Source: Streptomyces rugosispiralis (GTDB lineage Bacteria; Actinomycetota; Actinomycetes; Streptomycetales; Streptomycetaceae). Taken from it: 64,000 nucleotides of DNA. The stretch lies in contig NZ_JANIAA010000036.1 in assembly GCF_024505145.1 (NCBI RefSeq), forward strand, positions 1 to 64,000, given 5' to 3'. Shown here piece by piece: positions 1 through 64,000 of this stretch. The notes under the pieces are model-generated. The model saw only the letters and a program-made list of their open reading frames with translations. It made no database searches and was not told the origin of the DNA. Position 1 is the first letter of the stretch, and each line of letters starts with the position of its first letter. The translations under genes and the position numbers were made by a program.

Positions 1-130
1 GGTAGTGGTTTGCCGCCGGTGCGGCTCGATGGTCGCCGCGTTTCCCCGTAGGGCTCCGTGGCAACTCGGTGAACAGTACACGACGCCCCGAGGTCCACCA
101 AACCCATGGCCGGACCCCCCCGTCAGGGCG

Positions 131-143
131 TACTGTCTATGGC
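131..143 (+). promoter_or_regulatory. -10 box giving a leaderless transcript for the Trp leader
   Basis: TACTGT at 131-136 is a TANNNT -10 element followed by 7 nt and then the ATG of the leader peptide at 144. Transcription should therefore start at or next to the ATG, giving a leaderless leader-peptide mRNA. No convincing -35 hexamer was found. The promoter role is inferred from spacing alone. Confidence 0.45.
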
Positions 144-185
144 ATGACGAGCGCATGTGTTCACCCACGGTGGTGGGCCGCCTGA
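144..185 (+). CDS. Trp leader peptide (attenuation control of trpS)
   Basis: A 13-codon ORF encodes MTSACVHPRWWAA, with tandem Trp codons TGG TGG at 171-176 followed by Ala-Ala and TGA. It lies about 125 nt before trpS and its Trp codons abut the first arm of a four-segment RNA fold, the standard layout of a ribosome-mediated attenuator. From memory, an auxiliary indolmycin-resistant tryptophanyl-tRNA synthetase gene in Streptomyces coelicolor is controlled this way. The ORF is far shorter than usual gene-calling cutoffs. What supports it is the Trp-Trp pair in register with the downstream alternative hairpins. It is inferred to sense charged tRNA-Trp rather than to make a functional peptide. 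Confidence 0.8.
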   Translation: MTSACVHPRWWAA

Positions 186-250
186 CGGCGGCCGCCCCTT
201 ACACACATGCGCAACCACGGCCGCCGCTCCGGCGGCCGTTCGCGTTTCTC
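176..250 (+). promoter_or_regulatory. Transcription attenuator (antiterminator and terminator arms)
   Basis: Four arms are visible. Arm 1 (GGCCGCC, 176-182) pairs with arm 2 (GGCGGCC, 187-193). Arm 2 extended (GGCGGCCG, 187-194) also pairs perfectly with arm 3 (CGGCCGCC, 218-225). Arm 3 (ACGGCCGCCG, 217-226) pairs over 10 bp with arm 4 (CGGCGGCCGT, 230-239) around a 3-nt loop, forming a strong terminator before a pyrimidine-rich tract. A ribosome stalled on the Trp codons at 171-176 would cover arm 1, free arm 2 to pair with arm 3, and so block the 3:4 terminator. All pairings are read directly; the mechanism is inferred from known trp attenuators. Confidence 0.8.
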
Positions 251-310
251 CCTCCCGCGAATCCCGGCCGACCGGGTCGGCGGCCCCGACACAGCGGGAG
301 ACGCGGAGCG

Positions 311-1330
311 ATGACAGAGACGAAGACGGCGGGGCGCCGGATCTTCAGCGGGATCAAACCGAGCGGGCATCTGACCCTCGGGAACTACCTCGGGGCCGTA
401 CGCCGGTGGGTTCAGGAGGACCAGCACCGTGCCGACGCGCTGTTCTGCGTCGTCGATCTGCACGCGCTCACCGTGGAGCACGATCCGGCGCGGGTGCGGC
501 GGCTGACCCGGCAGGCCGCCACGCTGCTGCTGGCCTCCGGGCTCGATCCCGAGCTCTGCACGCTGTTCGTGCAGAGCCATGTGGATGAGCACGCGCGGCT
601 GTCCTATCTCATGGAGTGCACGGCCACCGACGGCGAGATGCGGCGGATGATCCAGTACAAGGAGAAGTCCGCGCGGGAGCGGGCCGGAGGGGGGAGCGTA
701 CGGCTGTCACTGCTCACCTATCCGGCGCTGATGGCGGCCGACATCCTCGTCTACGGAACGCATGAGGTGCCGGTCGGCGAGGACCAGACGCAGCATGTGG
801 AGCTGGCCCGGGATCTGGCGCAGCGGTTCAACCAGCGGTACGGACCGGTCTTCACCGTGCCCCGGGCCACCAGTCCGCGGGTCTCGGCGCGGGTGATGGA
901 TCTGCAGGACCCGACCTCGAAGATGGGGAAGTCGCACGCGGAGACGGCGGGCATCGTCTATCTGCTCGACGAGCCGGATGTGGTGCGGAAGAAGATCATG
1001 CGGGCGGTCACGGACAGCGGTACCGAGGTGCGGTACGACCGGGCGGAGCAGCCGGGGGTGGCCAATCTGCTGGATGTGCTGGCGTCGTGCACCGATGGCA
1101 AGCCGGAGGTGCTGGCCGAGGAGTTCACCTCGTACGGGGCGCTGAAGGGGGCCACGGCGGAGGCGGTGCTGGAGGTACTGCGTCCGCTTCAGGCCCGGCA
1201 CGCCGAGCTGTGCGCCGATCCGGCGTATGTGGACGGGGTGCTGCGGGCCGGGGCCGAGCGGGCGCGTGGGCTGGCCCGGCCCCGGGTGGACGAGGCGTAT
1301 GCGGCGGTCGGGCTGCTGCCGTCCACCTGA
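311..1330 (+). CDS. trpS: Tryptophanyl-tRNA synthetase
   Basis: A class I aminoacyl-tRNA synthetase of 339 aa that charges tRNA-Trp in the cytoplasm. The HIGH-type signature is seen as PSGHLTLGN and the KMSKS-type loop as SKMGKS, and the length is normal for bacterial TrpRS. Start ATG 311 follows GGGAG/GGAGCG. A longer upstream reading in the same frame is rejected because it would run through the attenuator. The residue after SGI near the N terminus is Lys, where Bacillus-type enzymes have Gln. I recall this position being linked to indolmycin resistance in the S. coelicolor auxiliary TrpRS. With the leader-peptide attenuator upstream, this fits the inducible, indolmycin-resistant type of TrpRS rather than the housekeeping copy. 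That assignment is inference. Confidence 0.93.
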   Translation: MTETKTAGRRIFSGIKPSGHLTLGNYLGAVRRWVQEDQHRADALFCVVDLHALTVEHDPARVRRLTRQAATLLLASGLDPELCTLFVQSHVDEHARLSYLMECTATDGEMRRMIQYKEKSARERAGGGSVRLSLLTYPALMAADILVYGTHEVPVGEDQTQHVELARDLAQRFNQRYGPVFTVPRATSPRVSARVMDLQDPTSKMGKSHAETAGIVYLLDEPDVVRKKIMRAVTDSGTEVRYDRAEQPGVANLLDVLASCTDGKPEVLAEEFTSYGALKGATAEAVLEVLRPLQARHAELCADPAYVDGVLRAGAERARGLARPRVDEAYAAVGLLPST

Positions 1331-1384
1331 GCGGAGCGGCTCTCCCTGAGCGGAGCGACCTCCGTCGGCTGGAGCGGCTCTCCG

Positions 1385-2194
1385 TCAGCTGTTGCCGGAG
1401 GCGAGCTCGCGGCTGCGGTCGCGGGCCGCCTCCAGCGCGGCGATCAGCGCGGCGCGCACCCCGTGGCTCTCCAGCTCGCGGATGGCGTTGATGGTGGTGC
1501 CCGCCGGGGAGGTCACCGCCTCGCGCAGCTTGACCGGGTGCTGATCGCTGTCGCGCAGCATCACCGCCGCGCCGATGGCGGCCTGGACGATCAGGTCATG
1601 GGCCTTGTCGCGGGGCAGGCCCAGCAGGATGCCCGCGTCGGTCATCGCCTCGACGAGGAAGTAGAAGTAGGCCGGGCCGGAGCCGGAGAGCGCGGTCGCG
1701 GCGTCCTGCTGGGACTCGGGGACGCGCAGCGTCTTGCCGACGCCGCCGAAGATCGCCTCGGTGTGGGCGAGGTGCTCCTCGGTGGCGTGGCTGCCCGCCG
1801 AGATGACGGACATGGCCTCGTCGACCAGCGCCGGGGTGTTGGTCATGACCCGGACGACCGGGGTGCCGGCGGCCAGGCGCGCCTCGAAGAAGGAGGTGGG
1901 GATGCCGGCCGCGCCGGAGACGACCAGCCGGTCGGCGGGGACGTGCGGGGCTAGCTCATCGAGCAGGGTGCCCATGTCCTGCGGTTTGACGGTGAGGATG
2001 AGGGTCTCGGCGGCCTTGGCGGCCTCGGCGTTGGAGACGGCCTCGACGCCGTAGCGCGACCGGAGCTCCTCGGCGCGCTCGGGACGGCGGGCCGTGACCA
2101 GCAGGTCGGACGGCGACCAGCCGCCCCGGATCATTCCGCTGAGAAGGGCTTCGCCGATCTTTCCCGTGCCGAGCACGGCGACCTTCTCCGTCAT
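1385..2194 (-). CDS. proC: Pyrroline-5-carboxylate reductase
   Basis: Last step of proline biosynthesis: NAD(P)H-dependent reduction of 1-pyrroline-5-carboxylate. The 269-aa product opens with the Rossmann motif VLGTGKIGEAL and contains the family segment ALSGSGPAYFYF near residue 170 and the substrate/dimer region SPAGTT near residue 220. ATG at 2194 is chosen because GAGGAG lies just upstream in the minus-strand RNA. The reading frame stays open for another 138 codons upstream, but that stretch is low-complexity leader with no conserved sequence. It converges with trpS across a 54-bp gap. Confidence 0.93.
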   Translation of the reverse strand: MTEKVAVLGTGKIGEALLSGMIRGGWSPSDLLVTARRPERAEELRSRYGVEAVSNAEAAKAAETLILTVKPQDMGTLLDELAPHVPADRLVVSGAAGIPTSFFEARLAAGTPVVRVMTNTPALVDEAMSVISAGSHATEEHLAHTEAIFGGVGKTLRVPESQQDAATALSGSGPAYFYFLVEAMTDAGILLGLPRDKAHDLIVQAAIGAAVMLRDSDQHPVKLREAVTSPAGTTINAIRELESHGVRAALIAALEAARDRSRELASGNS

Positions 2195-2503
2195 GGTGCG
2201 GCTCTCCTCATGCCTGTGCGGTTCATGCGTGTGCTGTGTAGATGTTCTCGGCCATCCTCGCACGGGCGGCGCATTCCGTATGGCCCTTATGAATTTCTTA
2301 TTCATTGTTCGATGAATTAAATTTTGTGCGCCATCCGGCGTGCGGGTCGAGCCGCTTTGCGCCGGTGCCAACCGGGGCGCCCGGAACCAAGCGATCCTGT
2401 TCGATGACTCCGAGTTCACAAGTCGGTTACATATCGACTTGCAAATGGTCACAGTCTCATGGACACAATAGGGCTCGGTGTCTATACGTACGGGAAGGGG
2501 GCG
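2195..2503. promoter_or_regulatory. Divergent promoter region with AT-rich block and palindrome
   Basis: This 309-bp gap separates divergent proC and the secreted-protein gene. Positions 2285-2330 are strikingly AT-rich for this genome. A clean inverted repeat, CAAGTCG-N9-CGACTTG, spans 2419-2441 (7-bp perfect arms), about 60 bp before the downstream start. The repeat looks like an operator for a dimeric regulator, but the regulator is not identifiable from sequence. The AT-rich block is the likely promoter melting region for one or both genes. Confidence 0.4.
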
Positions 2504-2890
2504 ATGGTGAGGACGTTCCGGCATACCGCTCACGCACTGGTAACGGCGGTTGCCGTGTTGCTTGCCCTCTTCATCGCGGCTGATTGCGCGTCCGCGCAGG
2601 TCATCCATCCCGAAACGGTCAGCGCCACCGCATCAGCCGATCCGCGGCCGACCACCGAATCGTTGGTATCCGCGCACGGCGACCACGGAACTGAAGATTG
2701 CAAGGGGCTCCGCGGAAGGGCCCCGCTCACCGCTCCCACACCGAGCGGCAAATACGGATGTGTGTGCGGTTGCGATGCCGGTGTTCCGGTGCCGCGTACC
2801 GCCATCTCCACCTCGGTCACCGGACGGCAAGCCGTTCCGGTGACGAGATCGGGCGAACTGCCCGTCATCCTCCAGATCTTCCGCTGCTGA
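2504..2890 (+). CDS. Putative secreted small Cys-containing protein
   Basis: No recognised family. The 128-aa product starts with a Sec-type signal peptide: MVRTFRH, then a hydrophobic run TAVAVLLALFIAADCASA with AXA-like cleavage near residue 31. The mature part is polar, has the cluster CVCGCDAG near residue 90, one upstream Cys (EDCKG) and a C-terminal Cys (IFRC). ATG 2504 is chosen because GGGAAGGGGG precedes it and the signal peptide starts immediately. It lies 178 bp before the SulP gene on the same strand, so cotranscription is possible but not shown. The paired cysteines suggest disulfides outside the cell or metal binding. Function unknown. Confidence 0.6.
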   Translation: MVRTFRHTAHALVTAVAVLLALFIAADCASAQVIHPETVSATASADPRPTTESLVSAHGDHGTEDCKGLRGRAPLTAPTPSGKYGCVCGCDAGVPVPRTAISTSVTGRQAVPVTRSGELPVILQIFRC

Positions 2891-3068
2891 GAGCTACACC
2901 GCCGTAGCCCGGCGGTCCGTCTCACGCACATCTCAACGCTTTTCACGCGTCTCGCAGCAAGCGATCTCAACCGCCAGCGACCGATTCCATCGATCCCACT
3001 GACGTAGCGCTATGCCGTGCCCCCGCCTGCCCATGAGCCGGTGACGGGGCGCACTGGAGGCAACCCTC

Positions 3069-4643
3069 ATGCGAAATCTCCTTGACCGTTTCCGTGGTGC
3101 CGGAGGCACCTCTGGCTCATCCGGCGCCGGAACCTTCCGCGCCGACTTCACCGCTTCTCTCGTCGTATTCCTGGTGGCCGTCCCCCTGTGCGTGGGGGTG
3201 GCGGTCGCCTCCGGTGTGCCGGCCGAACTCGGCCTGATCACCGGCATCGTCGGCGGGCTGGTCACCGGCTTCCTGCCGGGCAGCAGCCTTCAGGTGTCCG
3301 GCCCGGCCGCCGGTCTGACCGTGCTGGTCTACGAGGCCGTGGAGCAATACGGCGTCGCCGCGCTCGGCGTCCTCGTCCTCATCTCCGGACTGCTCCAACT
3401 GGCCATGGGCGCGCTCGGCCTCGGCCGCTGGTTCCGGGCGATCTCCGTCGCCGTGGTGCAGGGCATGCTCGCGGGCATCGGCCTGGTGCTGATCGCCGGA
3501 CAGCTGTACGCGCTCGCCGACGCCAAGGCGCCGAGCAGCGGGCTCGACAAGATCTTCAACATTCCCGGGCTCATCGGGGATGTGGCCGGTTCCGCGGACG
3601 CCCTGAAGGCGGTCGCCGTGGGCGTCGGGACGATCGCCGTCCTGGTGCTGTGGCCGCGCTTCCGCCAGGGCGCCAAGGCGCTGCCCGCGCCGCTGGCGGC
3701 CGTCGCGCTCGCCACGGGCGCGACCGCGATCTTCGACCTGCCGATCGCGCGGGTCGAGGTCAAGGGTCTGCTGGACGCCATCCAGCCGCCCGGCGGCAGT
3801 GAGTTCCAGGCCCTCGCCGAGGTGGGCGTCATCGGCACCGTGCTCGCGTTCACGCTGATCGCCTCCGCCGAGAGCCTGTTCAGCGCCGCGGCCGTGGACC
3901 GGCTGCACGACGGTCCGCGCACCGACTACAACAAGGAGCTGATGGCACAGGGCGCGGGCAACGCGGTGTGCGGTGTCCTCGGCGCGCTGCCGATGACCGC
4001 GGTGATCGTGCGGAGCGCGGCCAATGTGCAGGCCGGTGCGAAGACGAAGGCGTCGCGGGTGCTGCACGGTGCGTGGCTGCTGGTCTTCGCGGTGCTCTTC
4101 CCCTCGGCGCTGGGCGTCATCCCGGTGGCGACGCTCGCCGGTGTGCTGGTCTACTCCGGCTGGAAGCTGATCCCGACCAAGGATCTGGTGCCGCTGTGGA
4201 AGACCCACCGGGGTGAGGCGATCATCCTGATCGTCACCGCGGGCGCGATCGTGGTCACCAATATGTTCGAGGGTGTGATCATCGGTCTGCTGATGGCCGT
4301 GGCCAAGACCGCCTGGGAGACCTCGCATGTGCATGTCGAGGTCAGCGGGCGCGAGGACGACGACGGCTCCGACTCCGACTCCGACTCTGGGTCCGGCTCC
4401 GGCTCCGGCTCCGGCGACAAGCCCCTGCACGTCCGGGTGCGCGGCAACGCGACCTTCCTCCGGCTGCCCAAGCTGCTGGACGAGTTGGAGGGGCTGCCCC
4501 GTGAGCGCGAGGTGGAGCTCGACCTGACCGGGCTGCGCCATGTGGACCACGCCTGTGAGATGGCGCTGGCCACCTGGACCGAGCGGCACAACGCGGTGGT
4601 CAAGCGGGGCGCCGCCCTCGACGAGGAGCGGATCCCGGCGTAA
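3069..4643 (+). CDS. SulP-family inorganic anion transporter with STAS domain
   Basis: A 524-aa membrane transporter of the SulP/SLC26 family (sulfate, bicarbonate or related anions). About 10-12 hydrophobic segments fill residues 25-415, starting with FTASLVVFLVAVPLCVGVAV, the family's first-helix signature, and containing the conserved stretch SGPAAGLTVLVYE. A cytoplasmic STAS domain occupies the last ~85 residues. The linker before STAS has a Ser/Asp/Gly-rich stretch (SDSDSDSGSGSGSGSG) encoded by a hexanucleotide-like repeat at about 4365-4415. GGAGG lies 8 nt before ATG 3069. The stop codon sits in a 17-bp tandem repeat. Substrate cannot be told from sequence. Confidence 0.9.
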   Translation: MRNLLDRFRGAGGTSGSSGAGTFRADFTASLVVFLVAVPLCVGVAVASGVPAELGLITGIVGGLVTGFLPGSSLQVSGPAAGLTVLVYEAVEQYGVAALGVLVLISGLLQLAMGALGLGRWFRAISVAVVQGMLAGIGLVLIAGQLYALADAKAPSSGLDKIFNIPGLIGDVAGSADALKAVAVGVGTIAVLVLWPRFRQGAKALPAPLAAVALATGATAIFDLPIARVEVKGLLDAIQPPGGSEFQALAEVGVIGTVLAFTLIASAESLFSAAAVDRLHDGPRTDYNKELMAQGAGNAVCGVLGALPMTAVIVRSAANVQAGAKTKASRVLHGAWLLVFAVLFPSALGVIPVATLAGVLVYSGWKLIPTKDLVPLWKTHRGEAIILIVTAGAIVVTNMFEGVIIGLLMAVAKTAWETSHVHVEVSGREDDDGSDSDSDSGSGSGSGSGDKPLHVRVRGNATFLRLPKLLDELEGLPREREVELDLTGLRHVDHACEMALATWTERHNAVVKRGAALDEERIPA

Positions 4644-4687
4644 CCCGTGGATAGGCGTAACCCGTGGATAGGCGTAACCCGTAGATA
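4637..4687. repeat. 17-bp tandem repeat (3 copies) over the SulP stop codon
   Basis: Three copies of GGCGTAACCCGTGGATA run head-to-tail (4637-4653, 4654-4670, 4671-4687), the last with one change. Copy 1 contains the TAA stop of the SulP gene. As 17 is not a multiple of 3, duplication left the protein end unchanged and multiplied the stop region. Confidence 0.9.
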
Positions 4688-4689
4688 GC

Positions 4690-4761
4690 GGAAGGCCCCC
4701 TTCCGGGGAAGGCCCCTTCCGTCGCCCGGCCCCCGGCACCGCACTCGCGGCGCCGGGGGCC
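4690..4761. terminator. Bidirectional terminator between convergent genes
   Basis: Two hairpins sit back to back. One is around 4690-4720, built from GGAAG/CTTCC and GGAAGG/CCTTCC palindromes. The other has a perfect 10-bp stem, GGCCCCCGGC (4728-4737) with GCCGGGGGCC (4752-4761), and a 14-nt loop. The position between the ends of SulP and the SH3-like gene fits shared termination, though no U-run follows. Confidence 0.6.
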
Positions 4762-4786
4762 GGCTGCGCTCCGGCCGGGCCCTGGG

Positions 4787-5119
4787 TCAGCCGCAGGGCA
4801 CGGTGACGAAGCCGTCGCTGCCGGTCTTCACATACGCGTCGGAGACATACTGGCCCGGGGCGATGTTGTCCCAGATGTCCGAGGTGCCGTACGGCCCCGA
4901 GACCTTCTGGCCGTGCCGCTGGCAGCGGATGGGGACCCGGCTGTTGTACGGCAGCACCTTCACGAGCCGGTGGTTGGTGCCGGGCCCGCTGCGGACGTTC
5001 AGCTGGTAGCCGGGCGCGACCGGATAGGTGATCGCTCCGGCGGTGGTCCCCACCGTGTCCGCGACGGTGTCCGTGGCGTCGGTGGTGGCTACGGCGTCCG
5101 CGGTCTCTTCAATGGCCAT
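4787..5119 (-). CDS. SH3-like (SH3b) domain small protein
   Basis: 110-aa product. Residues ~35-110 read as a bacterial SH3b repeat: YQLNVRSGPGTNHRLVKVLP, then a Gly-Pro-Tyr-Gly turn, DIWDNIAPGQYVSDAYVKTG and a C-terminal FVTVPCG. LNVRSGPG is the hallmark of SH3b domains, which usually bind cell-wall peptides. ATG at 5119 is preceded by GGGGGAGGGG; longer in-frame starts lack this. No clear N-terminal signal peptide is seen (the start is acidic, MAIEETADA), so export is uncertain. It is divergent from the kinase gene at 5266. Confidence 0.7.
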   Translation of the reverse strand: MAIEETADAVATTDATDTVADTVGTTAGAITYPVAPGYQLNVRSGPGTNHRLVKVLPYNSRVPIRCQRHGQKVSGPYGTSDIWDNIAPGQYVSDAYVKTGSDGFVTVPCG

Positions 5120-5265
5120 GGCGGCCCCTCCCCCGTTGAACTTCTTTCCGAAGTTGTGCACATGTCGTGTGAAGTGACACGACATGCGGAGGCTAACAAG
5201 GCTCGCACGTGTCATCGACTAGGCTCGCCGAGTCGCGAAGGCGGCCGAATTCACGGGGGTGGGGC

Positions 5266-7581
5266 ATGCCACCGGTGCACAGAGCCGGGACGGGCCCGGA
5301 AGCGGAGGATCCGGAGTACGCCGGGCAGTACCAGCTCGAGGCGCGCCTCGGATCCGGTGGCATGGGCGTGGTCCATCTGGCCCGTTCGCCCTCGGGGCGG
5401 CGGCTCGCGGTGAAGGTCGTCCATGCCGGTCTGGCCGAAGACCCCGAGTTCCGGGCGCGGTTCCGGCAGGAGGTGGCGGCCGCCCGGCGGGTCAGCGGCG
5501 CGTTCACGGCGCCCGTGGTGGATGCCGACCCGGAGGGGCCGAGGCCCTGGATGGCCACCCTCTACATCCCCGGTCCGACCCTCGCCGAACACGTCAAGCG
5601 GAGCGGCCCGTTGGCGCCGGACGAGACCGTGCGACTGGCGGCGGGGCTCGCCGAGGCGCTGCGGGACATCCATCGGGCGGGCGTGGTGCACCGCGATCTC
5701 AAGCCGAGCAATGTGCTGCTCGCGGCGGACGGCCCGAAGGTCATCGACTTCGGCATCTCCCGGCCGTCCGACAGCGAACTGCGCACCGAGACCGGGAAGT
5801 TGATCGGCACTCCGCCGTTCATGGCGCCGGAGCAGTTCCAGCGGCCGCGTGCGGTGGGCCCGGCGGCGGATGTGTTCGCGCTGGGGTCGGTGCTGGTGCA
5901 CGCGGCCACCGGGCGGGGCCCGTTCGAGTCCGAGAGCCCGTACATCGTGGCGTACCAGGTGGTGCACGACGAGGCGGATCTGGCGGGGGTGCCGGATGAG
6001 CTGCTGCCGCTGGTCCAGCGGTGTCTGGCCAAGAACCCCGAGGACCGCCCCACGCCCGACGCGCTGATGACGGTCCTGCGCGCCGTGTGCGGACCCCGGT
6101 CGCCGGTGCCGCGCGGGCCCGTTCCGCTGGTGCCGCAGCAGCGGACGCCGGAGCCGCACTCGCTGCCGGGTATGCGCTGGGGGCAGGACGAGGGCGCCAC
6201 GGATACGCATGTGAAGGCGGCCCCCCACGATGTGGATCCCGATCCCGCGACCCCCGGAACGGCGGAGCCCGATACGCATGTGAAGGCGGCTCCCGAGCCG
6301 GAACCGGCCGCGGACCGGCCCGAGTCGGTGACGAGCGAGCCCGGGGCGCGGCGCCGGGGGATCCGGCGGTGGGCCCTCTCCGGGCTCGCGGCCGTCGTAC
6401 TGCTCGGCGCGGGCACGGTCGTCGCGCTGCGCCCGTTCGACGGCACGGACTCCTCCGGCGGCGGCCGCCCGCGGATCAGCGCGGCGACCGCCGAGGCGTG
6501 GCGCCCGTGGGCGACCGGGCCGGCCGGCGGAAAGGCCGTGGGCTCGGGGGCGCGGCCCGCGTTCTGCTCGTACGGAGCGGGCGCGCTGTACTGCGCCCGG
6601 CACGGTGTGGAGACCGCCCGGGTCGATCCGGACGACGGCCGCGTGGTCTGGTCGCGGCCGTCCGCGGCGGCACGCCCCGGTGACGGCGCGACGATCTCCG
6701 CTCCCGTGGTCGCGGGCGGTCTGGTGCGGACGGTGTCCCCGGACGGCGAGCGGCTGCGGGCGGTCGACCCCACGACCCACCGCGTCCGCTGGAGCCGCGA
6801 GGTGTCCCGCTACCAGGGCGGGGTCTACTCCGCGGGCGGCACCGTGCTGCTGGTCACGCCGGACGGCATGGTCACGTCGGTGAATGGGACGACGAACAAG
6901 GAGCGTTGGAGCCATCGGCTGCCCGGCCACGCCCGGCCCGTCTTCTTCTCGTACGGCGACGGCCGCACCGCGTACGCCGTGACCACCGCGGGCGACGGCT
7001 CGCACACGCTGGTCACGGCGGTGGACACGGTGCGCGGTACGACGCGCTGGCACGCCTCGCTCAGCGGCAACCTCACCCCGGCCGGAAGCGGCCCCGACGG
7101 CGTGCTGCTGCTGACCGAGACGGATACCCGGACCAGTACCACCGCCGTCGTGCGCTACGACCCGGAGCGGCGCGCGGCGCGGCGGGTCGCGCTGTCCACG
7201 CCGGTGTCCGCGCTCAGCGCCGTCACCAGCGGCGACCGGGTGTATGTGCTGGGCTCGGACGGCGGGTTGGTGGCCGTCGACACCGCGCGCGAGGGCTCGG
7301 CGCGGGCGCGGCTCTGGCGCGTGGAGACCTCGGTCTCCAACGCCTCGTCGCTGGTGGCGGCGGACGGCAGGGTGTACTTCTCGGCGGCGGACGGCCGGCT
7401 GCTGGCCGTGGACGCCCGGCGCGGCGAGGTGATCGGCGAGACCCGCTCGCGCGGGGGCGCGGCCGGTCGGGGCTTCCTGGCCACGATGCCCGCGCCCGTG
7501 GTGGCGGACGGCAAGGTGTTCGCGACGGCCCCGGACGGCACGCTCTTCGCCGTGGACGGGCGGAATCCGGCCGGTTGGTGA
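5266..7581 (+). CDS. PknB-type Ser/Thr kinase with extracellular PQQ-like propeller
   Basis: 771-aa receptor-like kinase. The kinase domain (residues ~22-290) shows GSGGMG (29-34), catalytic Lys50 in LAVKVV, HRDLKPSNVLL and DFGIS, with all key catalytic residues present. A Pro-rich juxtamembrane linker contains DTHVKAAP twice. One transmembrane helix (~368-388, LSGLAAVVLLGAGTVVAL) leads to a C-terminal ~370-aa domain of repeated D-P-x-x-G-x-x-x-W units, a PQQ/Pyrrolo-quinoline-type beta-propeller outside the cell. Start ATG 5266 follows GGGGGTGGGG. The next gene has the same architecture 75 bp downstream, so the pair is a likely duplication and operon. Ligand unknown. Confidence 0.88.
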   Translation: MPPVHRAGTGPEAEDPEYAGQYQLEARLGSGGMGVVHLARSPSGRRLAVKVVHAGLAEDPEFRARFRQEVAAARRVSGAFTAPVVDADPEGPRPWMATLYIPGPTLAEHVKRSGPLAPDETVRLAAGLAEALRDIHRAGVVHRDLKPSNVLLAADGPKVIDFGISRPSDSELRTETGKLIGTPPFMAPEQFQRPRAVGPAADVFALGSVLVHAATGRGPFESESPYIVAYQVVHDEADLAGVPDELLPLVQRCLAKNPEDRPTPDALMTVLRAVCGPRSPVPRGPVPLVPQQRTPEPHSLPGMRWGQDEGATDTHVKAAPHDVDPDPATPGTAEPDTHVKAAPEPEPAADRPESVTSEPGARRRGIRRWALSGLAAVVLLGAGTVVALRPFDGTDSSGGGRPRISAATAEAWRPWATGPAGGKAVGSGARPAFCSYGAGALYCARHGVETARVDPDDGRVVWSRPSAAARPGDGATISAPVVAGGLVRTVSPDGERLRAVDPTTHRVRWSREVSRYQGGVYSAGGTVLLVTPDGMVTSVNGTTNKERWSHRLPGHARPVFFSYGDGRTAYAVTTAGDGSHTLVTAVDTVRGTTRWHASLSGNLTPAGSGPDGVLLLTETDTRTSTTAVVRYDPERRAARRVALSTPVSALSAVTSGDRVYVLGSDGGLVAVDTAREGSARARLWRVETSVSNASSLVAADGRVYFSAADGRLLAVDARRGEVIGETRSRGGAAGRGFLATMPAPVVADGKVFATAPDGTLFAVDGRNPAGW

Positions 7582-7656
7582 GCGGCGTCACGGGTCCCCG
7601 GCGCGAGCCGGGCCTAGAGTGACCGCCGGATCGTGGGTCGGTGGGAGAAGGCAGGA

Positions 7657-9939
7657 ATGGCACTGCGCGCCGGGGACCCGGAGTCCATCGGAGGCTACGC
7701 ACTCGAGCGGCGGCTCGGCCGTGGCGGGATGGGCACCGTATATCTGGCCCGGTCGCAGTCGGGGCGGCCGCTGGCGCTGAAGGTGGTGCATCAGCAGTTC
7801 GCCGACGACGACGAGTTCCGGGTGCGGTTCCGGCAGGAGGTCGCGGCCGCCCGGCGGGTCAGCGGCGCGTTCACCGCGGCCGTCGTGGACGCGGACCCCG
7901 ATGCCGTCCTGCCGTGGATGGCGACCTCGTACGTCCCCGGCCGCACCCTCGCCGAGCAGGTCGCGGCGGACGGTCCGCTGCGCGGCGCCGAGCTGCGGCG
8001 GCTGGCGATCGGGCTGGTCGAGGCGCTACGGGACATCCACCGGGCGGGGGTGGTGCACCGGGATCTGAAACCGGCCAACATCGTGCTGTCCGACGACGGC
8101 CCCCGCGTCATCGACTTCGGCATCTCCCGGGCGGCCGACCACCAGACCCTGACCATGACGGGCCGGGTCATGGGCACGCCCCCGTTCATGTCGCCGGAGC
8201 AACTGCGCGATCCGCGCGAGGTCGGGCCGGAGTCCGATGTGTTCTCGCTGGCGACGGTGCTGGTGTACGCGGCGACCGGCCAGAGCCCGTTCGACGCGGA
8301 CAGCCCGTATATGACCGCCTATCACGTGGTGTACGAGCCCCCGGCGCTGGACGCGGTGACCGGGCCGCTGCGTGCCGCGGTCGCGGACTGTCTGAGCAAG
8401 GACCCGCCCGCCCGCCCCGGTCTTGACGAGCTCCTGGAGCGGCTGGGGACGCTGCCCGAGGACGACGGTGACGGCGGTGAGGACAACGGCGATGACCGTG
8501 AGGACGACGGTGACAGCCGTAAGGACGACGGCGATGACCGTAACGACGCCGGTGACGGCCGTAACGACGCCGGTGACGGCCGTAAGGACGTCACGGACTC
8601 GGGTGGCGGCACCGGTGAGGGCGACGAAGGCGACGCCGCCACGCCGACCGAGGTCGGCCGTGCGCCGGGCCGTGCCCATCTGACGCGCCGCCCCTTGGTG
8701 TCCGCCGCGGCGGCCGCGGGCCTGGTCGCCGTGGCTGTGGGGGCGATCGTCTTGCTGCGGGCCGGATCCGGACCCGAGGGCGAGCCGGACGCCCGCCCCA
8801 CCACCCGCGCGTCGGCGAACGGCTCGTTCCCGTCCGGCTGGCGCCCCTGGCAGCGCACCCTCGCCGGGCCCAACACCGACATCGTGACCAGCGCCAATGG
8901 CGCTCCGCGCTCGGTCAGCGGGCCGACCGGCCGCCGCTGTCTGCCCTCGGGCACCGATCTGTACTGCGGTGGTTCCGGGATCGCCCTGACCCGGCTGGAT
9001 GTCCGGGGGCGGGTGGCCTGGCATCGGTCGGCGGAGCCGAGCGAGCTGATCGGAGTGGCCGACGGCCTCGTGCTGGGCACTGTGGAGAAGTCGGACGGCA
9101 CGGCCCGGCTGGAGGGCTATCGCACCAGCGACGGTGAGCGGGTCTGGAAGACCGACATCGGCAGCGCGTACCAGGGGGCGGTGTTCCAGCGGGGGCGCCA
9201 CCCGGCCGTGCTCACCCAGAGCTGGGACGACGAGACCTTCCAGGCGGTGGAGGTACGCACCGGCCGCACGCTCTGGTCGCGCCGGGTCGGCCACGGGCTG
9301 AGCTGCGGCCCGGAAGTGGTGTCCGGACGCCCCCTCGCCGACTGCGGTCCGGTGGAGGACCAGGGCGACCCGGCCGTTCCGAGCGGGCTCTACGCCCTCG
9401 CCCCCACCACGGGGGCGGCCCGGCGGATCGGCACGCTCTCCGCGGGCACCTCACTCGCCGAGCGCTCGGGCCGGCTCCTCTATCTGGAGCAGCGCGAGCA
9501 CGCCACCGACGACTACACCGATCTGCTGTTCCTCGGCACGGACGGGGGACGGGAGCGCCGGGTGAAGCTGCCCGCGGGGCTCTCCGCCCGGCAGATCACG
9601 CCCACCCTGGTGGGCGACACGCTCTACTTCGTCCGGCAGAACGGCGAGGTCACCGCCGTCACGACGGCCGGAAAGCGGCTGTGGAGCAGGGCGACGCAGG
9701 TGGAGTGGCTGGGCCCGCCCGTGGTGTCCGGGCGCCGGAACGCCCTGTATCTGGCCACCGCCGCGGGCCGGGTGGTCGCCCTGGACCGCCGGGACGGCCG
9801 GATGCTGTGGCGGACCAAGCCGCGTACGGACCCCGGTGGCATCCCCGCCGAGCTGACGCTGAGCGGGGACGCCCTCACCACGGTCTACGGATACGACACC
9901 CTGGAGGCGTCCGGGATGGACGTCACCCGGGACGGCTGA
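7657..9939 (+). CDS. Second PknB-type Ser/Thr kinase with propeller domain
   Basis: 760-aa paralogue of the preceding kinase. Motifs: GRGGMG (21-26), Lys42 in LALKVV, HRDLKPANIVL, DFGIS. One transmembrane helix lies at ~346-368 and the extracellular part is propeller-like (units such as RTLWSRRVG and KRLWSRATQV). Between kinase and membrane lies a highly acidic linker made of DDG(D/N)-type repeats (nt ~8458-8601). It is encoded by degenerate tandem DNA repeats and is absent from the first kinase, so it probably arose by slippage. ATG 7657 is favoured (GGGAG upstream); a GTG at 7633 is in frame and also possible. Both kinases are intact, suggesting divergence of the sensor rather than decay. 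Confidence 0.86.
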   Translation: MALRAGDPESIGGYALERRLGRGGMGTVYLARSQSGRPLALKVVHQQFADDDEFRVRFRQEVAAARRVSGAFTAAVVDADPDAVLPWMATSYVPGRTLAEQVAADGPLRGAELRRLAIGLVEALRDIHRAGVVHRDLKPANIVLSDDGPRVIDFGISRAADHQTLTMTGRVMGTPPFMSPEQLRDPREVGPESDVFSLATVLVYAATGQSPFDADSPYMTAYHVVYEPPALDAVTGPLRAAVADCLSKDPPARPGLDELLERLGTLPEDDGDGGEDNGDDREDDGDSRKDDGDDRNDAGDGRNDAGDGRKDVTDSGGGTGEGDEGDAATPTEVGRAPGRAHLTRRPLVSAAAAAGLVAVAVGAIVLLRAGSGPEGEPDARPTTRASANGSFPSGWRPWQRTLAGPNTDIVTSANGAPRSVSGPTGRRCLPSGTDLYCGGSGIALTRLDVRGRVAWHRSAEPSELIGVADGLVLGTVEKSDGTARLEGYRTSDGERVWKTDIGSAYQGAVFQRGRHPAVLTQSWDDETFQAVEVRTGRTLWSRRVGHGLSCGPEVVSGRPLADCGPVEDQGDPAVPSGLYALAPTTGAARRIGTLSAGTSLAERSGRLLYLEQREHATDDYTDLLFLGTDGGRERRVKLPAGLSARQITPTLVGDTLYFVRQNGEVTAVTTAGKRLWSRATQVEWLGPPVVSGRRNALYLATAAGRVVALDRRDGRMLWRTKPRTDPGGIPAELTLSGDALTTVYGYDTLEASGMDVTRDG

Positions 9940-10006
9940 TGCCGCGCGAGGCCAGCCGGGACGGCTGACGCAACGCGACCGCACCCGGGACGGCCCACCC
10001 GCGACG

Positions 10007-11857
10007 TCAGCCCAGCCGGCTGATGTCGCGGACCGCGCCCTTGTCCGCGCTGGTGGCCATCGCCGCGTAGGCACGCAGCGCGGTGGACACCTTGCGCTCG
10101 CGGTCCTTCGGGGCGTAGACGCCGTCGAGCTCCTCGCGGCGGGCCGCCAGCTCCTCATCGCTCACCAGGAGGTCGATGGAGCGGCCGGGGATGTCGATGC
10201 GGATCCGGTCGCCGTCCCGGACCAGGGCGATGGTGCCGCCGGACGCCGCCTCCGGCGAGGCGTGGCCGATGGAGAGCCCCGAAGTGCCGCCGGAGAAGCG
10301 GCCGTCGGTGACCAGCGCGCACGCCTTGCCCAGGCCCCGGCCCTTGAGGAAGGAGGTCGGGTAGAGCATCTCCTGCATCCCGGGGCCGCCCTTGGGGCCC
10401 TCGTAGCGGATGACGACCACGTCGCCCTCCTTGACCTGCTTGCCCAGGATCCGCTCGACGGCCTCCTCCTGGGATTCGCAGACCACGGCCGGGCCCTCGA
10501 AGGTCCAGATGGACTCGTCCACGCCCGCGGTCTTCACCACGCAGCCGTCGACGGCCAGATTGCCCTTGAGGACGGCGAGTCCGCCGTCCTTGGAGTAGGC
10601 GTGCTCCATGTCGCGGATGCAGCCGCCGGCGGCGTCCGTGTCCAGCGAGTCCCAGCGCTCGGACTGTGAGAAGGCGGTGGCGGAGCGCTTGCAGCCGGGG
10701 GCCGCGTGCCACAGCTCGACGGCCTCGGCGGACGGCGAACCGCCGCGCACGTCCCAGGTCTTGAGCCAGTCGGCGAGCGAGGAGCTGTGCACGGAGTGGA
10801 CGTCCTCGTTCAGCAGCCCGCCGCGGAACAGCTCGCCGAGGATCGCCGGGATGCCGCCCGCGCGGTGCACGTCCTCCATGTAGTACGTGCCGCCGGGGGC
10901 GACGTTCGGGGCGACCTTGGCCAGGCACGGCACCAGGCGGGAGACCTCGTCGATGTCCTTGAGGTCGTAGTCGAGACCGGCCTCCTGGGCGGCGGCCAGC
11001 AGATGCAGGATCGTGTTGGTCGAGCCGCCCATGGCGATGTCGAGCGCCATGGCGTTCTCGAAGGCGGCGCGGGAGCCGATGGAGCGCGGCAGAACCGTCT
11101 CGTCGTCCTGCTCGTAGTGGCGCTTGGTGATCTCCACGACCGTACGGCCCGCGGTCTCGTAGAGCGCCTTACGGGCGGTGTGGGTGGCCAGCACCGAACC
11201 GTTGCCCGGCAGGGAGAGGCCCATCGCCTCGGTCAGGCAGTTCATCGAGTTGGCGGTGAACATGCCGGAACAGGAGCCGCAGGTCGGACAGGCGTTGTTC
11301 TCGATGCGGAGGATGTCCTCGTCCGAGACGCTCTCGTCGACCGCGTCCGAGATCGCGTTGATCAGGTCCAGCTTGCGGACGGTGCCGTCGACGAGCGTCG
11401 CCCGGCCCGCCTCCATGGGGCCGCCGGAGACGAAGACGGTCGGGATGTTGAGCCGCATCGCGGCCATCAGCATCCCGGGGGTGATCTTGTCGCAGTTGGA
11501 GATGCAGATCAGCGCGTCGGCGCAGTGCGCCTCGACCATGTACTCCACGGAGTCGGCGATCAGGTCGCGGGAGGGGAGGCTGTAGAGCATCCCGCCGTGG
11601 CCCATGGCGATGCCGTCGTCCACGGCGATGGTGTTGAACTCGCGCGGAATGCCGCCCGCCGCGTGGATCGCCTCGCTGACGATCCGGCCCACCGGCTGGA
11701 GGTGGGTGTGGCCGGGCACGAACTCGGTGAAGCTGTTGGCGACGGCGACGATCGGCTTGCCGAAGTCCTCGCGCGCTACGCCGGAAGCCTGCATAAGGGC
11801 GCGGGCGCCCGCCATGTTGCGGCCGTGGGTGACGGTGCGAGACCTCAGCTCGGGCAC
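10007..11857 (-). CDS. ilvD: Dihydroxy-acid dehydratase
   Basis: 616-aa enzyme of valine, leucine and isoleucine (and pantothenate) synthesis, dehydrating 2,3-dihydroxy-3-methyl acids. Family signatures are visible: CDKITPGM (CDKxxPG motif), the cluster-binding segment [19 protein letters not shown], and [19 protein letters not shown] near the C terminus. Cysteines for the Fe-S cluster are all present. Start GTG 11857 follows GAGGGAG. A TANNNT sequence (minus strand TAGGCT at 11913-11918) could be its -10 box. It converges with the kinase pair. Confidence 0.95.
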
Positions 11858-11990
11858 GGTGCTCGGCTCCCTCGTGATACGTGCGTTCTGCGGATCGGAT
11901 CGGAGTCTTCTGAGCCTACGCCTGTGTCCACGGATCCGGATGGTCCGTCCGGATCCAGAGACGGCCGGGTCACGGAGCGGAACGGACCGA

Positions 11991-12620
11991 TCAGCGCTCG
12001 GTCAGATAGCGCTGGAGGGTGGGCCCCACCATGGCCACGATGTCGTCGGTCTCCGCCGAGGCGATCGGCTCCATCCGGATCACATAGCGCAGCATCGCGA
12101 TCCCGATCAGATGCCCGGCCGCGAGCTGGGCCCGGAACTCGGGGTTCGGGACGTCCAGCTCAACCGCCATCCGCAGCAGCAACCGGCGCTCGATCATGCC
12201 GCGCAGCACCACGGCGGCGGTCTCGTTGGTCAGCGCCGAGCGCATCACGGCGAGCAGCGGCAGCCTGCTGACCGGGTTCTCCCAGATGCCGAACATATAG
12301 CGGGCCATCCGCTCGCCCGCGCCCTCCCGGCTGCCGTGCACCGCGTCCGGGACGCCCATGGCGGGGGCGAGGATCAGCTCGATGGCGGCCTCGAAGACCC
12401 GCTCCTTGGTGCCGAAGTAGTGGTGGACCAGTGCCGGGTCCACCTCCGCGGCCTTGGCGATGCCGCGGATCGAGGTCTTGTCGTAGCCGCGCTCGGCGAA
12501 CTCGTTGCGCGCCGCGATCAGGATCCGGTCGCGGGCGGCGGGGCCGTCGGAGGCGCTCGTACGGGCCGGGCGGCCGCGCTTGCGCGGGGGTGTGGCGGAC
12601 CCGGATGCGGCGGCGGTCAT
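11991..12620 (-). CDS. TetR-family transcriptional regulator
   Basis: 209-aa regulator. The N-terminal part is basic and includes KRGRPAR. The TetR helix-turn-helix follows at ~30-80 ([41 protein letters not shown]). The C-terminal half is a typical TetR C-terminal ligand domain. Its ATG (12620) overlaps the TGA of the upstream isomerase-like gene (ATGA), so translation is coupled and the two probably act together. Target and ligand unknown. Confidence 0.9.
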
Positions 12621-13462
12621 GAACCGGGCACCGCCCTGCTCCGCCGGGTGGTCGAGGTCGGCGAGGCGAGGTGCAGCCGGGTGAAGGCCAGGGCCTCCGC
12701 CAGATCCGCCTCGCGCTCGGTCGTGGACATGGCACGCCGGGTGTTGACCTCGACGACCACATTGCCGTCGAAATCGCCGACCGCGAGCCGTTCCAGCAGT
12801 TCGGCGCAGGGCTGGGTGCCGCGCCCCGGCACCAGGTGCTCGTCCTTGTTGGAGCCCTGGCCGTCGGCGAGGTGGAGATGGGCCAGCCGGTCGCCCATGC
12901 GGTCCACCATCTCCAGCGCGTCCGTGCGGGCGGTGGCCGTGTGCGACAGGTCGATCGTGAAGTGGCGGTAGTCGTCCTGGGTGACGTCCCAGCCCGGGGC
13001 GTACGCCAGCATCTCGCGGTCGCGATAGCGCCACGGGTACATGTTCTCGACCGCGAACCGCACATCGGTCTCGTCCGCCATCCGCCAGATTCCGCGGACG
13101 AACTCGCGGGCGTACGCCCGCTGCCATCGGAACGGCGGGTGGACCACGACGGTGGACGCGTCGAGCTTCTCGGCGGCCGCCCGCGCCCGCTGCAGCTTCA
13201 CCCACGGGTCGGTCGACCAGACCCGCTGGGTGATCAGCAGACAGGGGGCGTGCACGGCGAGGATCGGCACCTGGTGGTAGTCCGAGAGCCGACGCAGGGC
13301 CTCGATGTCCTGGCTGACCGGATCGGTCCACACCATGACCTCGACGCCGTCGTAGCCCAGGCGTGCCGCGATCTCGAAGGCCGTCGCCGTCGACTCCGGA
13401 TAGACCGAGGCTGTGGACAGCGCGACCTTCGCATCCGGGATGCGCACCACTGGCTCTGTCAC
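12617..13462 (-). CDS. Sugar phosphate isomerase/epimerase-like TIM-barrel protein
   Basis: 281-aa protein of the AP-endonuclease-2/xylose-isomerase-like TIM-barrel superfamily. Visible metal-site segments are [22 protein letters not shown] (Glu ligand), [17 protein letters not shown] and VVEVNT. Start GTG 13462 ([15 protein letters not shown]) is chosen because a TANNNT -10 (TACGCT, minus strand 13470-13475) ends 7 nt upstream with no ribosome-binding site, the signature of a leaderless gene. The ORF could extend to 13549, but that part is basic and not family-like. First gene of a two-gene unit with the TetR regulator. Substrate unknown. Confidence 0.85.
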
Positions 13463-13558
13463 GAGGGACAGCGTACGGCGGCTGCTCTCCGCAACCGAAC
13501 CGCGGCGGCCTTCGCGGCTGAACGGCCGCCGCTTTCCGGCCCCGGTCACGTTCCGTGG

Positions 13559-14488
13559 TCAGGTGGGCAGATGGTCCAGGCGGCGGAGGATCACGCCCTC
13601 GCGCAGCGCCCAGGGGCAGATCTCCAGCTGGTCCACGCCGAACAGGTCCATCGCGGCCTCCGCCACCAGCGCCCCGGCCGTGAGCTGCCCGGCCCGGCCC
13701 TCGGAGACCCCGGGCAGCTCGGCCCGCTCCTGGGTGGACATAACCGCCAGCTTGGGCACCCACTCCTCCAGCGCCCGGCGGGTGAGCCGGCGCTCCACGT
13801 AGAGCCCCTCGGCGGAGCGCGCGGCGCCGGTGATCCTGGCCAGCTGCTTGAAGGTCTTGGAGGTGGCCACCACATGGTCCGGCGCCCCATGACGGCTGAA
13901 ATCGCCGACACTCCGGGCGATCTCCGCCCGCACATGGCGCCGCAGGGCCCGTACGTCCGCCGGGTCGGGCGGATCGCCGGGCAGCCAGGACCCGGTCAGC
14001 CGGCCGGCCCCCAGTGGCAGCGAGACCGCCGCGTCGGGCTCCTCGTCCATGCCGTACGCGATCTCCAGCGAACCGCCGCCGATGTCCAGGACCAGCAGCT
14101 TCCCCGCGGACCAGCCGAACCAGCGGCGGGCGGCCAGGAAGGTGAGCCGCGCCTCGTCCGCGCCGCTGAGCACCTGGAGCCGGACGCCGGTCTCCTCGGC
14201 GACCCGGGCCAGGACCTCATCGGCGTTGGACGCCTCGCGGACGGCGGAGGTCGCGAACGGCAGCACGTCCTCGACGCCCTTGTCCTCGGCCGCCTCCAGC
14301 GCCTCCATGACCACCGCGATCAGACGGTCGACGCCGTCGGGGCCGATGCCCCCGTGCCCGTCGAGGAGTTCGGCCAGCCGCAGTTCGGCCTTGTGCGAAT
14401 GCGCGGGGAGCGGGCGTGCGCCGGGATGGGCGTCCATCACGAGCAGATGAACCGTATTCGAACCCACGTCGAGGACACCGAGTCTCAT
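13559..14488 (-). CDS. ppx: Ppx/GppA phosphatase family protein
   Basis: 309-aa member of the exopolyphosphatase/pppGpp phosphohydrolase family (actin-like ATPase fold). Phosphate 1 motif: [13 protein letters not shown] at the N terminus. Phosphate 2: [13 protein letters not shown] near residue 140. [12 protein letters not shown] and GPDGVDR are also family-typical. It is the short form without the C-terminal HD-like extension. ATG 14488 has no ribosome-binding site but follows TAGCGT (minus strand 14496-14501) by 7 nt, so it is probably leaderless. It is divergent from the Cys-rich gene at 14618, and the two promoters nearly abut. Confidence 0.9.
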
Positions 14489-14617
14489 GACGTGAACGCT
14501 ACTGCTCCCACCTCGGTGTCATGCACAGGTCCTGCCACGTTCCGGCACCTCGGCCGCGCCGGGGACGTGCCCGGTCCCCACCTCCGGCTTTTCACCGAAG
14601 GCGCCTACGCTTGCACC

Positions 14618-15490
14618 GTGGCAAAGACGAAAAAGGCGAAGCAGGACAAACGCCGGAAGGCCGCCCTGGAGTGGGCGGCCGAGGAGCCGATGCCGTCCGG
14701 GGCGGAGGGCGCCGAGGACGCCCCCCGCGCCGAGGACGAGGTCGGCCTGGACTTCGCCCGCGCATGGGTCGAATTCCCCGATCCGGCCGACGACGAGCAG
14801 TTCTTCCGATGCGATCTGACCTGGCTGACCTCCCGGTGGACCTGCGTCTTCGGCCAGGGCTGCCAGGGCATCCAGGCGGGGCGGGCCGACGACGGCTGCT
14901 GCACGCTGGGCGCGCACTTCTCGGACGAGGACGACGAGGCGCGGGTCGGACGCCATATGGCCCGGCTGACCCCGGAGATCTGGCAGTTCCACGACGAGGG
15001 GCACGCCTCGGGGTGGGTGCAGGAGGACGAGGACGGCGAGCGGCAGACCCGGCGCCACAAGGGCTCGTGCATCTTCCAGAACCGGCCGGGCTTCCCGGGC
15101 GGCGGGGGCTGCGCGCTGCACATCCTGGCGCTGCGGGAGGGGCGCGAGCCGCTGGAGACCAAGCCGGATGTGTGCTGGCAGCTACCGGTGCGCCGGTCCT
15201 ACGACTGGATCGACCGGCCGGACGACACCCGGGTGCTGCGGATCACCATCGGCGAGTACGACCGGCGCGGCTGGGGGCCGGGCGGCCACGATCTGCACTG
15301 GTGGTGCACCTCGGCCACCTCGGCGCACGGGGCCGGGGAGCCGGTGTTCCGGTCGTACCGGCCGGAGCTCACGGAGCTGATGGGCAAGGCCGGATACGCC
15401 CGGCTGGCCGAGCTGTGCGAGCGGCGCCTGGCGTCGTCGCTGCCGCTGCTGGCACCGCATCCGGCGGATCCTGCCGACCAGGCCGACTGA
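14618..15490 (+). CDS. Uncharacterised Cys-rich conserved protein
   Basis: 290-aa soluble protein. A basic start ([15 protein letters not shown]) is followed by an acidic stretch and then a Cys-rich core: [62 protein letters not shown]. The repeated Cys with nearby His suggest a metal-binding site, resembling short Zn/Fe-chelating families, but I cannot name the family. GTG 14618 follows the -10 box TACGCT (14606-14611) by 6 nt with no ribosome-binding site, so it is likely leaderless. The much longer frame upstream (from 12671) is a GC-rich shadow of the isomerase and ppx genes. Confidence 0.75.
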
Positions 15491-15534
15491 CGCGGCTCCG
15501 GCAGCGCTCGTCTTCGACGCGTCCGGTCCGTTCG

Positions 15535-17250
15535 TCAGCGCTTCGCGGCGGGCGAACCGGACGGCGTGGGCGACGGGTCGCTCGGGGCCGGGGTCGGCTG
15601 GTCGGAGGGGTCCGTGGGGCTGGGCGTGGGCTCGGGGGACGCGCCCCGGCCCTCGATCAGCACCACCGCGCCCGCCGGGTCCACCGAAATCCGCGCGCTC
15701 CAGTGACCGGCCGGCTCCCGATCGTGGTCCACCGAGACCGTGATGGTCGTGGCATCGCCGGGCCGCAACACCCCGGCCGGGTGGTTCAGCTGGAGCCAGG
15801 GCGCCCCGGCGGAGGCCGACCAGTGCACCGGTGAGCCGCCGGACGCGGTGAGGGTGATGACCGTCACATCGCCCTCGGGGTGGGCCGTGACGGTGAGCCG
15901 CCCCGGCCCTGGCGCGGGCCGGGAGGGGCCGGAGCCGTCCCCGGGGCGGCCGCCGCCGGCCGGGGCGCCGTCCGGGCGGGACGCCTCACCGGCCTTGTGC
16001 CCCGGCCGCTCCACCACACCGTCCGCGTCGATCACCTCGACCGACACATCCGACCTCCCGCGGCCCGCCCTGGCGCTGTGCGAGCCGGAGCCGATCCGCG
16101 TGCCGGAACGGTCCTGCGCGCTGCCGGTCTGCTCGTACGAGCGCCGGGCGGGCCGGTCCTGACCGGCCGGGGCCTGGTCCACGCCGTCCGCGTCGGCGGC
16201 GGCCACCGAGTCCGTGTCGCGCTCGTCACCGGCGAGCGGGGCGCCCCGGTAGGCGGCCCACAGGGCGAGCACCGGGGCCGCCACGACTGTGGCGACCACC
16301 GTCGTGGTCAGCACGCGGCTGCGCATCCGGCTGCGGCGGGCGGCCCGGTCCTGGGGCTCCAGCGGAAAGCCGCGCCGGTCGAACCGGGGCCCGGCGGCCG
16401 CGCGGGCGGGCCGTCCGCCCAGCGCGCCCAGCAGCGCGGCGTGCACGGCGGCACGGGGGGCCTCCACCACCGGCAGCGCGGCGGGCGCGGCCGCCGTACC
16501 GGGCCAGGGCCCGTCGGCCGTGGCGCGCTCGGCCATCCGGCGGCACTCGCGGCAGTCGTCCACATGGCGCACCAGCTCGCGGCGGAGCGCGGCGGAGAGC
16601 AGCACCTGGGTGTCGCCCGCGAGCCGCGCGACCACCGGGCAGTGGCCGAGCTCGACGACGGCGAGCGCGGCGCGGGTCCGCTCCACCTCGCAGGCGGCGC
16701 TGGAGAGCAGCGCGCGGGTCTCCTCCTGGTCCTTGCCGAGCACGGCGGCCACCTCGGAGGGGCCCAGCCGGTGGCGCACCGCGAGCTCGAGCGCCTCGCG
16801 CTGCTCGGCGGAGGTCCCGGCCGCCTCCGGCCAGGCCAGCGCGGCCAGTTCGCGGCGGCGCTGGGCGGCGATGGGCTCGGGCAGCTCGGCCCCGGCGCCG
16901 TCGCCCGGGGTGTCCGTCCCCGTACGGCCGCGGCGCTCGGCCAGTGCGCGCAGACAGGCCCAGCGGGCGATCGCGTAGAGCCACGGGCGGGACAGCTCGC
17001 CCTCCGCGGTCGCCCGGCCCCGCCCCCGGCCGGTGCGGCGCTCGGCCACCGCCAGTACGTCGCCCACCGCGACCGCCGCGGCGTCGTGCTCGCACAGGGC
17101 CGACAGGCAGTACGTGAACAGGCCGTCCAGATACGGCTCGTAGCGTTCCGGAGGCCGCTGGGGGCGGGTGGTGGTGGAGCGGGGCGCACGGCGCCGCGCC
17201 CGCTGTGCGCCGGTGGTCTGTGTCGAGTGCTCGGACCTGCTGCTCATCAC
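15535..17250 (-). CDS. Sigma-like/anti-sigma-like fusion with C-terminal BACON-type domain
   Basis: 571-aa protein with four parts. Residues ~35-200 resemble ECF sigma region 2 plus a sigma-4-like helix-turn-helix (YLDGLFTYCLSALC, RPWLYAIARWACLRAL, LGPSEVAAVLGKDQEETRALL). At ~235-250 is a zinc-binding anti-sigma type motif, HVDDCRECRRM (HxxxCxxC). A single transmembrane helix lies at ~310-330. The C-terminal third is an outside Ser/Gly-rich linker plus a BACON/Ig-like domain (VHWSASAGAPWLQLNHPAG), ending Pro/Ser-rich. GTG 17250 follows TACCGT (17257-17262, minus strand) by 6 nt, suggesting a leaderless start. It is divergent from radA. A membrane-tethered regulator is the natural reading; DNA binding by the sigma-like part is unproven. 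Confidence 0.75.
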   Translation of the reverse strand: MMSSRSEHSTQTTGAQRARRRAPRSTTTRPQRPPERYEPYLDGLFTYCLSALCEHDAAAVAVGDVLAVAERRTGRGRGRATAEGELSRPWLYAIARWACLRALAERRGRTGTDTPGDGAGAELPEPIAAQRRRELAALAWPEAAGTSAEQREALELAVRHRLGPSEVAAVLGKDQEETRALLSSAACEVERTRAALAVVELGHCPVVARLAGDTQVLLSAALRRELVRHVDDCRECRRMAERATADGPWPGTAAAPAALPVVEAPRAAVHAALLGALGGRPARAAAGPRFDRRGFPLEPQDRAARRSRMRSRVLTTTVVATVVAAPVLALWAAYRGAPLAGDERDTDSVAAADADGVDQAPAGQDRPARRSYEQTGSAQDRSGTRIGSGSHSARAGRGRSDVSVEVIDADGVVERPGHKAGEASRPDGAPAGGGRPGDGSGPSRPAPGPGRLTVTAHPEGDVTVITLTASGGSPVHWSASAGAPWLQLNHPAGVLRPGDATTITVSVDHDREPAGHWSARISVDPAGAVVLIEGRGASPEPTPSPTDPSDQPTPAPSDPSPTPSGSPAAKR

Positions 17251-17421
17251 CCGGCGACGGTAGGCGGATGATGCAGACTTCCTCGCGCCACTTGCGCTGT
17301 TTTAACCCTTACGGGTGACCATCTCCCTCATAAGGGGACAGGTGTCCCCCTCCGGCGGCCGCAAACTGCTATGTGCCCGGCGCCGTTCGGCTCTGTCGGT
17401 GGCCGACGCTAGCGTTACGGC

Positions 17422-18846
17422 ATGGCTGCCCGTAGCTCCTCCCGCTCATCCGCCAAGGACCGCCCCTCCTACCGCTGTACGGAGTGCGGCTGGACCACCG
17501 CCAAGTGGCTCGGCCGCTGCCCCGAGTGCCAGGCGTGGGGCACCGTCGAGGAGTACGGGGCGCCCGCGGTGCGCACCACCGCACCCGGCCGGGTCACCTC
17601 GGCCGCCCTGCCCATCGGCCAGGTCGACGGCCGTCAGGCCACCGCGCGGGGCACGGGCGTGGACGAGCTGGACCGGGTGCTCGGCGGCGGGCTGGTCCCG
17701 GGAGCGGTCGTGCTGCTCGCCGGGGAGCCCGGGGTCGGCAAGTCCACGCTGCTGCTGGACGTGGCGGCCAAGGCCGCCTCCGAGGAGCACCGCACGCTCT
17801 ACATCACCGGTGAGGAGTCGGCGAGTCAGGTGCGGCTGCGCGCCGATCGCATCGGCGCGCTGAGCGACCATCTCTACCTCGCCGCCGAGACCGACCTCGC
17901 CGCGGTCCTCGGCCATCTCGACTCGGTCAAGCCCTCGCTGCTCGTCCTGGACTCGGTGCAGACCGTCGCCTCGCCCGAGATCGACGGCGCGCCGGGCGGG
18001 ATGGCGCAGGTGCGCGAGGTGGCCGGGGCGCTGATCCGCGCGTCCAAGGAGCGCGGGATGTCCACGCTGCTGGTGGGCCATGTCACCAAGGACGGCGCCA
18101 TCGCCGGGCCCCGGCTGCTGGAGCATCTGGTCGATGTCGTGCTGCAATTCGAGGGCGACCGGCACGCCCGGCTGCGGCTGGTCCGCGGGGTGAAGAACCG
18201 CTACGGGGCGACGGACGAGGTCGGCTGCTTCGAGCTGCACGACGAGGGCATCACCGGGCTCGCCGACCCCTCCGGGCTGTTCCTCACCCGCCGCGACGAG
18301 CCGGTGCCGGGCACCTGTCTGACGGTCACCCTGGAGGGCCGCCGGCCACTGGTGGCCGAGGTGCAGGCGCTCACCGTGGACTCCCAGATCCCCTCGCCGC
18401 GCCGCACCACCTCCGGTCTGGAGACCTCCCGGGTCTCGATGATGCTCGCGGTGCTTGAGCAGCGCGGCCGGATCAGCGCGCTGGGCAAGCGGGACATCTA
18501 CAGCGCCACGGTGGGCGGGGTGAAGCTGTCCGAGCCCGCCGCCGACCTCGCCGTGGCGCTCGCGCTGGCCAGCGCCGCCAGTGACACCCCGCTGCCCAAG
18601 AACCTGGTGGCGATCGGCGAGGTGGGGCTCGCGGGCGAGGTCCGGCGGGTCACCGGGGTGCAGCGGCGGCTGGCGGAGGCCGCCCGGCTCGGCTTCACCC
18701 ACGCCCTGGTGCCGGGCGACCCGGGCCGGATCCCGGACGGGATGCGGGTGCTTGAGGTGGCGGACATCGGGGACGCGCTGCGGATGCTGCCGCGGCGGCG
18801 GGAGCGGGGCGAGAAGGCGCGGGTGGAGGCGGACGACCGGAGCTGA
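17422..18846 (+). CDS. radA: DNA repair protein RadA
   Basis: 474-aa RecA-related helicase that helps process recombination intermediates. The N-terminal zinc finger reads YRCTECGW...LGRCPECQAW. Walker A is GEPGVGKST, and the RadA-specific KNRYG motif (usually KNRFG) lies near residue 255. The C-terminal Lon-like domain includes DLAVALALASA. ATG 17422 follows TAGCGT (17410-17415) by 6 nt without a ribosome-binding site, so it is likely leaderless. disA follows on the same strand, a pairing also known in Bacillus, where RadA restrains DisA. Confidence 0.95.
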   Translation: MAARSSSRSSAKDRPSYRCTECGWTTAKWLGRCPECQAWGTVEEYGAPAVRTTAPGRVTSAALPIGQVDGRQATARGTGVDELDRVLGGGLVPGAVVLLAGEPGVGKSTLLLDVAAKAASEEHRTLYITGEESASQVRLRADRIGALSDHLYLAAETDLAAVLGHLDSVKPSLLVLDSVQTVASPEIDGAPGGMAQVREVAGALIRASKERGMSTLLVGHVTKDGAIAGPRLLEHLVDVVLQFEGDRHARLRLVRGVKNRYGATDEVGCFELHDEGITGLADPSGLFLTRRDEPVPGTCLTVTLEGRRPLVAEVQALTVDSQIPSPRRTTSGLETSRVSMMLAVLEQRGRISALGKRDIYSATVGGVKLSEPAADLAVALALASAASDTPLPKNLVAIGEVGLAGEVRRVTGVQRRLAEAARLGFTHALVPGDPGRIPDGMRVLEVADIGDALRMLPRRRERGEKARVEADDRS

Positions 18847-18947
18847 CATGGTGGGCGAGGCGTCACCGGAGCGGTGGCGGAGGCGTGGCCGAGTGCGCTG
18901 GTGAGGGCGTACGACGGGGGCCGGTGAGCCGGGTGGCGCACGGTTCA

Positions 18948-19068
18948 GGGGGAGCCCGGCGGGGAGCCCAGGGGGAGCCCAGACGGAGCCCAGGGGGAGC
19001 CCAGGGGGAACCCAGACGGAGCCCAGGGGGAACCCAGACGGAGCCCAGGGGGAGCCCAGGGGGAGCCG
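18948..19068. repeat. 11-bp GC-rich tandem array between radA and disA
   Basis: About eleven copies of an 11-bp unit of the type GGGGGAGCCCA, with GACGGAGCCCA and GGGGGAACCCA variants, fill the middle of the 378-bp radA-disA gap. Long ORFs read across it on the minus strand (repeats of Pro-Leu-Gly-Ser) are products of the repeat and not genes. The rest of the gap shows only the disA ribosome-binding region. Confidence 0.85.
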
Positions 19069-19224
19069 CACTCCGCTTCACGCCTACGGGCGTACGCCGG
19101 GAGACCCCACGGGAGGCCGGTGGCCGCCGGTAGACTTTGCCCTGGTCTCGCCCATACGTGGCCTCGCGCATCGGCATGGCAGGGCGACTCGTGGCACCGA
19201 CAGACCTTGCGACGGAGGAGTGCA

Positions 19225-20331
19225 GTGGCAGCAGGCGACCGGGCATCGACACCCGGCAAGGCCGACGGTCTGATGCGTGCCTCCCTGAGCGCGGTCGCGC
19301 CCGGCACGGCGTTGCGCGACGGCCTCGAGCGCGTTCTCCGGGGAAACACCGGCGGGCTGATCGTGCTCGGCACCGACAAGACCGTCGAGTCGCTGTGCAC
19401 CGGCGGCTTCGTCATCGACGTCGAGTTCACCGCGACCCGGCTGCGCGAGCTGTGCAAGCTGGACGGCGCGCTGGTGCTCGACAAGGACATCACCAAGATC
19501 GTGCGGGCCGGGGTGCAGCTGGTCCCGGACGCGGCGATCCCCACCGAGGAGACCGGCACCCGGCACCGCACCGCGCAGCGCGTGTCCATCCAGACCGGGT
19601 TCCCGGTGGTCTCGGTCAGCCAGTCGATGCGGCTGATCGCGCTGTATGTGGACGGTCAGCGGCGGGTCCTGGAGGACTCGGCGGCGATCCTCTCCCGCGC
19701 CAACCAGGCGCTGGCCACCCTCGAGCGGTACAAGCTCCGCCTCGACGAGGTGGCGGGCACGCTCTCCGCCCTGGAGATCGAGGACCTGGTCACCGTCCGG
19801 GATGTGAGCGCGGTCGCGCAGCGGCTGGAGATGGTCCGCCGTATCGCCACCGAGATCGCGGAGTACGTGGTCGAGCTGGGCACCGACGGCCGGCTGCTCT
19901 CCCTCCAGCTGGACGAGCTGATCGCGGGCGTGGAGCCCGAGCGCGAGCTGGTGGTCCGGGACTATGTGCCCGAGCCGACCGCCAAGCGCACCCGTACGGT
20001 GGCCGACGCGCTCGCCGAGCTGGACCGGCTGACCCACGCCGAGCTGCTCGAACTCCCCATCGTGGCCCGCGCGCTCGGGTACACCGGCTCGCCCGAGACC
20101 CTCGACTCCGCCGTCTCGCCGCGCGGCTTCCGGCTGCTGGCCAAGGTGCCGCGGCTGCCGGGCGCCATCATCGAGCGGCTGGTGGAGCACTTCGGGGGCC
20201 TGCAGAAGCTGTTGGCCGCGAGCGTGGACGATCTGCAGATGGTGGACGGGGTGGGCGAGGCTCGGGCGCGCTCGGTCCGCGAGGGGCTGTCGCGGCTGGC
20301 GGAGTCGTCCATCCTGGAGCGGTACGTCTAG
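19225..20331 (+). CDS. disA: Diadenylate cyclase DisA (c-di-AMP synthase, DNA integrity scanning)
   Basis: 368-aa enzyme condensing two ATP into c-di-AMP. The N-terminal DAC domain shows both active-site motifs, DGA in [10 protein letters not shown] and RHR in [10 protein letters not shown] helical linker follows, then a C-terminal helix-hairpin-helix DNA-binding domain ([19 protein letters not shown]). GTG 19225 is chosen because GACGGAGGAG precedes it by 4-9 nt; the open frame further upstream is repeat-derived. In Streptomyces, c-di-AMP controls osmotic balance and resuscitation factors. The gene ends where the 25-bp repeat array begins. Confidence 0.96.
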
Positions 20332-20358
20332 GGGCGTGCGTCCGGCCGCCTCTTGACG

Positions 20359-20848
20359 CCTGCGGCGGGTTGTTCCCCTCCCCGCCCCTTCCCACAACTG
20401 GGGCTCCGCCCCAGACCCCGGCTGGGCGACCCGGATGGCTCGGGCGTCCACCCGGTCGTCCACCACACCGGCGTGCCGACCGCGATCAGCCCGCCGGTGC
20501 GGGTATTCACGGCGGCGACGCTCGGCGTCGCCCCCCGGGGTCCAGGGGCGGAGCCCCTACCACGCGGCGGAGCCGCATATCGACACCGCGGGAAGGGGCG
20601 AAGCCCCGGCCCGGGGCCCGAGGCAGAACCCCCGCCCGAGGCCCGAGGCAGAACCCCCGCCCGAGGCCCGAGGCAGAACCCCCGCCCGAGGCCCGAGGCG
20701 AAGCCCCCGCCCGAGGCCCGAGGCGAAGCCCCCGCCCGGGGTCTGGGGCGAAGCCCCCGCCCGGGGTCTGGGGCGAAGCCCCCGCCCGGGGTCTGGGGCG
20801 AAGCCCCAGTTTCGGGAAGGGGCGGGGAGGGGAACAGCCCGCCGCAGG
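20359..20848. repeat. Inverted-arm-flanked 25-bp tandem array
   Basis: Two 54-bp arms, 20359-20412 and 20795-20848, are inverted copies with about 50 of 54 positions matching. Between them, 20597-20796 is exactly eight 25-bp units of the type GGCGAAGCCCCCGCCC plus nine variable bases, each containing a GGC...GCC-type mini-hairpin. The array fills the gap between the 3' ends of disA and the convergent Gly-rich membrane protein. The same arms flank the array at 54597-55212. ORFs across it are spurious. Confidence 0.9.
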
Positions 20849-20855
20849 CCCCCGG

Positions 20856-21743
20856 TCAGTCCTTCTCCAGGACGAACGACACCTTGGCCGTCCCGAGCCC
20901 GTCCACCTTCACCTCGACCAGGTACGTGCCCGGCTTGGCCGACGCGCTGCCCGACGGCGTGGCGCAGTGCTCGGCGCTGCGCTTGCGGTCCCACTCCACG
21001 GTGCGCTTGGTCTGGCCGGAGCCCTCCACCTCGACCAGCGCGGCGGCGCTGCCCTCGGGGCAGTCGTCGGAGGCCCAGACGTGGGCGTTGTGGGCGTCGG
21101 TGATGGTCAGCGAGGCCGCCGCGCGCCCGAAGTCGACCTTGCAGGGGCTCGACTTGGTGTTCTTCACGACGATCTCGAAGCTGGGCTTCTCGCCCGGCGC
21201 CCAGGTGTTCTTGACCTTGGAGTCCTTGACGCTGCGCACCGTCAGCTCCGCGTCGCCGGAGCGGCAGTCCCGCAGGCTCGACCCGGCGGGCAGGCCCTGC
21301 CCGGTCCCGGTGCCGAGGCCACCGCCCGCGCCGCCACCCGATGAGCCGCCCGCGCCACCCGCGCCGCCGGAGCCGCCGCCCGCGCCCCCGCCACCGCCGC
21401 CCGCACCCGAACCGCCGTCGTCCGAGCCGCCCCCGCTGCCGCCGCTGCCCCCGCCGCCGCCGGAGTCACCGGAGCCCGAGCCGCCGTCGTCCGACTCATC
21501 GCGCCCGCCCGGCCGTTCGCTGTTGACCGGCCCGGAGGAGGAGGGGCCCGGGGTGATCGTGCTCGCGGGTCCCCCGCCGCCCGCCCCCTTGCCCTCGTCA
21601 CTTCCGCCACCGCCCGAACCACCCCAGCCGAAGGCCCAGATGACCACGAGAGCGATGGCGATGAGCAGGGCCAGCGCAACGGCCCTCCGCCGCCAGTAAA
21701 TGGAGGAGGGAAGCGGCCCGATCGGATTGCGCAGAGATCCCAC
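20856..21743 (-). CDS. Membrane-anchored protein with Gly-rich linker and extracellular domain
   Basis: 295-aa protein with a short basic cytoplasmic start, a transmembrane helix at ~22-42 (VALALLIAIALVVIWAFGW), a ~110-residue Gly/Ser/Asp low-complexity linker, then a ~130-aa outside domain. That domain has conserved-looking Cys (SLRDCRSGDAEL, SPCKVDFG, DDCPEGS, EHCATPSG) and a beta-rich pattern reminiscent of DUF4232-like exported domains, ending SFVLEKD. GTG 21743 follows TAGAGT (minus strand 21750-21755) by 6 nt, suggesting a leaderless start. It is divergent from mutY. Function unknown. Confidence 0.75.
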   Translation of the reverse strand: MGSLRNPIGPLPSSIYWRRRAVALALLIAIALVVIWAFGWGGSGGGGSDEGKGAGGGGPASTITPGPSSSGPVNSERPGGRDESDDGGSGSGDSGGGGGSGGSGGGSDDGGSGAGGGGGGAGGGSGGAGGAGGSSGGGAGGGLGTGTGQGLPAGSSLRDCRSGDAELTVRSVKDSKVKNTWAPGEKPSFEIVVKNTKSSPCKVDFGRAAASLTITDAHNAHVWASDDCPEGSAAALVEVEGSGQTKRTVEWDRKRSAEHCATPSGSASAKPGTYLVEVKVDGLGTAKVSFVLEKD

Positions 21744-22033
21744 GCGGAAACTCTACGAGAGATCGGGAGCAGTACCGGCCAATAACCCCCGCTCCAAGCC
21801 CTACTTTTCTCATGATCCGACCGGATCCGGCACATGAGGGGTCCCACAGGCGTCCACAAGGCGCCCCGAGGTCACCCCAGGGGCACCGGAAGACCGCACC
21901 CGGGCGCGGCAAGCGGCCATCCGTTCCCGTACGGGCGCCGTATCGCACGATTTGGCAACGACTGGCGCGGCTCGACCCGAACGCCCGCGCCCTGGGCCCC
22001 GCGAGCCGTCCCGTCATGTCAGGATCGGATGCG

Positions 22034-22960
22034 ATGACTGCCATTTCCGCTTCCGCCGTCCCGGCCGCCGCATCCTCCGACTCCGACGGAGCCGTTCTGC
22101 ACCGGCCCGTCATCGACTGGTTCGACGCGCACGCGCGCGACCTCCCCTGGCGCCGCCCCGAGGCGGGCGCCTGGGGTGTGATGGTGAGCGAGTTCATGCT
22201 CCAGCAGACCCCGGTGAACCGGGTGCTGCCGGTGTACGAGCAGTGGCTCGCCCGCTGGCCGCGCCCGGCCGACCTGGCCGCGGAACCGCCCGGTGAGGCG
22301 GTCCGCGCCTGGGGCCGGCTCGGCTATCCGCGCCGGGCGCTGCGGCTGCACGGCGCCGCGGCCGCCATAAGGGAGCGGCACGGCGGTGACGTACCGCGCG
22401 ACCACGCCCAGCTGCTGGCGCTGCCGGGGGTGGGTGAGTACACGGCGGCGGCCGTGGCCTCGTTCGCGTACGGCCAGCGCCATCCGGTCCTGGACACCAA
22501 TGTCCGCCGGGTGTTCGCGCGAGCGGTCGGCGGTGCGCAGTACCCGCCGAACGCCACCACCGCCGCCGAGCGCAAGCTGGCCCGCACCCTGCTGCCCGAG
22601 GACGAGCCGACCGCGGCGCGCTGGGCGGCCGCCACGATGGAGCTGGGCGCGCTGGTCTGCACGGCCCGCACCCCGGACTGCGCCCGCTGCCCGATCGCCG
22701 CGCTGTGCGCCTGGCGGCAGGCCGGTTCGCCGGAGCACGACGGACCACCGCGGCGCGGCCAGACCTACGCCGGTACGGACCGCCAGGTGCGGGGCAAGCT
22801 GCTCGCGGTGTTGCGGGAGGCTGTGACACCGGTGCCGCAGACGACGCTGGACCAGGTGTGGGACGAGCCGGTGCAGCGGGCCCGCGCGCTCGACGGACTC
22901 GTCTCCGACGGACTGGTGGAGCCGCTCTCCGGCGGCCTCTACCGGCTGCCGCTGACCTGA
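22034..22960 (+). CDS. mutY: A/G-specific adenine glycosylase MutY
   Basis: 308-aa base-excision repair glycosylase removing adenine opposite 8-oxoG. Seen: the catalytic Glu region FMLQQTPVNRVLPVYEQW, the helix-hairpin-helix LPGVGEYTAAA, the catalytic Asp in PVLDTNVRRV, and the 4Fe-4S motif CTARTPDCARCPIAALC (C-x6-C-x2-C-x5-C). The C-terminal 8-oxoG-recognition domain is short. ATG 22034 is preferred (AGGA nine nt upstream); ATG 22016 is an in-frame alternative. With radA and disA it forms a genome-maintenance neighbourhood. Confidence 0.93.
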   Translation: MTAISASAVPAAASSDSDGAVLHRPVIDWFDAHARDLPWRRPEAGAWGVMVSEFMLQQTPVNRVLPVYEQWLARWPRPADLAAEPPGEAVRAWGRLGYPRRALRLHGAAAAIRERHGGDVPRDHAQLLALPGVGEYTAAAVASFAYGQRHPVLDTNVRRVFARAVGGAQYPPNATTAAERKLARTLLPEDEPTAARWAAATMELGALVCTARTPDCARCPIAALCAWRQAGSPEHDGPPRRGQTYAGTDRQVRGKLLAVLREAVTPVPQTTLDQVWDEPVQRARALDGLVSDGLVEPLSGGLYRLPLT

Positions 22961-23194
22961 GATCATCCCTCGTCACGGCCCTGTCTGTGACAGACCTGTG
23001 ACACGCCCAGGACCCGGTTCTGACACTCAGTCGGGCCGGGTTCCGTTGTTACACAACCTATGGGTAGCTGTGCCTTTGCCGAGGCGTAGTTGCGTATGGC
23101 GCCGCAACAGCGCCTCCGTAGCGTCCTTCCCGTGCCGAGCGAGAAGCCGGACACATCAACGGCGGGGAAGACAGCGGGATGGAGGCTGCACACC

Positions 23195-23806
23195 ATGAGC
23201 AGCAGCAATGTTCTGGACTTTGAGGAGTACGTGCGGAATCGGCAGGACGCGCTGCTGCGCAGCGCCCGCCGGCTGATCCCCGACCCGGTCGAGGCACAGG
23301 ATCTCCTCCAGACCGCCTTGGTGCGCACCTACGGCCGCTGGGACGGCATAGCCGACAAGTCGCTCGCCGACGCCTACCTCCGGCGCGTGATGATCAACAC
23401 CCGTACCGAGTGGTGGCGCGCCCGCAAGCTGGACGAGGTGCCCACCGAGCAGCTTCCGGAGGCGAGCGTCGACGACGGCACCGAGCAGCACGCCGACCGC
23501 GCCCTGCTGATGGACATCCTTTCGGTGCTCGCTCCCAAGCAGCGCAGTGTCGTGGTGCTGCGACACTGGGAGCAGATGACGACCGAAGAGACCGCGGAGG
23601 CGCTCGGAATGTCGACCGGAACGGTCAAGAGCACGCTGCACCGGGCGCTGGCCCGGCTGCGGCAGGAGCTGGAGAGCCGCGATCTGGACGCCCGCGCGCT
23701 CGGCCGTCAGGACGGGGACGCCAAGCCGGCCACCAACGTCCGGCAGCACACGGGTCGGGTCCGGCGCGCCCGCCAGGAGCGGGGGCAGGACCGGTGCGCG
23801 GCCTGA
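23195..23806 (+). CDS. sigE: ECF RNA polymerase sigma factor SigE (cell-envelope stress)
   Basis: 203-aa SigE-family (Streptomyces type) sigma factor. Region 2: FEEYVRNRQDALLRSARRLI, DLLQTALVRTYGRW, AYLRRVMINTRTEWWRARK. Region 4: LAPKQRSVVVLRHWEQMTTEETAEALGMS and GTVKSTLHRALARL. I recognise it as the S. coelicolor SigE orthologue, which drives cell-wall genes under envelope stress. The C-terminal tail after LDARALGRQ, about 30 residues, looks longer than I remember for S. coelicolor. ATG 23195 follows GGAGG. It heads the sigE-cseA-cseB-cseC operon and overlaps cseA by 13 bp. Confidence 0.94.
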   Translation: MSSSNVLDFEEYVRNRQDALLRSARRLIPDPVEAQDLLQTALVRTYGRWDGIADKSLADAYLRRVMINTRTEWWRARKLDEVPTEQLPEASVDDGTEQHADRALLMDILSVLAPKQRSVVVLRHWEQMTTEETAEALGMSTGTVKSTLHRALARLRQELESRDLDARALGRQDGDAKPATNVRQHTGRVRRARQERGQDRCAA

Positions 23807-24528
23807 CCAGGGCCTCTCCCAGCAGGACAGTCATGCTCACCGGCGGCGCGGTCGTGGGCCTCGCGGCCGCCGGCGGCTGGATGCTGGCCGGATGCGGTGA
23901 CGCGAGCCAGGGGGTGCGCAAGGAGGGACCGGCGAGCACCGAGTGGGCCTCGGCCGCCGCGGACTCCGGTGCGTACGCGGGTGGCCGCGCCTCGGGCCGA
24001 CCGTCACCGGCTGCCGGGAAGAAGGTCGACGTGATCAAGCTGGTCAAGGCGGATCCGCAGGTCAGCGACGATCTGAAGACAAGCCTCAAGCCCTGCCCCA
24101 CGGCCAAGGAGCGCGAGACCAAGCAGGAGATCAAGGGCTATCCGGTGGACGTGACGTCCGGCCGGCTGACCGGCTCCGCCGATTCCGACCTGGTCATCAA
24201 CGTCATGAGCTGCACCGACGGCTTCGGCATCGGCTCGTATGTGTACCGCAAGGTGGGCGATCGGTACGAGAACGTCTTCAGCGACGAGCAGCCGCCCGTC
24301 TACGCCGACGTCGCCAAGGACGAGCTGCGCGTGACGAAGCTCTCGTACACCTCCGGGGACTCGGTCTGTTGCCCTTCGAGCGAGACCGTGATCACCTACG
24401 GCTGGTCCGGGGCGGACCGCTCGTTCGCGGTGCGATCCCGCGAGCACAACGACTACAGCAAGAATGTGCCCAAGCAGGAGGCGACCCCGGTGCCCACCGC
24501 ACGCGCCGACGACGGAACGGAAGGCTGA
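23794..24528 (+). CDS. cseA: Lipoprotein CseA (negative modulator of the SigE system)
   Basis: 244-aa exported lipoprotein. Residues 1-33 form a twin-basic start, hydrophobic core and lipobox (GGWMLAGCGD, Cys lipidated). The mature part starts with an Ala/Gly/Ser spacer, then a compact domain with several Cys (LKPCPTAKE, VMSCTDGFG, SVCCPSSE). Operon position between sigE and a two-component pair identifies it as CseA, reported in S. coelicolor to damp the CseBC signal. GTG 23794 has GGGGGCAGGA upstream and lies inside the end of sigE, so the two are translationally coupled. Confidence 0.88.
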   Translation: MRGLTRASPSRTVMLTGGAVVGLAAAGGWMLAGCGDASQGVRKEGPASTEWASAAADSGAYAGGRASGRPSPAAGKKVDVIKLVKADPQVSDDLKTSLKPCPTAKERETKQEIKGYPVDVTSGRLTGSADSDLVINVMSCTDGFGIGSYVYRKVGDRYENVFSDEQPPVYADVAKDELRVTKLSYTSGDSVCCPSSETVITYGWSGADRSFAVRSREHNDYSKNVPKQEATPVPTARADDGTEG

Positions 24529-24537
24529 AGCGAGGCT

Positions 24538-25245
24538 GTGGCCGAGACCCATGTGCTCTTCGTCGAGGACGACGATGTGATCCGTGAAGCCACGCAGCTC
24601 GCCCTGGAGCGCGATGGCTTTCTCGTGACGGCCGCGCCCGACGGGCTGACCGGCTTGGAGCGCTTCCGGGCCGACCGCCCCGATATCGCGCTGCTCGATG
24701 TGATGGTTCCGGGCCTGGACGGGGTCTCCCTGTGCCGCCGGATCCGCGACGAGTCCACCGTTCCCGTGATCATGCTCTCCGCACGCGCCGACTCCATCGA
24801 TGTGGTGCTCGGCCTCGAAGCCGGCGCCGACGACTATGTGACCAAGCCCTTCGACGGCGCGGTGCTGGTGGCCCGCATCCGGGCCGTGCTGCGCCGCTTC
24901 GGCCATGCCAGCGGCCCCGGCGGGCGGGGTGCGGAGCCCGTCCCCGAGGAGCCCGACGGCGGGGTGCTGCGCTTCGGCGATCTGGAGGTCGACCCCGAGG
25001 GCATGGAGGTCCGCAAGGGCGGCCATCAGGTGGCGCTCACCCCGACCGAGATGCGGCTGCTGCTGGAGTTCTCGGCCGCGCCCGGCACCGTGCTCTCCCG
25101 CGACCGGCTGCTGGAGCGGGTCTGGGAGTACGGCTGGGGCGGGGACACCCGGGTCGTGGACGTCCATGTGCAGCGGCTGCGCGGCAAGATAGGCCAGGAC
25201 CGTATCGAGACGGTCCGTGGCTTCGGCTACAAGCTCAAGGGCTGA
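24538..25245 (+). CDS. cseB: Response regulator CseB
   Basis: 235-aa OmpR-family regulator that activates the sigE promoter. Receiver: acidic pair EDDD near residue 12, phosphoacceptor Asp in ALLDVMVPGLDG, Lys in DYVTKPF. Winged-helix DNA-binding domain ~140-235 (LTPTEMRLLLEF, RVVDVHVQRLRGKIG, VRGFGYKLKG). GTG 24538 starts 9 nt after cseA ends, and cseC begins 6 nt after its stop, so a single transcript is clear. Confidence 0.93.
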   Translation: MAETHVLFVEDDDVIREATQLALERDGFLVTAAPDGLTGLERFRADRPDIALLDVMVPGLDGVSLCRRIRDESTVPVIMLSARADSIDVVLGLEAGADDYVTKPFDGAVLVARIRAVLRRFGHASGPGGRGAEPVPEEPDGGVLRFGDLEVDPEGMEVRKGGHQVALTPTEMRLLLEFSAAPGTVLSRDRLLERVWEYGWGGDTRVVDVHVQRLRGKIGQDRIETVRGFGYKLKG

Positions 25246-25251
25246 GCGGCA

Positions 25252-26571
25252 TTGCGGAGGTTCGCACTGCGCACCGGCTTGCGGTGGAAGGTCAGCCTCG
25301 CCATCGCCGCGGTGAGCACGCTGGTCGCGGTGGTGCTGAGCCTCGTCGTCCACAACGCGGCCCGCGTCTCGATGCTCGATAACAGCCGCACCGTGATGGA
25401 CGAGCGGGTGAAGGTAGCCCAGCGGTGGTACGAGCAGTCCCGGGTGCTGGGGTTCGGCGCCAAACTGGACGACCCCCGTCTGCCCGACCAGCTGAAGAAG
25501 GAGGCGTGGCGCGGTCAGCGCGCCACCTATCTGGAGGACTCCGGCACCGGCACCCCCGAGGTGTGGGCCTCGGTGCCGCTGCGGAACGGCAAGGTGCTGT
25601 CCGTCCACACCAAGTTCCAGGACCGGTTCGCCGTTCTCGACGACCTCGACCGGGTGCTGATCATCGGCTCGGCGGCGGTGGTGCTGGGCGGTATCGCGCT
25701 CGGTGTGCTCGTCGGCGATCAGCTCTCCCGGCGGCTGCGCAAGGCGGCCACCGCCGCCCGCAAGCTGGCCGAGGGCGACTCCGAGGTCCGGGTGCGCGAG
25801 TCGATCGGCGGCCGGGTGCGCGATGAGACCGACGATCTGGCCCGCGCGGTGGACGGTATGGCCGAGGCTCTGCAGCAGCGGCTGGAGGCCGAGCGCCGGG
25901 TCACCGCCGATATCGCCCACGAGCTGCGCACCCCGGTCACCGGGCTGCTCACGGCCGCCGAACTGCTGCCGCCGGGCCGCCCCACCGAGCTGGTACGGGA
26001 CCGGGCGCAGGCGATGCGCACCCTGGTCGAGGACGTCCTGGAGGTCGCGCGGCTGGACGGCTTCGCGGAGCGCGCGGAGCTCCAGGAGATAGCCGTGGCC
26101 GAGTTCATCACCCGCCGGGTGCGGGCGGTGGCCCCCGACGCGGCGGTCACCGTGGTGCGCGACGCCCATGTCTCCACCGACCCCCGGCGGCTGGAGCGGA
26201 TCATGGGCAATCTGCTCGCCAACGCCGCCCGGCACGGCAAACCGCCCTTCGAGGTCATCGTCGAAGGGCGGATACTGCGCGTCCGCGACCACGGCCCCGG
26301 CTTCCCGGAGGAGCTGCTGAAGGACGGGCCGAGCCGGTTCCGCACCGGCAGCAAGGACCGCGCGGGCACCGGGCACGGCCTGGGGCTGACCATAGCCGCG
26401 GGCCAGGCGCGGGTGCTGGGCGCCCGGCTGACGTTCCGCAACGCCGATCCGCTGATGGACAGCGGCGAGGAGGCGGACGGGGAGTGCCGGGGCGCGGTCG
26501 CCGTGCTCTGGCTGCCGGAGTCCGCGCCCACCAACACCGGCAGCTTCCCGATCATCGAGGTGCCGGACTGA
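25252..26571 (+). CDS. cseC: Sensor histidine kinase CseC
   Basis: 439-aa membrane sensor. Transmembrane helices lie at ~14-34 and ~140-162 with a short outside loop between them. A HAMP region precedes the H-box (VTADIAHELRTPVTGL) and the ATPase N, G1 and G2 boxes follow (NLLANAARHG, VRDHGPGFPEE, GHGLGLTI). The start is the rare TTG at 25252; no ATG or GTG in a sensible place precedes the first helix, and GGAGG lies within the first codons. Partner of CseB in envelope-stress signalling. Confidence 0.92.
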   Translation: MRRFALRTGLRWKVSLAIAAVSTLVAVVLSLVVHNAARVSMLDNSRTVMDERVKVAQRWYEQSRVLGFGAKLDDPRLPDQLKKEAWRGQRATYLEDSGTGTPEVWASVPLRNGKVLSVHTKFQDRFAVLDDLDRVLIIGSAAVVLGGIALGVLVGDQLSRRLRKAATAARKLAEGDSEVRVRESIGGRVRDETDDLARAVDGMAEALQQRLEAERRVTADIAHELRTPVTGLLTAAELLPPGRPTELVRDRAQAMRTLVEDVLEVARLDGFAERAELQEIAVAEFITRRVRAVAPDAAVTVVRDAHVSTDPRRLERIMGNLLANAARHGKPPFEVIVEGRILRVRDHGPGFPEELLKDGPSRFRTGSKDRAGTGHGLGLTIAAGQARVLGARLTFRNADPLMDSGEEADGECRGAVAVLWLPESAPTNTGSFPIIEVPD

Positions 26572-26625
26572 GCGGTCGGCTCGAGGTGCTGAGCTCGGCT
26601 CGGAGTCTCGGAGTACGGAGCGCTC

Positions 26626-26709
26626 GGCCCGCGGCGCTCGGCCCGCGGCGCTCGGCCCGCGGCGCTCGGCCCGCGGCACCCGGCCCGCGGCACCCGGCCC
26701 GCGGCGCTC
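26626..26709. repeat. 14-bp tandem repeat (6 copies) at the VOC gene end
   Basis: Six head-to-tail copies of GGCCCGCGGCGCTC, two with a GCACCC ending, run 26626-26709. The last copy touches the minus-strand stop of the VOC gene (26708). The array fills most of the gap to convergent cseC. Confidence 0.9.
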
Positions 26710-27175
26710 AGCTCGAGGCGCAGCCGTCCCAGGGCTTGCTGAAGTCCATCTCCTCGCGGGGCTGGGTGAACGAGAACCAGTTGCCGGAGTCGTCGCGGAA
26801 GAGCGCCTCGGTGCCGTACGGCCGCTCCTGGGGCTCCTGGACGAACTCCACGCCCTTCGCCTTGAGCGCCTCGTAGTCCCCGTGAATGTCATCCGTGGTG
26901 AACACCCCGGCGCCGAGCACACCCTTGGCGACCAGCGTCCGCAGGGCCTCGGCGGACTCCGGGTCGAGCCCGGGTGAGCTGGGCACCATCAGGGTCAGCT
27001 GGACATCCGGCTGGCCCTTGGCGCCGACCGTCAGCCAGCGCATACCGCCGCCCTCGCCGTCCCCGCCGATGCTCATATCGGTGCGGACCTCGAAGCCCAG
27101 CTTCTCGGTGTAGAACGCCTTGGCCCGGTCCTGGTCGAGGACCCAGACGGTGACGATGGACATCCCCTTGATCAT
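26708..27175 (-). CDS. VOC (glyoxalase/bleomycin-resistance fold) family protein
   Basis: 155-aa small metalloprotein-fold protein. VOC features include VTVWVLDQDRAKAFYTEKLGFEV at the N terminus, the matching second half (GVFTTDDIHGDYEALKAKGVEF), and the C-terminal FRDDSGNWFSFTQP, which carries the typical D-x-x-G-N motif. ATG 27175 follows CCGGAGG. The neighbouring AraC-type gene upstream on the same strand is a common partner of such proteins. Substrate unknown. Confidence 0.88.
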   Translation of the reverse strand: MIKGMSIVTVWVLDQDRAKAFYTEKLGFEVRTDMSIGGDGEGGGMRWLTVGAKGQPDVQLTLMVPSSPGLDPESAEALRTLVAKGVLGAGVFTTDDIHGDYEALKAKGVEFVQEPQERPYGTEALFRDDSGNWFSFTQPREEMDFSKPWDGCASS

Positions 27176-27263
27176 TGCTGCCTCCGGAGGTACGGGGTGA
27201 GGTACGGGGTGGGCGTGGGCCGCGCGCGTCGGCGCGACGTGGCCACGGTAGGCAGCGGCGGAT

Positions 27264-27746
27264 TCATTCCGCTTCTTGAGAATTGCGGTCCTTGGAGCCA
27301 TGGGCGCTGGCGTCCCGCCCGCCGTACCACAGCATCGCGTAACACCCCGGGATGACCGCCGCGGCCCGGCCCACGTGCAGGTCCCGGTAGGCGCTGGGGG
27401 TGAGCCCGGTCTGCTTCTTGAAGCTCGTGGAGAAGGTGCCGAGGCTGCTGAAGCCGACGAGCGAGCAGATCTCGGTGACCGAGAGATTGGCCGAGCGCAG
27501 CAGCTCCTCGGCCCGCTCGATGCGGCGCCGGGTCAGGTACTGGCCGGGCGTGGATCCGTAGGCGCCCTTGAAGGCGCGGATGAAGTGATAGCGCGAATAG
27601 CCGGCGTGCGCGGCGACCGCGTCCAGGTCGAGCGGCTCGGCCCAGTCGCGGTCCATCACGTCCTTCGCGAGGCGCAGCCGGCGCAGATGCGCCAGCCGCG
27701 CCTCGTCCGGCGAGGTCACCATGGGCCCGATGCTGTCATGCCCCAC
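27264..27746 (-). CDS. AraC-family transcriptional regulator (short form)
   Basis: 160-aa protein that is essentially only the AraC DNA-binding domain: LDAVAAHAGYSRYHFIRAFKGAYGSTPGQYL (first HTH) and VTEICSLVGFSSLGTFSTSFKKQTGLTPSAYR (second HTH). No cupin sensor domain is present. GTG 27746 is chosen for an AGGGG nine nt upstream; ATG 27722 is an in-frame alternative without such a signal. It lies 88 bp upstream of the VOC gene in the same direction, so the pair may be cotranscribed. Confidence 0.87.
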   Translation of the reverse strand: MGHDSIGPMVTSPDEARLAHLRRLRLAKDVMDRDWAEPLDLDAVAAHAGYSRYHFIRAFKGAYGSTPGQYLTRRRIERAEELLRSANLSVTEICSLVGFSSLGTFSTSFKKQTGLTPSAYRDLHVGRAAAVIPGCYAMLWYGGRDASAHGSKDRNSQEAE

Positions 27747-27792
27747 CGACAGCGGCCCCTGACGGCGGCCCCGCTCCCCCCTGGACCGTTGG

Positions 27793-29430
27793 TCAGACGG
27801 TCTCGGCGATCGGCGCCGTCTCGGCCGCCGGGGTCCCGTCACCGTCGGCCGGCTTGGCGGCGGCCCCGCGCAGCGGGACCTCCTTGACGAACCAGGCGGC
27901 GACGGCACCGACGATGCTGATCAGCGCGCCCCACAGGAACACCTGGTGGGCACCGCTGGCCACCGCGTGGGTGTACGCGTCCCGGATTTGCGGCGGCAGC
28001 AGCTTGAGGCTGGCCGGGTCGAGCTGGGCGCTCCCGGAGGTGATGGCCGCGGCCTTACCGCCGCCACGCTCGGTCATGGTGTCCCGCACCTGGTTGGTGA
28101 ACAGGGCACCGAGGATGGCGACACCGAAGGAGCCGCCCAGGGTGCGGAAGAGGGTGGCGGAGGAGCTGCCGACGCCCATGTCCTTCATCTCGACGCTGTT
28201 CTGCGCCACCAGCATGGTCGTCTGCATCAGGCAGCCCATGCCCATGCCGAGCACCGCCATGTAGAGACCGGAGGTGAAGCGGGTGGTCTCGGTGTCCATC
28301 GTGGACAGCAGGAACATCCCGACGGTGATCAGGAGACCGCCGACGATCGGGAAGATCTTGTACTTGCCGGTCTGGGTGGTGACCCGGCCCGCGACCAGCG
28401 AGACGACCAGCATGCCCAGCAGCATCGGGAGCAGCAGCAGCCCGGAGTTGGTGGCCGTGGCGCCCTGGACGGTCTGCTGGTAGAGCGGCAGGAAGGTGGT
28501 CGAGCCGAACATCACGAAACCGGTGAGGAAGCCGATCGCGGTGACCAGCGAGAAGTTGGGGTTCCGGAAGATGTGCAGCGGCAGGACGGGCTCGGCGACC
28601 CGCGTCTCGACGTACAGGAACGCGACGAGCGAGAGGACACCGAGCACCCCGAGCCCGATGATCTGGCCCGACCCCCAGGCGTACTCGTTGCCGCCCCAGG
28701 TGGTGATCAGCACGAGCGCGGTGATGCCCACGGTCAGCAGGGCCGCGCCGGTGTAGTCGATCCGTCCCTCGGAGCGCTTCTTCGGCAGGTGGAGCACCGC
28801 GGTGATCGCCGCGAGGGCGATGGCACCGAGCGGGAGGTTGATGTAGAAGATCCAGCGCCAGCCGAGGTGGTCGGTCAGCGTGCCGCCGACCAGCGGGCCA
28901 CCGATCATGGCCACGGCCATCACACCGGCCATGATGCCCTGGTAGCGGCCGCGCTCCCGGGGCGGCACCAGGTCACCGATGATCGCCATCACGCCGACCA
29001 TCAGACCGCCCGCGCCCAGGCCCTGGATGGCCCGGAAGCCGATCAGCTCACCCATGCTCTGCGCCATACCGGACAGCGCCGAACCACCGAGGAAGATCAC
29101 GATGGAGGTGAGGAAGACGCCCTTACGGCCGTACATGTCGCCGAGCTTGCCCCAGATGGGGGTCGAGGCGGCGGTGGCCAGGGTGTACGCGGTCACTACC
29201 CAGGAGAGGTGGTCGAGGCCACCGAGCTCGCCGACGATGGTCGGCATCGCGGTGCCCACGATCATGTTGTCGAGCATCGCGAGGAGCATCGCGATCATCA
29301 GCGCGAATATCACCACACTGGTGCTGCGCTGCTTGGGCTCGGCCTTGGCCGGGGGCCGCTGGGCCTCCCGGGCGGCCTGAGCCAGTTCCGAAGCGGATGG
29401 CGCTTCGTCGTCTGATTGTTTACGGACCAT
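27793..29430 (-). CDS. DHA2-family (14-TMS) MFS drug efflux transporter
   Basis: 545-aa proton-driven exporter of the EmrB/QacA type. A charged cytoplasmic N terminus (~37 aa) is followed by 14 hydrophobic segments. DHA2 marks are LDNMIVGTAMPTIV in TM1, the motif-A loop GKLGDMYGRKGVF and the motif-C segment GPLVGGTLTDHLGWRWIFYINLP. ATG 29430 follows GGGGGAGACGGAG. It is divergently transcribed from a TetR gene and shares a long inverted repeat with it, so it is very likely that regulator's target. Confidence 0.93.
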   Translation of the reverse strand: MVRKQSDDEAPSASELAQAAREAQRPPAKAEPKQRSTSVVIFALMIAMLLAMLDNMIVGTAMPTIVGELGGLDHLSWVVTAYTLATAASTPIWGKLGDMYGRKGVFLTSIVIFLGGSALSGMAQSMGELIGFRAIQGLGAGGLMVGVMAIIGDLVPPRERGRYQGIMAGVMAVAMIGGPLVGGTLTDHLGWRWIFYINLPLGAIALAAITAVLHLPKKRSEGRIDYTGAALLTVGITALVLITTWGGNEYAWGSGQIIGLGVLGVLSLVAFLYVETRVAEPVLPLHIFRNPNFSLVTAIGFLTGFVMFGSTTFLPLYQQTVQGATATNSGLLLLPMLLGMLVVSLVAGRVTTQTGKYKIFPIVGGLLITVGMFLLSTMDTETTRFTSGLYMAVLGMGMGCLMQTTMLVAQNSVEMKDMGVGSSSATLFRTLGGSFGVAILGALFTNQVRDTMTERGGGKAAAITSGSAQLDPASLKLLPPQIRDAYTHAVASGAHQVFLWGALISIVGAVAAWFVKEVPLRGAAAKPADGDGTPAAETAPIAETV

Positions 29431-29471
29431 GTTCTCCGTCTCCCCCTGGATGATGAGAGCCCTGACGCCCA

Positions 29472-29543
29472 CTTACTTGCCGCCCGGCTAGTTCAGTACA
29501 GTAGAGAAGGTAAGGCGCCAACTAGCCGGGCGTCAAGTAAGTT
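29472..29543. promoter_or_regulatory. Paired operator: 23-bp inverted repeat in the efflux/TetR divergent promoter
   Basis: Arms at 29472-29494 and 29521-29543 are inverted copies with one mismatch in 23 and a 26-bp gap. Each arm has the outer dyad AACT...AGTT expected of a TetR-type operator, so one operator sits before each divergent gene. The spacer holds the likely overlapping promoters. Binding by the adjacent TetR protein is inferred. Confidence 0.7.
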
Positions 29544-29588
29544 ACGTTCGGCCTGCCGACGGCAGCCACACCAGCACAGGAGAGCACC

Positions 29589-30170
29589 ATGGGCAGCACA
29601 CCGCGGCGGGGCGACACCCGTCAGCGCATCCAGGACGTCGCCCTGGAACTCTTCGCCGAGCACGGTTACGAGAAGACGTCACTGCGCGAGATCGCCGAGC
29701 AGCTCGAGGTCACCAAGGCGGCCCTCTACTACCACTTCAAGACCAAGGAGGACATCGTCCTCAGCCTGTTCCAGGACCTGGGCCGGCCGATGGACGAGCT
29801 GATCGCCTGGGGCGAGCAGCAGCCGCGTACCCTGGAGACCAAGCAGGAACTGCTGCGCCGCTACAGCGCGGCCATGGACATCGGCGAGCCGCTGATGCGC
29901 TTCGTGCAGGAGAACCAGGCGACGGTGCGCGAGCTGAGCATCGGCCAGATCTTCAAGAACCGGATGCTCGCGATGTCCGCCCTGATCCGGGACCCCGAGG
30001 CGCCCATGGTCGACCAGGTCCGAAGCGTCACCGCACTGTTCTGCATGCATGCGCGGATGTTCGCGCTGCAGACGGTCGAGGGCGACCCCGAGGACAAGCG
30101 CGAGGCTGTCCTGGAAGTCGCCCTCGATCTGCTGACGCAGGCGCATGCGTCGTCATCGACCCACGGATGA
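29589..30170 (+). CDS. TetR-family repressor of the divergent efflux pump
   Basis: 193-aa regulator. HTH at residues ~10-55: RQRIQDVALELFAEHGYEKTS, LREIAEQLEVTKAALYYHFKTKED. The C-terminal domain is helical with several Met and Phe residues, suited to hydrophobic ligands. ATG 29589 follows CAGGAG. Its promoter overlaps the two-arm operator at 29472-29543, indicating autoregulation plus control of the DHA2 pump. Confidence 0.93.
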   Translation: MGSTPRRGDTRQRIQDVALELFAEHGYEKTSLREIAEQLEVTKAALYYHFKTKEDIVLSLFQDLGRPMDELIAWGEQQPRTLETKQELLRRYSAAMDIGEPLMRFVQENQATVRELSIGQIFKNRMLAMSALIRDPEAPMVDQVRSVTALFCMHARMFALQTVEGDPEDKREAVLEVALDLLTQAHASSSTHG

Positions 30171-30223
30171 CGACGCATGACGCGTCAGCGGTGAGCGTCA
30201 GACGTTGACGCGGAAACGTTGAC

Positions 30224-30253
30224 GCCTCAGACCTTGATGCCTCAGACCTTGAC
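30224..30253. repeat. 15-bp duplication at the M23 peptidase stop codon
   Basis: GCCTCAGACCTTGA(T/C) occurs twice head-to-tail (30224-30238 and 30239-30253). The minus-strand stop of the peptidase gene (30242-30244) lies in the second copy and an identical TGA is present in the first. Confidence 0.75.
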
Positions 30254-30868
30254 GCCGTGGTCGCGGAGGAACTTGAGCGGCTCGACGGCGGAGCCGTAGT
30301 TCGGCGTCGTACGGATCTCGAAGTGCAGGTGGGGGCCGGTCGAGTTGCCGGTGCTGCCGGACAGGCCGATCTGCTGGCCGGTGCTCACGGACTGCCCGAT
30401 CCGCACGTCGATCCGGGACAGGTGGGCGTACTGCGAGTACGTCGTGTCGTCGTGCTTGATCACGATCGCGTTGCCGTACGCGGGGCCGTCACCGCCACCG
30501 TTCGGGCCCGCCTTGACGACCACACCGCCGTGCGCCGCGTGCACCGGGGTGCCGGTCGGCACGACGAAGTCCTGACCGCTGTGGTTGTGCGACCAGAGGT
30601 TGCCCGCCAGGCCGAAGGCGGCGCCTATCGAGTACTTGTCGACCGGGGTCTCCCAGGCGTCCGCCGCCTTCGCGGGGGCCTTCGGGGCGGGCGCCTTCGC
30701 GGCGGCCCGGCTGACGGACGGGGCGGAGGCGGCGGTGCCGGTCCCCACGGCGAACGCCGTGCCGGCGCCGAGCGCGAGCGAGGCCCCCAGACCCATGGCG
30801 ACCACGGCGGCGCGCCCCCTGGACGCGGACGTAAGCGAGAATCGGCGGTTTGTGGCGCGCGGGGACAT
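30242..30868 (-). CDS. M23-family metallopeptidase (LytM-type), secreted
   Basis: 208-aa predicted cell-wall endopeptidase. A long, twin-basic signal sequence runs to ~residue 45 (GLGASLALGAGTAFA), followed by an Ala/Lys/Pro linker. The M23 domain retains its zinc-site residues: HNHSGQDF (His and Asp) and HLHFEI (HxH). ATG 30868 follows GGAGG. The ~150 bp upstream is unusually AT-rich and could form local hairpins. I looked for a c-di-AMP ydaO-type riboswitch, common before such genes in Streptomyces, and did not find its conserved core. Confidence 0.9.
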   Translation of the reverse strand: MSPRATNRRFSLTSASRGRAAVVAMGLGASLALGAGTAFAVGTGTAASAPSVSRAAAKAPAPKAPAKAADAWETPVDKYSIGAAFGLAGNLWSHNHSGQDFVVPTGTPVHAAHGGVVVKAGPNGGGDGPAYGNAIVIKHDDTTYSQYAHLSRIDVRIGQSVSTGQQIGLSGSTGNSTGPHLHFEIRTTPNYGSAVEPLKFLRDHGVKV

Positions 30869-31191
30869 GGGAAGTACCTCCAGAAGCGTCTTCGGAACGC
30901 CTCTTGTTATCCCGTTCTCGTTAATAGGCCAAGGCGTTGTTCTACTAAGTGGGTACGTAGCGAATTGGTTATGAGGAGCCGTATCCCGCGCGGAATTCCC
31001 AGAAACTCCCATCACACCTCTGACCTGCGAGATCCCCTATTTTCCGTAGTAGCCCCCGGACGGCCTGTGCGGGATGTCACCTTCCCAGGGACTTTCGGAT
31101 GTCCGGTTCGGGACCAAGGGCCTTACCCCGCTGTACGCTGTCGGCGGCCCTCCGCGGCCGGGGGGCACACGACTACCGGGGGGAATGGGAC

Positions 31192-34100
31192 GTGGATCCC
31201 GCAACCATTGGCGCTCGCCTCGCGTCGAGCGTCGTCACACCGCTCATCAAGAAGCTGTTCGTCAAGGAGGGGCCGGGCGCCGGGCTGGTGAACCAGCCGG
31301 TCCGCATTTCCTCCCTCATCTCGTTCCGGGGCGAGCAGCGCACCCTGACCGAGAAGGACCTGAACAAGCTCGCCGCCGAACTGGTCGCACGGGCCACCCG
31401 GCACGCCGGCCCCGGCGAGCGGCCCTGCCCCGCCGACGAGGACGAACTCGTCGCCGAGAAGCTGGCCACCACGCTGTACGCGCTCGGCGACCTCGATATG
31501 AACGACATCCAGGCGGTGCAGCTCGGCCACCGCGGGCTGGCCCATGAGCTGACCCATGCCACCCGCGCGCGGGGACGCGACACGCTGCACCTCAGCCAGG
31601 GCGGCGCGACGCTCCACGAGCGCCTGCTGGACACGGCCTGCCTGCACATCCTGCACTTCTTCACCCAGCGCTCGACCTTTGTCGCCCGCTCCCTCGTCGA
31701 GCAGAGCGGCCAGCTCAGCGATCTCATCACCAAGATCGACATCCTGATCGAGCGCATCCCGTCGCAGTCCGCGCAGGACGCGGGGTTCGAGCGGCGGTAC
31801 GCGGAGTACATGATCGGCAAGCACTCCACGCTGACGATCGTCGGGATCGACCTCAGCCACGCCGAGGCCACGTGGCCGCTGGACGCGGCGTATCTCAGCC
31901 TGGAGGCGGTGTCCTCCGGCGAGGAGCGCCCGCTCGACTCATTCGCCGATGAGGCCGGTGAGGCCCCGCAGCACGCCGCCCTTCCCGCCGACCGGGCACT
32001 CTCCGGCCATCAGCGGGTGCTGCTGCGCGGGATCGCGGGCTCCGGCAAGACCACGCTTGTGCAGTGGCTCGCCGTCTGCACCGCGCGGCAGGAAACGCTG
32101 CGCGGCCTGGAGCAGCTGATCGGCCGCGTCCCCTTCGTCCTCCCCCTGCGCACGATCGCCCGCCAGGAATCCCTGCCCTCCCCTGCCGCCTTCCTCGCCT
32201 CCGTCCACAACCCCCTGAGCGGCGCCCAGCCGCCGGGCTGGGCCGACCGCGTCCTGGCCGCGGGGCGCGGGCTGCTGCTGATCGACGGCATCGACGAGAT
32301 CCCCGAGCGCGACCGCGAGCGCACCCGCGCCTGGCTCGCCGATCTCCTCATCGCCTACCCGGACAATCTGTGGCTGGTCACCTCCCGCCCCTCGGCCGTC
32401 GCCGAGGACTGGCTGGGGGCGCAGGACTTCGCCGAGTTCACGCTGTCCCCGATGAGCCGCGAGGACATGGCGGCGTTCATCGACCGCTGGCACGAGGCGG
32501 CGCGCCAGACCTGCCGTACGGAGGAGGAGCGGGCCGCGCTTGACGACTACCAGTCGGCCCTGCACACCGCCGTCCGCACCAAACAGGACCTCAGCCGGCT
32601 CGCTACCAACCCCCTGATGTGCGGCCTGATCTGCGCCCTGCACCGCGCCCGCCGCGGCTATCTGCCGCCGGGCCGCAAGGCGCTGTACGACGCGGCGCTG
32701 TCGATGCTGCTGACGCGGCGCGACACCGAGCGCCACATCTACGCGCCGGGCGACGTCCAGCTCGACGAGGAGCCGCAGATCCAGCTCCTCCAGCGGCTCG
32801 CCTACTACCTGATCCGCAACGGCGAGGCCGAGCTGGACCGCGACCGCGCGGAGCACCTGATCGAGGAGGCCCTCCCCTCCGTCCCCGCCGCCCGCGCCCT
32901 GGGCGACGCGCCCGCCATCCTGCGCCATCTGCTGCTGCGCAGCGGGCTGTTGCGCGAGCCGTCCGTGAGCACGGTGGACTTCGTCCACCGCACCTTCCAG
33001 GACTATCTGGGCGCGAAGGCGGCGGTGGAGGCGTGGGACGTCGGCCTGCTGATCCGCAACGCGCATGACGCGCAGTGGGAGGACGTCATCCGCATGGCGG
33101 TCGCGCATGGGCGGCCGCGCGAGCGGGCGGAGTTGCTGGGGAAGTTGCTGGAGGAGGCGACGAGGTGGGACCCGCGGTCGTCGCTCCGTCTGCGTCTGCT
33201 GGCCATGGCCTGCCTGGAGCACGCGCCCGATCTGGACCCGGGGATACGGGACGAGGTCACACGGCACGCCATGGAGTTCATCCCGCCCTTGACCATCCCG
33301 CGAGCACGGGAGCTGGCCACGGTGGGCCCGCTGGTGCTGGAGCTTCTTCCGGGGCCGGAGGGGCTGACGGACGAGGTGGCGGAGTGCTGCGTGGTGACGG
33401 CCTCACGCATACCGGTGGACGCGGCGATCCCCTGTCTGGCCCAATTCGCCGACCACCCGGCGGTCGGGGTACGCGCCCAACTGGCCTCGAGCTGGGGGCG
33501 GTACGACACCGAGCGGTACTTCCATGAGGTGATCCTCCGCCTGAACCGGGACGACCTGTACTTCGTGGCCGAGTCCATGGAGCATCTGCGGCTGCTCCTG
33601 GACACCGGTCCGCGTCCATGGCTGATCCTGCGCGGGGATTTCACGGAGGACGAGATCAGGGACAGCCTCGCCGGGGAGGTGGTGACCCGGCTGCGGCTGA
33701 GCGGCAACGACGCCGTCGGCGACCTCGGCGCCCTCAGCCACCTGTCGCGTCTCGACACGCTCTATCTGACCAACTGCATCAGCGTGTCCGACCTGACTCC
33801 TCTCTCGGAACTGCCCATCCACACCTTGGTCTTCGAGCCGCCATGGTCCGGCCCGGCGGACGCGACCCTGCCCGAGGGCCTGGAGAAACTGGCCGCGCTG
33901 GACCGGCTGAAGCTCGACAACTGCCTGCCGCCTTTCAACCCCCGCTTCGTCCCGCCCGGGATCACCTGGCTGGACCTGCATGTTCCGGCGGAGAGCCTGG
34001 ACACCGCCTGGGTGGCGACGGCGTTCCCCCGTCTCCGTCACCTGAACCTGCTACTCAAAGTGCGCTCCAACCACTCCATCGACCTGTCCCCACTCGCCGC

Positions 34101-34254
34101 CCTCCCCGACCTGGAGACGGCCACCGTCGTCAACGCGGCGGTCACGGACCCCCAGGCGCTCCCCGGCGTCACCGTGACGACGCCCGACAACGAGCCAAGG
34201 CGTACCGGCCGCCCAGGCGACCCCACCGGCCGCACCACAACCGCCGTATCGTGA
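31192..34254 (+). CDS. NACHT ATPase with LRR-like C terminus (bacterial NLR-like protein)
   Basis: 1020-aa STAND NTPase. Residues ~1-270 are helical with no enzymatic motif, resembling the N-terminal helical domains found before bacterial NACHT modules. NACHT proper: Walker A GIAGSGKTT (~280), Walker B LLLIDGIDEIPERDR (~362) with the NACHT-typical acidic run, sensor TSRPSAV, and the winged-helix end FVHRTFQDYLGAKA (~597). After a helical (HEAT-like) stretch, residues ~833-1000 have LRR spacing (LRLSGNDAVGDLGALSHL, LDTLYLTNC, LRHLNLLL). GTG 31192 follows GGGGGGAATGGG. Bacterial NACHT proteins (bNACHT/Avs-like) are known anti-phage sensors, so defence is the leading inference. No separate effector gene is seen. 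Confidence 0.85.
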   Translation: MDPATIGARLASSVVTPLIKKLFVKEGPGAGLVNQPVRISSLISFRGEQRTLTEKDLNKLAAELVARATRHAGPGERPCPADEDELVAEKLATTLYALGDLDMNDIQAVQLGHRGLAHELTHATRARGRDTLHLSQGGATLHERLLDTACLHILHFFTQRSTFVARSLVEQSGQLSDLITKIDILIERIPSQSAQDAGFERRYAEYMIGKHSTLTIVGIDLSHAEATWPLDAAYLSLEAVSSGEERPLDSFADEAGEAPQHAALPADRALSGHQRVLLRGIAGSGKTTLVQWLAVCTARQETLRGLEQLIGRVPFVLPLRTIARQESLPSPAAFLASVHNPLSGAQPPGWADRVLAAGRGLLLIDGIDEIPERDRERTRAWLADLLIAYPDNLWLVTSRPSAVAEDWLGAQDFAEFTLSPMSREDMAAFIDRWHEAARQTCRTEEERAALDDYQSALHTAVRTKQDLSRLATNPLMCGLICALHRARRGYLPPGRKALYDAALSMLLTRRDTERHIYAPGDVQLDEEPQIQLLQRLAYYLIRNGEAELDRDRAEHLIEEALPSVPAARALGDAPAILRHLLLRSGLLREPSVSTVDFVHRTFQDYLGAKAAVEAWDVGLLIRNAHDAQWEDVIRMAVAHGRPRERAELLGKLLEEATRWDPRSSLRLRLLAMACLEHAPDLDPGIRDEVTRHAMEFIPPLTIPRARELATVGPLVLELLPGPEGLTDEVAECCVVTASRIPVDAAIPCLAQFADHPAVGVRAQLASSWGRYDTERYFHEVILRLNRDDLYFVAESMEHLRLLLDTGPRPWLILRGDFTEDEIRDSLAGEVVTRLRLSGNDAVGDLGALSHLSRLDTLYLTNCISVSDLTPLSELPIHTLVFEPPWSGPADATLPEGLEKLAALDRLKLDNCLPPFNPRFVPPGITWLDLHVPAESLDTAWVATAFPRLRHLNLLLKVRSNHSIDLSPLAALPDLETATVVNAAVTDPQALPGVTVTTPDNEPRRTGRPGDPTGRTTTAVS

Positions 34255-34371
34255 AAGGCCGACTTCGGCACGGATGAGGGGGCGGAACGGAATGCGGCCG
34301 CAGAACGCACACCTCGCACGAACGACCGGGTCCACCGGGGTGCTGGTCGTGGCCCGCCCGCACAGCACCCA

Positions 34372-36690
34372 GTGGTGAGCGGCCCGCCGCCTCCGCACAC
34401 GGAGGGCCGCGCCTCGGGACAGGGCCGGGTCTTTCAGTCATCCGGCGACCAGCACATCACCGAACACCATCACCACTACGCGCCGGGCCCCGGCGCCTCC
34501 CTGTTCACCGGGACCTCCCCATCGGATCCGCTCTCCGCCGCGGGGATTGGCCCGGACTCCGTACGGATACCGCTGGTCGGCCGGGTCCCGTCCGTCCTGC
34601 GCGACCGCGCGGACCTGATGCGGCGATTACGGACGGCCCTGGACGGTGGCGGCGGACAGATCCACGTACTGCACGGCATGGGCGGCTGCGGCAAGACGGC
34701 GGTGGCCCATGCCCTGTTCGCGGAGGCAGTCCACGACCGGGCCCGGATCGGATTGTGGGTCAACGCCTCGGAGCGACTGTCCCTGCGCGCGGGCATGCTG
34801 GCGGTCGCCGCCGACCGGGGCGCGAGTCCCGGCGAACTTGCCGCCGCGCACAGCGGGCAGCGTGCCGCCGCGGATCTCGTATGGCACCACCTGGACCGTT
34901 CCCCGGAGCCGTGGCTCCTGGTCATCGACAACGCTGACGATCCGGCGATTCTGGAGGAAGGCGGCTGGTTGCGTGCCGGCCCTCGCGGCACGGTGCTGGT
35001 CACCACGCGATACGCGGCCTCGCGCGTCTGGCGAGGCGCGATCCTCCACCCCGTCGACGTGCTGCCGAGCGAGGACGCGGCCCAGGTCCTGTGTGACCTC
35101 GCACCGCATGCGGGCACTCCGGCGGCGGCCGAGCTGGTCGCGGTCCGCCTCGGCTGCCTGCCGCTCGCCCTCACCCTCGCGGGTTCCTATTTACACCAGC
35201 AGCTACTGGAGTCCTGGTCCATGGACGAGTACCGAACCCACCTCGAAGACGACCCGATCGGCCTCATCGACCAGGGAGCGGCGCTCGACTCCGGCCGTTC
35301 CGACTCCCGCCACCTGGTCAGCCGCACCTGGCAGTTGTCCCTGGACGCACTCGCCGACCAGGGCCTCCCCGAAGCGACGACGCTGCTGCGGCTGCTGTCC
35401 TGCTGGAGCGCGGATCCACTGCCGCTCGCCGTTCTGTCTCCCGCATCGCTGGGCGGAACGGGCCTGCTGGACAGCGGGCGCGTCGAACCGGCACTGCGCG
35501 GGCTGATCGACCACTCGCTGGCCACGATCGTCTCCGCGCCGCCGGGCGCGGACGGCGAACGGCCGGTGCGCTGTGTTCAGGTGCACGGAGTGCTCCTCGA
35601 CAGCATCTCCTCGGGCATCCCCGCTGACCAGCGCGCTGCTCTCACCGAGGCTGCGGCATCGTTGCTCGAGGCCGCCCTTCCGGCGGAGGCCGGGTCCGGG
35701 GATAGGTTCGTTGCGTTGCTCGTGCCGCATGCGGTGCGGTTGCTGCGGCGGGTGGACGGTGGCGCGGTGGATCAGGTGGTGGATCTCGCCGTACGCCTCT
35801 CGGAACGCATCCACGAGACCGGTGATTACGCCGCCGCCCTGGCCCTGGCTCAGCAGGCCGCGGGGGCGGGTGAACGGATGCTGGGCGCTGAGCACCCTCT
35901 GACGTTGAGCGCGCTGCATCGTGTTGGGCGCTCGTTGTTCCGGCTCGGTCGCATCGTGGAGTCGGAGGACGTACACAGCCGGGTGCTACGAGTACGTGAA
36001 CGGGTCCTGGGCCCTGATCACCCCGACACGCTTGAGTCCTGCCACGGACTCCAGCAGCCGCTCTTCAGGATGCGACGACGGCCTGAAGCCCTGTCTTTGC
36101 TGCGTCGCGCGGCCAATGGGCTGCGGAGCGCTTTGGGCGTGGAGCATCCTAAAGCGCTGCGCAGCCGGGCGATGCTGATCGAAGAACTGGCCACATCGGG
36201 CGAGAACGAGGAGTTCGCGCGCGTATCACCAGAGATCGTGGTCGACTGCGAGCGGCACCTTGGCACGGATCACCCAACCTCCTTGTCCGCCCGGCACGCT
36301 TACGCCTTTGGTGTCTCCCGACTCGGCGACCCTGCGGAAGCGGAACCGCTTGTCCGCCGAGTTCTGGCGGATCGGGAACGCGTACAGGGCGACGCCCACC
36401 CCATGACGCTCACCGTTGTCGTTCTGCTCAGTCAGGTACTTGCGAAGCGCGGGCACTGGGAAGAAGCGGTTGAACTGACCCGCCGGGCCATCGCCGGACG
36501 TGAGCAAGCGCTCCCAGCCGACAGTCCCGTTCTGGTGGAGAACTACAGTCAGTTGGCCGACTATCTTGCTCACGCGGGGCGGGTGGCGGAAGCCGAAGGT
36601 ACGGCACGTGTAGCCCTTCCGCTATGTGAGCGCGTCCTTGGCCCCGATCACCCCGAAACGCTTCGTGCTCGTCGAGTTCTCGCGAGGTGA
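34372..36690 (+). CDS. STAND (NB-ARC-like) ATPase with TPR repeats; two TTA codons
   Basis: 772-aa protein. Residues 20-36 carry a His-rich motif, VFQSSGDQHITEHHHHY. The NTPase follows: P-loop GMGGCGKTAVAHAL (~101), Walker B WLLVIDNADD (~180), sensor VLVTTRYAAS, GLPLAL-like GCLPLALTLAG. A helical linker leads to TPR repeats from ~500 of the RVLGPDHPDTLES type (TPR_10/12). TTA Leu codons at 34627-34629 and 35191-35193 make translation dependent on the bldA tRNA, so expression is tied to late development. The GTG start lacks a good ribosome-binding site and the exact N terminus is uncertain. It lies 117 bp after the NACHT gene on the same strand; a joint role in sensing and cell-death signalling is inference. 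Confidence 0.82.
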   Translation: MVSGPPPPHTEGRASGQGRVFQSSGDQHITEHHHHYAPGPGASLFTGTSPSDPLSAAGIGPDSVRIPLVGRVPSVLRDRADLMRRLRTALDGGGGQIHVLHGMGGCGKTAVAHALFAEAVHDRARIGLWVNASERLSLRAGMLAVAADRGASPGELAAAHSGQRAAADLVWHHLDRSPEPWLLVIDNADDPAILEEGGWLRAGPRGTVLVTTRYAASRVWRGAILHPVDVLPSEDAAQVLCDLAPHAGTPAAAELVAVRLGCLPLALTLAGSYLHQQLLESWSMDEYRTHLEDDPIGLIDQGAALDSGRSDSRHLVSRTWQLSLDALADQGLPEATTLLRLLSCWSADPLPLAVLSPASLGGTGLLDSGRVEPALRGLIDHSLATIVSAPPGADGERPVRCVQVHGVLLDSISSGIPADQRAALTEAAASLLEAALPAEAGSGDRFVALLVPHAVRLLRRVDGGAVDQVVDLAVRLSERIHETGDYAAALALAQQAAGAGERMLGAEHPLTLSALHRVGRSLFRLGRIVESEDVHSRVLRVRERVLGPDHPDTLESCHGLQQPLFRMRRRPEALSLLRRAANGLRSALGVEHPKALRSRAMLIEELATSGENEEFARVSPEIVVDCERHLGTDHPTSLSARHAYAFGVSRLGDPAEAEPLVRRVLADRERVQGDAHPMTLTVVVLLSQVLAKRGHWEEAVELTRRAIAGREQALPADSPVLVENYSQLADYLAHAGRVAEAEGTARVALPLCERVLGPDHPETLRARRVLAR

Positions 36691-36705
36691 GAGCCATCCG
36701 ACGCT

Positions 36706-37029
36706 CTAACCTCTCCGCTCTGGCCGGGCCCGCTCGGCCTTCAGCAGGCCCTGGTAGTCCGTGAGCACGCGCAGCAGCGCGAAGCCGGTGCGCCGAGGGG
36801 GATGGTGCCGAGTTCGAGTTGCGGTTGGTGGGGGTCGCTGAGGTCGGCCCGGGTGGACGTTGGTGACTAACTCCGAGGTGCAGATCGCTGCCGCCTCGGC
36901 GAGTTGATCCAGCCCGGAGGCAGTGAAAACCCCGCGCACGAAGTCGCGGCACAGCCGGGGCGAAGTGGGGAGGGCGGGGGCGGAGAGGGTGTAGCGGTAC
37001 GGATGTTCCGGGTGTGCGGGTGCTCCCAT
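36706..37029 (-). pseudogene. Truncated RsbW-like ATP-binding (anti-sigma type) protein
   Basis: The start looks normal for the Streptomyces HATPase_c/RsbW-like family: MGAPAHPEHPYRYTLSAPAL, then FTASGLDQLAEAAAICTSE and the N-box start ELVTNVH. After that the frame becomes Pro/Arg-rich (HPGRPQRPPPTATRTRHHPP) and ends at ~107 aa, so the G1 and G2 ATP-lid boxes are missing. A deletion or frameshift is the simplest explanation. It is divergent from a whiJ-like XRE gene, the usual partner arrangement in abaA/whiJ-type loci. Confidence 0.65.
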
Positions 37030-37188
37030 GCGACGCCTCCGTGGCGCTCGTAGCTCAATACCCTGTGTGAGCAAGGCAACACCCAAGGCATGGCAGATCT
37101 CAGCAATGTTGCAACCAATCCGCGAAGATGATTGGACTGCCCCACTCGAGCGGGGCACACTGACACCGATTCCCCTGGAGGACCGGCC

Positions 37189-38076
37189 GTGGCGCTGCGA
37201 ACGCTCATCACCGAACGGCAACGCCGACTTGGCGCAGAGCTCAAGAAGTTACGGCTCAAGGCAGAGTTGTCGATCGCCGACGGCGGCAAGCGGATCGGCA
37301 TGGGCGCGCCTCACCTGAGCCACATCGAGGCTGGGCGGACTGCCATCCCAGCGGATCGCCTGCGCGATCTCGTTGACGCTTACGGGTGCAAGAATGAACC
37401 GTACGTTGACGAGCTTGTCAGCATGGCCGAGAGCAGTGGCAAGGGTTGGTGGTCGACGTATCGGAAGTCCTTCCCGCAGTCCACACTCGACCTCGCCGAG
37501 CTGGAATCCCGGACGACGACGGTCCAGACATACGAAACCCTTCTGATCCCCGGCCTGTTGCAGACCGAGTCGTACATGCGCGCCCTGTTCCGCAGCGGAC
37601 TCCCTGACGCCTCACCCGAGGAGATCGAGCAACTCGTCCGCTTCCGAAGAGCGCGCCAGGCCATCCTGGGACCTGATCAGCCCGTCGCCTTCCAAGCGGT
37701 CATTCACGAGGCTGCGCTCCGCATGGAGGTGGGCGGTCCGCACGTCATGAGGGAGCAACTGGTTCAGCTCATCCGGGTATCGATGAACCCGCACATGACC
37801 ATCCAGGTCTTGCCCTTCAAAGTCGGCGCACGCTTCTGGCACAGCACGCCATTCCTCGTCTTGGGAGTCGGAGTTCCGGGCCTCGAGACCGTGGTCGCGG
37901 ATCACCCGTCCGCGAACCTGCGGCTCGGCGATCCCGAGTCCATCGCGCGCTACGAATCCACATTCAGCGATCTGAGCCAGAGCGCACTGCCACCGGTAGT
38001 CGCAGATGCGACCCCCGAACTCCACGAACAGCGTGACTCGTGGGGCCTCCTCCAACACATCCTTTACACCCTCTAG
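37189..38076 (+). CDS. Scr1-type XRE regulator (DUF5753), whiJ/abaA-like
   Basis: 295-aa protein. N-terminal HTH (LGAELKKLRLKAELSIADGG, ...MGAPHLSHIEAGRTAIP) is followed by the long DUF5753 domain starting at TYETLLIPGLLQTE. GTG 37189 is preceded by GGAGG. A TTA codon at 37249-37251 within the HTH makes it bldA-dependent. DUF397 follows 10 bp downstream. In Streptomyces such XRE/DUF397/ATPase clusters (whiJ, abaA and many paralogues) act in development; the precise target here is unknown. Confidence 0.92.
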   Translation: MALRTLITERQRRLGAELKKLRLKAELSIADGGKRIGMGAPHLSHIEAGRTAIPADRLRDLVDAYGCKNEPYVDELVSMAESSGKGWWSTYRKSFPQSTLDLAELESRTTTVQTYETLLIPGLLQTESYMRALFRSGLPDASPEEIEQLVRFRRARQAILGPDQPVAFQAVIHEAALRMEVGGPHVMREQLVQLIRVSMNPHMTIQVLPFKVGARFWHSTPFLVLGVGVPGLETVVADHPSANLRLGDPESIARYESTFSDLSQSALPPVVADATPELHEQRDSWGLLQHILYTL

Positions 38077-38086
38077 GGAAGGCATC

Positions 38087-38281
38087 ATGTCCGACCTCAC
38101 CTGGCGGAAGTCATCGTTCAGTGAAGCTGCTGCGGCCAACTGCATGGAACTCGCCGCCACCTCCGGCGGCATACACATACGCGAGAGCGACGAGCCCGAC
38201 GCGGTGGTCCGTACGACGCCCGCCGCGCTCGGCGTCTTCATACGTGCCGTGAAGGCCGGTCGACTCGATCGCACCCTCTGA
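38087..38281 (+). CDS. DUF397 small protein partner of the XRE regulator
   Basis: 64-aa protein with the DUF397 signature: LTWRKSSFSEAAAANCMELA at the N terminus, then IHIRESDEPDAVV and a C-terminal FIRAVKAGRLD. ATG 38087 follows GGGAAGG, 10 bp after the XRE gene, so they form a bicistron. DUF397 proteins are thought to modulate or antagonise the paired XRE regulator. Confidence 0.92.
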   Translation: MSDLTWRKSSFSEAAAANCMELAATSGGIHIRESDEPDAVVRTTPAALGVFIRAVKAGRLDRTL

Positions 38282-38310
38282 GCACAGGCCGGATGCCAGG
38301 CGCGGGTATC

Positions 38311-38594
38311 GTCTCGCGCGCTTCGCGCGATTGAGCAGCGGCGGCGGGGGCCGGGGCGCAGGGCGCGTTGCCGGCTGCCGGGCCGGTGGGGACCGCCTCC
38401 GGGTACCCCCTCCGAAAACGCTTGATCTGAAGCAACTACCTTGTCAAGGGTTTTCGGGAGAGGTACCCCCTGCGGCGTCCAGGCGCGGCTGATGGGTGAT
38501 CCAGCGTCGCAGTGGATGCGGAGTCCGGCGGTCCGGCGACGGGCCTCGCCCCCGCCCCCTGCCCCGCTGCTCAATCGCGCGAAGCGCACGAGAC
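38311..38594. repeat. Nested inverted-repeat element downstream of DUF397 (contains hairpin element A)
   Basis: Outer arms at 38311-38341 and 38564-38594 are inverted copies with one mismatch in 31. Nested inside, arms 38401-38425 and 38444-38468 match at 21 of 25 positions around an 18-nt loop (element A). A left flank at about 38356-38374 also matches the flank of element B at 39988-40072. The 397-bp gap between DUF397 and the methyltransferase holds no gene; ORFs across it are structural artefacts. Confidence 0.8.
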
Positions 38595-38678
38595 GGCGCC
38601 GCACCCGACCGATGCGGCACGGCGGAGGCGGCGCGTCGGGCGAGCGGGACGGCCCCGGCCGATGAGACGGCGCTCCGG

Positions 38679-39788
38679 CTACGCGGCGGGCAGGGGCCAT
38701 GCCACCGAGGGATCGCCGAGCCATACCCGGTGGTGGCCGTCGGCCGTTACCGTCAGGCCGAAGTCGAACAGCTCCGGCCGCCCGGTGCCCGCCCACCAGG
38801 CGAGGGCACCGGCGGTCTCGTCAGCCAGGTCTCGCGGACCCCACTGGTGCACCGTGCCATCGCTCGCGTACGCCCACGAGTCCCGGCTGCACCACCAGTG
38901 CCCGCCGTCCTGTGGCCAGTGCGCCACGTCCGCAAGCCTCAGCCCGACCGCGAACTCGGCGTGTGGGTCGGCGAGCCGGGTGATGTCCAACTCCGCTTTG
39001 CTCTCGCGGCTCTCCTCCCACGCTTCCGTGGAGCAGACTTCATCGATACGCGGATGTGCGCGCTGGCCACGCACCGCCATGAACGTCACCGCGCCCGCGA
39101 ACCGGCCCTCGGCACGGCCCTCCGAGACGGTCAGCCGCGCGAGTCCGTGTGAGCAGAACGCGGTCCGGAAGGGGGCCAGGATCAGGCCGCCGGGCCGCAT
39201 CTGCTCCACCCACGCCCATGGGATCGACATCACCGAGGCCGTCGCCACCAGCCGGTCGTACGGGGCGCAGCTGCGCCAGCCCTGCTCGCCGTCCGCTTCG
39301 AGCACGGTCACCTCGCCGTACCCGGCCCGGTGCAGCGCGGCCCGTGCGCCATCGGCCACATCCGGGTCGATCTCCAGGGTGGTCACCCGCCCGGCGCCCG
39401 CCCGCTCGGCCAGCAGTGCCGCGTTGTACCCGGTGCCCGCCCCGATCTCCAGCACCCGATGCCCCGGCCGCAGGTCCAGCTCGGCGAGCATAGTCACCAC
39501 GGCGGCCAGTGCGGAGATGGAGCTGGTGGGCACATCGCCGCCAGCGGGATCGGGGGCACCGTCGTCCACCTGCGTGGCAATGGCCTGTGCGGGGTCGTAC
39601 ACCATGCGGGCCCACCGTTCCGGGTCGTCCTCTCGGCGGAGCGGCCGGTATACGCCGCCGCCCAGCACCCATACGGTGCTGGGGACGAACTCGTGCCGCG
39701 GGACGGCCCCGAACGCGCGCCGTACCCACGGCTCGGCGATGTCGAGCGTCTCGGCCGCCCTCGCGCGTAGCCCTTCCAGGTCGGTCAC
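38679..39788 (-). CDS. PCMT-like SAM-dependent methyltransferase
   Basis: 369-aa enzyme related to protein-L-isoaspartate O-methyltransferase. Core motifs: TSSISALAAVVTMLAELDL (the PCMT-type motif before motif I), motif I VLEIGAGTGYNAALLA, acidic LEIDPDVA, and YDRLVATASVMSIPWAWVEQMRPGG. The N-terminal ~60 aa (RRAFGAVPRHEFVPSTVW) is also PCMT-like. The C-terminal ~140 aa extension fits the peptide-maturation relatives found beside RiPP precursors. GTG 39788 overlaps the stop of a 39-codon gene by 4 bp (GTGA), so the two are translationally coupled. No ATP-grasp ligase or lanthionine synthetase is nearby. Confidence 0.85.
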   Translation of the reverse strand: MTDLEGLRARAAETLDIAEPWVRRAFGAVPRHEFVPSTVWVLGGGVYRPLRREDDPERWARMVYDPAQAIATQVDDGAPDPAGGDVPTSSISALAAVVTMLAELDLRPGHRVLEIGAGTGYNAALLAERAGAGRVTTLEIDPDVADGARAALHRAGYGEVTVLEADGEQGWRSCAPYDRLVATASVMSIPWAWVEQMRPGGLILAPFRTAFCSHGLARLTVSEGRAEGRFAGAVTFMAVRGQRAHPRIDEVCSTEAWEESRESKAELDITRLADPHAEFAVGLRLADVAHWPQDGGHWWCSRDSWAYASDGTVHQWGPRDLADETAGALAWWAGTGRPELFDFGLTVTADGHHRVWLGDPSVAWPLPAA

Positions 39789-39904
39789 TTGCGGTGCGTC
39801 CCACCGCCCGGCCTGGAGACATCCGGATGCTGTCCGTCCGAGTCCCGCGGGCTCGGCTGCTTCGGCTGCGGGTTCGGTGTGGGCGGCTTGCCGTGCGTTC
39901 CCAT
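39785..39904 (-). CDS. 39-aa Pro-rich peptide coupled to the methyltransferase
   Basis: The product starts MGTHGKPPTPNPQPKQPSP, is Pro-rich and hydrophilic, contains a D-S-D-G stretch (RDSDGQHPD) and ends GGGTHRK. Support for a real gene is AAGGGGG just before ATG 39904 and a 4-bp GTGA overlap with the downstream methyltransferase start. Asp-Gly and Asp-Ser steps are the classic sites for isoaspartate formation, so it could be a substrate or precursor of the PCMT-like enzyme. No leader/core boundary is recognisable, so a RiPP role is only a hypothesis. Confidence 0.65.
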   Translation of the reverse strand: MGTHGKPPTPNPQPKQPSPRDSDGQHPDVSRPGGGTHRK

Positions 39905-39987
39905 GTGGGCCCCCTTGCATCGGTGGTCAAGCAACCAGTGTGGGCTTCGCCCGTCGAGAGACAGTAGAGCGCGTATGCACCAACCGG

Positions 39988-40072
39988 GCGCAAGGCACGT
40001 TGCCGGCCCTCCTGGGTATCCCTCTCGAAATCGCTTGATCTGGCGCAACTAATACATCAAGCGATTTCCAGG
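39988..40072. repeat. Hairpin element B (relative of element A)
   Basis: A perfect 13-bp stem pairs GAAATCGCTTGAT (40027-40039) with 40056-40068 around a 16-nt loop containing GCGCAACTA. Element A at 38401-38468 has the same stem start and a matching loop (AAGCAACTA) in the same orientation. The stem differs by an A-T to T-A swap on both sides, a compensatory change. The preceding ~20 bp also match between copies. It sits between the hydrolase stop and the 39-aa gene, and may act as a terminator, a regulator or a recombination site. Confidence 0.75.
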
Positions 40073-40089
40073 GGGCCGCCGCGCCCTGC

Positions 40090-40977
40090 TCAGACCCAGC
40101 GCTTCATGAACTCGATCGCCGCGGAGTCGACCTCCTCGGGGTTCGAGGCGCTCAGGAAGTGCTGCCCGCCCTCGATGGTTTCCAGACGTGCCTCGGGGGA
40201 GCGGGTGAACATCCGGATCTCCTCCTGGGCGTTCGCCACCGAGTACACCTGATCCGCGGTGCCGTGCAGCCACAGGACGGGGCAGCGGACATCGTCGAGC
40301 CTGCCGTGGAGCCCGTCGCGGTCGCGCAGGTTCACCGTGCTGAGGCGCAGGCGGTGGCGCCCGGCGTCGCCGGCGTAGTTCGCACGGTAGGTGGCGAGCC
40401 AGAACTCACGTTCCTCGCCCGAGACGCCGCCCAGGGCCGCGTCGAACACGTCGTCCACGAACTGGTCCGGCACGACCCAGTCCTCGCCGACCCGGTCGGC
40501 GAAGGCGTCGACGATCGGCGTGTTGAACCCGATCCCGTCCCAGCACCCCAGGTCGCGGCTGCGTGGGCTCTCGAAGTCCATCGACGTACCGAGCGGGATG
40601 AGGCCCTTCACGACGTCCGGGGCGAGCAGCGCCATGCGGACCGCCACCCAGCCGCCTTGCGAGGTCCCCAGCACGAAGGTCTCACGGATCCCGAGCGCCT
40701 CCAGGGCCTGGAGGCCCGCGACCGCGCTGTCCCAGTAGGTGAAGTGCTGGTACGAGGCCCTCGTGCGGCCGTGCCCATAGGGCTCCAGGGCGAGCAGGTT
40801 GGCCGCGGACCCGAGCGCCGGGTCGGCGAACTGCGGCCGGTACAGCTCGGCCGAGGTGGTGTACGAGTTGATCAGGACCAGCGTCGGCAGCGCGGGGTCG
40901 TACGGCCTGGCGAAGGTGCACCCGACGGTCGACCCGCCCAGGTGGGGTATCTCCACCGTCTGCTCAATATTGCTCAT
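40090..40977 (-). CDS. Alpha/beta hydrolase
   Basis: 295-aa hydrolase. Nucleophile elbow GTSQGGW (Ser ~115), acid in LHGTADQVY, His in GGQHFLS; the oxyanion region is LVLINSYTTSAEL. ATG 40977 follows GAGGAG (a TTG three bases earlier is rejected). It lies 42 bp after the MFS gene on the same strand, suggesting an MFS-hydrolase operon under the divergent AraC regulator. A natural-product ester, lactone or dienelactone substrate is possible but cannot be chosen from sequence. Confidence 0.85.
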   Translation of the reverse strand: MSNIEQTVEIPHLGGSTVGCTFARPYDPALPTLVLINSYTTSAELYRPQFADPALGSAANLLALEPYGHGRTRASYQHFTYWDSAVAGLQALEALGIRETFVLGTSQGGWVAVRMALLAPDVVKGLIPLGTSMDFESPRSRDLGCWDGIGFNTPIVDAFADRVGEDWVVPDQFVDDVFDAALGGVSGEEREFWLATYRANYAGDAGRHRLRLSTVNLRDRDGLHGRLDDVRCPVLWLHGTADQVYSVANAQEEIRMFTRSPEARLETIEGGQHFLSASNPEEVDSAAIEFMKRWV

Positions 40978-41019
40978 CAATTACTCCTCGTATACATGGG
41001 AAATTTCGGCATCGACGAA

Positions 41020-42285
41020 TTAGTTCAGTGCGCGGTGTCGGGGCGCTTTCACCCGCAGTACGATCAGCAACGCGGAGGCGAGCAACACCACGCCGGAAAC
41101 GGTGAATACGGTCGTGACGCCGCCGATACCGAACATCACACCGCCCGCGGCAGCCCCGCCGGCGATAGCGGACTGCACACCTACCACCACCAGCCCGCCC
41201 GCACTTTCCGCGTGGTCGGGCACCATACGAGTGGCCCAGTTCGACCATGCCACCGATACACCGCCAAAGGCGAGGCCCCAGAGGACCACCAGAGCCACAT
41301 ACCCGGCTTGCCCGGCGGGAAGCAGGGCCAGGCCCAGTGCCGCAACGCCCATCAGCACCGGCGTCAGCGTCAATGTCAGGCGCAGGCTGATCTCCAATAG
41401 CCATCCGGCCACCAGCGTACCGACGAAGTTCGCCACTCCGAAGGCGAACAACAGCAGCGCCAACTCATCGACGTCGACTTTCACCACGTTTTCCAGAGTG
41501 GGCCGGATATAGGTGAACAGTGCGTAGTGCCCAATGTGAACCAGGAGCATCCCCGCAATGCCAACCCCGAAACCCGGGCGTCGCAGCACCTCCCACAACG
41601 TGCTCAGCTTTGCCGTGCCATGGGGCGCCATCCGGGGCAGCGCGAACAATTGGAACACCAACGTCACCACCCCGAGTGCGGCCGCCGCCAGGAAGGTGCT
41701 GCGCCAGCCGGACAGCTCGCCGAGGTAGCTGCCGAGCGGCACCGCCACGATGGTCGCCACCGCGATGCCGCTGAAGATGACCGCTACCGCACGCGGAACC
41801 AAAGCCGCGGGCACCAGACGCATCGCCACCGCCGCCGCCATGCTCCAGAAGCCACCGAGTGCGACACCCAGCAGAATCCGCATCAGCAACAGCACCATGA
41901 CGTTGGCGGCCACGGCCACCAGCAGATTAGAAACGATCAACAGGACGGTGAAGCCGAGCAACACGATCCTTCGGTCGACCCTCCGGGTCAGGCTCGCCGT
42001 CAGCAAACCGGAAAGCATCGCCGCCACCGCCGTGACAGTCACCGACTGCCCCACCAGAGCTTCCGATACTCCTAGGTCGTCGGCCATCGGGGTCAACAAG
42101 CTGGCCGGCAGATATTCCGCCGTCAGCAACCCGAAAACACCCACCGCCAACGAGAACACCGCCGCCCACGACGATGAGGCCGGTTCGGGCGGTATCCGTT
42201 TCGCACCGGCCGCTTCGCCGGGGCCGGCATCGGGCAGGGTGGCGCATACATCACTGCTCAACTGTTTACTTCCCCTGAATCGCAT
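41020..42285 (-). CDS. MFS transporter (DHA1 type, 12 TMS)
   Basis: 421-aa exporter. Twelve hydrophobic helices start near residue 40 (FSLAVGVFGLLTAEYLPASLL), with motif-A-like loop LTRRVDRRIVLLGF and mid-protein IAVATIVAVPLGSYLGELSGWRSTF. It resembles the AraJ/NepI branch of drug-H+ antiporters. ATG 42285 lacks a ribosome-binding site; an in-frame TTG at 42261, eight nt after AGGGGAAG, is an equally good start. Only 43 bp separate it from the divergent AraC gene, its probable regulator. Confidence 0.88.
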   Translation of the reverse strand: MRFRGSKQLSSDVCATLPDAGPGEAAGAKRIPPEPASSSWAAVFSLAVGVFGLLTAEYLPASLLTPMADDLGVSEALVGQSVTVTAVAAMLSGLLTASLTRRVDRRIVLLGFTVLLIVSNLLVAVAANVMVLLLMRILLGVALGGFWSMAAAVAMRLVPAALVPRAVAVIFSGIAVATIVAVPLGSYLGELSGWRSTFLAAAALGVVTLVFQLFALPRMAPHGTAKLSTLWEVLRRPGFGVGIAGMLLVHIGHYALFTYIRPTLENVVKVDVDELALLLFAFGVANFVGTLVAGWLLEISLRLTLTLTPVLMGVAALGLALLPAGQAGYVALVVLWGLAFGGVSVAWSNWATRMVPDHAESAGGLVVVGVQSAIAGGAAAGGVMFGIGGVTTVFTVSGVVLLASALLIVLRVKAPRHRALN

Positions 42286-42328
42286 GAGACGTTCAAGTCA
42301 AGCCTGCACGCGAAATTCAGGATGAGCT

Positions 42329-43351
42329 ATGACAGAAAGTCCGCAATATTTGATCGAGGCTCCGGGCGGGGGTGCCACAGCACAGTTCGCCCTGTCGTCC
42401 GACCTCATCAGCGAACTGCTGACCAGCATGCGGCTGAGCGGTGTTCGGTATCGTCGTGTCCATGCTGGCCCGCGGTTCGGCCTCAATTTCGACGCCAAGC
42501 CCGGACGCGCCTCTTTCCACTTCCTCGCCGTCGGCTCCGCCGTCCTGCGCACCGAGGACGGAACTGTCCACAAGCTCTCGGCGGGCAACGCCGTATTCAT
42601 GCCACACGGCGAGTCCCATCAGCTGCTCTCCGGTCCGGACATACCGGTCCGGAACATAGACAGCTTCGACGCGGTCTCTCTCAGCGATTCGGTGTGCGAT
42701 GTGGATGCCTGCCCGAGCGCCGACCCGGCTCCCGGCGCGATCTTCTTCAACGGCTCCATGGAGTTCGACCTCGGCGGAATGCAGGGCCTCAGCCGGTTGA
42801 TGCCCGATGTCATGCTGGTCGACGCCGAGGGGAAGCGTTACCCCGGGCTCATGCCGATCCTCGCGTCCATGAGGCGCGAAGTCTGCGCCGAACGTGTGGG
42901 CTTCGCCGGCATCCTCGCTCGTCTGGCCGAAGTGGCGGCGGCCATGATCGTGCGGGGCTGGATCGAATGCGGCTGCGACAACACCTCCGGCCTCGTGGCC
43001 GCGTTGCGCGACCCCCGCCTGGCGTGCGCCATCCTGGCTCTGCACAGGCGACCCGGGCATCACTGGACCGTGGCGGAGCTGGCAGCGGAATGCAATGTCT
43101 CCCGATCCGTCTTCGCGGACCGATTCCAGACCACGATCGGCATGCCGCCCCTCCGTTACGCCACGGAGCTGCGGATGCTCCTCGCCAGCCAGTGGCTGGC
43201 CCAGGACACATTGCCGATCCAGTCCGTGGCGCAACGCCTCGGCTACACCTCGCAGGCCGCTTTCAGCCGTGCCTTCAAACGCGTCACCGGCCGGCCGCCG
43301 GGCGCCAGCAGGGACACCGCACGTTCGAGAGCCGCTGATGAGCGCGACTGA
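42329..43351 (+). CDS. AraC-family regulator with cupin-type sensor domain
   Basis: 340-aa regulator. The N-terminal cupin-like domain (AraC_binding/cupin_6 type) includes AGPRFGLNFDAKPG and FHFLAVGSAVLRTEDG, GNAVFMPHGESHQLL. The C-terminal double HTH: WTVAELAAECNVSRSVFADRFQ, GMPPLRYATELRMLLASQWL and IQSVAQRLGYTSQAAFSRAFKR. ATG 42329 follows AGGATGAG. Divergent from the MFS-hydrolase pair, which it likely controls with a small-molecule inducer. Confidence 0.9.
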   Translation: MTESPQYLIEAPGGGATAQFALSSDLISELLTSMRLSGVRYRRVHAGPRFGLNFDAKPGRASFHFLAVGSAVLRTEDGTVHKLSAGNAVFMPHGESHQLLSGPDIPVRNIDSFDAVSLSDSVCDVDACPSADPAPGAIFFNGSMEFDLGGMQGLSRLMPDVMLVDAEGKRYPGLMPILASMRREVCAERVGFAGILARLAEVAAAMIVRGWIECGCDNTSGLVAALRDPRLACAILALHRRPGHHWTVAELAAECNVSRSVFADRFQTTIGMPPLRYATELRMLLASQWLAQDTLPIQSVAQRLGYTSQAAFSRAFKRVTGRPPGASRDTARSRAADERD

Positions 43352-43440
43352 CGCATGCGTATGCGCGGAGCGGGGGCGGACAGTGGCGCCGCGCATCCGC
43401 TCCTGGGGCGGCTCGCGGAGGCGGCCTCCGGTACTTGCCT

Positions 43441-43466
43441 CTGACGTCGACGTCAGGTTTTAGCGT
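43441..43466 (+). promoter_or_regulatory. Perfect 16-bp palindrome at the OYE promoter
   Basis: CTGACGTCGACGTCAG (43441-43456) is a perfect palindrome, and TAGCGT at 43461-43466 is a good -10 box. The palindrome overlaps the -35 zone, so a dimer bound there should block RNA polymerase. TSS would be ~43473, about 47 nt before the GTG. The regulator is unknown; the AraC gene just upstream is not an obvious match for a symmetric site. Confidence 0.5.
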
Positions 43467-43519
43467 GGCCGGGCCGCGCGATTCCGCGTGGCGATGGCGT
43501 CCGGTCAAGGAGTATTGAC

Positions 43520-44653
43520 GTGTCCATAAGCAGTAGCGCCGAGCGCGCGGCCCAGGTTCTGGCCCGTCCCTTCAGCGTGGGTGGGCTCACCGTGCGCAAT
43601 CGGATCGCCATGGCGCCGATGACCCGTATGTTCTCGCCGGGCGGGGTGCCGAATGCCGATGTCGTGGCGTACTACGCGCGTCGCGCCGCCGCCGGGGTGG
43701 GGCTGATCATTACCGAGGGGACCTATGTCGATCACCGATCGGCCGGGCTGAGCGACAGCGTGCCGCGGTTCCACGGGGAGGACGCCCTCGCGGGGTGGGC
43801 CGAGGTCGTGAAGCAGGTGCATGGCGCCGGTGGGCGGATCGCGCCGCAGATCTGGCATGTGGGGGTTTCGCGGCCGGAGGGGGCGCCCCCGTACCCCGAG
43901 GCGCCCGTGCTGAGCCCGTCCGGTGTCAGGCTGGACGGGCGGCCGGTCGGGCAGGCGATGACGCGGGGCGACGTGGACGCGGTGATCGCCGCCTTCGCCG
44001 ACGCGGCCGCCGCCGCGGAGCGGATCGGCTTTGACGGGGTCGAACTCCATGGGGCGCACGGGTACTTGATTGATCAGTTCCTGTGGGGTGCCACCAACCG
44101 CCGTACCGACGCCTACGGCGGCGACCCGGCGTCGAGGATCCGCTTCGCGGCCGAGTTGGTGGCCGCCTGCCGTAAGGCCGTCTCCGCCGAGTTCCCGATC
44201 ATCTTCCGTATGTCCCAGTGGAAGCAGGACCATTACGACGCGCGGATGGCCGAGACCCCGCAGGAGCTGGAGGCGCTGCTCACCCCGCTCGCCGAGGCGG
44301 GGGTGGATGTCTTCCACTCGTCCACCCGGCGCTACTGGACGCCGGAGTTCGAGGGCACGGACCTGAATCTCGCGGGCTGGACGAAGAAGCTCACCGGGAA
44401 GCCGACGATCACGGTCGGCTCGGTCGGCCTGAACCAGGACTTCCTGCCGACGTTCGTGCCGGGGACCGGCGGCGGGCCGGCCCAGGTGGCGGACATCGAG
44501 AATCTGCTGGACCGGCTGGAGCGGGACGAGTTCGATCTCGTGGCCATCGGGCGGGCCCTGCTCGCCGACCCCGAGTGGGCCGAGAAGGTGCTGACCGGTC
44601 GCGCGGACGAGCTCGTGCCGTACTCCATGGAACAGCTCGGCACGCTGCGCTGA
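43520..44653 (+). CDS. NADH:flavin oxidoreductase (Old Yellow Enzyme family)
   Basis: 377-aa FMN TIM-barrel ene-reductase. Family features: LTVRNRIAMAPMTR at the N terminus, IITEGTYVD, PQIWHVG (Gln and His-x-Gly positions), FDGVELHGAHGYLIDQFL, RTDAYGGD, and FDLVAIGRALLADPEW near the C terminus. GTG 43520 follows AAGGAG. Upstream is a 16-bp palindromic operator. It probably reduces electrophilic enones; physiological substrate unknown. Confidence 0.93.
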   Translation: MSISSSAERAAQVLARPFSVGGLTVRNRIAMAPMTRMFSPGGVPNADVVAYYARRAAAGVGLIITEGTYVDHRSAGLSDSVPRFHGEDALAGWAEVVKQVHGAGGRIAPQIWHVGVSRPEGAPPYPEAPVLSPSGVRLDGRPVGQAMTRGDVDAVIAAFADAAAAAERIGFDGVELHGAHGYLIDQFLWGATNRRTDAYGGDPASRIRFAAELVAACRKAVSAEFPIIFRMSQWKQDHYDARMAETPQELEALLTPLAEAGVDVFHSSTRRYWTPEFEGTDLNLAGWTKKLTGKPTITVGSVGLNQDFLPTFVPGTGGGPAQVADIENLLDRLERDEFDLVAIGRALLADPEWAEKVLTGRADELVPYSMEQLGTLR

Positions 44654-44767
44654 GCAGCCGTACGGGATGACCGGTTCAGCCTATGCGAATGGCCGGTTTT
44701 ATACCTCGCTGAGAGGATTGAGCCGGTTCGCTCCCCTGGGAACCACGGAGAACAAGGAGAGCCGGTC

Positions 44768-45028
44768 ATGTCCAAACGACTGCATGTGGGCAACCTGAGC
44801 TATCAGACGACGACACGGGACCTGGCGACCCTGTTCGGGCAGTTCGGCGAGGTGCTGGACGCGACCGTGATCACCGACCGGGAGAGCGGTCGCTCGCGGG
44901 GGTTCGGGTTCGTGGAGATGGACGAGGTGGCCGCGGAGAAGGCGATGGCCCAGCTCGACGGCTGCGAGATGGACGGCAGGGCGGTGACGGTCACCGAGGC
45001 GAGGGCGGTCTCACGCGGCACACGCTGA
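44768..45028 (+). CDS. RRM-domain RNA-binding protein
   Basis: 86-aa single RRM. RNP2 is seen as LHVGNL (residues 5-10) and RNP1 as SRGFGFVEM (~44-52), with aromatic residues in place for RNA stacking. The fold is complete and the C terminus short and basic. ATG 44768 follows AAGGAGAG. Small stand-alone RRM proteins are uncommon in bacteria outside cyanobacteria and a few actinomycetes. A 10-bp inverted repeat directly after the stop closes the unit. Confidence 0.92.
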   Translation: MSKRLHVGNLSYQTTTRDLATLFGQFGEVLDATVITDRESGRSRGFGFVEMDEVAAEKAMAQLDGCEMDGRAVTVTEARAVSRGTR

Positions 45029-45030
45029 GA

Positions 45031-45070
45031 AACGGCACGTGTACGGAAGGCAAAATCGGAACGTGCCGTT
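45031..45070. terminator. Hairpin after the RRM gene
   Basis: AACGGCACGT (45031-45040) and ACGTGCCGTT (45061-45070) are perfect 10-bp inverted arms around a 20-nt loop, starting 2 nt after the stop codon. No U-run follows. It is a terminator or a 3' stability element. Confidence 0.6.
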
Positions 45071-45129
45071 CGCCACGTATCACCGCTAGGACTTGCGGGT
45101 GGAGCAGTGTGCCGTGGTGGTATTGAGTG

Positions 45130-46428
45130 ATGCGATCCCCCACCCGCATATCTTCACCCCAGCCCTCGTATCCCCACGGCGGTTCACCTGGTGTTCATTA
45201 CCGGAACCCGTACGAGGAACTCGGCGAGCTGGCCGACCCGTACGATCCGGTCGACCCGCTCGGCCTCGGCCTGACGTCGGACGATGACGACGACGCCGAC
45301 CTCGGCGGGCGCAGAGACAAACCGGCCGCCTCGGGCTCCGGGGACGACGGCGAGCAGTGGTCACCGCCCAACCACCGCCGCTCGTCCCGTCGTCGGCGCG
45401 GCCGCTTCCGGGCGGTGCCGCGCACCGCGAAGGCGCTGATCGGGCTGGTCGTGCTGGCGCTGCTGCTGGTGCTGGCCGACCGCTGCGCGGTGATGTACGC
45501 CGAGCGCAAGGCCGAGCAGGAGCTGCAGAAGAAGCTGGATCTGGCCACGGCACCGAACGTGACCATCCACGGCTTCCCGTTCCTCACCCAGGTACTGGGC
45601 AAGGACCTCCAGCAGGTCGACATCGTGGTGCCGGATGTGGCGGCCGACCGGGTCTCGCTCGCCGAGGTGCGCGCCCAGGCCCAGGACATCCGGATCATGG
45701 GGGACCTGCCCAGCTCCTTCAGGGGCGCGACGGTGAGCCGGATGAAGGGTGATGTGCTGCTGTCCTTCGAGGACCTCAGCCGTGAACTGGGCGCCTCCCA
45801 GGTGCGGTTCCGGGCGCTGGGGCCCAGCTCGGTGCGCGCGGACGGGAAGCTGCCGGTCGCGGGGCAGCAGGTGTCGCTGCACGCCCAGGCACATATCCGG
45901 CGCCAGGGAGACCGTGGGATCTCCACGAGCGTCACCGATATGCGGCTGGACATCCCCGGGATCGCCACCTACCGGCCCGGCCCCGAGCCGCGCCCCGGGC
46001 TGTATCTGCACAAGAAGGCGGCGAAGCAGATCAGCGAGGACTCCGAGAAGGCGCAGGCGCTGCTGTCGATCCCGTCGGTGGCGGAGAAGCTCGGGGTGCC
46101 ACCGGCGGAGGCGGGGCAGGCGCTGAACGACGAGCGGAAGCTGGACGAGATCACGGGCTCGCCGAGGTTCGTCCCGGCGCTGCTCGCGGTCAACCTCGTC
46201 CAGGCGGCCAACGACCATCCCCAGCTGGCCAGGAAGCTCGGCATCGATCCGACGGTGGCGGCGGCACTGGCGCGGATGAAGGTGCCGGAGCTGACGAAGA
46301 AGCTGGAGCTCTCCTTCCAGCTGCCCGAAAAGGCCAAGGGCATCAGGTTGGCGAACATCGGCGTGTCACCGGAGGGGATCCGGGCCGATCTGACCGGTGC
46401 GGAGCTGAAGTTCGGGAAGACCCGCTGA
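45130..46428 (+). CDS. DUF2993/LmeA-like membrane-anchored lipid-binding protein
   Basis: 432-aa protein. Residues 1-95 are a hydrophilic, acidic then basic cytoplasmic start; one transmembrane helix follows (~100-120, ALIGLVVLALLLVLADRCAV). The rest is an outside domain with DUF2993 traits (NVTIHGFPFLTQVLGKDLQQVDI), repeated long beta-strand segments and a C-terminal LANIGVSPEGIRADLTGAELKFG. Related LmeA of mycobacteria acts in lipomannan/phospholipid metabolism. ATG 45130 is chosen; GTG 45127 is an alternative. The stop lies in a 20-bp x 4 repeat. Confidence 0.83.
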   Translation: MRSPTRISSPQPSYPHGGSPGVHYRNPYEELGELADPYDPVDPLGLGLTSDDDDDADLGGRRDKPAASGSGDDGEQWSPPNHRRSSRRRRGRFRAVPRTAKALIGLVVLALLLVLADRCAVMYAERKAEQELQKKLDLATAPNVTIHGFPFLTQVLGKDLQQVDIVVPDVAADRVSLAEVRAQAQDIRIMGDLPSSFRGATVSRMKGDVLLSFEDLSRELGASQVRFRALGPSSVRADGKLPVAGQQVSLHAQAHIRRQGDRGISTSVTDMRLDIPGIATYRPGPEPRPGLYLHKKAAKQISEDSEKAQALLSIPSVAEKLGVPPAEAGQALNDERKLDEITGSPRFVPALLAVNLVQAANDHPQLARKLGIDPTVAAALARMKVPELTKKLELSFQLPEKAKGIRLANIGVSPEGIRADLTGAELKFGKTR

Positions 46429-46483
46429 AGTTCGGGAAGACCCGCTGAAGTTCGGGAAGACCCGCTGAAGTTCGGGAAGACCC
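46404..46483. repeat. 20-bp tandem repeat (4 copies) over the DUF2993 stop codon
   Basis: Exact 20-bp period, unit GCTGAAGTTCGGGAAGACCC, copies at 46404, 46424, 46444 and 46464. The TGA stop at 46426-46428 lies in copy 2, and the final codons (LKFGKTR) come from the unit. The copies are identical, pointing to recent expansion. Confidence 0.92.
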
Positions 46484-46503
46484 GCTGAACCCCGATCCAC
46501 CGG

Positions 46504-47754
46504 TCACCGCGTCGCCGGCAGCCGTACCTCGACGCGGAGGCCGCCCGCGGGGCCCGGGGCAGCGGTGACCGTGCCGCCGTGGGCGGTGGCGATGGAGCGG
46601 ACGATGGACAGGCCCAGGCCGTGGCCGTGAACGGCGGTGCGATCGCGGTCGAGGCGGCGGAAGGGTTCGAACAGGCTGTCCACCCGGGTGGGGTCGACGC
46701 GAGGGCCGGTGTTGGTCACGGTCAGCCGGCGGGCATCGTCGACGCGCACGGTGACCGTGCCCCGCGGGTGGTTGTACTGGATGGCGTTGCGTACCAGGTT
46801 GGAGGCCAGATGCTTGAGGAGCACCGGGTCTCCGTTCACGGACAGCGGTGTGGTGTGCACCGCCGTGGTGACGGTGTGTTCGGCGGCGAGGGGGCCGAGT
46901 TCGTCGGCGGCCTGCCGGGTGAGTTCGGCGAGGTCGGTGTCCTTGGTCTCGTCGAGTCCGCGGTCGCTGCGGGCGAGCAGCAGGAGTGCGGCGATGAGGT
47001 GTTCGGCCTCGCGGTTGGTGGTGAGCAGGTCCTCGCGGACCGGGATCAGGTGGGCGGGCAGTGGGTCGGCGAGGCCGACCTCGATGCCGGCGCGCTGGGC
47101 GGCCAGAGGGGTGCGCAGTTCGTGGGAGGCGTTGGCGACGAACCGGCGCTGGCTGAGGAAGGACTTCTCCAGGCGGCCCAGCATGGTGTCGTAGGTGTCG
47201 CCCAGCTCCCGCAACTCGTCCTTGGGACCGGTGAGTTGAAGGCGCTCGTGGAGGTTCTCCTCGCTCATCCGGCGGGCCGCGAGGATCACTTTGCGTACCG
47301 GGCGCAGGGCCCGGCCGGCCAGCCACCAGCCCATGGCGCCGGACAGTACGGCCATGACGGCCAGCCCGACCGCCGACCACAGCACCATCTGCCGTACGGC
47401 GGTGGCCTGGAGCCTGTTGGTGACTTCCATCCTGGCCAGCCGGGCCTTCTCGGTCTTTTGCCGCAGCCCCGCCGAGGCGGCGGGGGCGGGACTCGCCGGG
47501 GCCGCGGGGCCCGACGCCGCCGAGGAGGTGTGTTGCGGAGCGGGGGACCAGCCTGCGGGAGCGTCTGTCGTGATGTTCGCGAACTGCTCCATGGTTCCCT
47601 GCCGGGCCAGCACCGTCACGAAGATCAGCAGTGCGGCTCCGGCGCAGAAGAACAGCGCGGTGAAGGCGGCGGCGAGTTTGGCGCGGAAGGTCAGCCGTTC
47701 GCGCAGCACGGCCCGCAGGTGCCGCGGGCTGACGAGGGACAGGGGATTCAGCAC
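46504..47754 (-). CDS. Sensor histidine kinase (two-component system 2)
   Basis: 416-aa membrane kinase: TM helices at ~28-50 and ~125-145, an Ala/Pro-rich outside loop, HAMP, H-box VANASHELRTPLAAQ, N-box NLVRNAIQYN, G2 GHGLGLSIVRSIA. GTG 47754 overlaps the regulator's stop by 7 bp, so the pair is coupled. Divergent from the lipoprotein/adaptor/MacB operon, which it probably controls. Confidence 0.92.
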   Translation of the reverse strand: MLNPLSLVSPRHLRAVLRERLTFRAKLAAAFTALFFCAGAALLIFVTVLARQGTMEQFANITTDAPAGWSPAPQHTSSAASGPAAPASPAPAASAGLRQKTEKARLARMEVTNRLQATAVRQMVLWSAVGLAVMAVLSGAMGWWLAGRALRPVRKVILAARRMSEENLHERLQLTGPKDELRELGDTYDTMLGRLEKSFLSQRRFVANASHELRTPLAAQRAGIEVGLADPLPAHLIPVREDLLTTNREAEHLIAALLLLARSDRGLDETKDTDLAELTRQAADELGPLAAEHTVTTAVHTTPLSVNGDPVLLKHLASNLVRNAIQYNHPRGTVTVRVDDARRLTVTNTGPRVDPTRVDSLFEPFRRLDRDRTAVHGHGLGLSIVRSIATAHGGTVTAAPGPAGGLRVEVRLPATR

Positions 47755-48404
47755 AGCCGGTAGCCTTTGCCGTCGTCAATGGAGATCGCGTCGGAGCGGC
47801 CGAGTTTGCCCCGCAGCCGGCTGACGGTGGCGCGTACGGCGCTGGTGCGCGAGTCCATGTTCTCGTCCCACACATGGTCCAGAAGGGCACGGTGGGTCAC
47901 GGCTTCGCCGCGCGCCTCCATCAGGAGCTGGAGGACGGCGAATTCCTTCGGGCTCAGCTCCACCGGCCTGCCGTCGATGCGGACTTCGCGACGGCTCCGG
48001 TCCAGCTCGATGCCGCCGTGCCGAAGGATCATCAGCGGGGGTGCGGGTACGCGTCGGCTCAACGCTCTGATCCGTGCGATGAGTTCGGCGAAGTCGAAGG
48101 GCTTGGCCAGGTAGTCGTCGGCGCCGAGATCGAGTCCGGACACCCGGTCCGCCACCGAACCGGCGGCGGTGAGCATGAGGATGCGGGGCGGGCTCTTGAG
48201 CGCACGCAGACCCAGGCACACCTCGTCGCCGCTCATGACGGGCAGATCCCGGTCCAGGACGATGATGTCGTAGTCGTTGAGCAGGCACATCCGCTCGGCC
48301 ACGTCCCCGGAGCCGGCCAGGTCGACCGCGATGGCCTCACGGCGCAGGCCGGTGGCGATCGTACGGGCCAGGATGTGGTGGTCTTCGGCGATCAGGACCC
48401 TCAT
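47748..48404 (-). CDS. OmpR-family response regulator (two-component system 2)
   Basis: 218-aa regulator. Receiver: acid cluster EDHH, phosphoacceptor in IIVLDRDLPVMSG, Lys in DYLAKPFDF. DNA-binding winged helix: LSPKEFAVLQLLMEA, TSAVRATVSRLRGKLG, SIDDGKGYRLC. ATG 48404 follows GGAAG. First gene of the regulator-kinase unit. Confidence 0.92.
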   Translation of the reverse strand: MRVLIAEDHHILARTIATGLRREAIAVDLAGSGDVAERMCLLNDYDIIVLDRDLPVMSGDEVCLGLRALKSPPRILMLTAAGSVADRVSGLDLGADDYLAKPFDFAELIARIRALSRRVPAPPLMILRHGGIELDRSRREVRIDGRPVELSPKEFAVLQLLMEARGEAVTHRALLDHVWDENMDSRTSAVRATVSRLRGKLGRSDAISIDDGKGYRLC

Positions 48405-48435
48405 GGGTGAGCTTCCTCGGGGTGGCTACGCGGCA

Positions 48436-48451
48436 GTTACTGAAAGGTAAC
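48436..48451. promoter_or_regulatory. Small palindrome in the divergent promoter region
   Basis: GTTAC-N6-GTAAC (48436-48451) lies just upstream of the response-regulator start within the 212-bp divergent gap to the lipoprotein operon. It is a plausible but unproven operator; arms are only 5 bp. The remainder of the gap shows no gene. Confidence 0.3.
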
Positions 48452-48616
48452 AAACCGGGTGGATCGGACCCCGGCCCAGCCATGCAAGCAGGGAGGCGAT
48501 TACAGAGGGATAAGCGTGGCGGGGCGCGACGGCCGCCCGCGCTTACCTCCCTGCGCACGGCCTACTGGTTCTCTCCTGGGGCAAGCACCGCCCCTTACTC
48601 CAACCATGAGGTCCCC

Positions 48617-49153
48617 ATGCCTGTCCTCTCTCTGCGTAAGCACTGTGCCCTGGCCTCGGCCGCCCTGGGCATGGTCCTCGTCCTGTCGGCCTGTGGCGGA
48701 GGCGGCGGTGACAAGGACGTCGCCAGCGCCGGTGGCGAGAAGAAGCCGTCCGCGGGCGCCTCCCAAAACGCTTCCCACAAGGAGAAGAGCCCGGAGGAGA
48801 TGCAGAAGGCCCGGCTGAAGTACGCGTCCTGCATGCGCGAACAGGGCATCGACATGCCCGACCCGGACGCCGACGGGACGAACGTCGTCATGCCGGCCGA
48901 CCCGAAGAAGTTCCAGGCGGCGCTCGATCAGTGCAAGCGGTTCATGCCGAACGCGGACGGCCGGGCCCCCGAGTACACCCCTGAGCAGAAGGCGAAGGAC
49001 GTGAAGCTGGCCAAGTGCCTGCGCGACAAGGGAATCGAGGCCGAGGACCCGACCGACGACGGGAGGATGAACATCCCGGACGGCGGATCGAAGAAGACGC
49101 AGGACGCCCTCAAGGCATGCGGCGCCATGTCCAGCGGTAAGACCGGCCGGTGA
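48617..49153 (+). CDS. Secreted lipoprotein with conserved Cys pairs
   Basis: 178-aa lipoprotein: signal peptide with lipobox VLSACGGG (Cys ~24), charged Ser/Lys/Gly linker, then two similar segments, each with Cys and an Asp-rich turn (YASCMREQGIDMPDPDADG ... KLAKCLRDKGIEAEDPTDDG). The internal duplication suggests a domain of two repeats joined by disulfides. ATG 48617 follows GAGG. First gene of the ABC-type operon; its stop overlaps the next gene by 4 bp (GTGA). Confidence 0.87.
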   Translation: MPVLSLRKHCALASAALGMVLVLSACGGGGGDKDVASAGGEKKPSAGASQNASHKEKSPEEMQKARLKYASCMREQGIDMPDPDADGTNVVMPADPKKFQAALDQCKRFMPNADGRAPEYTPEQKAKDVKLAKCLRDKGIEAEDPTDDGRMNIPDGGSKKTQDALKACGAMSSGKTGR

Positions 49154-50298
49154 CCGCCACCACGGAGAGCGGCACCGCGCCCCGGAGCGAGGAGAGCGGG
49201 GGCGACTCCCATGAAGCCGCGGCGCGCCACCGGCCACGCGGCCGCCGGCGCCGCGGCCACTGGATCATCGCGGCCGTCCTGGTCGCCGCGGCCGGCGGCG
49301 GCGTGTACTACGCGACCGCCGACGCCGGCACCGCCTCGGTGGCGGGCTCGGACAAGCCGACGCGACACACGGACAAGGTCACCCGCCAGACGCTCGTCAA
49401 CAGCAAGCAGGTCGACGGAACGCTCGGCTTCAAGGGCAGCACCTCGGTCATGGGCCGCCTGGCCGGGACCGTCACCGGTCTGCCGGGCATCGGCGGCACC
49501 GTCTCGCGCGGCGAGCGGCTCTACGGCGTGGACGGGAAGCCCGTGGTGCTGCTGTACGGGAAGTCGCCCGCGTACCGGGACATGAAGAGCGGCGACAAGG
49601 GCGAGGACGTACGTCAGCTCGAGGAGAACCTCCAGGCCCTCGGCTACAGCGGCTTCACCGCCGACAGCGAATTCACCGACCTCACCGCGCAGGCGGTCAA
49701 ACGCTGGCAGAAGGCTCTCGGCCTCGCGCGGACCGGGAAGGTGGAGAACGGCCGGGTCGTGTTCGCCCCCGGAGCCTTGAGGATCGGCGGGCACAAGACC
49801 CCGGTCGGCTCGGACGTCCGGCCGGGCCAACCCGTGCTGACCTGCACGTCGTCCAAGCGCCAGGTCCATGTCGACCTGGACATCGGCGACCGGTCACTGG
49901 TGAAGAAGGGCGGCACGGCCACAGTCGCCCTCCCCGACGGCAAAACGGTCAAGGGCACGATCACCAGTGTCGGTACGACGGTGAAGAAGACGCCGGGCAC
50001 GAACGGCACCGCGGACAAATCCACCATCGGGGTCGACATCGAGCTGGACGGCGGCGTCGCGGACATCACCGAAGCGCCGGTCACCGTCGGGATCCAGAGC
50101 GAGAAGAAGGAGAACGTCCTGACCGTGCCGATCACCGCACTGCTCGCACTCCGTGAGGGCGGCTACGGCGTCGAGGTCATCGGCGCCGACGGTAAGGGCA
50201 CAGTCAGGGCCGTGAAGCTCGGCATGTTCGCGAACGGCAGGGTCGAAGTCAGCGGCGGCGGCCTCACGGCCGGCACCACGGTGGGGGTCGCCGCATGA
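49150..50298 (+). CDS. Periplasmic-adaptor-like protein with peptidoglycan-binding domain
   Basis: 382-aa membrane-fusion-type protein of a MacAB-like system. One N-terminal TM helix (~38-58) is followed by an adaptor region and a PG_binding_1 domain at ~145-195 (GDKGEDVRQLEENLQALGYSG ... TAQAVKRWQKALGL). A beta-barrel and HlyD/MacA-like segments (VPITALLALREGGYGVEVIG, GRVEVSGGGLTAGTTVGV) end the protein. Coupled by 4-bp overlaps to both neighbours. Confidence 0.88.
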   Translation: MTATTESGTAPRSEESGGDSHEAAARHRPRGRRRRGHWIIAAVLVAAAGGGVYYATADAGTASVAGSDKPTRHTDKVTRQTLVNSKQVDGTLGFKGSTSVMGRLAGTVTGLPGIGGTVSRGERLYGVDGKPVVLLYGKSPAYRDMKSGDKGEDVRQLEENLQALGYSGFTADSEFTDLTAQAVKRWQKALGLARTGKVENGRVVFAPGALRIGGHKTPVGSDVRPGQPVLTCTSSKRQVHVDLDIGDRSLVKKGGTATVALPDGKTVKGTITSVGTTVKKTPGTNGTADKSTIGVDIELDGGVADITEAPVTVGIQSEKKENVLTVPITALLALREGGYGVEVIGADGKGTVRAVKLGMFANGRVEVSGGGLTAGTTVGVAA

Positions 50299-51017
50299 CG
50301 CCGGCCCCGGCGGGGGCCGCGCCGACCGGACCCGCGCCAACAGAACCGGCGCTGGTGGAACTCGAAGACGTCGACCATGTGTATCCGGGCGGGGTGCGGG
50401 TGCTCCATCAGGTGTCCTTCCGCGTCGATCGGGGCGAACTCCTCGCCGTCGTCGGCCCGTCGGGCTCCGGCAAGTCCACCCTGCTCAACCTGATCGGCAC
50501 GCTGGACGTGGCGACGTCCGGCACCGTGCGCATCGACGGTCACGACATCGCCGGGCTGACCGAGAACAGGCTGTCCGCTCTGCGGGCCAGGTCCATCGGC
50601 TTCGTCTTCCAGCAGTTCTTCCTGGCCGACGGGGTCAGCGCGTTGGACAACGTCGCCGACGGGCTCCTCTACCTGGGCATCCCCCGCAAGGAACGCCGCG
50701 CGCGGGCCGCGAGGGTGCTGCGCCGGGTCGGCCTCGGGCACCGCCTCGACCACCGCCCGCACGAACTGTCGGGCGGCGAGAAACAGCGCGTCGCCATCGC
50801 CCGCGCGGTTGTCGGGGACCCGCCGCTGCTGCTGGCCGACGAGCCCACCGGAGCGCTCGACACCACGTCCGGGGCGTCCGTGGTGGAACTTCTGCGGGAA
50901 CTCAACGCGGCCGGCACGACCGTCCTGGTCATCACCCACGACCAGGAACTGGCCGCCGCGCTGCCCCGCCGTATCCGCGTACGCGACGGCAGGATCACCG
51001 AAGGGGTACCGCGGTGA
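50295..51017 (+). CDS. ABC transporter ATP-binding protein (MacB/LolD type)
   Basis: 240-aa ATPase: Walker A GPSGSGKST, Q-loop FVFQQFF, signature LSGGEKQR, Walker B LLLADEPTGALD, H-loop ITHDQ. Starts with ATGA overlap to the adaptor gene and ends with GTGA overlap to the permease. It powers a tripartite-like system that probably exports or extracts a peptide or lipid at the envelope. Confidence 0.94.
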   Translation: MTPAPAGAAPTGPAPTEPALVELEDVDHVYPGGVRVLHQVSFRVDRGELLAVVGPSGSGKSTLLNLIGTLDVATSGTVRIDGHDIAGLTENRLSALRARSIGFVFQQFFLADGVSALDNVADGLLYLGIPRKERRARAARVLRRVGLGHRLDHRPHELSGGEKQRVAIARAVVGDPPLLLADEPTGALDTTSGASVVELLRELNAAGTTVLVITHDQELAAALPRRIRVRDGRITEGVPR

Positions 51018-52240
51018 GCCGCCGCCCCGGCCCGCGGCACCTCACCGCGGCCCGGCTCGCCCCCCGCAGGCTCAGCCTGGCCGACACCCTGCGGGTGGGC
51101 AGCGTGGGACTGCGCACCCGCCCCGCCCGAGTGCTGCTGTCGGCGCTGGGCATCGCGATCGGTATCGCCGCGATGGTCGCGGTGGTCGCGGTATCCGCTT
51201 CCAGCCAGGCCGCGTTCAACGCCCAACTCGCCTCGGTGGGTACGAACATGCTCACCGTGACGCCCGGAAGGGACTTCACCGGCGAGCCCGCGCCACTGCC
51301 GCGAAACGCCGCCGAGATGGTCAGGCACATCGCCCCGGTCGAGAACGCCGCGGCCACGGGCAGCCTCAAGGACGCCAAGGTCTACCGCAACGACCACATT
51401 CCCAAGGCCGCCAGCAGAGGCATCGGTGTCCTCGCGGCCGGACTCGGCCTGCCCAGGACCGTGGGGCTCCACATGGCCGCCGGAGCCTGGCTCAACGGCG
51501 CCCAGGGCCGCTACCCGGCCGTCGTCCTCGGCACCACCGCGGCCGAGAACCTGGGCATCACCACCCCCGGCGCCCAAATCTGGCTCGGGGAGCGGTGGTT
51601 CACCGTCACCGGAATCCTCAAGAAGGCGCCGCTCGCCCCCGAGCTGGACTCGGCGGCGCTCATCGGCTGGGACGCGGCCAAGACCTATCTGGGTTTCGAC
51701 GGCCGCCCCACGATGATCTACACCCGCACCGCCGACAGCAAGGTCGACCAGGTACGCGGGGTCCTCGCCGCCACCGTCAACCCCGAGGCGCCCAACGAGG
51801 TCACGGTCTCCCGGCCCTCCGACGCGCTGACCGCCAAGCAGGCCGCCAACCAGGCCTTCACCAGCCTGCTTGTCGGCATCGGCGCCATCGCCCTGCTGGT
51901 CGGCGGGGTCGGCGTGGCCAACACCATGGTCATCGCCGTCCTCGAACGGCGTGGTGAGATCGGCCTGCGCCGTGCGCTCGGCGCCACCCGCGGCCAGATC
52001 CGCACCCAGTTCCTCACCGAGTCGGTCATGCTCTCCGCCCTCGGCGGCATCGGCGGCGCGGCCCTCGGTGCGGGAGCGTCGGCGGGATACGCACTCTCGC
52101 AGAACTGGCAGGTGGTCGTCCCGCCCTGGGCACTGGGCGTCGGCGTCGGCGCCACCATGGCGATCGGCGCGCTCGCCGGCTTGTGGCCCGCCGTACGCGC
52201 GGCCCGGCTCGCGCCCCGGGCCGCACTCTCCGGGCCATAG
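51014..52240 (+). CDS. ABC transporter permease (MacB/FtsX type)
   Basis: 408-aa permease: one N-terminal TM (LLSALGIAIGIAAMVAVVAVS), a ~200-aa outside MacB_PCD-like domain, then three C-terminal TMs with the FtsX-type segment VVRRRGEIGLRRALGA-like (LERRGEIGLRRALGATRGQI). Typical length for this family. Last gene of the coupled four-gene unit 48617-52240. Confidence 0.92.
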   Translation: MSRRPGPRHLTAARLAPRRLSLADTLRVGSVGLRTRPARVLLSALGIAIGIAAMVAVVAVSASSQAAFNAQLASVGTNMLTVTPGRDFTGEPAPLPRNAAEMVRHIAPVENAAATGSLKDAKVYRNDHIPKAASRGIGVLAAGLGLPRTVGLHMAAGAWLNGAQGRYPAVVLGTTAAENLGITTPGAQIWLGERWFTVTGILKKAPLAPELDSAALIGWDAAKTYLGFDGRPTMIYTRTADSKVDQVRGVLAATVNPEAPNEVTVSRPSDALTAKQAANQAFTSLLVGIGAIALLVGGVGVANTMVIAVLERRGEIGLRRALGATRGQIRTQFLTESVMLSALGGIGGAALGAGASAGYALSQNWQVVVPPWALGVGVGATMAIGALAGLWPAVRAARLAPRAALSGP

Positions 52241-52388
52241 AAAACGGGCCTGTCCGCTTGAGACCGCTCTTGGTAAACGCACAGCTCAGCCTGACCTCCC
52301 TCACGGATAGCGCTCCTAACGTCTTCCGTGTCGAAGCCGAACGGCTCCGGCAAAGGAAAAGAACCACCGAATTCCGAAAGGCACCATC

Positions 52389-52517
52389 ATGAGCTTCCAC
52401 AAGATCGTCCCGGTCAAGCCCGCCCGCAAGGCCGAGCCGAAGAAGAAGCACCACGCCCCGAAGCCGGCCCCGAAGAAGGCGCCGAAGAAGCCCCACCGCC
52501 GCCCCATCGGCGGCTGA
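52389..52517 (+). CDS. 42-aa Lys/Pro/Ala-rich basic peptide
   Basis: The product starts MSFHKIVPVKPARKAEPKKK and continues with His, Lys, Ala and Pro to HRRPIGG; about 40% of residues are basic. GAAAGG lies before the ATG. It ends 84 bp before an ABC exporter gene on the same strand. The KKAP-type repeats resemble histone-like or linker tails. A nucleic-acid binder, or a peptide cargo for the exporter, is possible. Reality of the gene rests on its start signal and operon position. Confidence 0.5.
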   Translation: MSFHKIVPVKPARKAEPKKKHHAPKPAPKKAPKKPHRRPIGG

Positions 52518-52601
52518 CCCCGCACCACGAGAGGCGGGTCCGCGGCAGCGCGCCGCGGGCCCGCCTCGGCCTTGTCCGGAGCCGAGCGGGAGAGACCGAC
52601 C

Positions 52602-54572
52602 GTGACCCCATACGAAGACCAGCCCACCATGCAGCTGCGCACGCTCGGGTCCGGCCCGGCCGACGGTCCGGGACGGCATCGGCGCCCCGGGCGGCCGCGT
52701 CCTTACGGCCGTCATCAGCCGAAGGCCACCCCGCAGCCCAAGGCCGCCCCGCACCTCCCCGACGAGTACCTGCCCGTAGACGCGGGGGACGGCGAGCCCA
52801 GCGGCGAGGGGGTCGCTCCGCGACTGGCCGCGCGGCAGGCGTTCCGCCGGTTCTGGCCGCTCACCAGGGGCGACCGGCGCTGGCTGGTGCTCATCTGCGC
52901 CTGTGTCATCGCCGCGGCGCTCGCCGAGACCGCCGCCGTCCTCCTCTTCTCCGATCTCACCGACAACGCCCTGCGGCAGGGCTCGCTCAGCGCCTTCTGG
53001 GTCCCCGCCGCACAGTGGCTCGCGGTCGCGGTGCTCGGCGCGGGCGTCGGCTATATGGGCAACTCGCTCGCCGTATGGACCGCGGAACGGTTCGTACTGC
53101 GGCTGCGCGCCCGGGTCTTCGCGCATGTGCAGGATCTGCCCCCGCACTTCTTCCAGCGCCACCGCCAGGGCGATCTGGTCGAACGGCTCACCGGGGACGT
53201 GGAGTCCATCGAGCAGATGGTGGTCTCCGGGGCGGTGAGCACCGTCTCCGCCGTCTTCAGCACGGTCTTCTTCTCCGTGGCCGCCTTCTGGCTGCGCTGG
53301 GACCTGGCGCTGGCCACCTTCGTCCTGGCGCCGCTGTTCTGGCTGGCCGCGCGGCGCTTCTCCGGGCGGATCGGCTCGGTCGCGCGGGACGAGCGGGTCG
53401 CGGACGGCGCGATCACCTCCGTCGTCGAGGAGTCGCTCGGCAACGTGGTGCTGACGCAGGCGTACCACCGTAAGGACGCCGAGGAGCGGCGGCTGGGCCG
53501 GGAGGCCGGTGCGTGGATGCGGGCGTCGGTGACCGGTGCCCGGATGAGCGAGCTGTACGAGCAGTTGGTCGAGGTCATCGAGACGCTGTGCGTGCTCGCC
53601 GTGATCGGGCTCGGCGCCTGGGAGATCTCCCAGGGCCGGATGACCATCGGCCAGTTGCTGGCCTTCGCCGCCTTCCTCGGCTACCTCTACCCGCCGATCC
53701 GCAACCTCGGACAGCTCGGTCTCACCCTTACGGCCGCCACCGCGGGCGCCGAGCGGCTGGCGGAGATCCTCGACGCCGAGCCCGCCGTGAGCGATCCGCC
53801 GCCGGGGGCCGCGGTGGCGCCGTGGCGGGTGCACGGCACGGTGGAGTTCGACGGTGTCGGCTTCCGCTACCCCGGGGGCGACCGGCGCACCCTGGCCGGG
53901 GTCTCGTTCACCGCCCGGCCGGGTGAGTTCGTGCTGATCACCGGGGCGAGCGGGGCGGGCAAGTCCACCGTCTCCAAGCTGCTGACCCGCTTCTACGACC
54001 CGGCGGAGGGGTTCGTACGGCTCGACGGAGTGCCGCTGTACGCGATGCCGCTGGGCTTTCTGCGGACCCATGTGACGCTGCTGCCGCAGGAGACGCTCAT
54101 CCTGCGCGACACCATCCGCGAGAACATCGCCTGCGGCCGCCCCGGGGCCGCCGAGCACGAGATCGTCCGGGCGGCGCGGGACGCCGCCGCGCACGACTTC
54201 ATCGCGGCGCTGCCCGAGGGCTACGACACCCGGATCGCCCCGCATACGGCCCGGCTGTCCGGCGGGCAGCTCCAGCGCGTCGCCATCGCCCGCGCGATGC
54301 TGCGCGACGCGCCCGTCCTGGTCCTGGACGAGCCCACGACCGGTGTGGACGCGCTGGCCGCGCGGCGGGTCGTCCGGCCGCTGCGGCGGCTGATGTCCGG
54401 CCGCACCACGATCATGATCACCCACGATCTGAATCTGGCACCGGACGCGGACCGCATCCTGGTGCTGGACCACGGGCGGGTCGTGGAGACGGGCACGCAT
54501 CACGAACTGCTGGCGCTGGGCGGGACGTACGCGCGGCTGCACGGTTCCTTGGGCGGCTCCCTGACCGGGTAG
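52602..54572 (+). CDS. ABC exporter, fused membrane and ATPase domains
   Basis: 656-aa half-exporter. A ~95-residue Pro/Arg-rich cytoplasmic N terminus precedes six TM helices (~95-370). The nucleotide-binding domain has Walker A GASGAGKST, Q-loop LPQET, signature LSGGQLQR, Walker B VLVLDEPTTGVD and H-loop ITHDL. The usual catalytic Glu is present after Walker B. GTG 52602 follows GGGAGAG. Homodimer expected, as no partner half is adjacent. Confidence 0.92.
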   Translation: MTPYEDQPTMQLRTLGSGPADGPGRHRRPGRPRPYGRHQPKATPQPKAAPHLPDEYLPVDAGDGEPSGEGVAPRLAARQAFRRFWPLTRGDRRWLVLICACVIAAALAETAAVLLFSDLTDNALRQGSLSAFWVPAAQWLAVAVLGAGVGYMGNSLAVWTAERFVLRLRARVFAHVQDLPPHFFQRHRQGDLVERLTGDVESIEQMVVSGAVSTVSAVFSTVFFSVAAFWLRWDLALATFVLAPLFWLAARRFSGRIGSVARDERVADGAITSVVEESLGNVVLTQAYHRKDAEERRLGREAGAWMRASVTGARMSELYEQLVEVIETLCVLAVIGLGAWEISQGRMTIGQLLAFAAFLGYLYPPIRNLGQLGLTLTAATAGAERLAEILDAEPAVSDPPPGAAVAPWRVHGTVEFDGVGFRYPGGDRRTLAGVSFTARPGEFVLITGASGAGKSTVSKLLTRFYDPAEGFVRLDGVPLYAMPLGFLRTHVTLLPQETLILRDTIRENIACGRPGAAEHEIVRAARDAAAHDFIAALPEGYDTRIAPHTARLSGGQLQRVAIARAMLRDAPVLVLDEPTTGVDALAARRVVRPLRRLMSGRTTIMITHDLNLAPDADRILVLDHGRVVETGTHHELLALGGTYARLHGSLGGSLTG

Positions 54573-54596
54573 AGGAGTGTCCGGCGGATCGTGACG

Positions 54597-55212
54597 CCTG
54601 CGGCGGGCTGTCCCCTCCCCGCCCCTCCCCGAAACTGGGGCGCAGCCCCAGGCCCCGTGCCGGGGCTTTGCCCCAGACCCCGGGCCAGGGCTCCGCCCCT
54701 GGACCCCTGGGTCGGGGGCGAAGCCCCCGCCTCCCAGCCCCTCCGGCGCTTGAGGAGCGGGACCTGGGACGGAACCCCCGCCTCCCAGCCCCTCCGGCGC
54801 TTGAGGAGCAGGACCTGGGGCGAAGCCCCCGCCTCCCAGCCCCTCCGGCGCTTGAGGAGCAGGACCTGGGGCGAAGCCCCCGCCTCCCAGCCCCTCCGGC
54901 GCTTGAGGAGCGGGGCCTCGGACGGAGCCCCCGCCTCCCAACCCCTCCGGCGCTTAAGGAGCGGGGCCTCGGACGGAGCCCCCGCCTCCCAACCCCTCCG
55001 GCGCTTGAGGAGCGGGACCTGGGGCGAAGCCCCCGCCTCCCAACCCCTCCGGCGCTTGAGGAGCAGGGCCTCGGGCGGAGCCCCCGCCTCCCAGCCCCTC
55101 CGGCGCTTGAGGAGCGGGACCTGGGGCGAAGCCCCCGCCTCCCAGCCCCTCCGGCGCTTGAGGAGCGGGGCTTGGGGCGGAGCCCCAGTTTCGGGAAGGG
55201 GCGGGGAGGGGA
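54597..55212. repeat. Inverted-arm-flanked 51-bp tandem array
   Basis: Nine exact-period 51-bp units begin at 54738 and every 51 bp to 55146, each starting CCCCTCCGGCGCTTGAGGAG and containing a GGGGC-GAA-GCCCC-type mini-hairpin. Flanking arms (54597-54649 and 55174-55212) are inverted copies and match the arms of the 20359-20848 array. Since 51 is divisible by 3, ORFs stay open in several frames (17-residue repeats such as ASQPLRRLRSG); these are not genes. It fills the ~700-bp gap between two convergent genes. Confidence 0.92.
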
Positions 55213-55275
55213 AAGACCCGGACCAGGCCGGACCGGACCCGCGCCGGACCGGACCCGCGCCGGATGGGCCCGCGC

Positions 55276-56697
55276 TCAGCCCAGGTCGATCTCCGGCGGA
55301 GCCGTAGGCGCGCCCGGCAGTCTGAGCCAGGCCACCGTGCCGCCGCCCGGGGCCGGTTCCAGCCCCACCTGGCCGCCCGACTGCTGAACCGTACGGGCCA
55401 CGATCGACAGGCCGAGGCCCGAGCCGGGCATGCTGCGTGCGGACGGGGAGCGCCAGAAGCGCTCGAAGACATGCGGCAGTTCCTCGGCGGGGATGCCGGG
55501 GCCATGGTCCCGCACCCGTACCTCTCCGCTTCTGAGGACGACGTCGATCACACCACCCGAAGGGCTGAACTTCACGGCGTTGTCGAGCAGATTGACCAGC
55601 GCCCGCTCCAAGGCGGTCGCCTCGCCGCGGACGTACCAGGACTCGATCGAGGCGTTGATGGTGAGATGGGCGCCGCGCAGCCGGGCCCGCTCCAGGGCCG
55701 TCCGCGCCACCTCGTGCAGGGCGACCACCTGCGGGGGTCCGCTGCCGGGCACGGCGTCGGGGCGGGACAGTTCCTGAAGGTCGCCGATCAGCGCCGCGAG
55801 TTCGGTCATCTGCGCCTTGACGCTCCCCATGAGCGCCTTACGGTCGGCGGGCGGCAGCGCACGCCCGGTCTCCTCGCTGCGCGCGAGCAGCTCGATATTG
55901 GTCCGCAGCGAGGTCAGCGGGGTGCGCAGCTCATGCCCGGCGTCCGCGATCAGCTGCTGCTGACGGTCGCGGGAGGAGGCGAGGGCCGCCGTCATGGAGT
56001 TGAACGACCGGGACAGCCGGGCGATCTCGTCATCGCCCTCCGTGGGGATGCGCACGGCCAGGTCCTCGGTGCGGGCCACATGCTCGACCGCATCGGTCAG
56101 CCGGTCCACGGGCTTGAGCCCGGTTCTGGCGATCCACAGGCCCGCCGCTCCCGCGCCGACGACGCCGACCCCGGCGACGAGGGCGAGGACCAGCGCGAGC
56201 GTGCCCAGCGGATGCGCGACCTCACTCAGCGGGCGCGCCATGGAGACGGCGATCCCGCGCGGCAGCGGGCTGCCGGGGCCGGAGGCCGGCCGGTAGGTGA
56301 ACACCCGCATGTCCTCGCCGCCCGCGCCCGTCGCGTCATGCAGCGCGCTCGGCCGCTGCCCGACGGCCACGGCCACATCGGCGGTGGTCACCGGCAGCTT
56401 GGTCGCCCCGGGCTGGGTGCAGCGGCTCCCGTCGGCCAGCACGATCTGCACGGAGTACGAGCCGAGGGCGTGCGGGGTGCGGTCGTTGGCGCCGTCGGGG
56501 CTCTGGCACGCCTCCATGATGCTCAGCACATTGCGCTCGTCCACCGTGACATTGCGCAGGGACGAGTCGAGTTGGGCGCTGAGCTGCTCCCGGACGATCA
56601 GCCAGGACGCGAACGCGGACACCGCCACCGCGACCGCGACCGCCACGGCGGTCAGCAGGGCCAGCCGCGAGCGCAGCGGCAGTCTGCGGAACCTCAC
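55276..56697 (-). CDS. MprB-like sensor histidine kinase
   Basis: 473-aa kinase: TM helices at ~12-32 and ~165-188 flank a ~130-aa outside sensor with a Cys pair; HAMP, H-box [16 protein letters not shown]-box [11 protein letters not shown] boxes [12 protein letters not shown] and [12 protein letters not shown] follow. The GTG start overlaps the regulator's stop by 4 bp. With the regulator and the HtrA-like protease gene upstream it matches the MprAB-PepD arrangement of mycobacteria and, from memory, the SCO4155-4157 region. Confidence 0.92.
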
Positions 56698-57434
56698 GAG
56701 GGCTCGCCCTCCGCGGGCCGCAGGACGTACCCCACCCCGCGCACGGTGTGCACGAGCCGCGGCTCGCCGCCCGCCTCGGTCTTACGGCGCAGATACATCA
56801 CGTACACGTCCAGCGAGTTGGACGACGGCTCGAAGTCGAAGCCCCACACCGCCTTGAGGATCTGCTCACGGGTGAGCACCTGGCGGGGGTGGGCCAGGAA
56901 CATCTCCAGCAGGGTGAACTCGGTCCGGGTCAGTTCGACGCGGCGTGCGCCGCGGACGACCTCGCGGGTCGTCAGGTCCATCCGCAGATCGCCGAAGGCC
57001 AGTACGTCCCCCTCGGGCAGCGCCGCGCCCTGCTGGGCGGCGTAGGAGCTGCGGCGCAGCAGGGCGCGGATACGGGCCAGCAGTTCGTCGAGTTCGAAGG
57101 GTTTGACGAGGTAGTCGTCGGCGCCCGCGTCGAGTCCGGTGACCCGGTCGCCGACCGTGTCCCGCGCGGTGAGCATGAGGATCGGCAGCGTCACCCCGGT
57201 GGCGCGCAGCCGCCGCGCGGCGGTCAGCCCGTCCATCCGGGGCATCAGCACATCGAGCACGATCAGCTCGGGGTCGTAGGAGCCGACCTTGTCCAGCGCG
57301 TCCAGTCCGTCCACGGCGGTCTCGGTCGCGTAGCCCTCGAAGACGAGGCTGCGCTGAAGGGCTTCCCGGACGGCCGGCTCGTCGTCGACGATCAGGATGC
57401 GGGCCGGCTGATCGCCGTGGTCGGCGGGGCTCAT
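56694..57434 (-). CDS. MprA-like OmpR-family response regulator
   Basis: 246-aa regulator. Receiver: VDDEP, phosphoacceptor Asp in [13 protein letters not shown], Lys in [11 protein letters not shown]; winged helix [46 protein letters not shown] 57434 follows AAGGAA. 88 bp separate it from the protease stop upstream on the same strand. Likely binds the direct repeats at 58671-58697. Confidence 0.92.
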
Positions 57435-57522
57435 GGGGCGGTTTCCTTATGAGGCGGTGACGGTGGGGCGGGGAGGTGGCCGCGACGGGCTGTGCGGCGC
57501 TGCTGCCAGCCTCGCACGTCCA

Positions 57523-58647
57523 TCACGTGTTGCTGTCACTTCCGCCCGCGCGGAGGGAGGCGAGATCGGACTTGACGGTGTTGATCGGGATCGAGAAGCC
57601 GAGGCCCACGCTGCCCGCGTCGCCGGAGCTCTGGCCCGAGGCCGAGGAGTACATCGCGGAGTTGATGCCGATGATCTGGCCGCTCATGTTGATCAGCGCG
57701 CCGCCGGAGTTGCCGGGGTTGAGCGAGGCGTCGGTCTGGATGGCCTTGTAGGTGGTGGTCGAGGAGCCGACGTCGCCGTTGTACCGGCCGCCGCCGAACT
57801 CGAACGGCCACTGCCCGCCGCCGGGCCCCTGACCGCCCTGGCCCTGGCCCTGATCCGTGGAGACGGTGACGTCACGGTCGAGCGCGGAGACGATGCCGCT
57901 GGTGACGGTGCCGGTGAGGCCCTCGGGCGAGCCGATGGCCACGACCTGGTCGCCCACCGTGACCTTGCTGGAGTCGCCGAGCGACGCGGGCTTCAGCCCG
58001 CTCGCGCCCTCCACCTTGATCAGGGCGAGGTCCTTCTTGCTGTCGGTGCCGACGACCGTCGCGGTCTTCTTGCTGCCGTCGCTGAAGGTCACCTTGATCG
58101 CGTCGGCGCCGGAGACCACGTGGTTGTTGGTGATGATCTCGCCGCCGCTGGTGATGACCACGCCGGAGCCGGTGGACTGACCGCTGGTGCCACCGGCGCT
58201 GACCTCCACGATGCTGGGGCTGACGGCCGCCGCGACGGCCGAAACCCCGCTGTGGCTGGTGGAGTTGGCGTTGACCACGGGGGTGGAGATCGTGGTGTCG
58301 GACTTCTGGGTGGCGTGGGTGACCAGCGCGGCCGCCCCGCCGCCCACGAGCGCCGAGACCGCCGCCACGGCCGCGATCAGCACGACCGGCCGTGAGGCCC
58401 GCGCCCTGCGCCGCCCCCCGCCCCCGTGCGCCCCCTCACTCGCGAACGCGCCGCCGTCCTCCCCCGCGCCGCCGCCACTGCCGCTGCCGCCACTGCCGCT
58501 GCCGTCACCCGGCCATACGGTCACCCCGGACGGCGTGGTGACCGGCTGCTGAGGCTGGTACGCGGGCGGATCGGGGTACCCCGCACCGCCACCGTACGCG
58601 TAGGGATAGGGCTCGTCTGCGCCGCTGCGGCGTGTGCTGTCCGTCAT
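57523..58647 (-). CDS. HtrA/DegP-like trypsin-fold serine protease without PDZ domain
   Basis: 374-aa membrane-anchored protease. ~85 aa of Gly/Ser/Pro-rich cytoplasmic tail, TM helix ~88-110 (VVLIAAVAAVSALVGGGAAAL), then the catalytic domain. Catalytic His lies in TNNHVV, Asp in KDLALIKV and Ser in NPGNSGGAL. The domain ends ~28 aa after GLGFSIPI with no PDZ module, unlike classical HtrA. ATG 58647. In the same direction as the MprAB-like pair, with an 11-bp-phased direct repeat just upstream. Confidence 0.92.
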   Translation of the reverse strand: MTDSTRRSGADEPYPYAYGGGAGYPDPPAYQPQQPVTTPSGVTVWPGDGSGSGGSGSGGGAGEDGGAFASEGAHGGGGRRRARASRPVVLIAAVAAVSALVGGGAAALVTHATQKSDTTISTPVVNANSTSHSGVSAVAAAVSPSIVEVSAGGTSGQSTGSGVVITSGGEIITNNHVVSGADAIKVTFSDGSKKTATVVGTDSKKDLALIKVEGASGLKPASLGDSSKVTVGDQVVAIGSPEGLTGTVTSGIVSALDRDVTVSTDQGQGQGGQGPGGGQWPFEFGGGRYNGDVGSSTTTYKAIQTDASLNPGNSGGALINMSGQIIGINSAMYSSASGQSSGDAGSVGLGFSIPINTVKSDLASLRAGGSDSNT

Positions 58648-58670
58648 GTCTATGACTGTGCGGCCGGAGT

Positions 58671-58697
58671 ATGAGAGTCAGCTGAGGGCCCGCTGAG
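58671..58697 (-). promoter_or_regulatory. Three direct repeats in 11-bp phase (candidate MprA-type box)
   Basis: On the minus strand CTCAG, CTCAG and CTCAT begin exactly 11 bp apart (plus-strand 58693-58697, 58682-58686, 58671-58675), 24-50 bp upstream of the protease start. Direct half-sites at one helical turn are the usual site form for OmpR-family regulators, and CTCAG repeats recall the mycobacterial MprA box. Binding by the neighbouring MprA-like protein is inferred. Confidence 0.6.
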
Positions 58698-58758
58698 AAC
58701 CCCGCCAGAAGTCGGTATGCCCGACATAAGGGGAGCCGCCGCAGGGGTGCCGCCGCGG

Positions 58759-59074
58759 GTCAGCCGCGCACCGCGGCCAGGCACTCGTCGTACAGGTCCA
58801 GGATGTCGCCCTTACCGTCGTTGTCGACCCATGCCATCGACGCGGCGTCCAGGCACGCGAACGCCGTCGCGAGCACCGCGCGGGCCCTCGGATCCGCACT
58901 GCCGACGGTGACGCCCATCCGCGCCTCGACGAGCGGCAGCAGCTCCTCCTGGAACCGCAGTCGCTTTTCGAGCCAACCGGCACGCAGCGAGGCGGTGTTG
59001 TGCAGGAGGCGGAACCGCTCCAGGGCCTGTTCCCGGCTGTCGTGCAGGGCCAGTACGGCGGCGACCCCCGCGCG
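58759..59074 (-). pseudogene. C-terminal remnant of a TetR-family regulator
   Basis: One minus-strand frame reads as a TetR C-terminal ligand-domain end: AVLALHDSREQALERFR, ASLRAGWLEKRLRF, AFACLDAASMAWVDNDGKG, ending YDECLAAVRG and TGA. No start codon or DNA-binding HTH precedes it: the frame breaks at about 59074 where an unrelated fragment begins. The other long minus-strand reading here is a shadow in a different frame. Confidence 0.6.
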
Positions 59075-59076
59075 CA

Positions 59077-59154
59077 GACACCGGCTTCGGCGGGCTGTTC
59101 ACCGGCGACAACCTCACCGTCTCCGGCGGCATCGGCGTTCACTCCCGCCCTTGA
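59077..59154 (+). pseudogene. C-terminal remnant of an oxidoreductase-like gene
   Basis: A plus-strand stretch of 25 codons plus TGA starts DTGFGGLFTGDNLTVSGG and ends IGVHSRP, a C-terminal-like end as in SDR-type enzymes. It has no start. It abuts the TetR remnant head to head at ~59075, marking an old deletion junction. The rest of 58698-59205 shows nothing else. Confidence 0.4.
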
Positions 59155-59205
59155 GGCGTTCACTCCCGGCCCTGACGAGCGGAAGCGCGAAGCGCCAGAA
59201 GGACC

Positions 59206-60228
59206 CTAGGCGCAGCCGCAGGAGTGGCGGACCACCAGTGCCGAGGGGAACTGCCTGACCCGTTCGCGGCGGGAGCCGGAGAGGCGGACGCCGTCGTCCA
59301 GGACCAGGTCGACCGCGGCGCGTGCCATCGCGGGGCGGTCGGAGCCGACCGTGGTCAGCGGGGGGTCGGTGAGGTGGGCTTCCTTCACATCGTCGAAGCC
59401 GGCCACCGCCAACTCCCCGGGGACATCGAGCCGCAGCTCACGCGCCGCCCGCAACACCCCGAACGCCTGGTCGTCGGTGGCGCAGAAGATGGCCGGGGGC
59501 CGGTCGGGCCCGGCGAGCAGATCGAGGGCGACCTTATAGGCGTCGTAGCGGTTGTAAGGGGCCTGGAAGAGCCGCCCGTCCGTCGGCCGACCGGCCTCGT
59601 GCATCGCCCGGCGCCAGCCCTCCACGTGGTCGGTGACCGGGTCGCCGACGGTCGGGGTTATCTCGGTGCCGCCGAGGCAGGCCACATAGTCATGGCCGTG
59701 CTCCAGCAGATGCCGCACCGCGAGTTGCGCGCCGCCGACGTCGTCCAGCACCACCGCCACGTCGTCGATCGCCTCGGGCCGCTCGTGCAGCAGCACCACC
59801 CGGGCGTCCCACGCCTCGATCTCCGCCGCCGCGTTCTCGCTCGGGCCCTGGCTGATAAGGATCAGCCCGGACACCCGCATCCCCAGGAAGGCGCGCAGAT
59901 AGTGCACCTCGCGCTCGTCCAGGTAGTCCGAGTTGCCGACCAGCACCATCTTTCCGCGCTCGGCGGCCGCCTGCTCGACGGCGTGCGCCATCTCCGCGAA
60001 GAACGGCTGCCGGGCGTCCGGAACGATCAGCCCTATGAGATCGGTCCGGCGGCTCGCCATCGCCTGCGCGACCCGGTCCGGCCGGTAGCCGAGCTCCTTG
60101 ATCGCGGCGAGCACCCGCTCGCGCGTGGCCGGGGCGACCGGCCGGGGTCCGTTATTGATGACGTAACTGACGACCGCGGTCGACGTTCCCGCAAGCCTTG
60201 CCACATCATCCCGCGTCACCTTGGCCAC
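59206..60228 (-). CDS. LacI-family transcriptional regulator
   Basis: 340-aa regulator. N-terminal [26 protein letters not shown] and hinge [11 protein letters not shown], then the periplasmic-binding-protein-like ligand domain ([17 protein letters not shown] ... [19 protein letters not shown]). GTG 60228 follows TAGACT (minus strand 60235-60240) by 6 nt, indicating a leaderless start. It is adjacent to glnR in the same direction, separated by only 23 bp, an arrangement I recall from S. coelicolor (SCO4158/SCO4159). Confidence 0.92.
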
Positions 60229-60251
60229 GCGCGAAGTCTACGCGGGTCCAG

Positions 60252-61064
60252 CTAGCTGTTGGCCGGTCGTGCGGCAGCGGGCCTCGCCGCGGAGCCGGCC
60301 GCGCCGTCGGGCTGCTCGCCCCGCGCCGCGCCGCCCGCCCCGGCGCCCCGCGCCGCCGCCTTGGCCCGGGCCTCCTCCGCGGCGCGCTCCACCTTCTCCG
60401 GCGCGACGAAGCGGTAGCCCACGTTCCGCACCGTGCCGATCAGGGACTCGTGCTCCGGGCCCAGCTTGGCGCGCAGCCGCCGGACGTGGACGTCCACGGT
60501 GCGGGTGCCGCCGAAGTAGTCGTAGCCCCAGACCTCCTGGAGCAGCTGCGCCCGGGTGAAGACCCGGCCGGGGTGCTGGGCGAGGTACTTCAGCAGCTCG
60601 AACTCCTTGAATGTGAGATCGAGCACACGCCCCTTGAGCTTGGCGCTGTAGGTGGCCTCGTCGACCGACAGATCGCCGTTGCGGATCTCCATCGGGCTGT
60701 CGTCGGTGGTGATCTGCTGACGGCCCATGGCCAGCCGCAGCCGGGCCTCGACCTCCGCCGGGCCCGCGGTGTCCAGCAGGACGTCGTCGACGCCCCAGTC
60801 GGCGGTGACGGCCGCGAGCCCGCCCTCGGTCACCACCAGGATCAGCGGACAGCCGGGGCCGGTGGACCGCAGCAGCTGGCACAGGCTGCGCACCTGCGGA
60901 AGATCGCGGCGGCCGTCGATCAGGATGACGTCGGCGCCCGGGGTGTCCACCAGGGCGGGACCCTCGGCGGGGGCCACCCGCACGCTGTGCAGTAGCAGGC
61001 CGAGGGCGGGGAGCACCTCCGTCGAGGGCTGGAGTGCGTTGGTCAGCAGCAGGAGGGAACTCAT
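60252..61064 (-). CDS. glnR: Global nitrogen regulator GlnR
   Basis: 270-aa orphan OmpR-type regulator controlling nitrogen assimilation (glnA, amtB and others). The N terminus [20 protein letters not shown] and the DNA-binding part ([37 protein letters not shown]) are near-identical to the S. coelicolor protein as I recall it. The receiver keeps Asp in [11 protein letters not shown] but lacks the usual phosphorylation pocket acids, as known for GlnR. An extra Ala/Arg-rich tail (~45 aa, [13 protein letters not shown]) is longer than I recall. ATG 61064. The 255-bp upstream gap shows no gene. Confidence 0.95.
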
Positions 61065-61319
61065 CGTCCATCACCTGCCCCGGCCGTCTTCTCGAGGTTG
61101 TGCACGCTTCGCTCGCCCATTACGTCGGTTCCTCCTCGGTCCCTTGCGAGAGGGGCACCTCCCAGGCCGTGCCCGGGGGAGTCTGCGGCTACTACTTCGT
61201 ACGGTCACGCTCCGCGCCCTTGGAGCGACGGTGCGCTCAAACGCGCACTCCCGCCCTGAAAGCACAAAAGGACCCGGGGGCTACGTTGCCCGGATCCTCT
61301 TCACGACAGAATAACCCAC

Positions 61320-62312
61320 ATGACATGCGCCGGAGAGGCTCAATCTGCTCCCCGTTGTCCTTCCGCGGTCACCACGGGAGGGCAACGGGCCATGCTGCTG
61401 ACCGATGACGGGGTCTCGATCGAGGCGCGCTACGAACCTTCCCCGGGGGTCGGCACCGAACCCTCCGGCCAGCTCGCGCTGGTGGTCGGACACGGCTTCT
61501 CCGGCGCCCTGGAGCGCCCCGCGCTGCGACGGGTGGCATCGGCGTTTCACCAGCGTACGGCCGTGATCACATTCTCGTTCCGGGGTCATGGGCGGTCCGG
61601 CGGACGGTCCACGGTCGGCGATCGCGAGGTGCTGGACCTGGCCGCGGCGGTGCGCTGGGCGCGCCGGCTCGGACATCGGCGGGTGGCCACGGTCGGCTTC
61701 TCGATGGGCGGCTCGGTGGTGATCCGGCAGGCGGCGCTCTACGGGAAGGCCGATGCAATCCAGCCGTTGCAAGACGTACATCAGGGGGAGCGCACAGGGC
61801 GCGCGGCGGGGCGCACGGACGGTGTGCTCGGGTTCCCCGGGGAGGTGCTCGGGTCCCCCGGGGAGGTGCTCGGGTCCCCCGGGGAGGTGACCGACGCCCT
61901 CGCCGGGCCGGTCGACGGCGCCGCGCCCGATGCCGTCGTCGCCGTGAGCTCACCGGCCCGCTGGTACTACCGGGGCACCGCGCCCATGCGGCGGCTCCAC
62001 TGGGCGATCACCCGGCCGACGGGGCGGCTGGTCTCCCGCTACGGGCTGCGCACCCGGATCGACCCGCGCGGCTGGGCCGTCGATCCGCTGTCCCCGGTGG
62101 CCGCGGCGCCGCTGATCGCGCCGACGCCGCTGCTGATCGTGCACGGCGACCGGGACCCGTACTTCCCGCTGGACCATCCCCGGATGCTGGCGTCGGCGGC
62201 GGACCCGTCCACCTCGGAGCTGTGGATCGAGCCGGGCTACGGCCACGCCGAGACCGCCGCCTCCGCCGATCTGCTGGCCCGCATCGCCGACTGGGCCGCG
62301 GCCCACGCCTGA
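61320..62312 (+). CDS. Alpha/beta hydrolase with repeat-expanded insertion
   Basis: 330-aa hydrolase: oxyanion region VVGHGFSGALERP, nucleophile elbow VGFSMGGSVV, acid HGDRDPYF, His GYGHAE. Between the elbow and PDAVVAVSSPARWYY is an inserted ~50-aa stretch (nt ~61760-61910) with VLGFPGE and two VLGSPGE repeats, encoded by a 21-bp x 3 tandem (about 61828-61890). Its lower-GC start (GATGCAATCCAGC) contrasts with the rest. ATG 61320 with a -10-like CAGAAT seven nt before it suggests a leaderless start. Function unknown; it looks housekeeping in this glnR neighbourhood. Confidence 0.85.
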   Translation: MTCAGEAQSAPRCPSAVTTGGQRAMLLTDDGVSIEARYEPSPGVGTEPSGQLALVVGHGFSGALERPALRRVASAFHQRTAVITFSFRGHGRSGGRSTVGDREVLDLAAAVRWARRLGHRRVATVGFSMGGSVVIRQAALYGKADAIQPLQDVHQGERTGRAAGRTDGVLGFPGEVLGSPGEVLGSPGEVTDALAGPVDGAAPDAVVAVSSPARWYYRGTAPMRRLHWAITRPTGRLVSRYGLRTRIDPRGWAVDPLSPVAAAPLIAPTPLLIVHGDRDPYFPLDHPRMLASAADPSTSELWIEPGYGHAETAASADLLARIADWAAAHA

Positions 62313-62330
62313 GCCCGTCCCCGAACGGTC

Positions 62331-62410
62331 GCCCATTCGGGTTCCGCCACCGGCCATTCGGGTTCCGCCCCGGCCATTCGGTTTCCGCCCCGGCTATTCG
62401 GGTTCCGCCA
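62331..62410. repeat. 20-bp tandem repeat (4 copies) over the ABC exporter stop codon
   Basis: Four 20-bp units of the CGGCCATTCGGGTTCCGCCC type (62331, 62351, 62371, 62391). The minus-strand stop TAG of the ABC gene (62394-62396) lies in the last unit; the other units read TGG at that position, so a single base makes the stop. The repeat fills the gap between the hydrolase and ABC genes. Confidence 0.9.
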
Positions 62411-64000
62411 CCGGCTCCGCGAACTGGGACGCGTACAGCCGCGCATACGCACCCCCGGCCGCGAGCAGCGCGTCGTGCGAGCCCTGCTCCACGATCCGCC
62501 CCGACTCCATCACCAGGATCACGTCCGCGTCCCGGATGGTCGACAGCCGGTGGGCGATCACGAAGCTCGTACGGCCGCTGCGCAGCGAGGCCATCGCCCG
62601 CTGGATGAGGACCTCGGTACGGGTGTCGACCGAGCTGGTGGCCTCGTCCAGCACCAGGATCGACGGCTCGGAGAGGAACGCCCTGGCGATCGTGATCAGC
62701 TGCTTCTCACCGGCGCTGACGTTGGAGCCCTCTTCGTCGATCACCGTGTCGTAGCCGTCCGGCAGCATCCTTACGAAGCGGTCCACATAGGTGGCCTTCG
62801 CCGCCGCCACGATCCGCTCGGAGCTCGCCCCCTCCGCGCCGTACGCGATGTTCTCGGCGATCGTCCCCCCGAACAGCCAGGTGTCCTGGAGCACCATCCC
62901 GATATGGGAGCGCAGTTCCTCCCGTGACATCGCGGCGATGTCCACCCCGTCCAGCGTGATCCGCCCGCCGCTGACCTCGTAGAACCGCATCAGCAGATTG
63001 ACCAGCGTGGTCTTCCCGGCGCCGGTCGGGCCGACGATGGCCACGGTCTGGCCCGGCCGCACCGACAGCGAAAGACCCTCGATGAGCGGCGTGTCCGGCT
63101 GGTAGCGGAAGGAGACCTCCTCGAACGCGACCTGCCCGCGCACCTCCTCCGGCCGCCGCGCGTCCACCGGCTCCACGCTCTGCTCGGGCGCGTCCAGCAA
63201 CTCGAAGACCCGCTCGGCCGAGGCCACGCCCGACTGCACCATGTTGGCCATGGACGCCACCTGGGTGAGCGGCTGGCTGAACTGCCGGGAGTACTGGACG
63301 AACGCCTGGACATCGCCGATCGACAGCGCGCCGGAGGCCACCCGGAGCCCGCCGACCACGGCCACCAGCACATAGTTGAGGTTGCCGATGAACATCATCG
63401 AGGGCTGGATCAGACCGGAGATGAACTGGGCCCGGAAGCCGGCCGCGTAGAGCTTGTCGTTCTGCTCCCGGAAGGCCTGCGCGGACTCCTTCTCCCGCCC
63501 GAAGACCTTCACCAGCGCATGGCCGGTGTACATCTCCTCGATATGGGCGTTGAGCTTGCCCGTGGTCTTCCACTGCTGCACGAACTGCGGCTGGGCGCGC
63601 TTGCCGACGCGCGTGGTCACCCACACCGAGACCGGGACGGTGATCAGCGCCACCAGCGCCAGCAGCGGCGAGATCCAGAACATCATCGACAGCACGCCCA
63701 CGATCGTCAGCAGCGAGGCCATGATCTGGCTGAGGGTCTGCTGGAGCGTCTGCTGGATGTTGTCGATGTCGTTGGTGGCGCGGGAGAGCACCTCGCCGCG
63801 CGACTGCTTGTCGAAGTACGCCAGCGGCAGCCGCGCCAGCTTGTGCTCCACGTCCTCGCGCAGCCGGAAGACCGCGCGCTGGACGACGACGGTCGCCACC
63901 CGCGCCTGGATCAGGCCCAGGAGCGCGGCGGCCGCGTACAGCGCCGTGACCCACAGCAGTACGACGCCGACCGCGTGGAAGTCGATGCCCTGGCCGGGGG
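62394..64000 (-). CDS. ABC exporter, fused TM and ATPase domains (5' end beyond the window)
   Basis: About 535 residues are visible; the start lies past 64000. TM region: [20 protein letters not shown] (coupling-helix area), [38 protein letters not shown]. Nucleotide-binding domain: Walker [11 protein letters not shown]-loop VLQDTWLF, signature VSAGEKQL (VSAGE rather than LSGGQ), Walker [14 protein letters not shown]-loop IAHRLSTI. The degenerate-type signature is typical of the second half of actinobacterial heterodimeric exporters, so the partner is probably the gene beyond the edge. The C terminus ends EPVAEPE within the repeat. Confidence 0.93.

What the first reader, a model, noticed from the sequence alone, without database searches (positions are those of the whole stretch)
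38401..40072. Covarying hairpin element duplicated on both sides of a methyltransferase cassette
Elements A (38401-38468) and B (39988-40072) have the same orientation, a shared ~20-bp flank, conserved loop core GCAACTA, and a compensatory A-T to T-A change in the stem. They bracket only the 39-aa gene and methyltransferase (38679-39904). This could be a cassette inserted by recombination at the element, or a structured RNA/DNA signal. Element A also lies inside a larger 31-bp inverted pair.
Basis: partly seen in the sequence, partly recalled or inferred. Interest (0 to 1): 0.6.

Follow-up and report, generated by a model that had tools for sequence, protein, structure and literature searches.

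The report
Streptomyces palindromic repeat with targeted loop
The two hairpins are copies of a roughly 400-base palindromic repeat scattered between genes in one branch of Streptomyces, and related mobile elements, one of them carrying a serine recombinase, have inserted into the repeat's conserved loop in two species.

Summary
The hairpins are real but do not bracket a methyltransferase cassette. Each is the centre of a foldback repeat (~400 bp when complete) with inverted outer arms and a conserved loop, TTGATCTGNNGCAACTA. The own genome has 19 copies plus one split by an insertion. The exact core occurs in 9 of 392 genus genomes sampled; named Streptomyces hits fall, as I recall the taxonomy, in the S. 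violaceusniger/hygroscopicus group. Neighbouring genes are diverse, many positions are shared between species, and the centre is inverted or lost between species. A and the methyltransferase are ancestral. B came with a ~3.4-kb block missing at that junction in 6 of 6 relatives read. Most informative: in the own genome a 6.26-kb element with a large serine recombinase splits one loop at GCAA. Three relatives keep that repeat intact. A related insert, without a recombinase found, sits at the same point of another copy in G071. So the loop behaves as a dispersed attB. Covariation is weak. Filed as a new variant of intergenic palindromic repeats targeted by mobile elements. How it spreads, and why its loop is conserved, remain open.

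The parts
38310..38595 (+). Foldback element A with both outer arms (38310-38358 and 38547-38595)
   Evidence: 49-nt arms, 90% complementary; arm motif at -94 and +139 of A's core, and at about -150/+158 in many complete copies
38400..38476 (+). Central hairpin of A with core TTGATCTGAAGCAACTA (core 38422-38438)
   Evidence: E 1.6e-19
39986..40075 (+). Element B: central hairpin with truncated arms, core TTGATCTGGCGCAACTA (40035-40051)
   Evidence: E 2.1e-20; no arm motif within 500 nt
39993..43369 (.). Block present in this genome and missing at this junction in 6 of 6 relatives read; contains B, an alpha/beta hydrolase (40090-40980), an MFS transporter (41020-42159) and an AraC/cupin regulator (42329-43351)
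   Evidence: the two sides are joined in G071, G166, G181, G388 and G400, while G112 has about 1.26 kb of other sequence there; 41039-43354 is orthologous to a locus elsewhere in G181, G071 and G400
37132..38076 (+). XRE/HTH-DUF5753 regulator upstream of A
38087..38281 (+). DUF397 protein ending about 120 nt before A's hairpin
38679..39788 (-). PCMT-type methyltransferase between A and B (ancestral neighbour of A; start codon uncertain)
   Evidence: (PF01135; TIGR04188 285 bits, below its cut-off of 380)

Best explanation
A and B are two copies of a dispersed, intergenic foldback repeat specific to one Streptomyces clade. A complete copy is about 400 bp. It consists of long inverted arms around an asymmetric loop with the conserved core TTGATCTGNNGCAACTA, closed by TTGA/TCAA. 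Shown: copies occupy many orthologous positions beside unrelated genes; between species the centre is inverted in place or lost while outer arms or remnants remain; and one loop in this genome is split at GCAA by an element with a large serine recombinase, at a site that is intact in relatives. Inferred: the loop is that recombinase's attB; the repeat is mainly a selfish or neutral foldback element inherited vertically; its loop inversions and central deletions come from recombination or replication slippage between the arms; and serine-recombinase elements exploit the loop as a harmless multi-copy landing site. How the repeat originally spread is unknown. The A-B bracket is incidental, because B arrived with a ~3.4-kb block.
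For: Copies and clade restriction. Full anatomy and long hairpin; one search gives 86-164 predicted pairs across the centre in 15 copies. Orthologous positions. Diverse neighbours. Inversion at cobU/cobT; at this and two further sites by flank matching: (one of them also by core strand). Remnants and empty sites. Integration: attL GGC-GCAA-GCAGCGG, attR TGTT-GCAA-CTAATT; Resolvase, Recombinase and Zn_ribbon domains; insert ends are inverted repeats; same flanks with an intact element in L117, L200 and L249; second insertion site intact in L263 and L256; insert length 6256. B's block.
Against: Only two loop insertions were found. The core is conserved better than the outer stems even in copies found by their arms (94% against 68-74%), which a neutral relic would not predict; the inner stem is nearly as conserved on its left side (91%) and at TCAA (98%), so the conserved part is wider than the loop. 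No transposase partner or target-site duplication was found. Five of 19 own-genome copies lie within 500 nt of a DUF397 domain, which a random scatter does not explain. Of 88 copies, 30 have no outer-arm motif within 500 nt at up to 1 mismatch (8 with a wider motif), so many copies are incomplete or diverged.
Confidence: 0.77

Rival explanations
1. The conserved loop is a protein-binding operator, for example of XRE-DUF397 regulators, and the repeats are a dispersed regulon.
For: Core conservation beyond the outer stems. Five of 19 own copies lie within 500 nt of a DUF397 domain, against 0.09 expected if uniform (45 of the 47 rows used, two short fragments left out). A DUF397 lies about 150-250 nt upstream on the same strand at several orthologous positions.
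Against: 14 of 19 own copies have no DUF397 domain within 500 nt. Of 30 flanking proteins scanned, those with a match belong to unrelated families. XRE/DUF397 loci are themselves duplicated: L171 and A share flanks, so the counts are not independent. Core orientation flips at orthologous sites.
Confidence: 0.1
2. The element acts as RNA: a large hairpin or bidirectional terminator, or a structured RNA read from the strand opposite to the core.
For: Unpaired cells in the inner stem are mostly A.C on the core strand (75, against 15 G.T), which would be G.U wobbles on the other strand. The opposite strand folds better in 80 of 108 copies, against 95 of 216 control windows. PMC8269248 (passages read) reports bidirectional transcript ends at XRE-DUF397 units.
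Against: No Rfam match at gathering thresholds in the window. Covariation is weak (43 double-change cells against 33.5 +- 4.3, 10/500 shuffles; score 46/500). The centre inverts relative to genes. Own copies also lie between divergent genes (L169, L173, L174). The strand bias could be mutational, and the copies are related.
Confidence: 0.1
3. One reading: A and B are recombination sites that delivered the 39-aa gene and methyltransferase as a cassette.
For: Same orientation and a shared 22-nt flank.
Against: The methyltransferase sits next to A in 5 relatives without B. The variable block lies beyond B.
Confidence: 0.02

Closest known systems
Enterobacterial and Yersinia intergenic palindromic repeats (ERIC/IRU, YPAL) and similar stem-loop families
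   Same: Intergenic, dispersed, foldback, not protein-coding (PMC2229807 and PMC2267715, passages read)
   Different: About 400 bp when complete instead of about 127-168 bp; no sequence match was tested; the loop is more conserved than the outer stem; central inversion and serine-recombinase integration seen here
REP/palindromic units targeted by insertion sequences (IS1397, IS621, ISKpn1, ISPpu9)
   Same: A mobile element uses a dispersed extragenic palindrome as its preferred target (PMC1525189 passages read; PMC8450116 start of abstract in a search listing)
   Different: IS1397 and ISKpn1 are IS3 family and IS621 is IS110 family (PMC1525189 passages). Here the enzyme is a large serine recombinase and the target is a ~400-bp foldback
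Multi-targeting large serine recombinases
   Same: One recombinase family with many potential attB sites in a genome (PMC10083194 passages read)
   Different: Here the potential sites belong to one repeat family; use of more than one by the same enzyme is not shown. The closest homologue in this genome (57% identity) has no core in its 19.9-kb region

Membership tests
attB site of a large serine recombinase | Integrase gene with Resolvase, Recombinase and Zn-ribbon domains at one end of the insert | tested here: met
   the ORF begins 8 nt inside the left junction. For the G071 insert no homologue was found
attB site of a large serine recombinase | Short identical core at both junctions and an intact pre-insertion site in relatives | tested here: met
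   GCAA at both junctions of the own-genome insert; intact in L117, L200, L249. The G071 insert shows one junction only
attB site of a large serine recombinase | Recombination shown with purified enzyme | not testable with these tools
   needs bench work
MITE | Terminal inverted repeats | tested here: met
   inverted outer arms; the exact termini were not fixed
MITE | Target-site duplication on insertion | tested here: inconclusive
   core-less orthologous sites at four positions; two read as sequence, two by motif scan only; the ends could not be fixed
MITE | Shorter than about 200 bp (PMC2229807) | tested here: not met
   outer arms about 300 bp apart, alignable element about 400 bp in complete copies
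REP/RAYT | 20-40 bp palindromes (PMC3733652, start of abstract in a search listing) | tested here: not met
Described Rfam RNA family | Score at or above gathering threshold | tested here: not met
   0 matches in the window

The most novel reading that the evidence does not exclude
The repeat and the serine-recombinase elements are co-adapted. The genome carries a dispersed array of pre-made attB sites, hidden in foldback loops at harmless intergenic places. The loop sequence is kept because recombinases use it, for integration and possibly for copying or inverting the repeat itself. This would be a palindromic repeat family maintained as an integration platform.
Probability: 0.15. Interest if true: 0.75.

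Novelty: new variant of a known kind. Interest (0 to 1): 0.5.

Why it matters
It links two things usually treated separately: dispersed extragenic palindromes and large-serine-recombinase integration. It names a concrete recombinase with a deduced attB, a deduced attP and about 20 candidate sites in one genome. That makes multi-site attB specificity directly testable and could give a multi-copy landing pad for a clade known (from memory) to be rich in antibiotic gene clusters. The conserved loop of a long palindrome that is repeatedly lost and inverted also asks what keeps it.

Tried and rejected
Cassette idea: rejected by orthologous junctions. Regulon idea: neighbours are unrelated, apart from a DUF397 excess. 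Structured RNA: no Rfam match and weak covariation. Plasmid and phage origin of the repeat: no blastn match to A's hairpin in either collection. Recombinase relatives in phages (723 records) and plasmids (59 records) are all under 60% identity; the top-ranked phage hit is Streptomyces phage Yosif, 30.6%. An inverted arm pair at window 18455/18589 looks like coding sequence by eye and was dropped as chance.

One search lists only the first places per genome: one search read 88 elements (86 exact, 2 one-mismatch own copies), not all 107 exact ones. Arm loci were picked from a truncated list, mostly away from cores already fetched. The 27 of 40 counted had to match the core at up to 4 mismatches and hold GCAAC and a TCA; near misses such as L253, L275 and L282 were left out. 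Alignment A1 holds 49 of the 113 distinct elements, chosen by me. The 115 elements fall in 32 groups, but the largest group chains several sites together, so 32 is not a site count. Inverted pairs involving L167, L194, L209 and L231, and those of L261 with L242, were not examined and are not counted. The two weak covariance-model hits in G074, a genome with no exact core copy (36.8 and 34.4 bits), have different loops and were not followed. A sixth own-genome copy (L167) has a weak DUF397-like match 33 nt away (E 4e-4); it is not among the five.

Papers: 10 searches (two searches found none). None of the listings shown names this repeat. I read passages of six papers and did not read supplements.

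Full report
Observation. A (38401-38468) and B (39988-40072) are real, co-oriented and 75% identical over 55 nt, and share a 22-nt flank. A sits between 49-nt inverted arms (38310-38358 and 38547-38595, 90% complementary). Rfam has no match in the window at gathering thresholds. A covariance model built from 49 copies, A and B among them, finds no third copy in the window.

A family, not a pair. The core TTGATCTGNNGCAACTA has 17 exact and 2 one-mismatch copies in the own genome. At up to 2 mismatches there are 22 matches against 8 for the reversed control. The covariance model returns the same 19 places as 22 matches, three being the reverse strand of a copy already listed. A twentieth copy is split by an insertion; its left half is one of the two-mismatch matches. 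Exact cores occur in 9 of 392 genus genomes sampled, 107 copies in all, with one control hit. They occur in 0 of the 40 other genomes in the relatives sample. Streptomyces titles among the named hits are violaceusniger, samsunensis, iranensis, endocoffeicus, sabulosicollis, hygroscopicus and sp. S465 (truncated); that these form one clade is recalled, not tested. G388 is probably S. iranensis DSM 41954, because contig lengths 470113 and 250114 agree.

Anatomy. In complete copies the outer-arm motif TTGAGCAGCGG lies at about -150 and, inverted, at about +158 of the core. With up to 1 mismatch and within 500 nt, 24 of 88 copies have both arms, 34 one and 30 none; with a wider motif that also admits variants, 52 have both, 28 one and 8 none. 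Sixteen copies chosen for their arms align over about 400 bp. Fifteen of these, folded as single strands, form 86-164 pairs across the centre. The 30-nt arm pattern (up to 3 mismatches) occurs in all 9 core-bearing genomes and in 0 of 20 other genomes tested. Among 40 loci fetched by their arms, 27 carry the core, with 0 to 2 mismatches. In the 16 such copies placed in alignment A1, the 15 core positions are 94% consensus, against 68-74% for the outer stem; the inner stem is 91% on the left, 98% at TCAA and 77% on the right.

Pairing against covariation. The named stem pairs at 71% of cells, against 37-49% when slid by 1 to 3 columns. Double changes (43 cells against 33.5 +- 4.3; 10 of 500 shuffles reach it) and the covariation score (46 of 500) are only slightly above shuffled. 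So this is an inherited DNA palindrome; selection on an RNA fold is not shown. One strand-specific hint remains: inner-stem departures are mostly A.C on the core strand (75, against 15 G.T), and the opposite strand folds better in 80 of 108 copies, against 95 of 216 control windows.

Positions and neighbours. By a crude gene caller, which misses short genes, none of the 88 elements first collected lies inside a gene. Many sit at orthologous positions in several species. Flanking genes are unrelated: CobU, a CobT-type phosphoribosyltransferase, CorA, a polyketide synthase, MFS, isochorismatase and others (30 proteins, some without a match). An excess near DUF397 exists: 5 of 19 own copies within 500 nt, against 0.09 expected if uniform. 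A and L171 are paralogous there, so the count is inflated.

Dynamics. At cobU/cobT the outer arms stay in place while the centre is inverted in G000 relative to G388 and G376; flank matching adds G112. At a CN_hydrolase gene G112 and G376 are inverted relative to six others (by flank matching only). At the site of the own-genome insertion G376 and S. hygroscopicus NBRC 13472 carry the core on the other strand from G388. At purD only G071 has the core, and G181 and G400 keep a short arm remnant. At proS five genomes have the element, three keep a remnant and G000 has none (remnants read by eye). This fits an old element that decays by central deletion. Long palindromes are known to be unstable (PMC3315005, passages read: a 246-bp palindrome is cut by SbcCD).

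Loop as integration site. In the own genome (L262) a repeat is split as CTTGATCTGGCGCAA|GCAGCGGAATGCC ... CAGGGTGTT|GCAACTAATTCATCAAG, with 6256 bp between the halves. The first gene inside encodes a 550-aa protein with Resolvase, Recombinase and Zn_ribbon_recom domains. The insert ends are inverted repeats (CGAATGTAGTTTCTT and CGAATGTATTTTCTT). The same flanks hold an intact repeat in S. hygroscopicus NBRC 13472 (L117), G376 (L200) and G388 (L249); G071 (L281) has the same flanks without a core. In G071 a related 3.8-kb insert ends at the same point (GTGTT|GCAAC) in another repeat whose site is intact in G181 (L263) and G376 (L256). There the left half of the repeat is lost and no recombinase homologue was found in the 39.8 kb fetched. 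A second recombinase in the own genome (57% identity, C35) has no core in its 19.9-kb region. Two insertions at one point of two different copies, with pre-insertion sites, support attB use; enzyme activity is inferred.

The window's own story. The DUF397-side flank, A and the methyltransferase are together in G000, G071, G112, G181, G388 and G400. The XRE gene itself aligned by blastn in G112, G181 and G388, not in G071 or G400. G166's contig begins at the methyltransferase. The stretch from 39993 to about 43369 is missing at that junction in 6 of 6 relatives read. Its two sides are joined in G071, G166, G181, G388 and G400; in G112 about 1.26 kb of other sequence lies there, without core or arm motif. 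Its part 41039-43354 (MFS and AraC) is orthologous to a locus elsewhere in G181, G071 and G400. B lies at its left edge. So the bracket is incidental.

Verdict. New variant of a known kind. Palindromic repeats as insertion-sequence targets are known (PMC1525189, passages read), and so are multi-targeting serine recombinases (PMC10083194, passages read). I did not find this combination, or this repeat, in the listings of the ten paper searches named in Tried and rejected. Open: how the repeat spreads, and why the loop is conserved.

Noticed in passing
L262:1227-7482 (own genome C6): The 6.26-kb integrated element also carries an NsdA-like regulator (55 bits, below the cut-off of 75) and a flavoprotein-domain protein; about 1.5 kb of it recurs at 87% identity about 2 kb from the second recombinase at C35.
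   Followed up: partly
window 39785-39904 (-) and 38679-39788 (-): The methyltransferase resembles ATP-grasp peptide maturase methyltransferases (TIGR04188, 285 bits, below the cut-off of 380), and the 39-aa ORF just upstream could be a peptide precursor; not tested.
   Followed up: no
L242 (G166 C1132) 188 and 336: Two copies of the central hairpin in tandem, 148 bp apart with near-identical sequence, suggesting local duplication of the centre.
   Followed up: no
L364, L365 (G074): A Streptomyces genome with no exact core copy has two weak covariance-model hits with similar stems but different loops; possibly a distant sister family.
   Followed up: partly
L261 (G071 C3:9790300-9792000): The outer arm and its flank are repeated three times in tandem with a 273-bp period.
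   Followed up: no
L361:1593-2848 (G112): At the junction where G000 has the 3.4-kb block, G112 has about 1.26 kb of other sequence without core or arm motif, so the site may be a hot spot for insertions.
   Followed up: no
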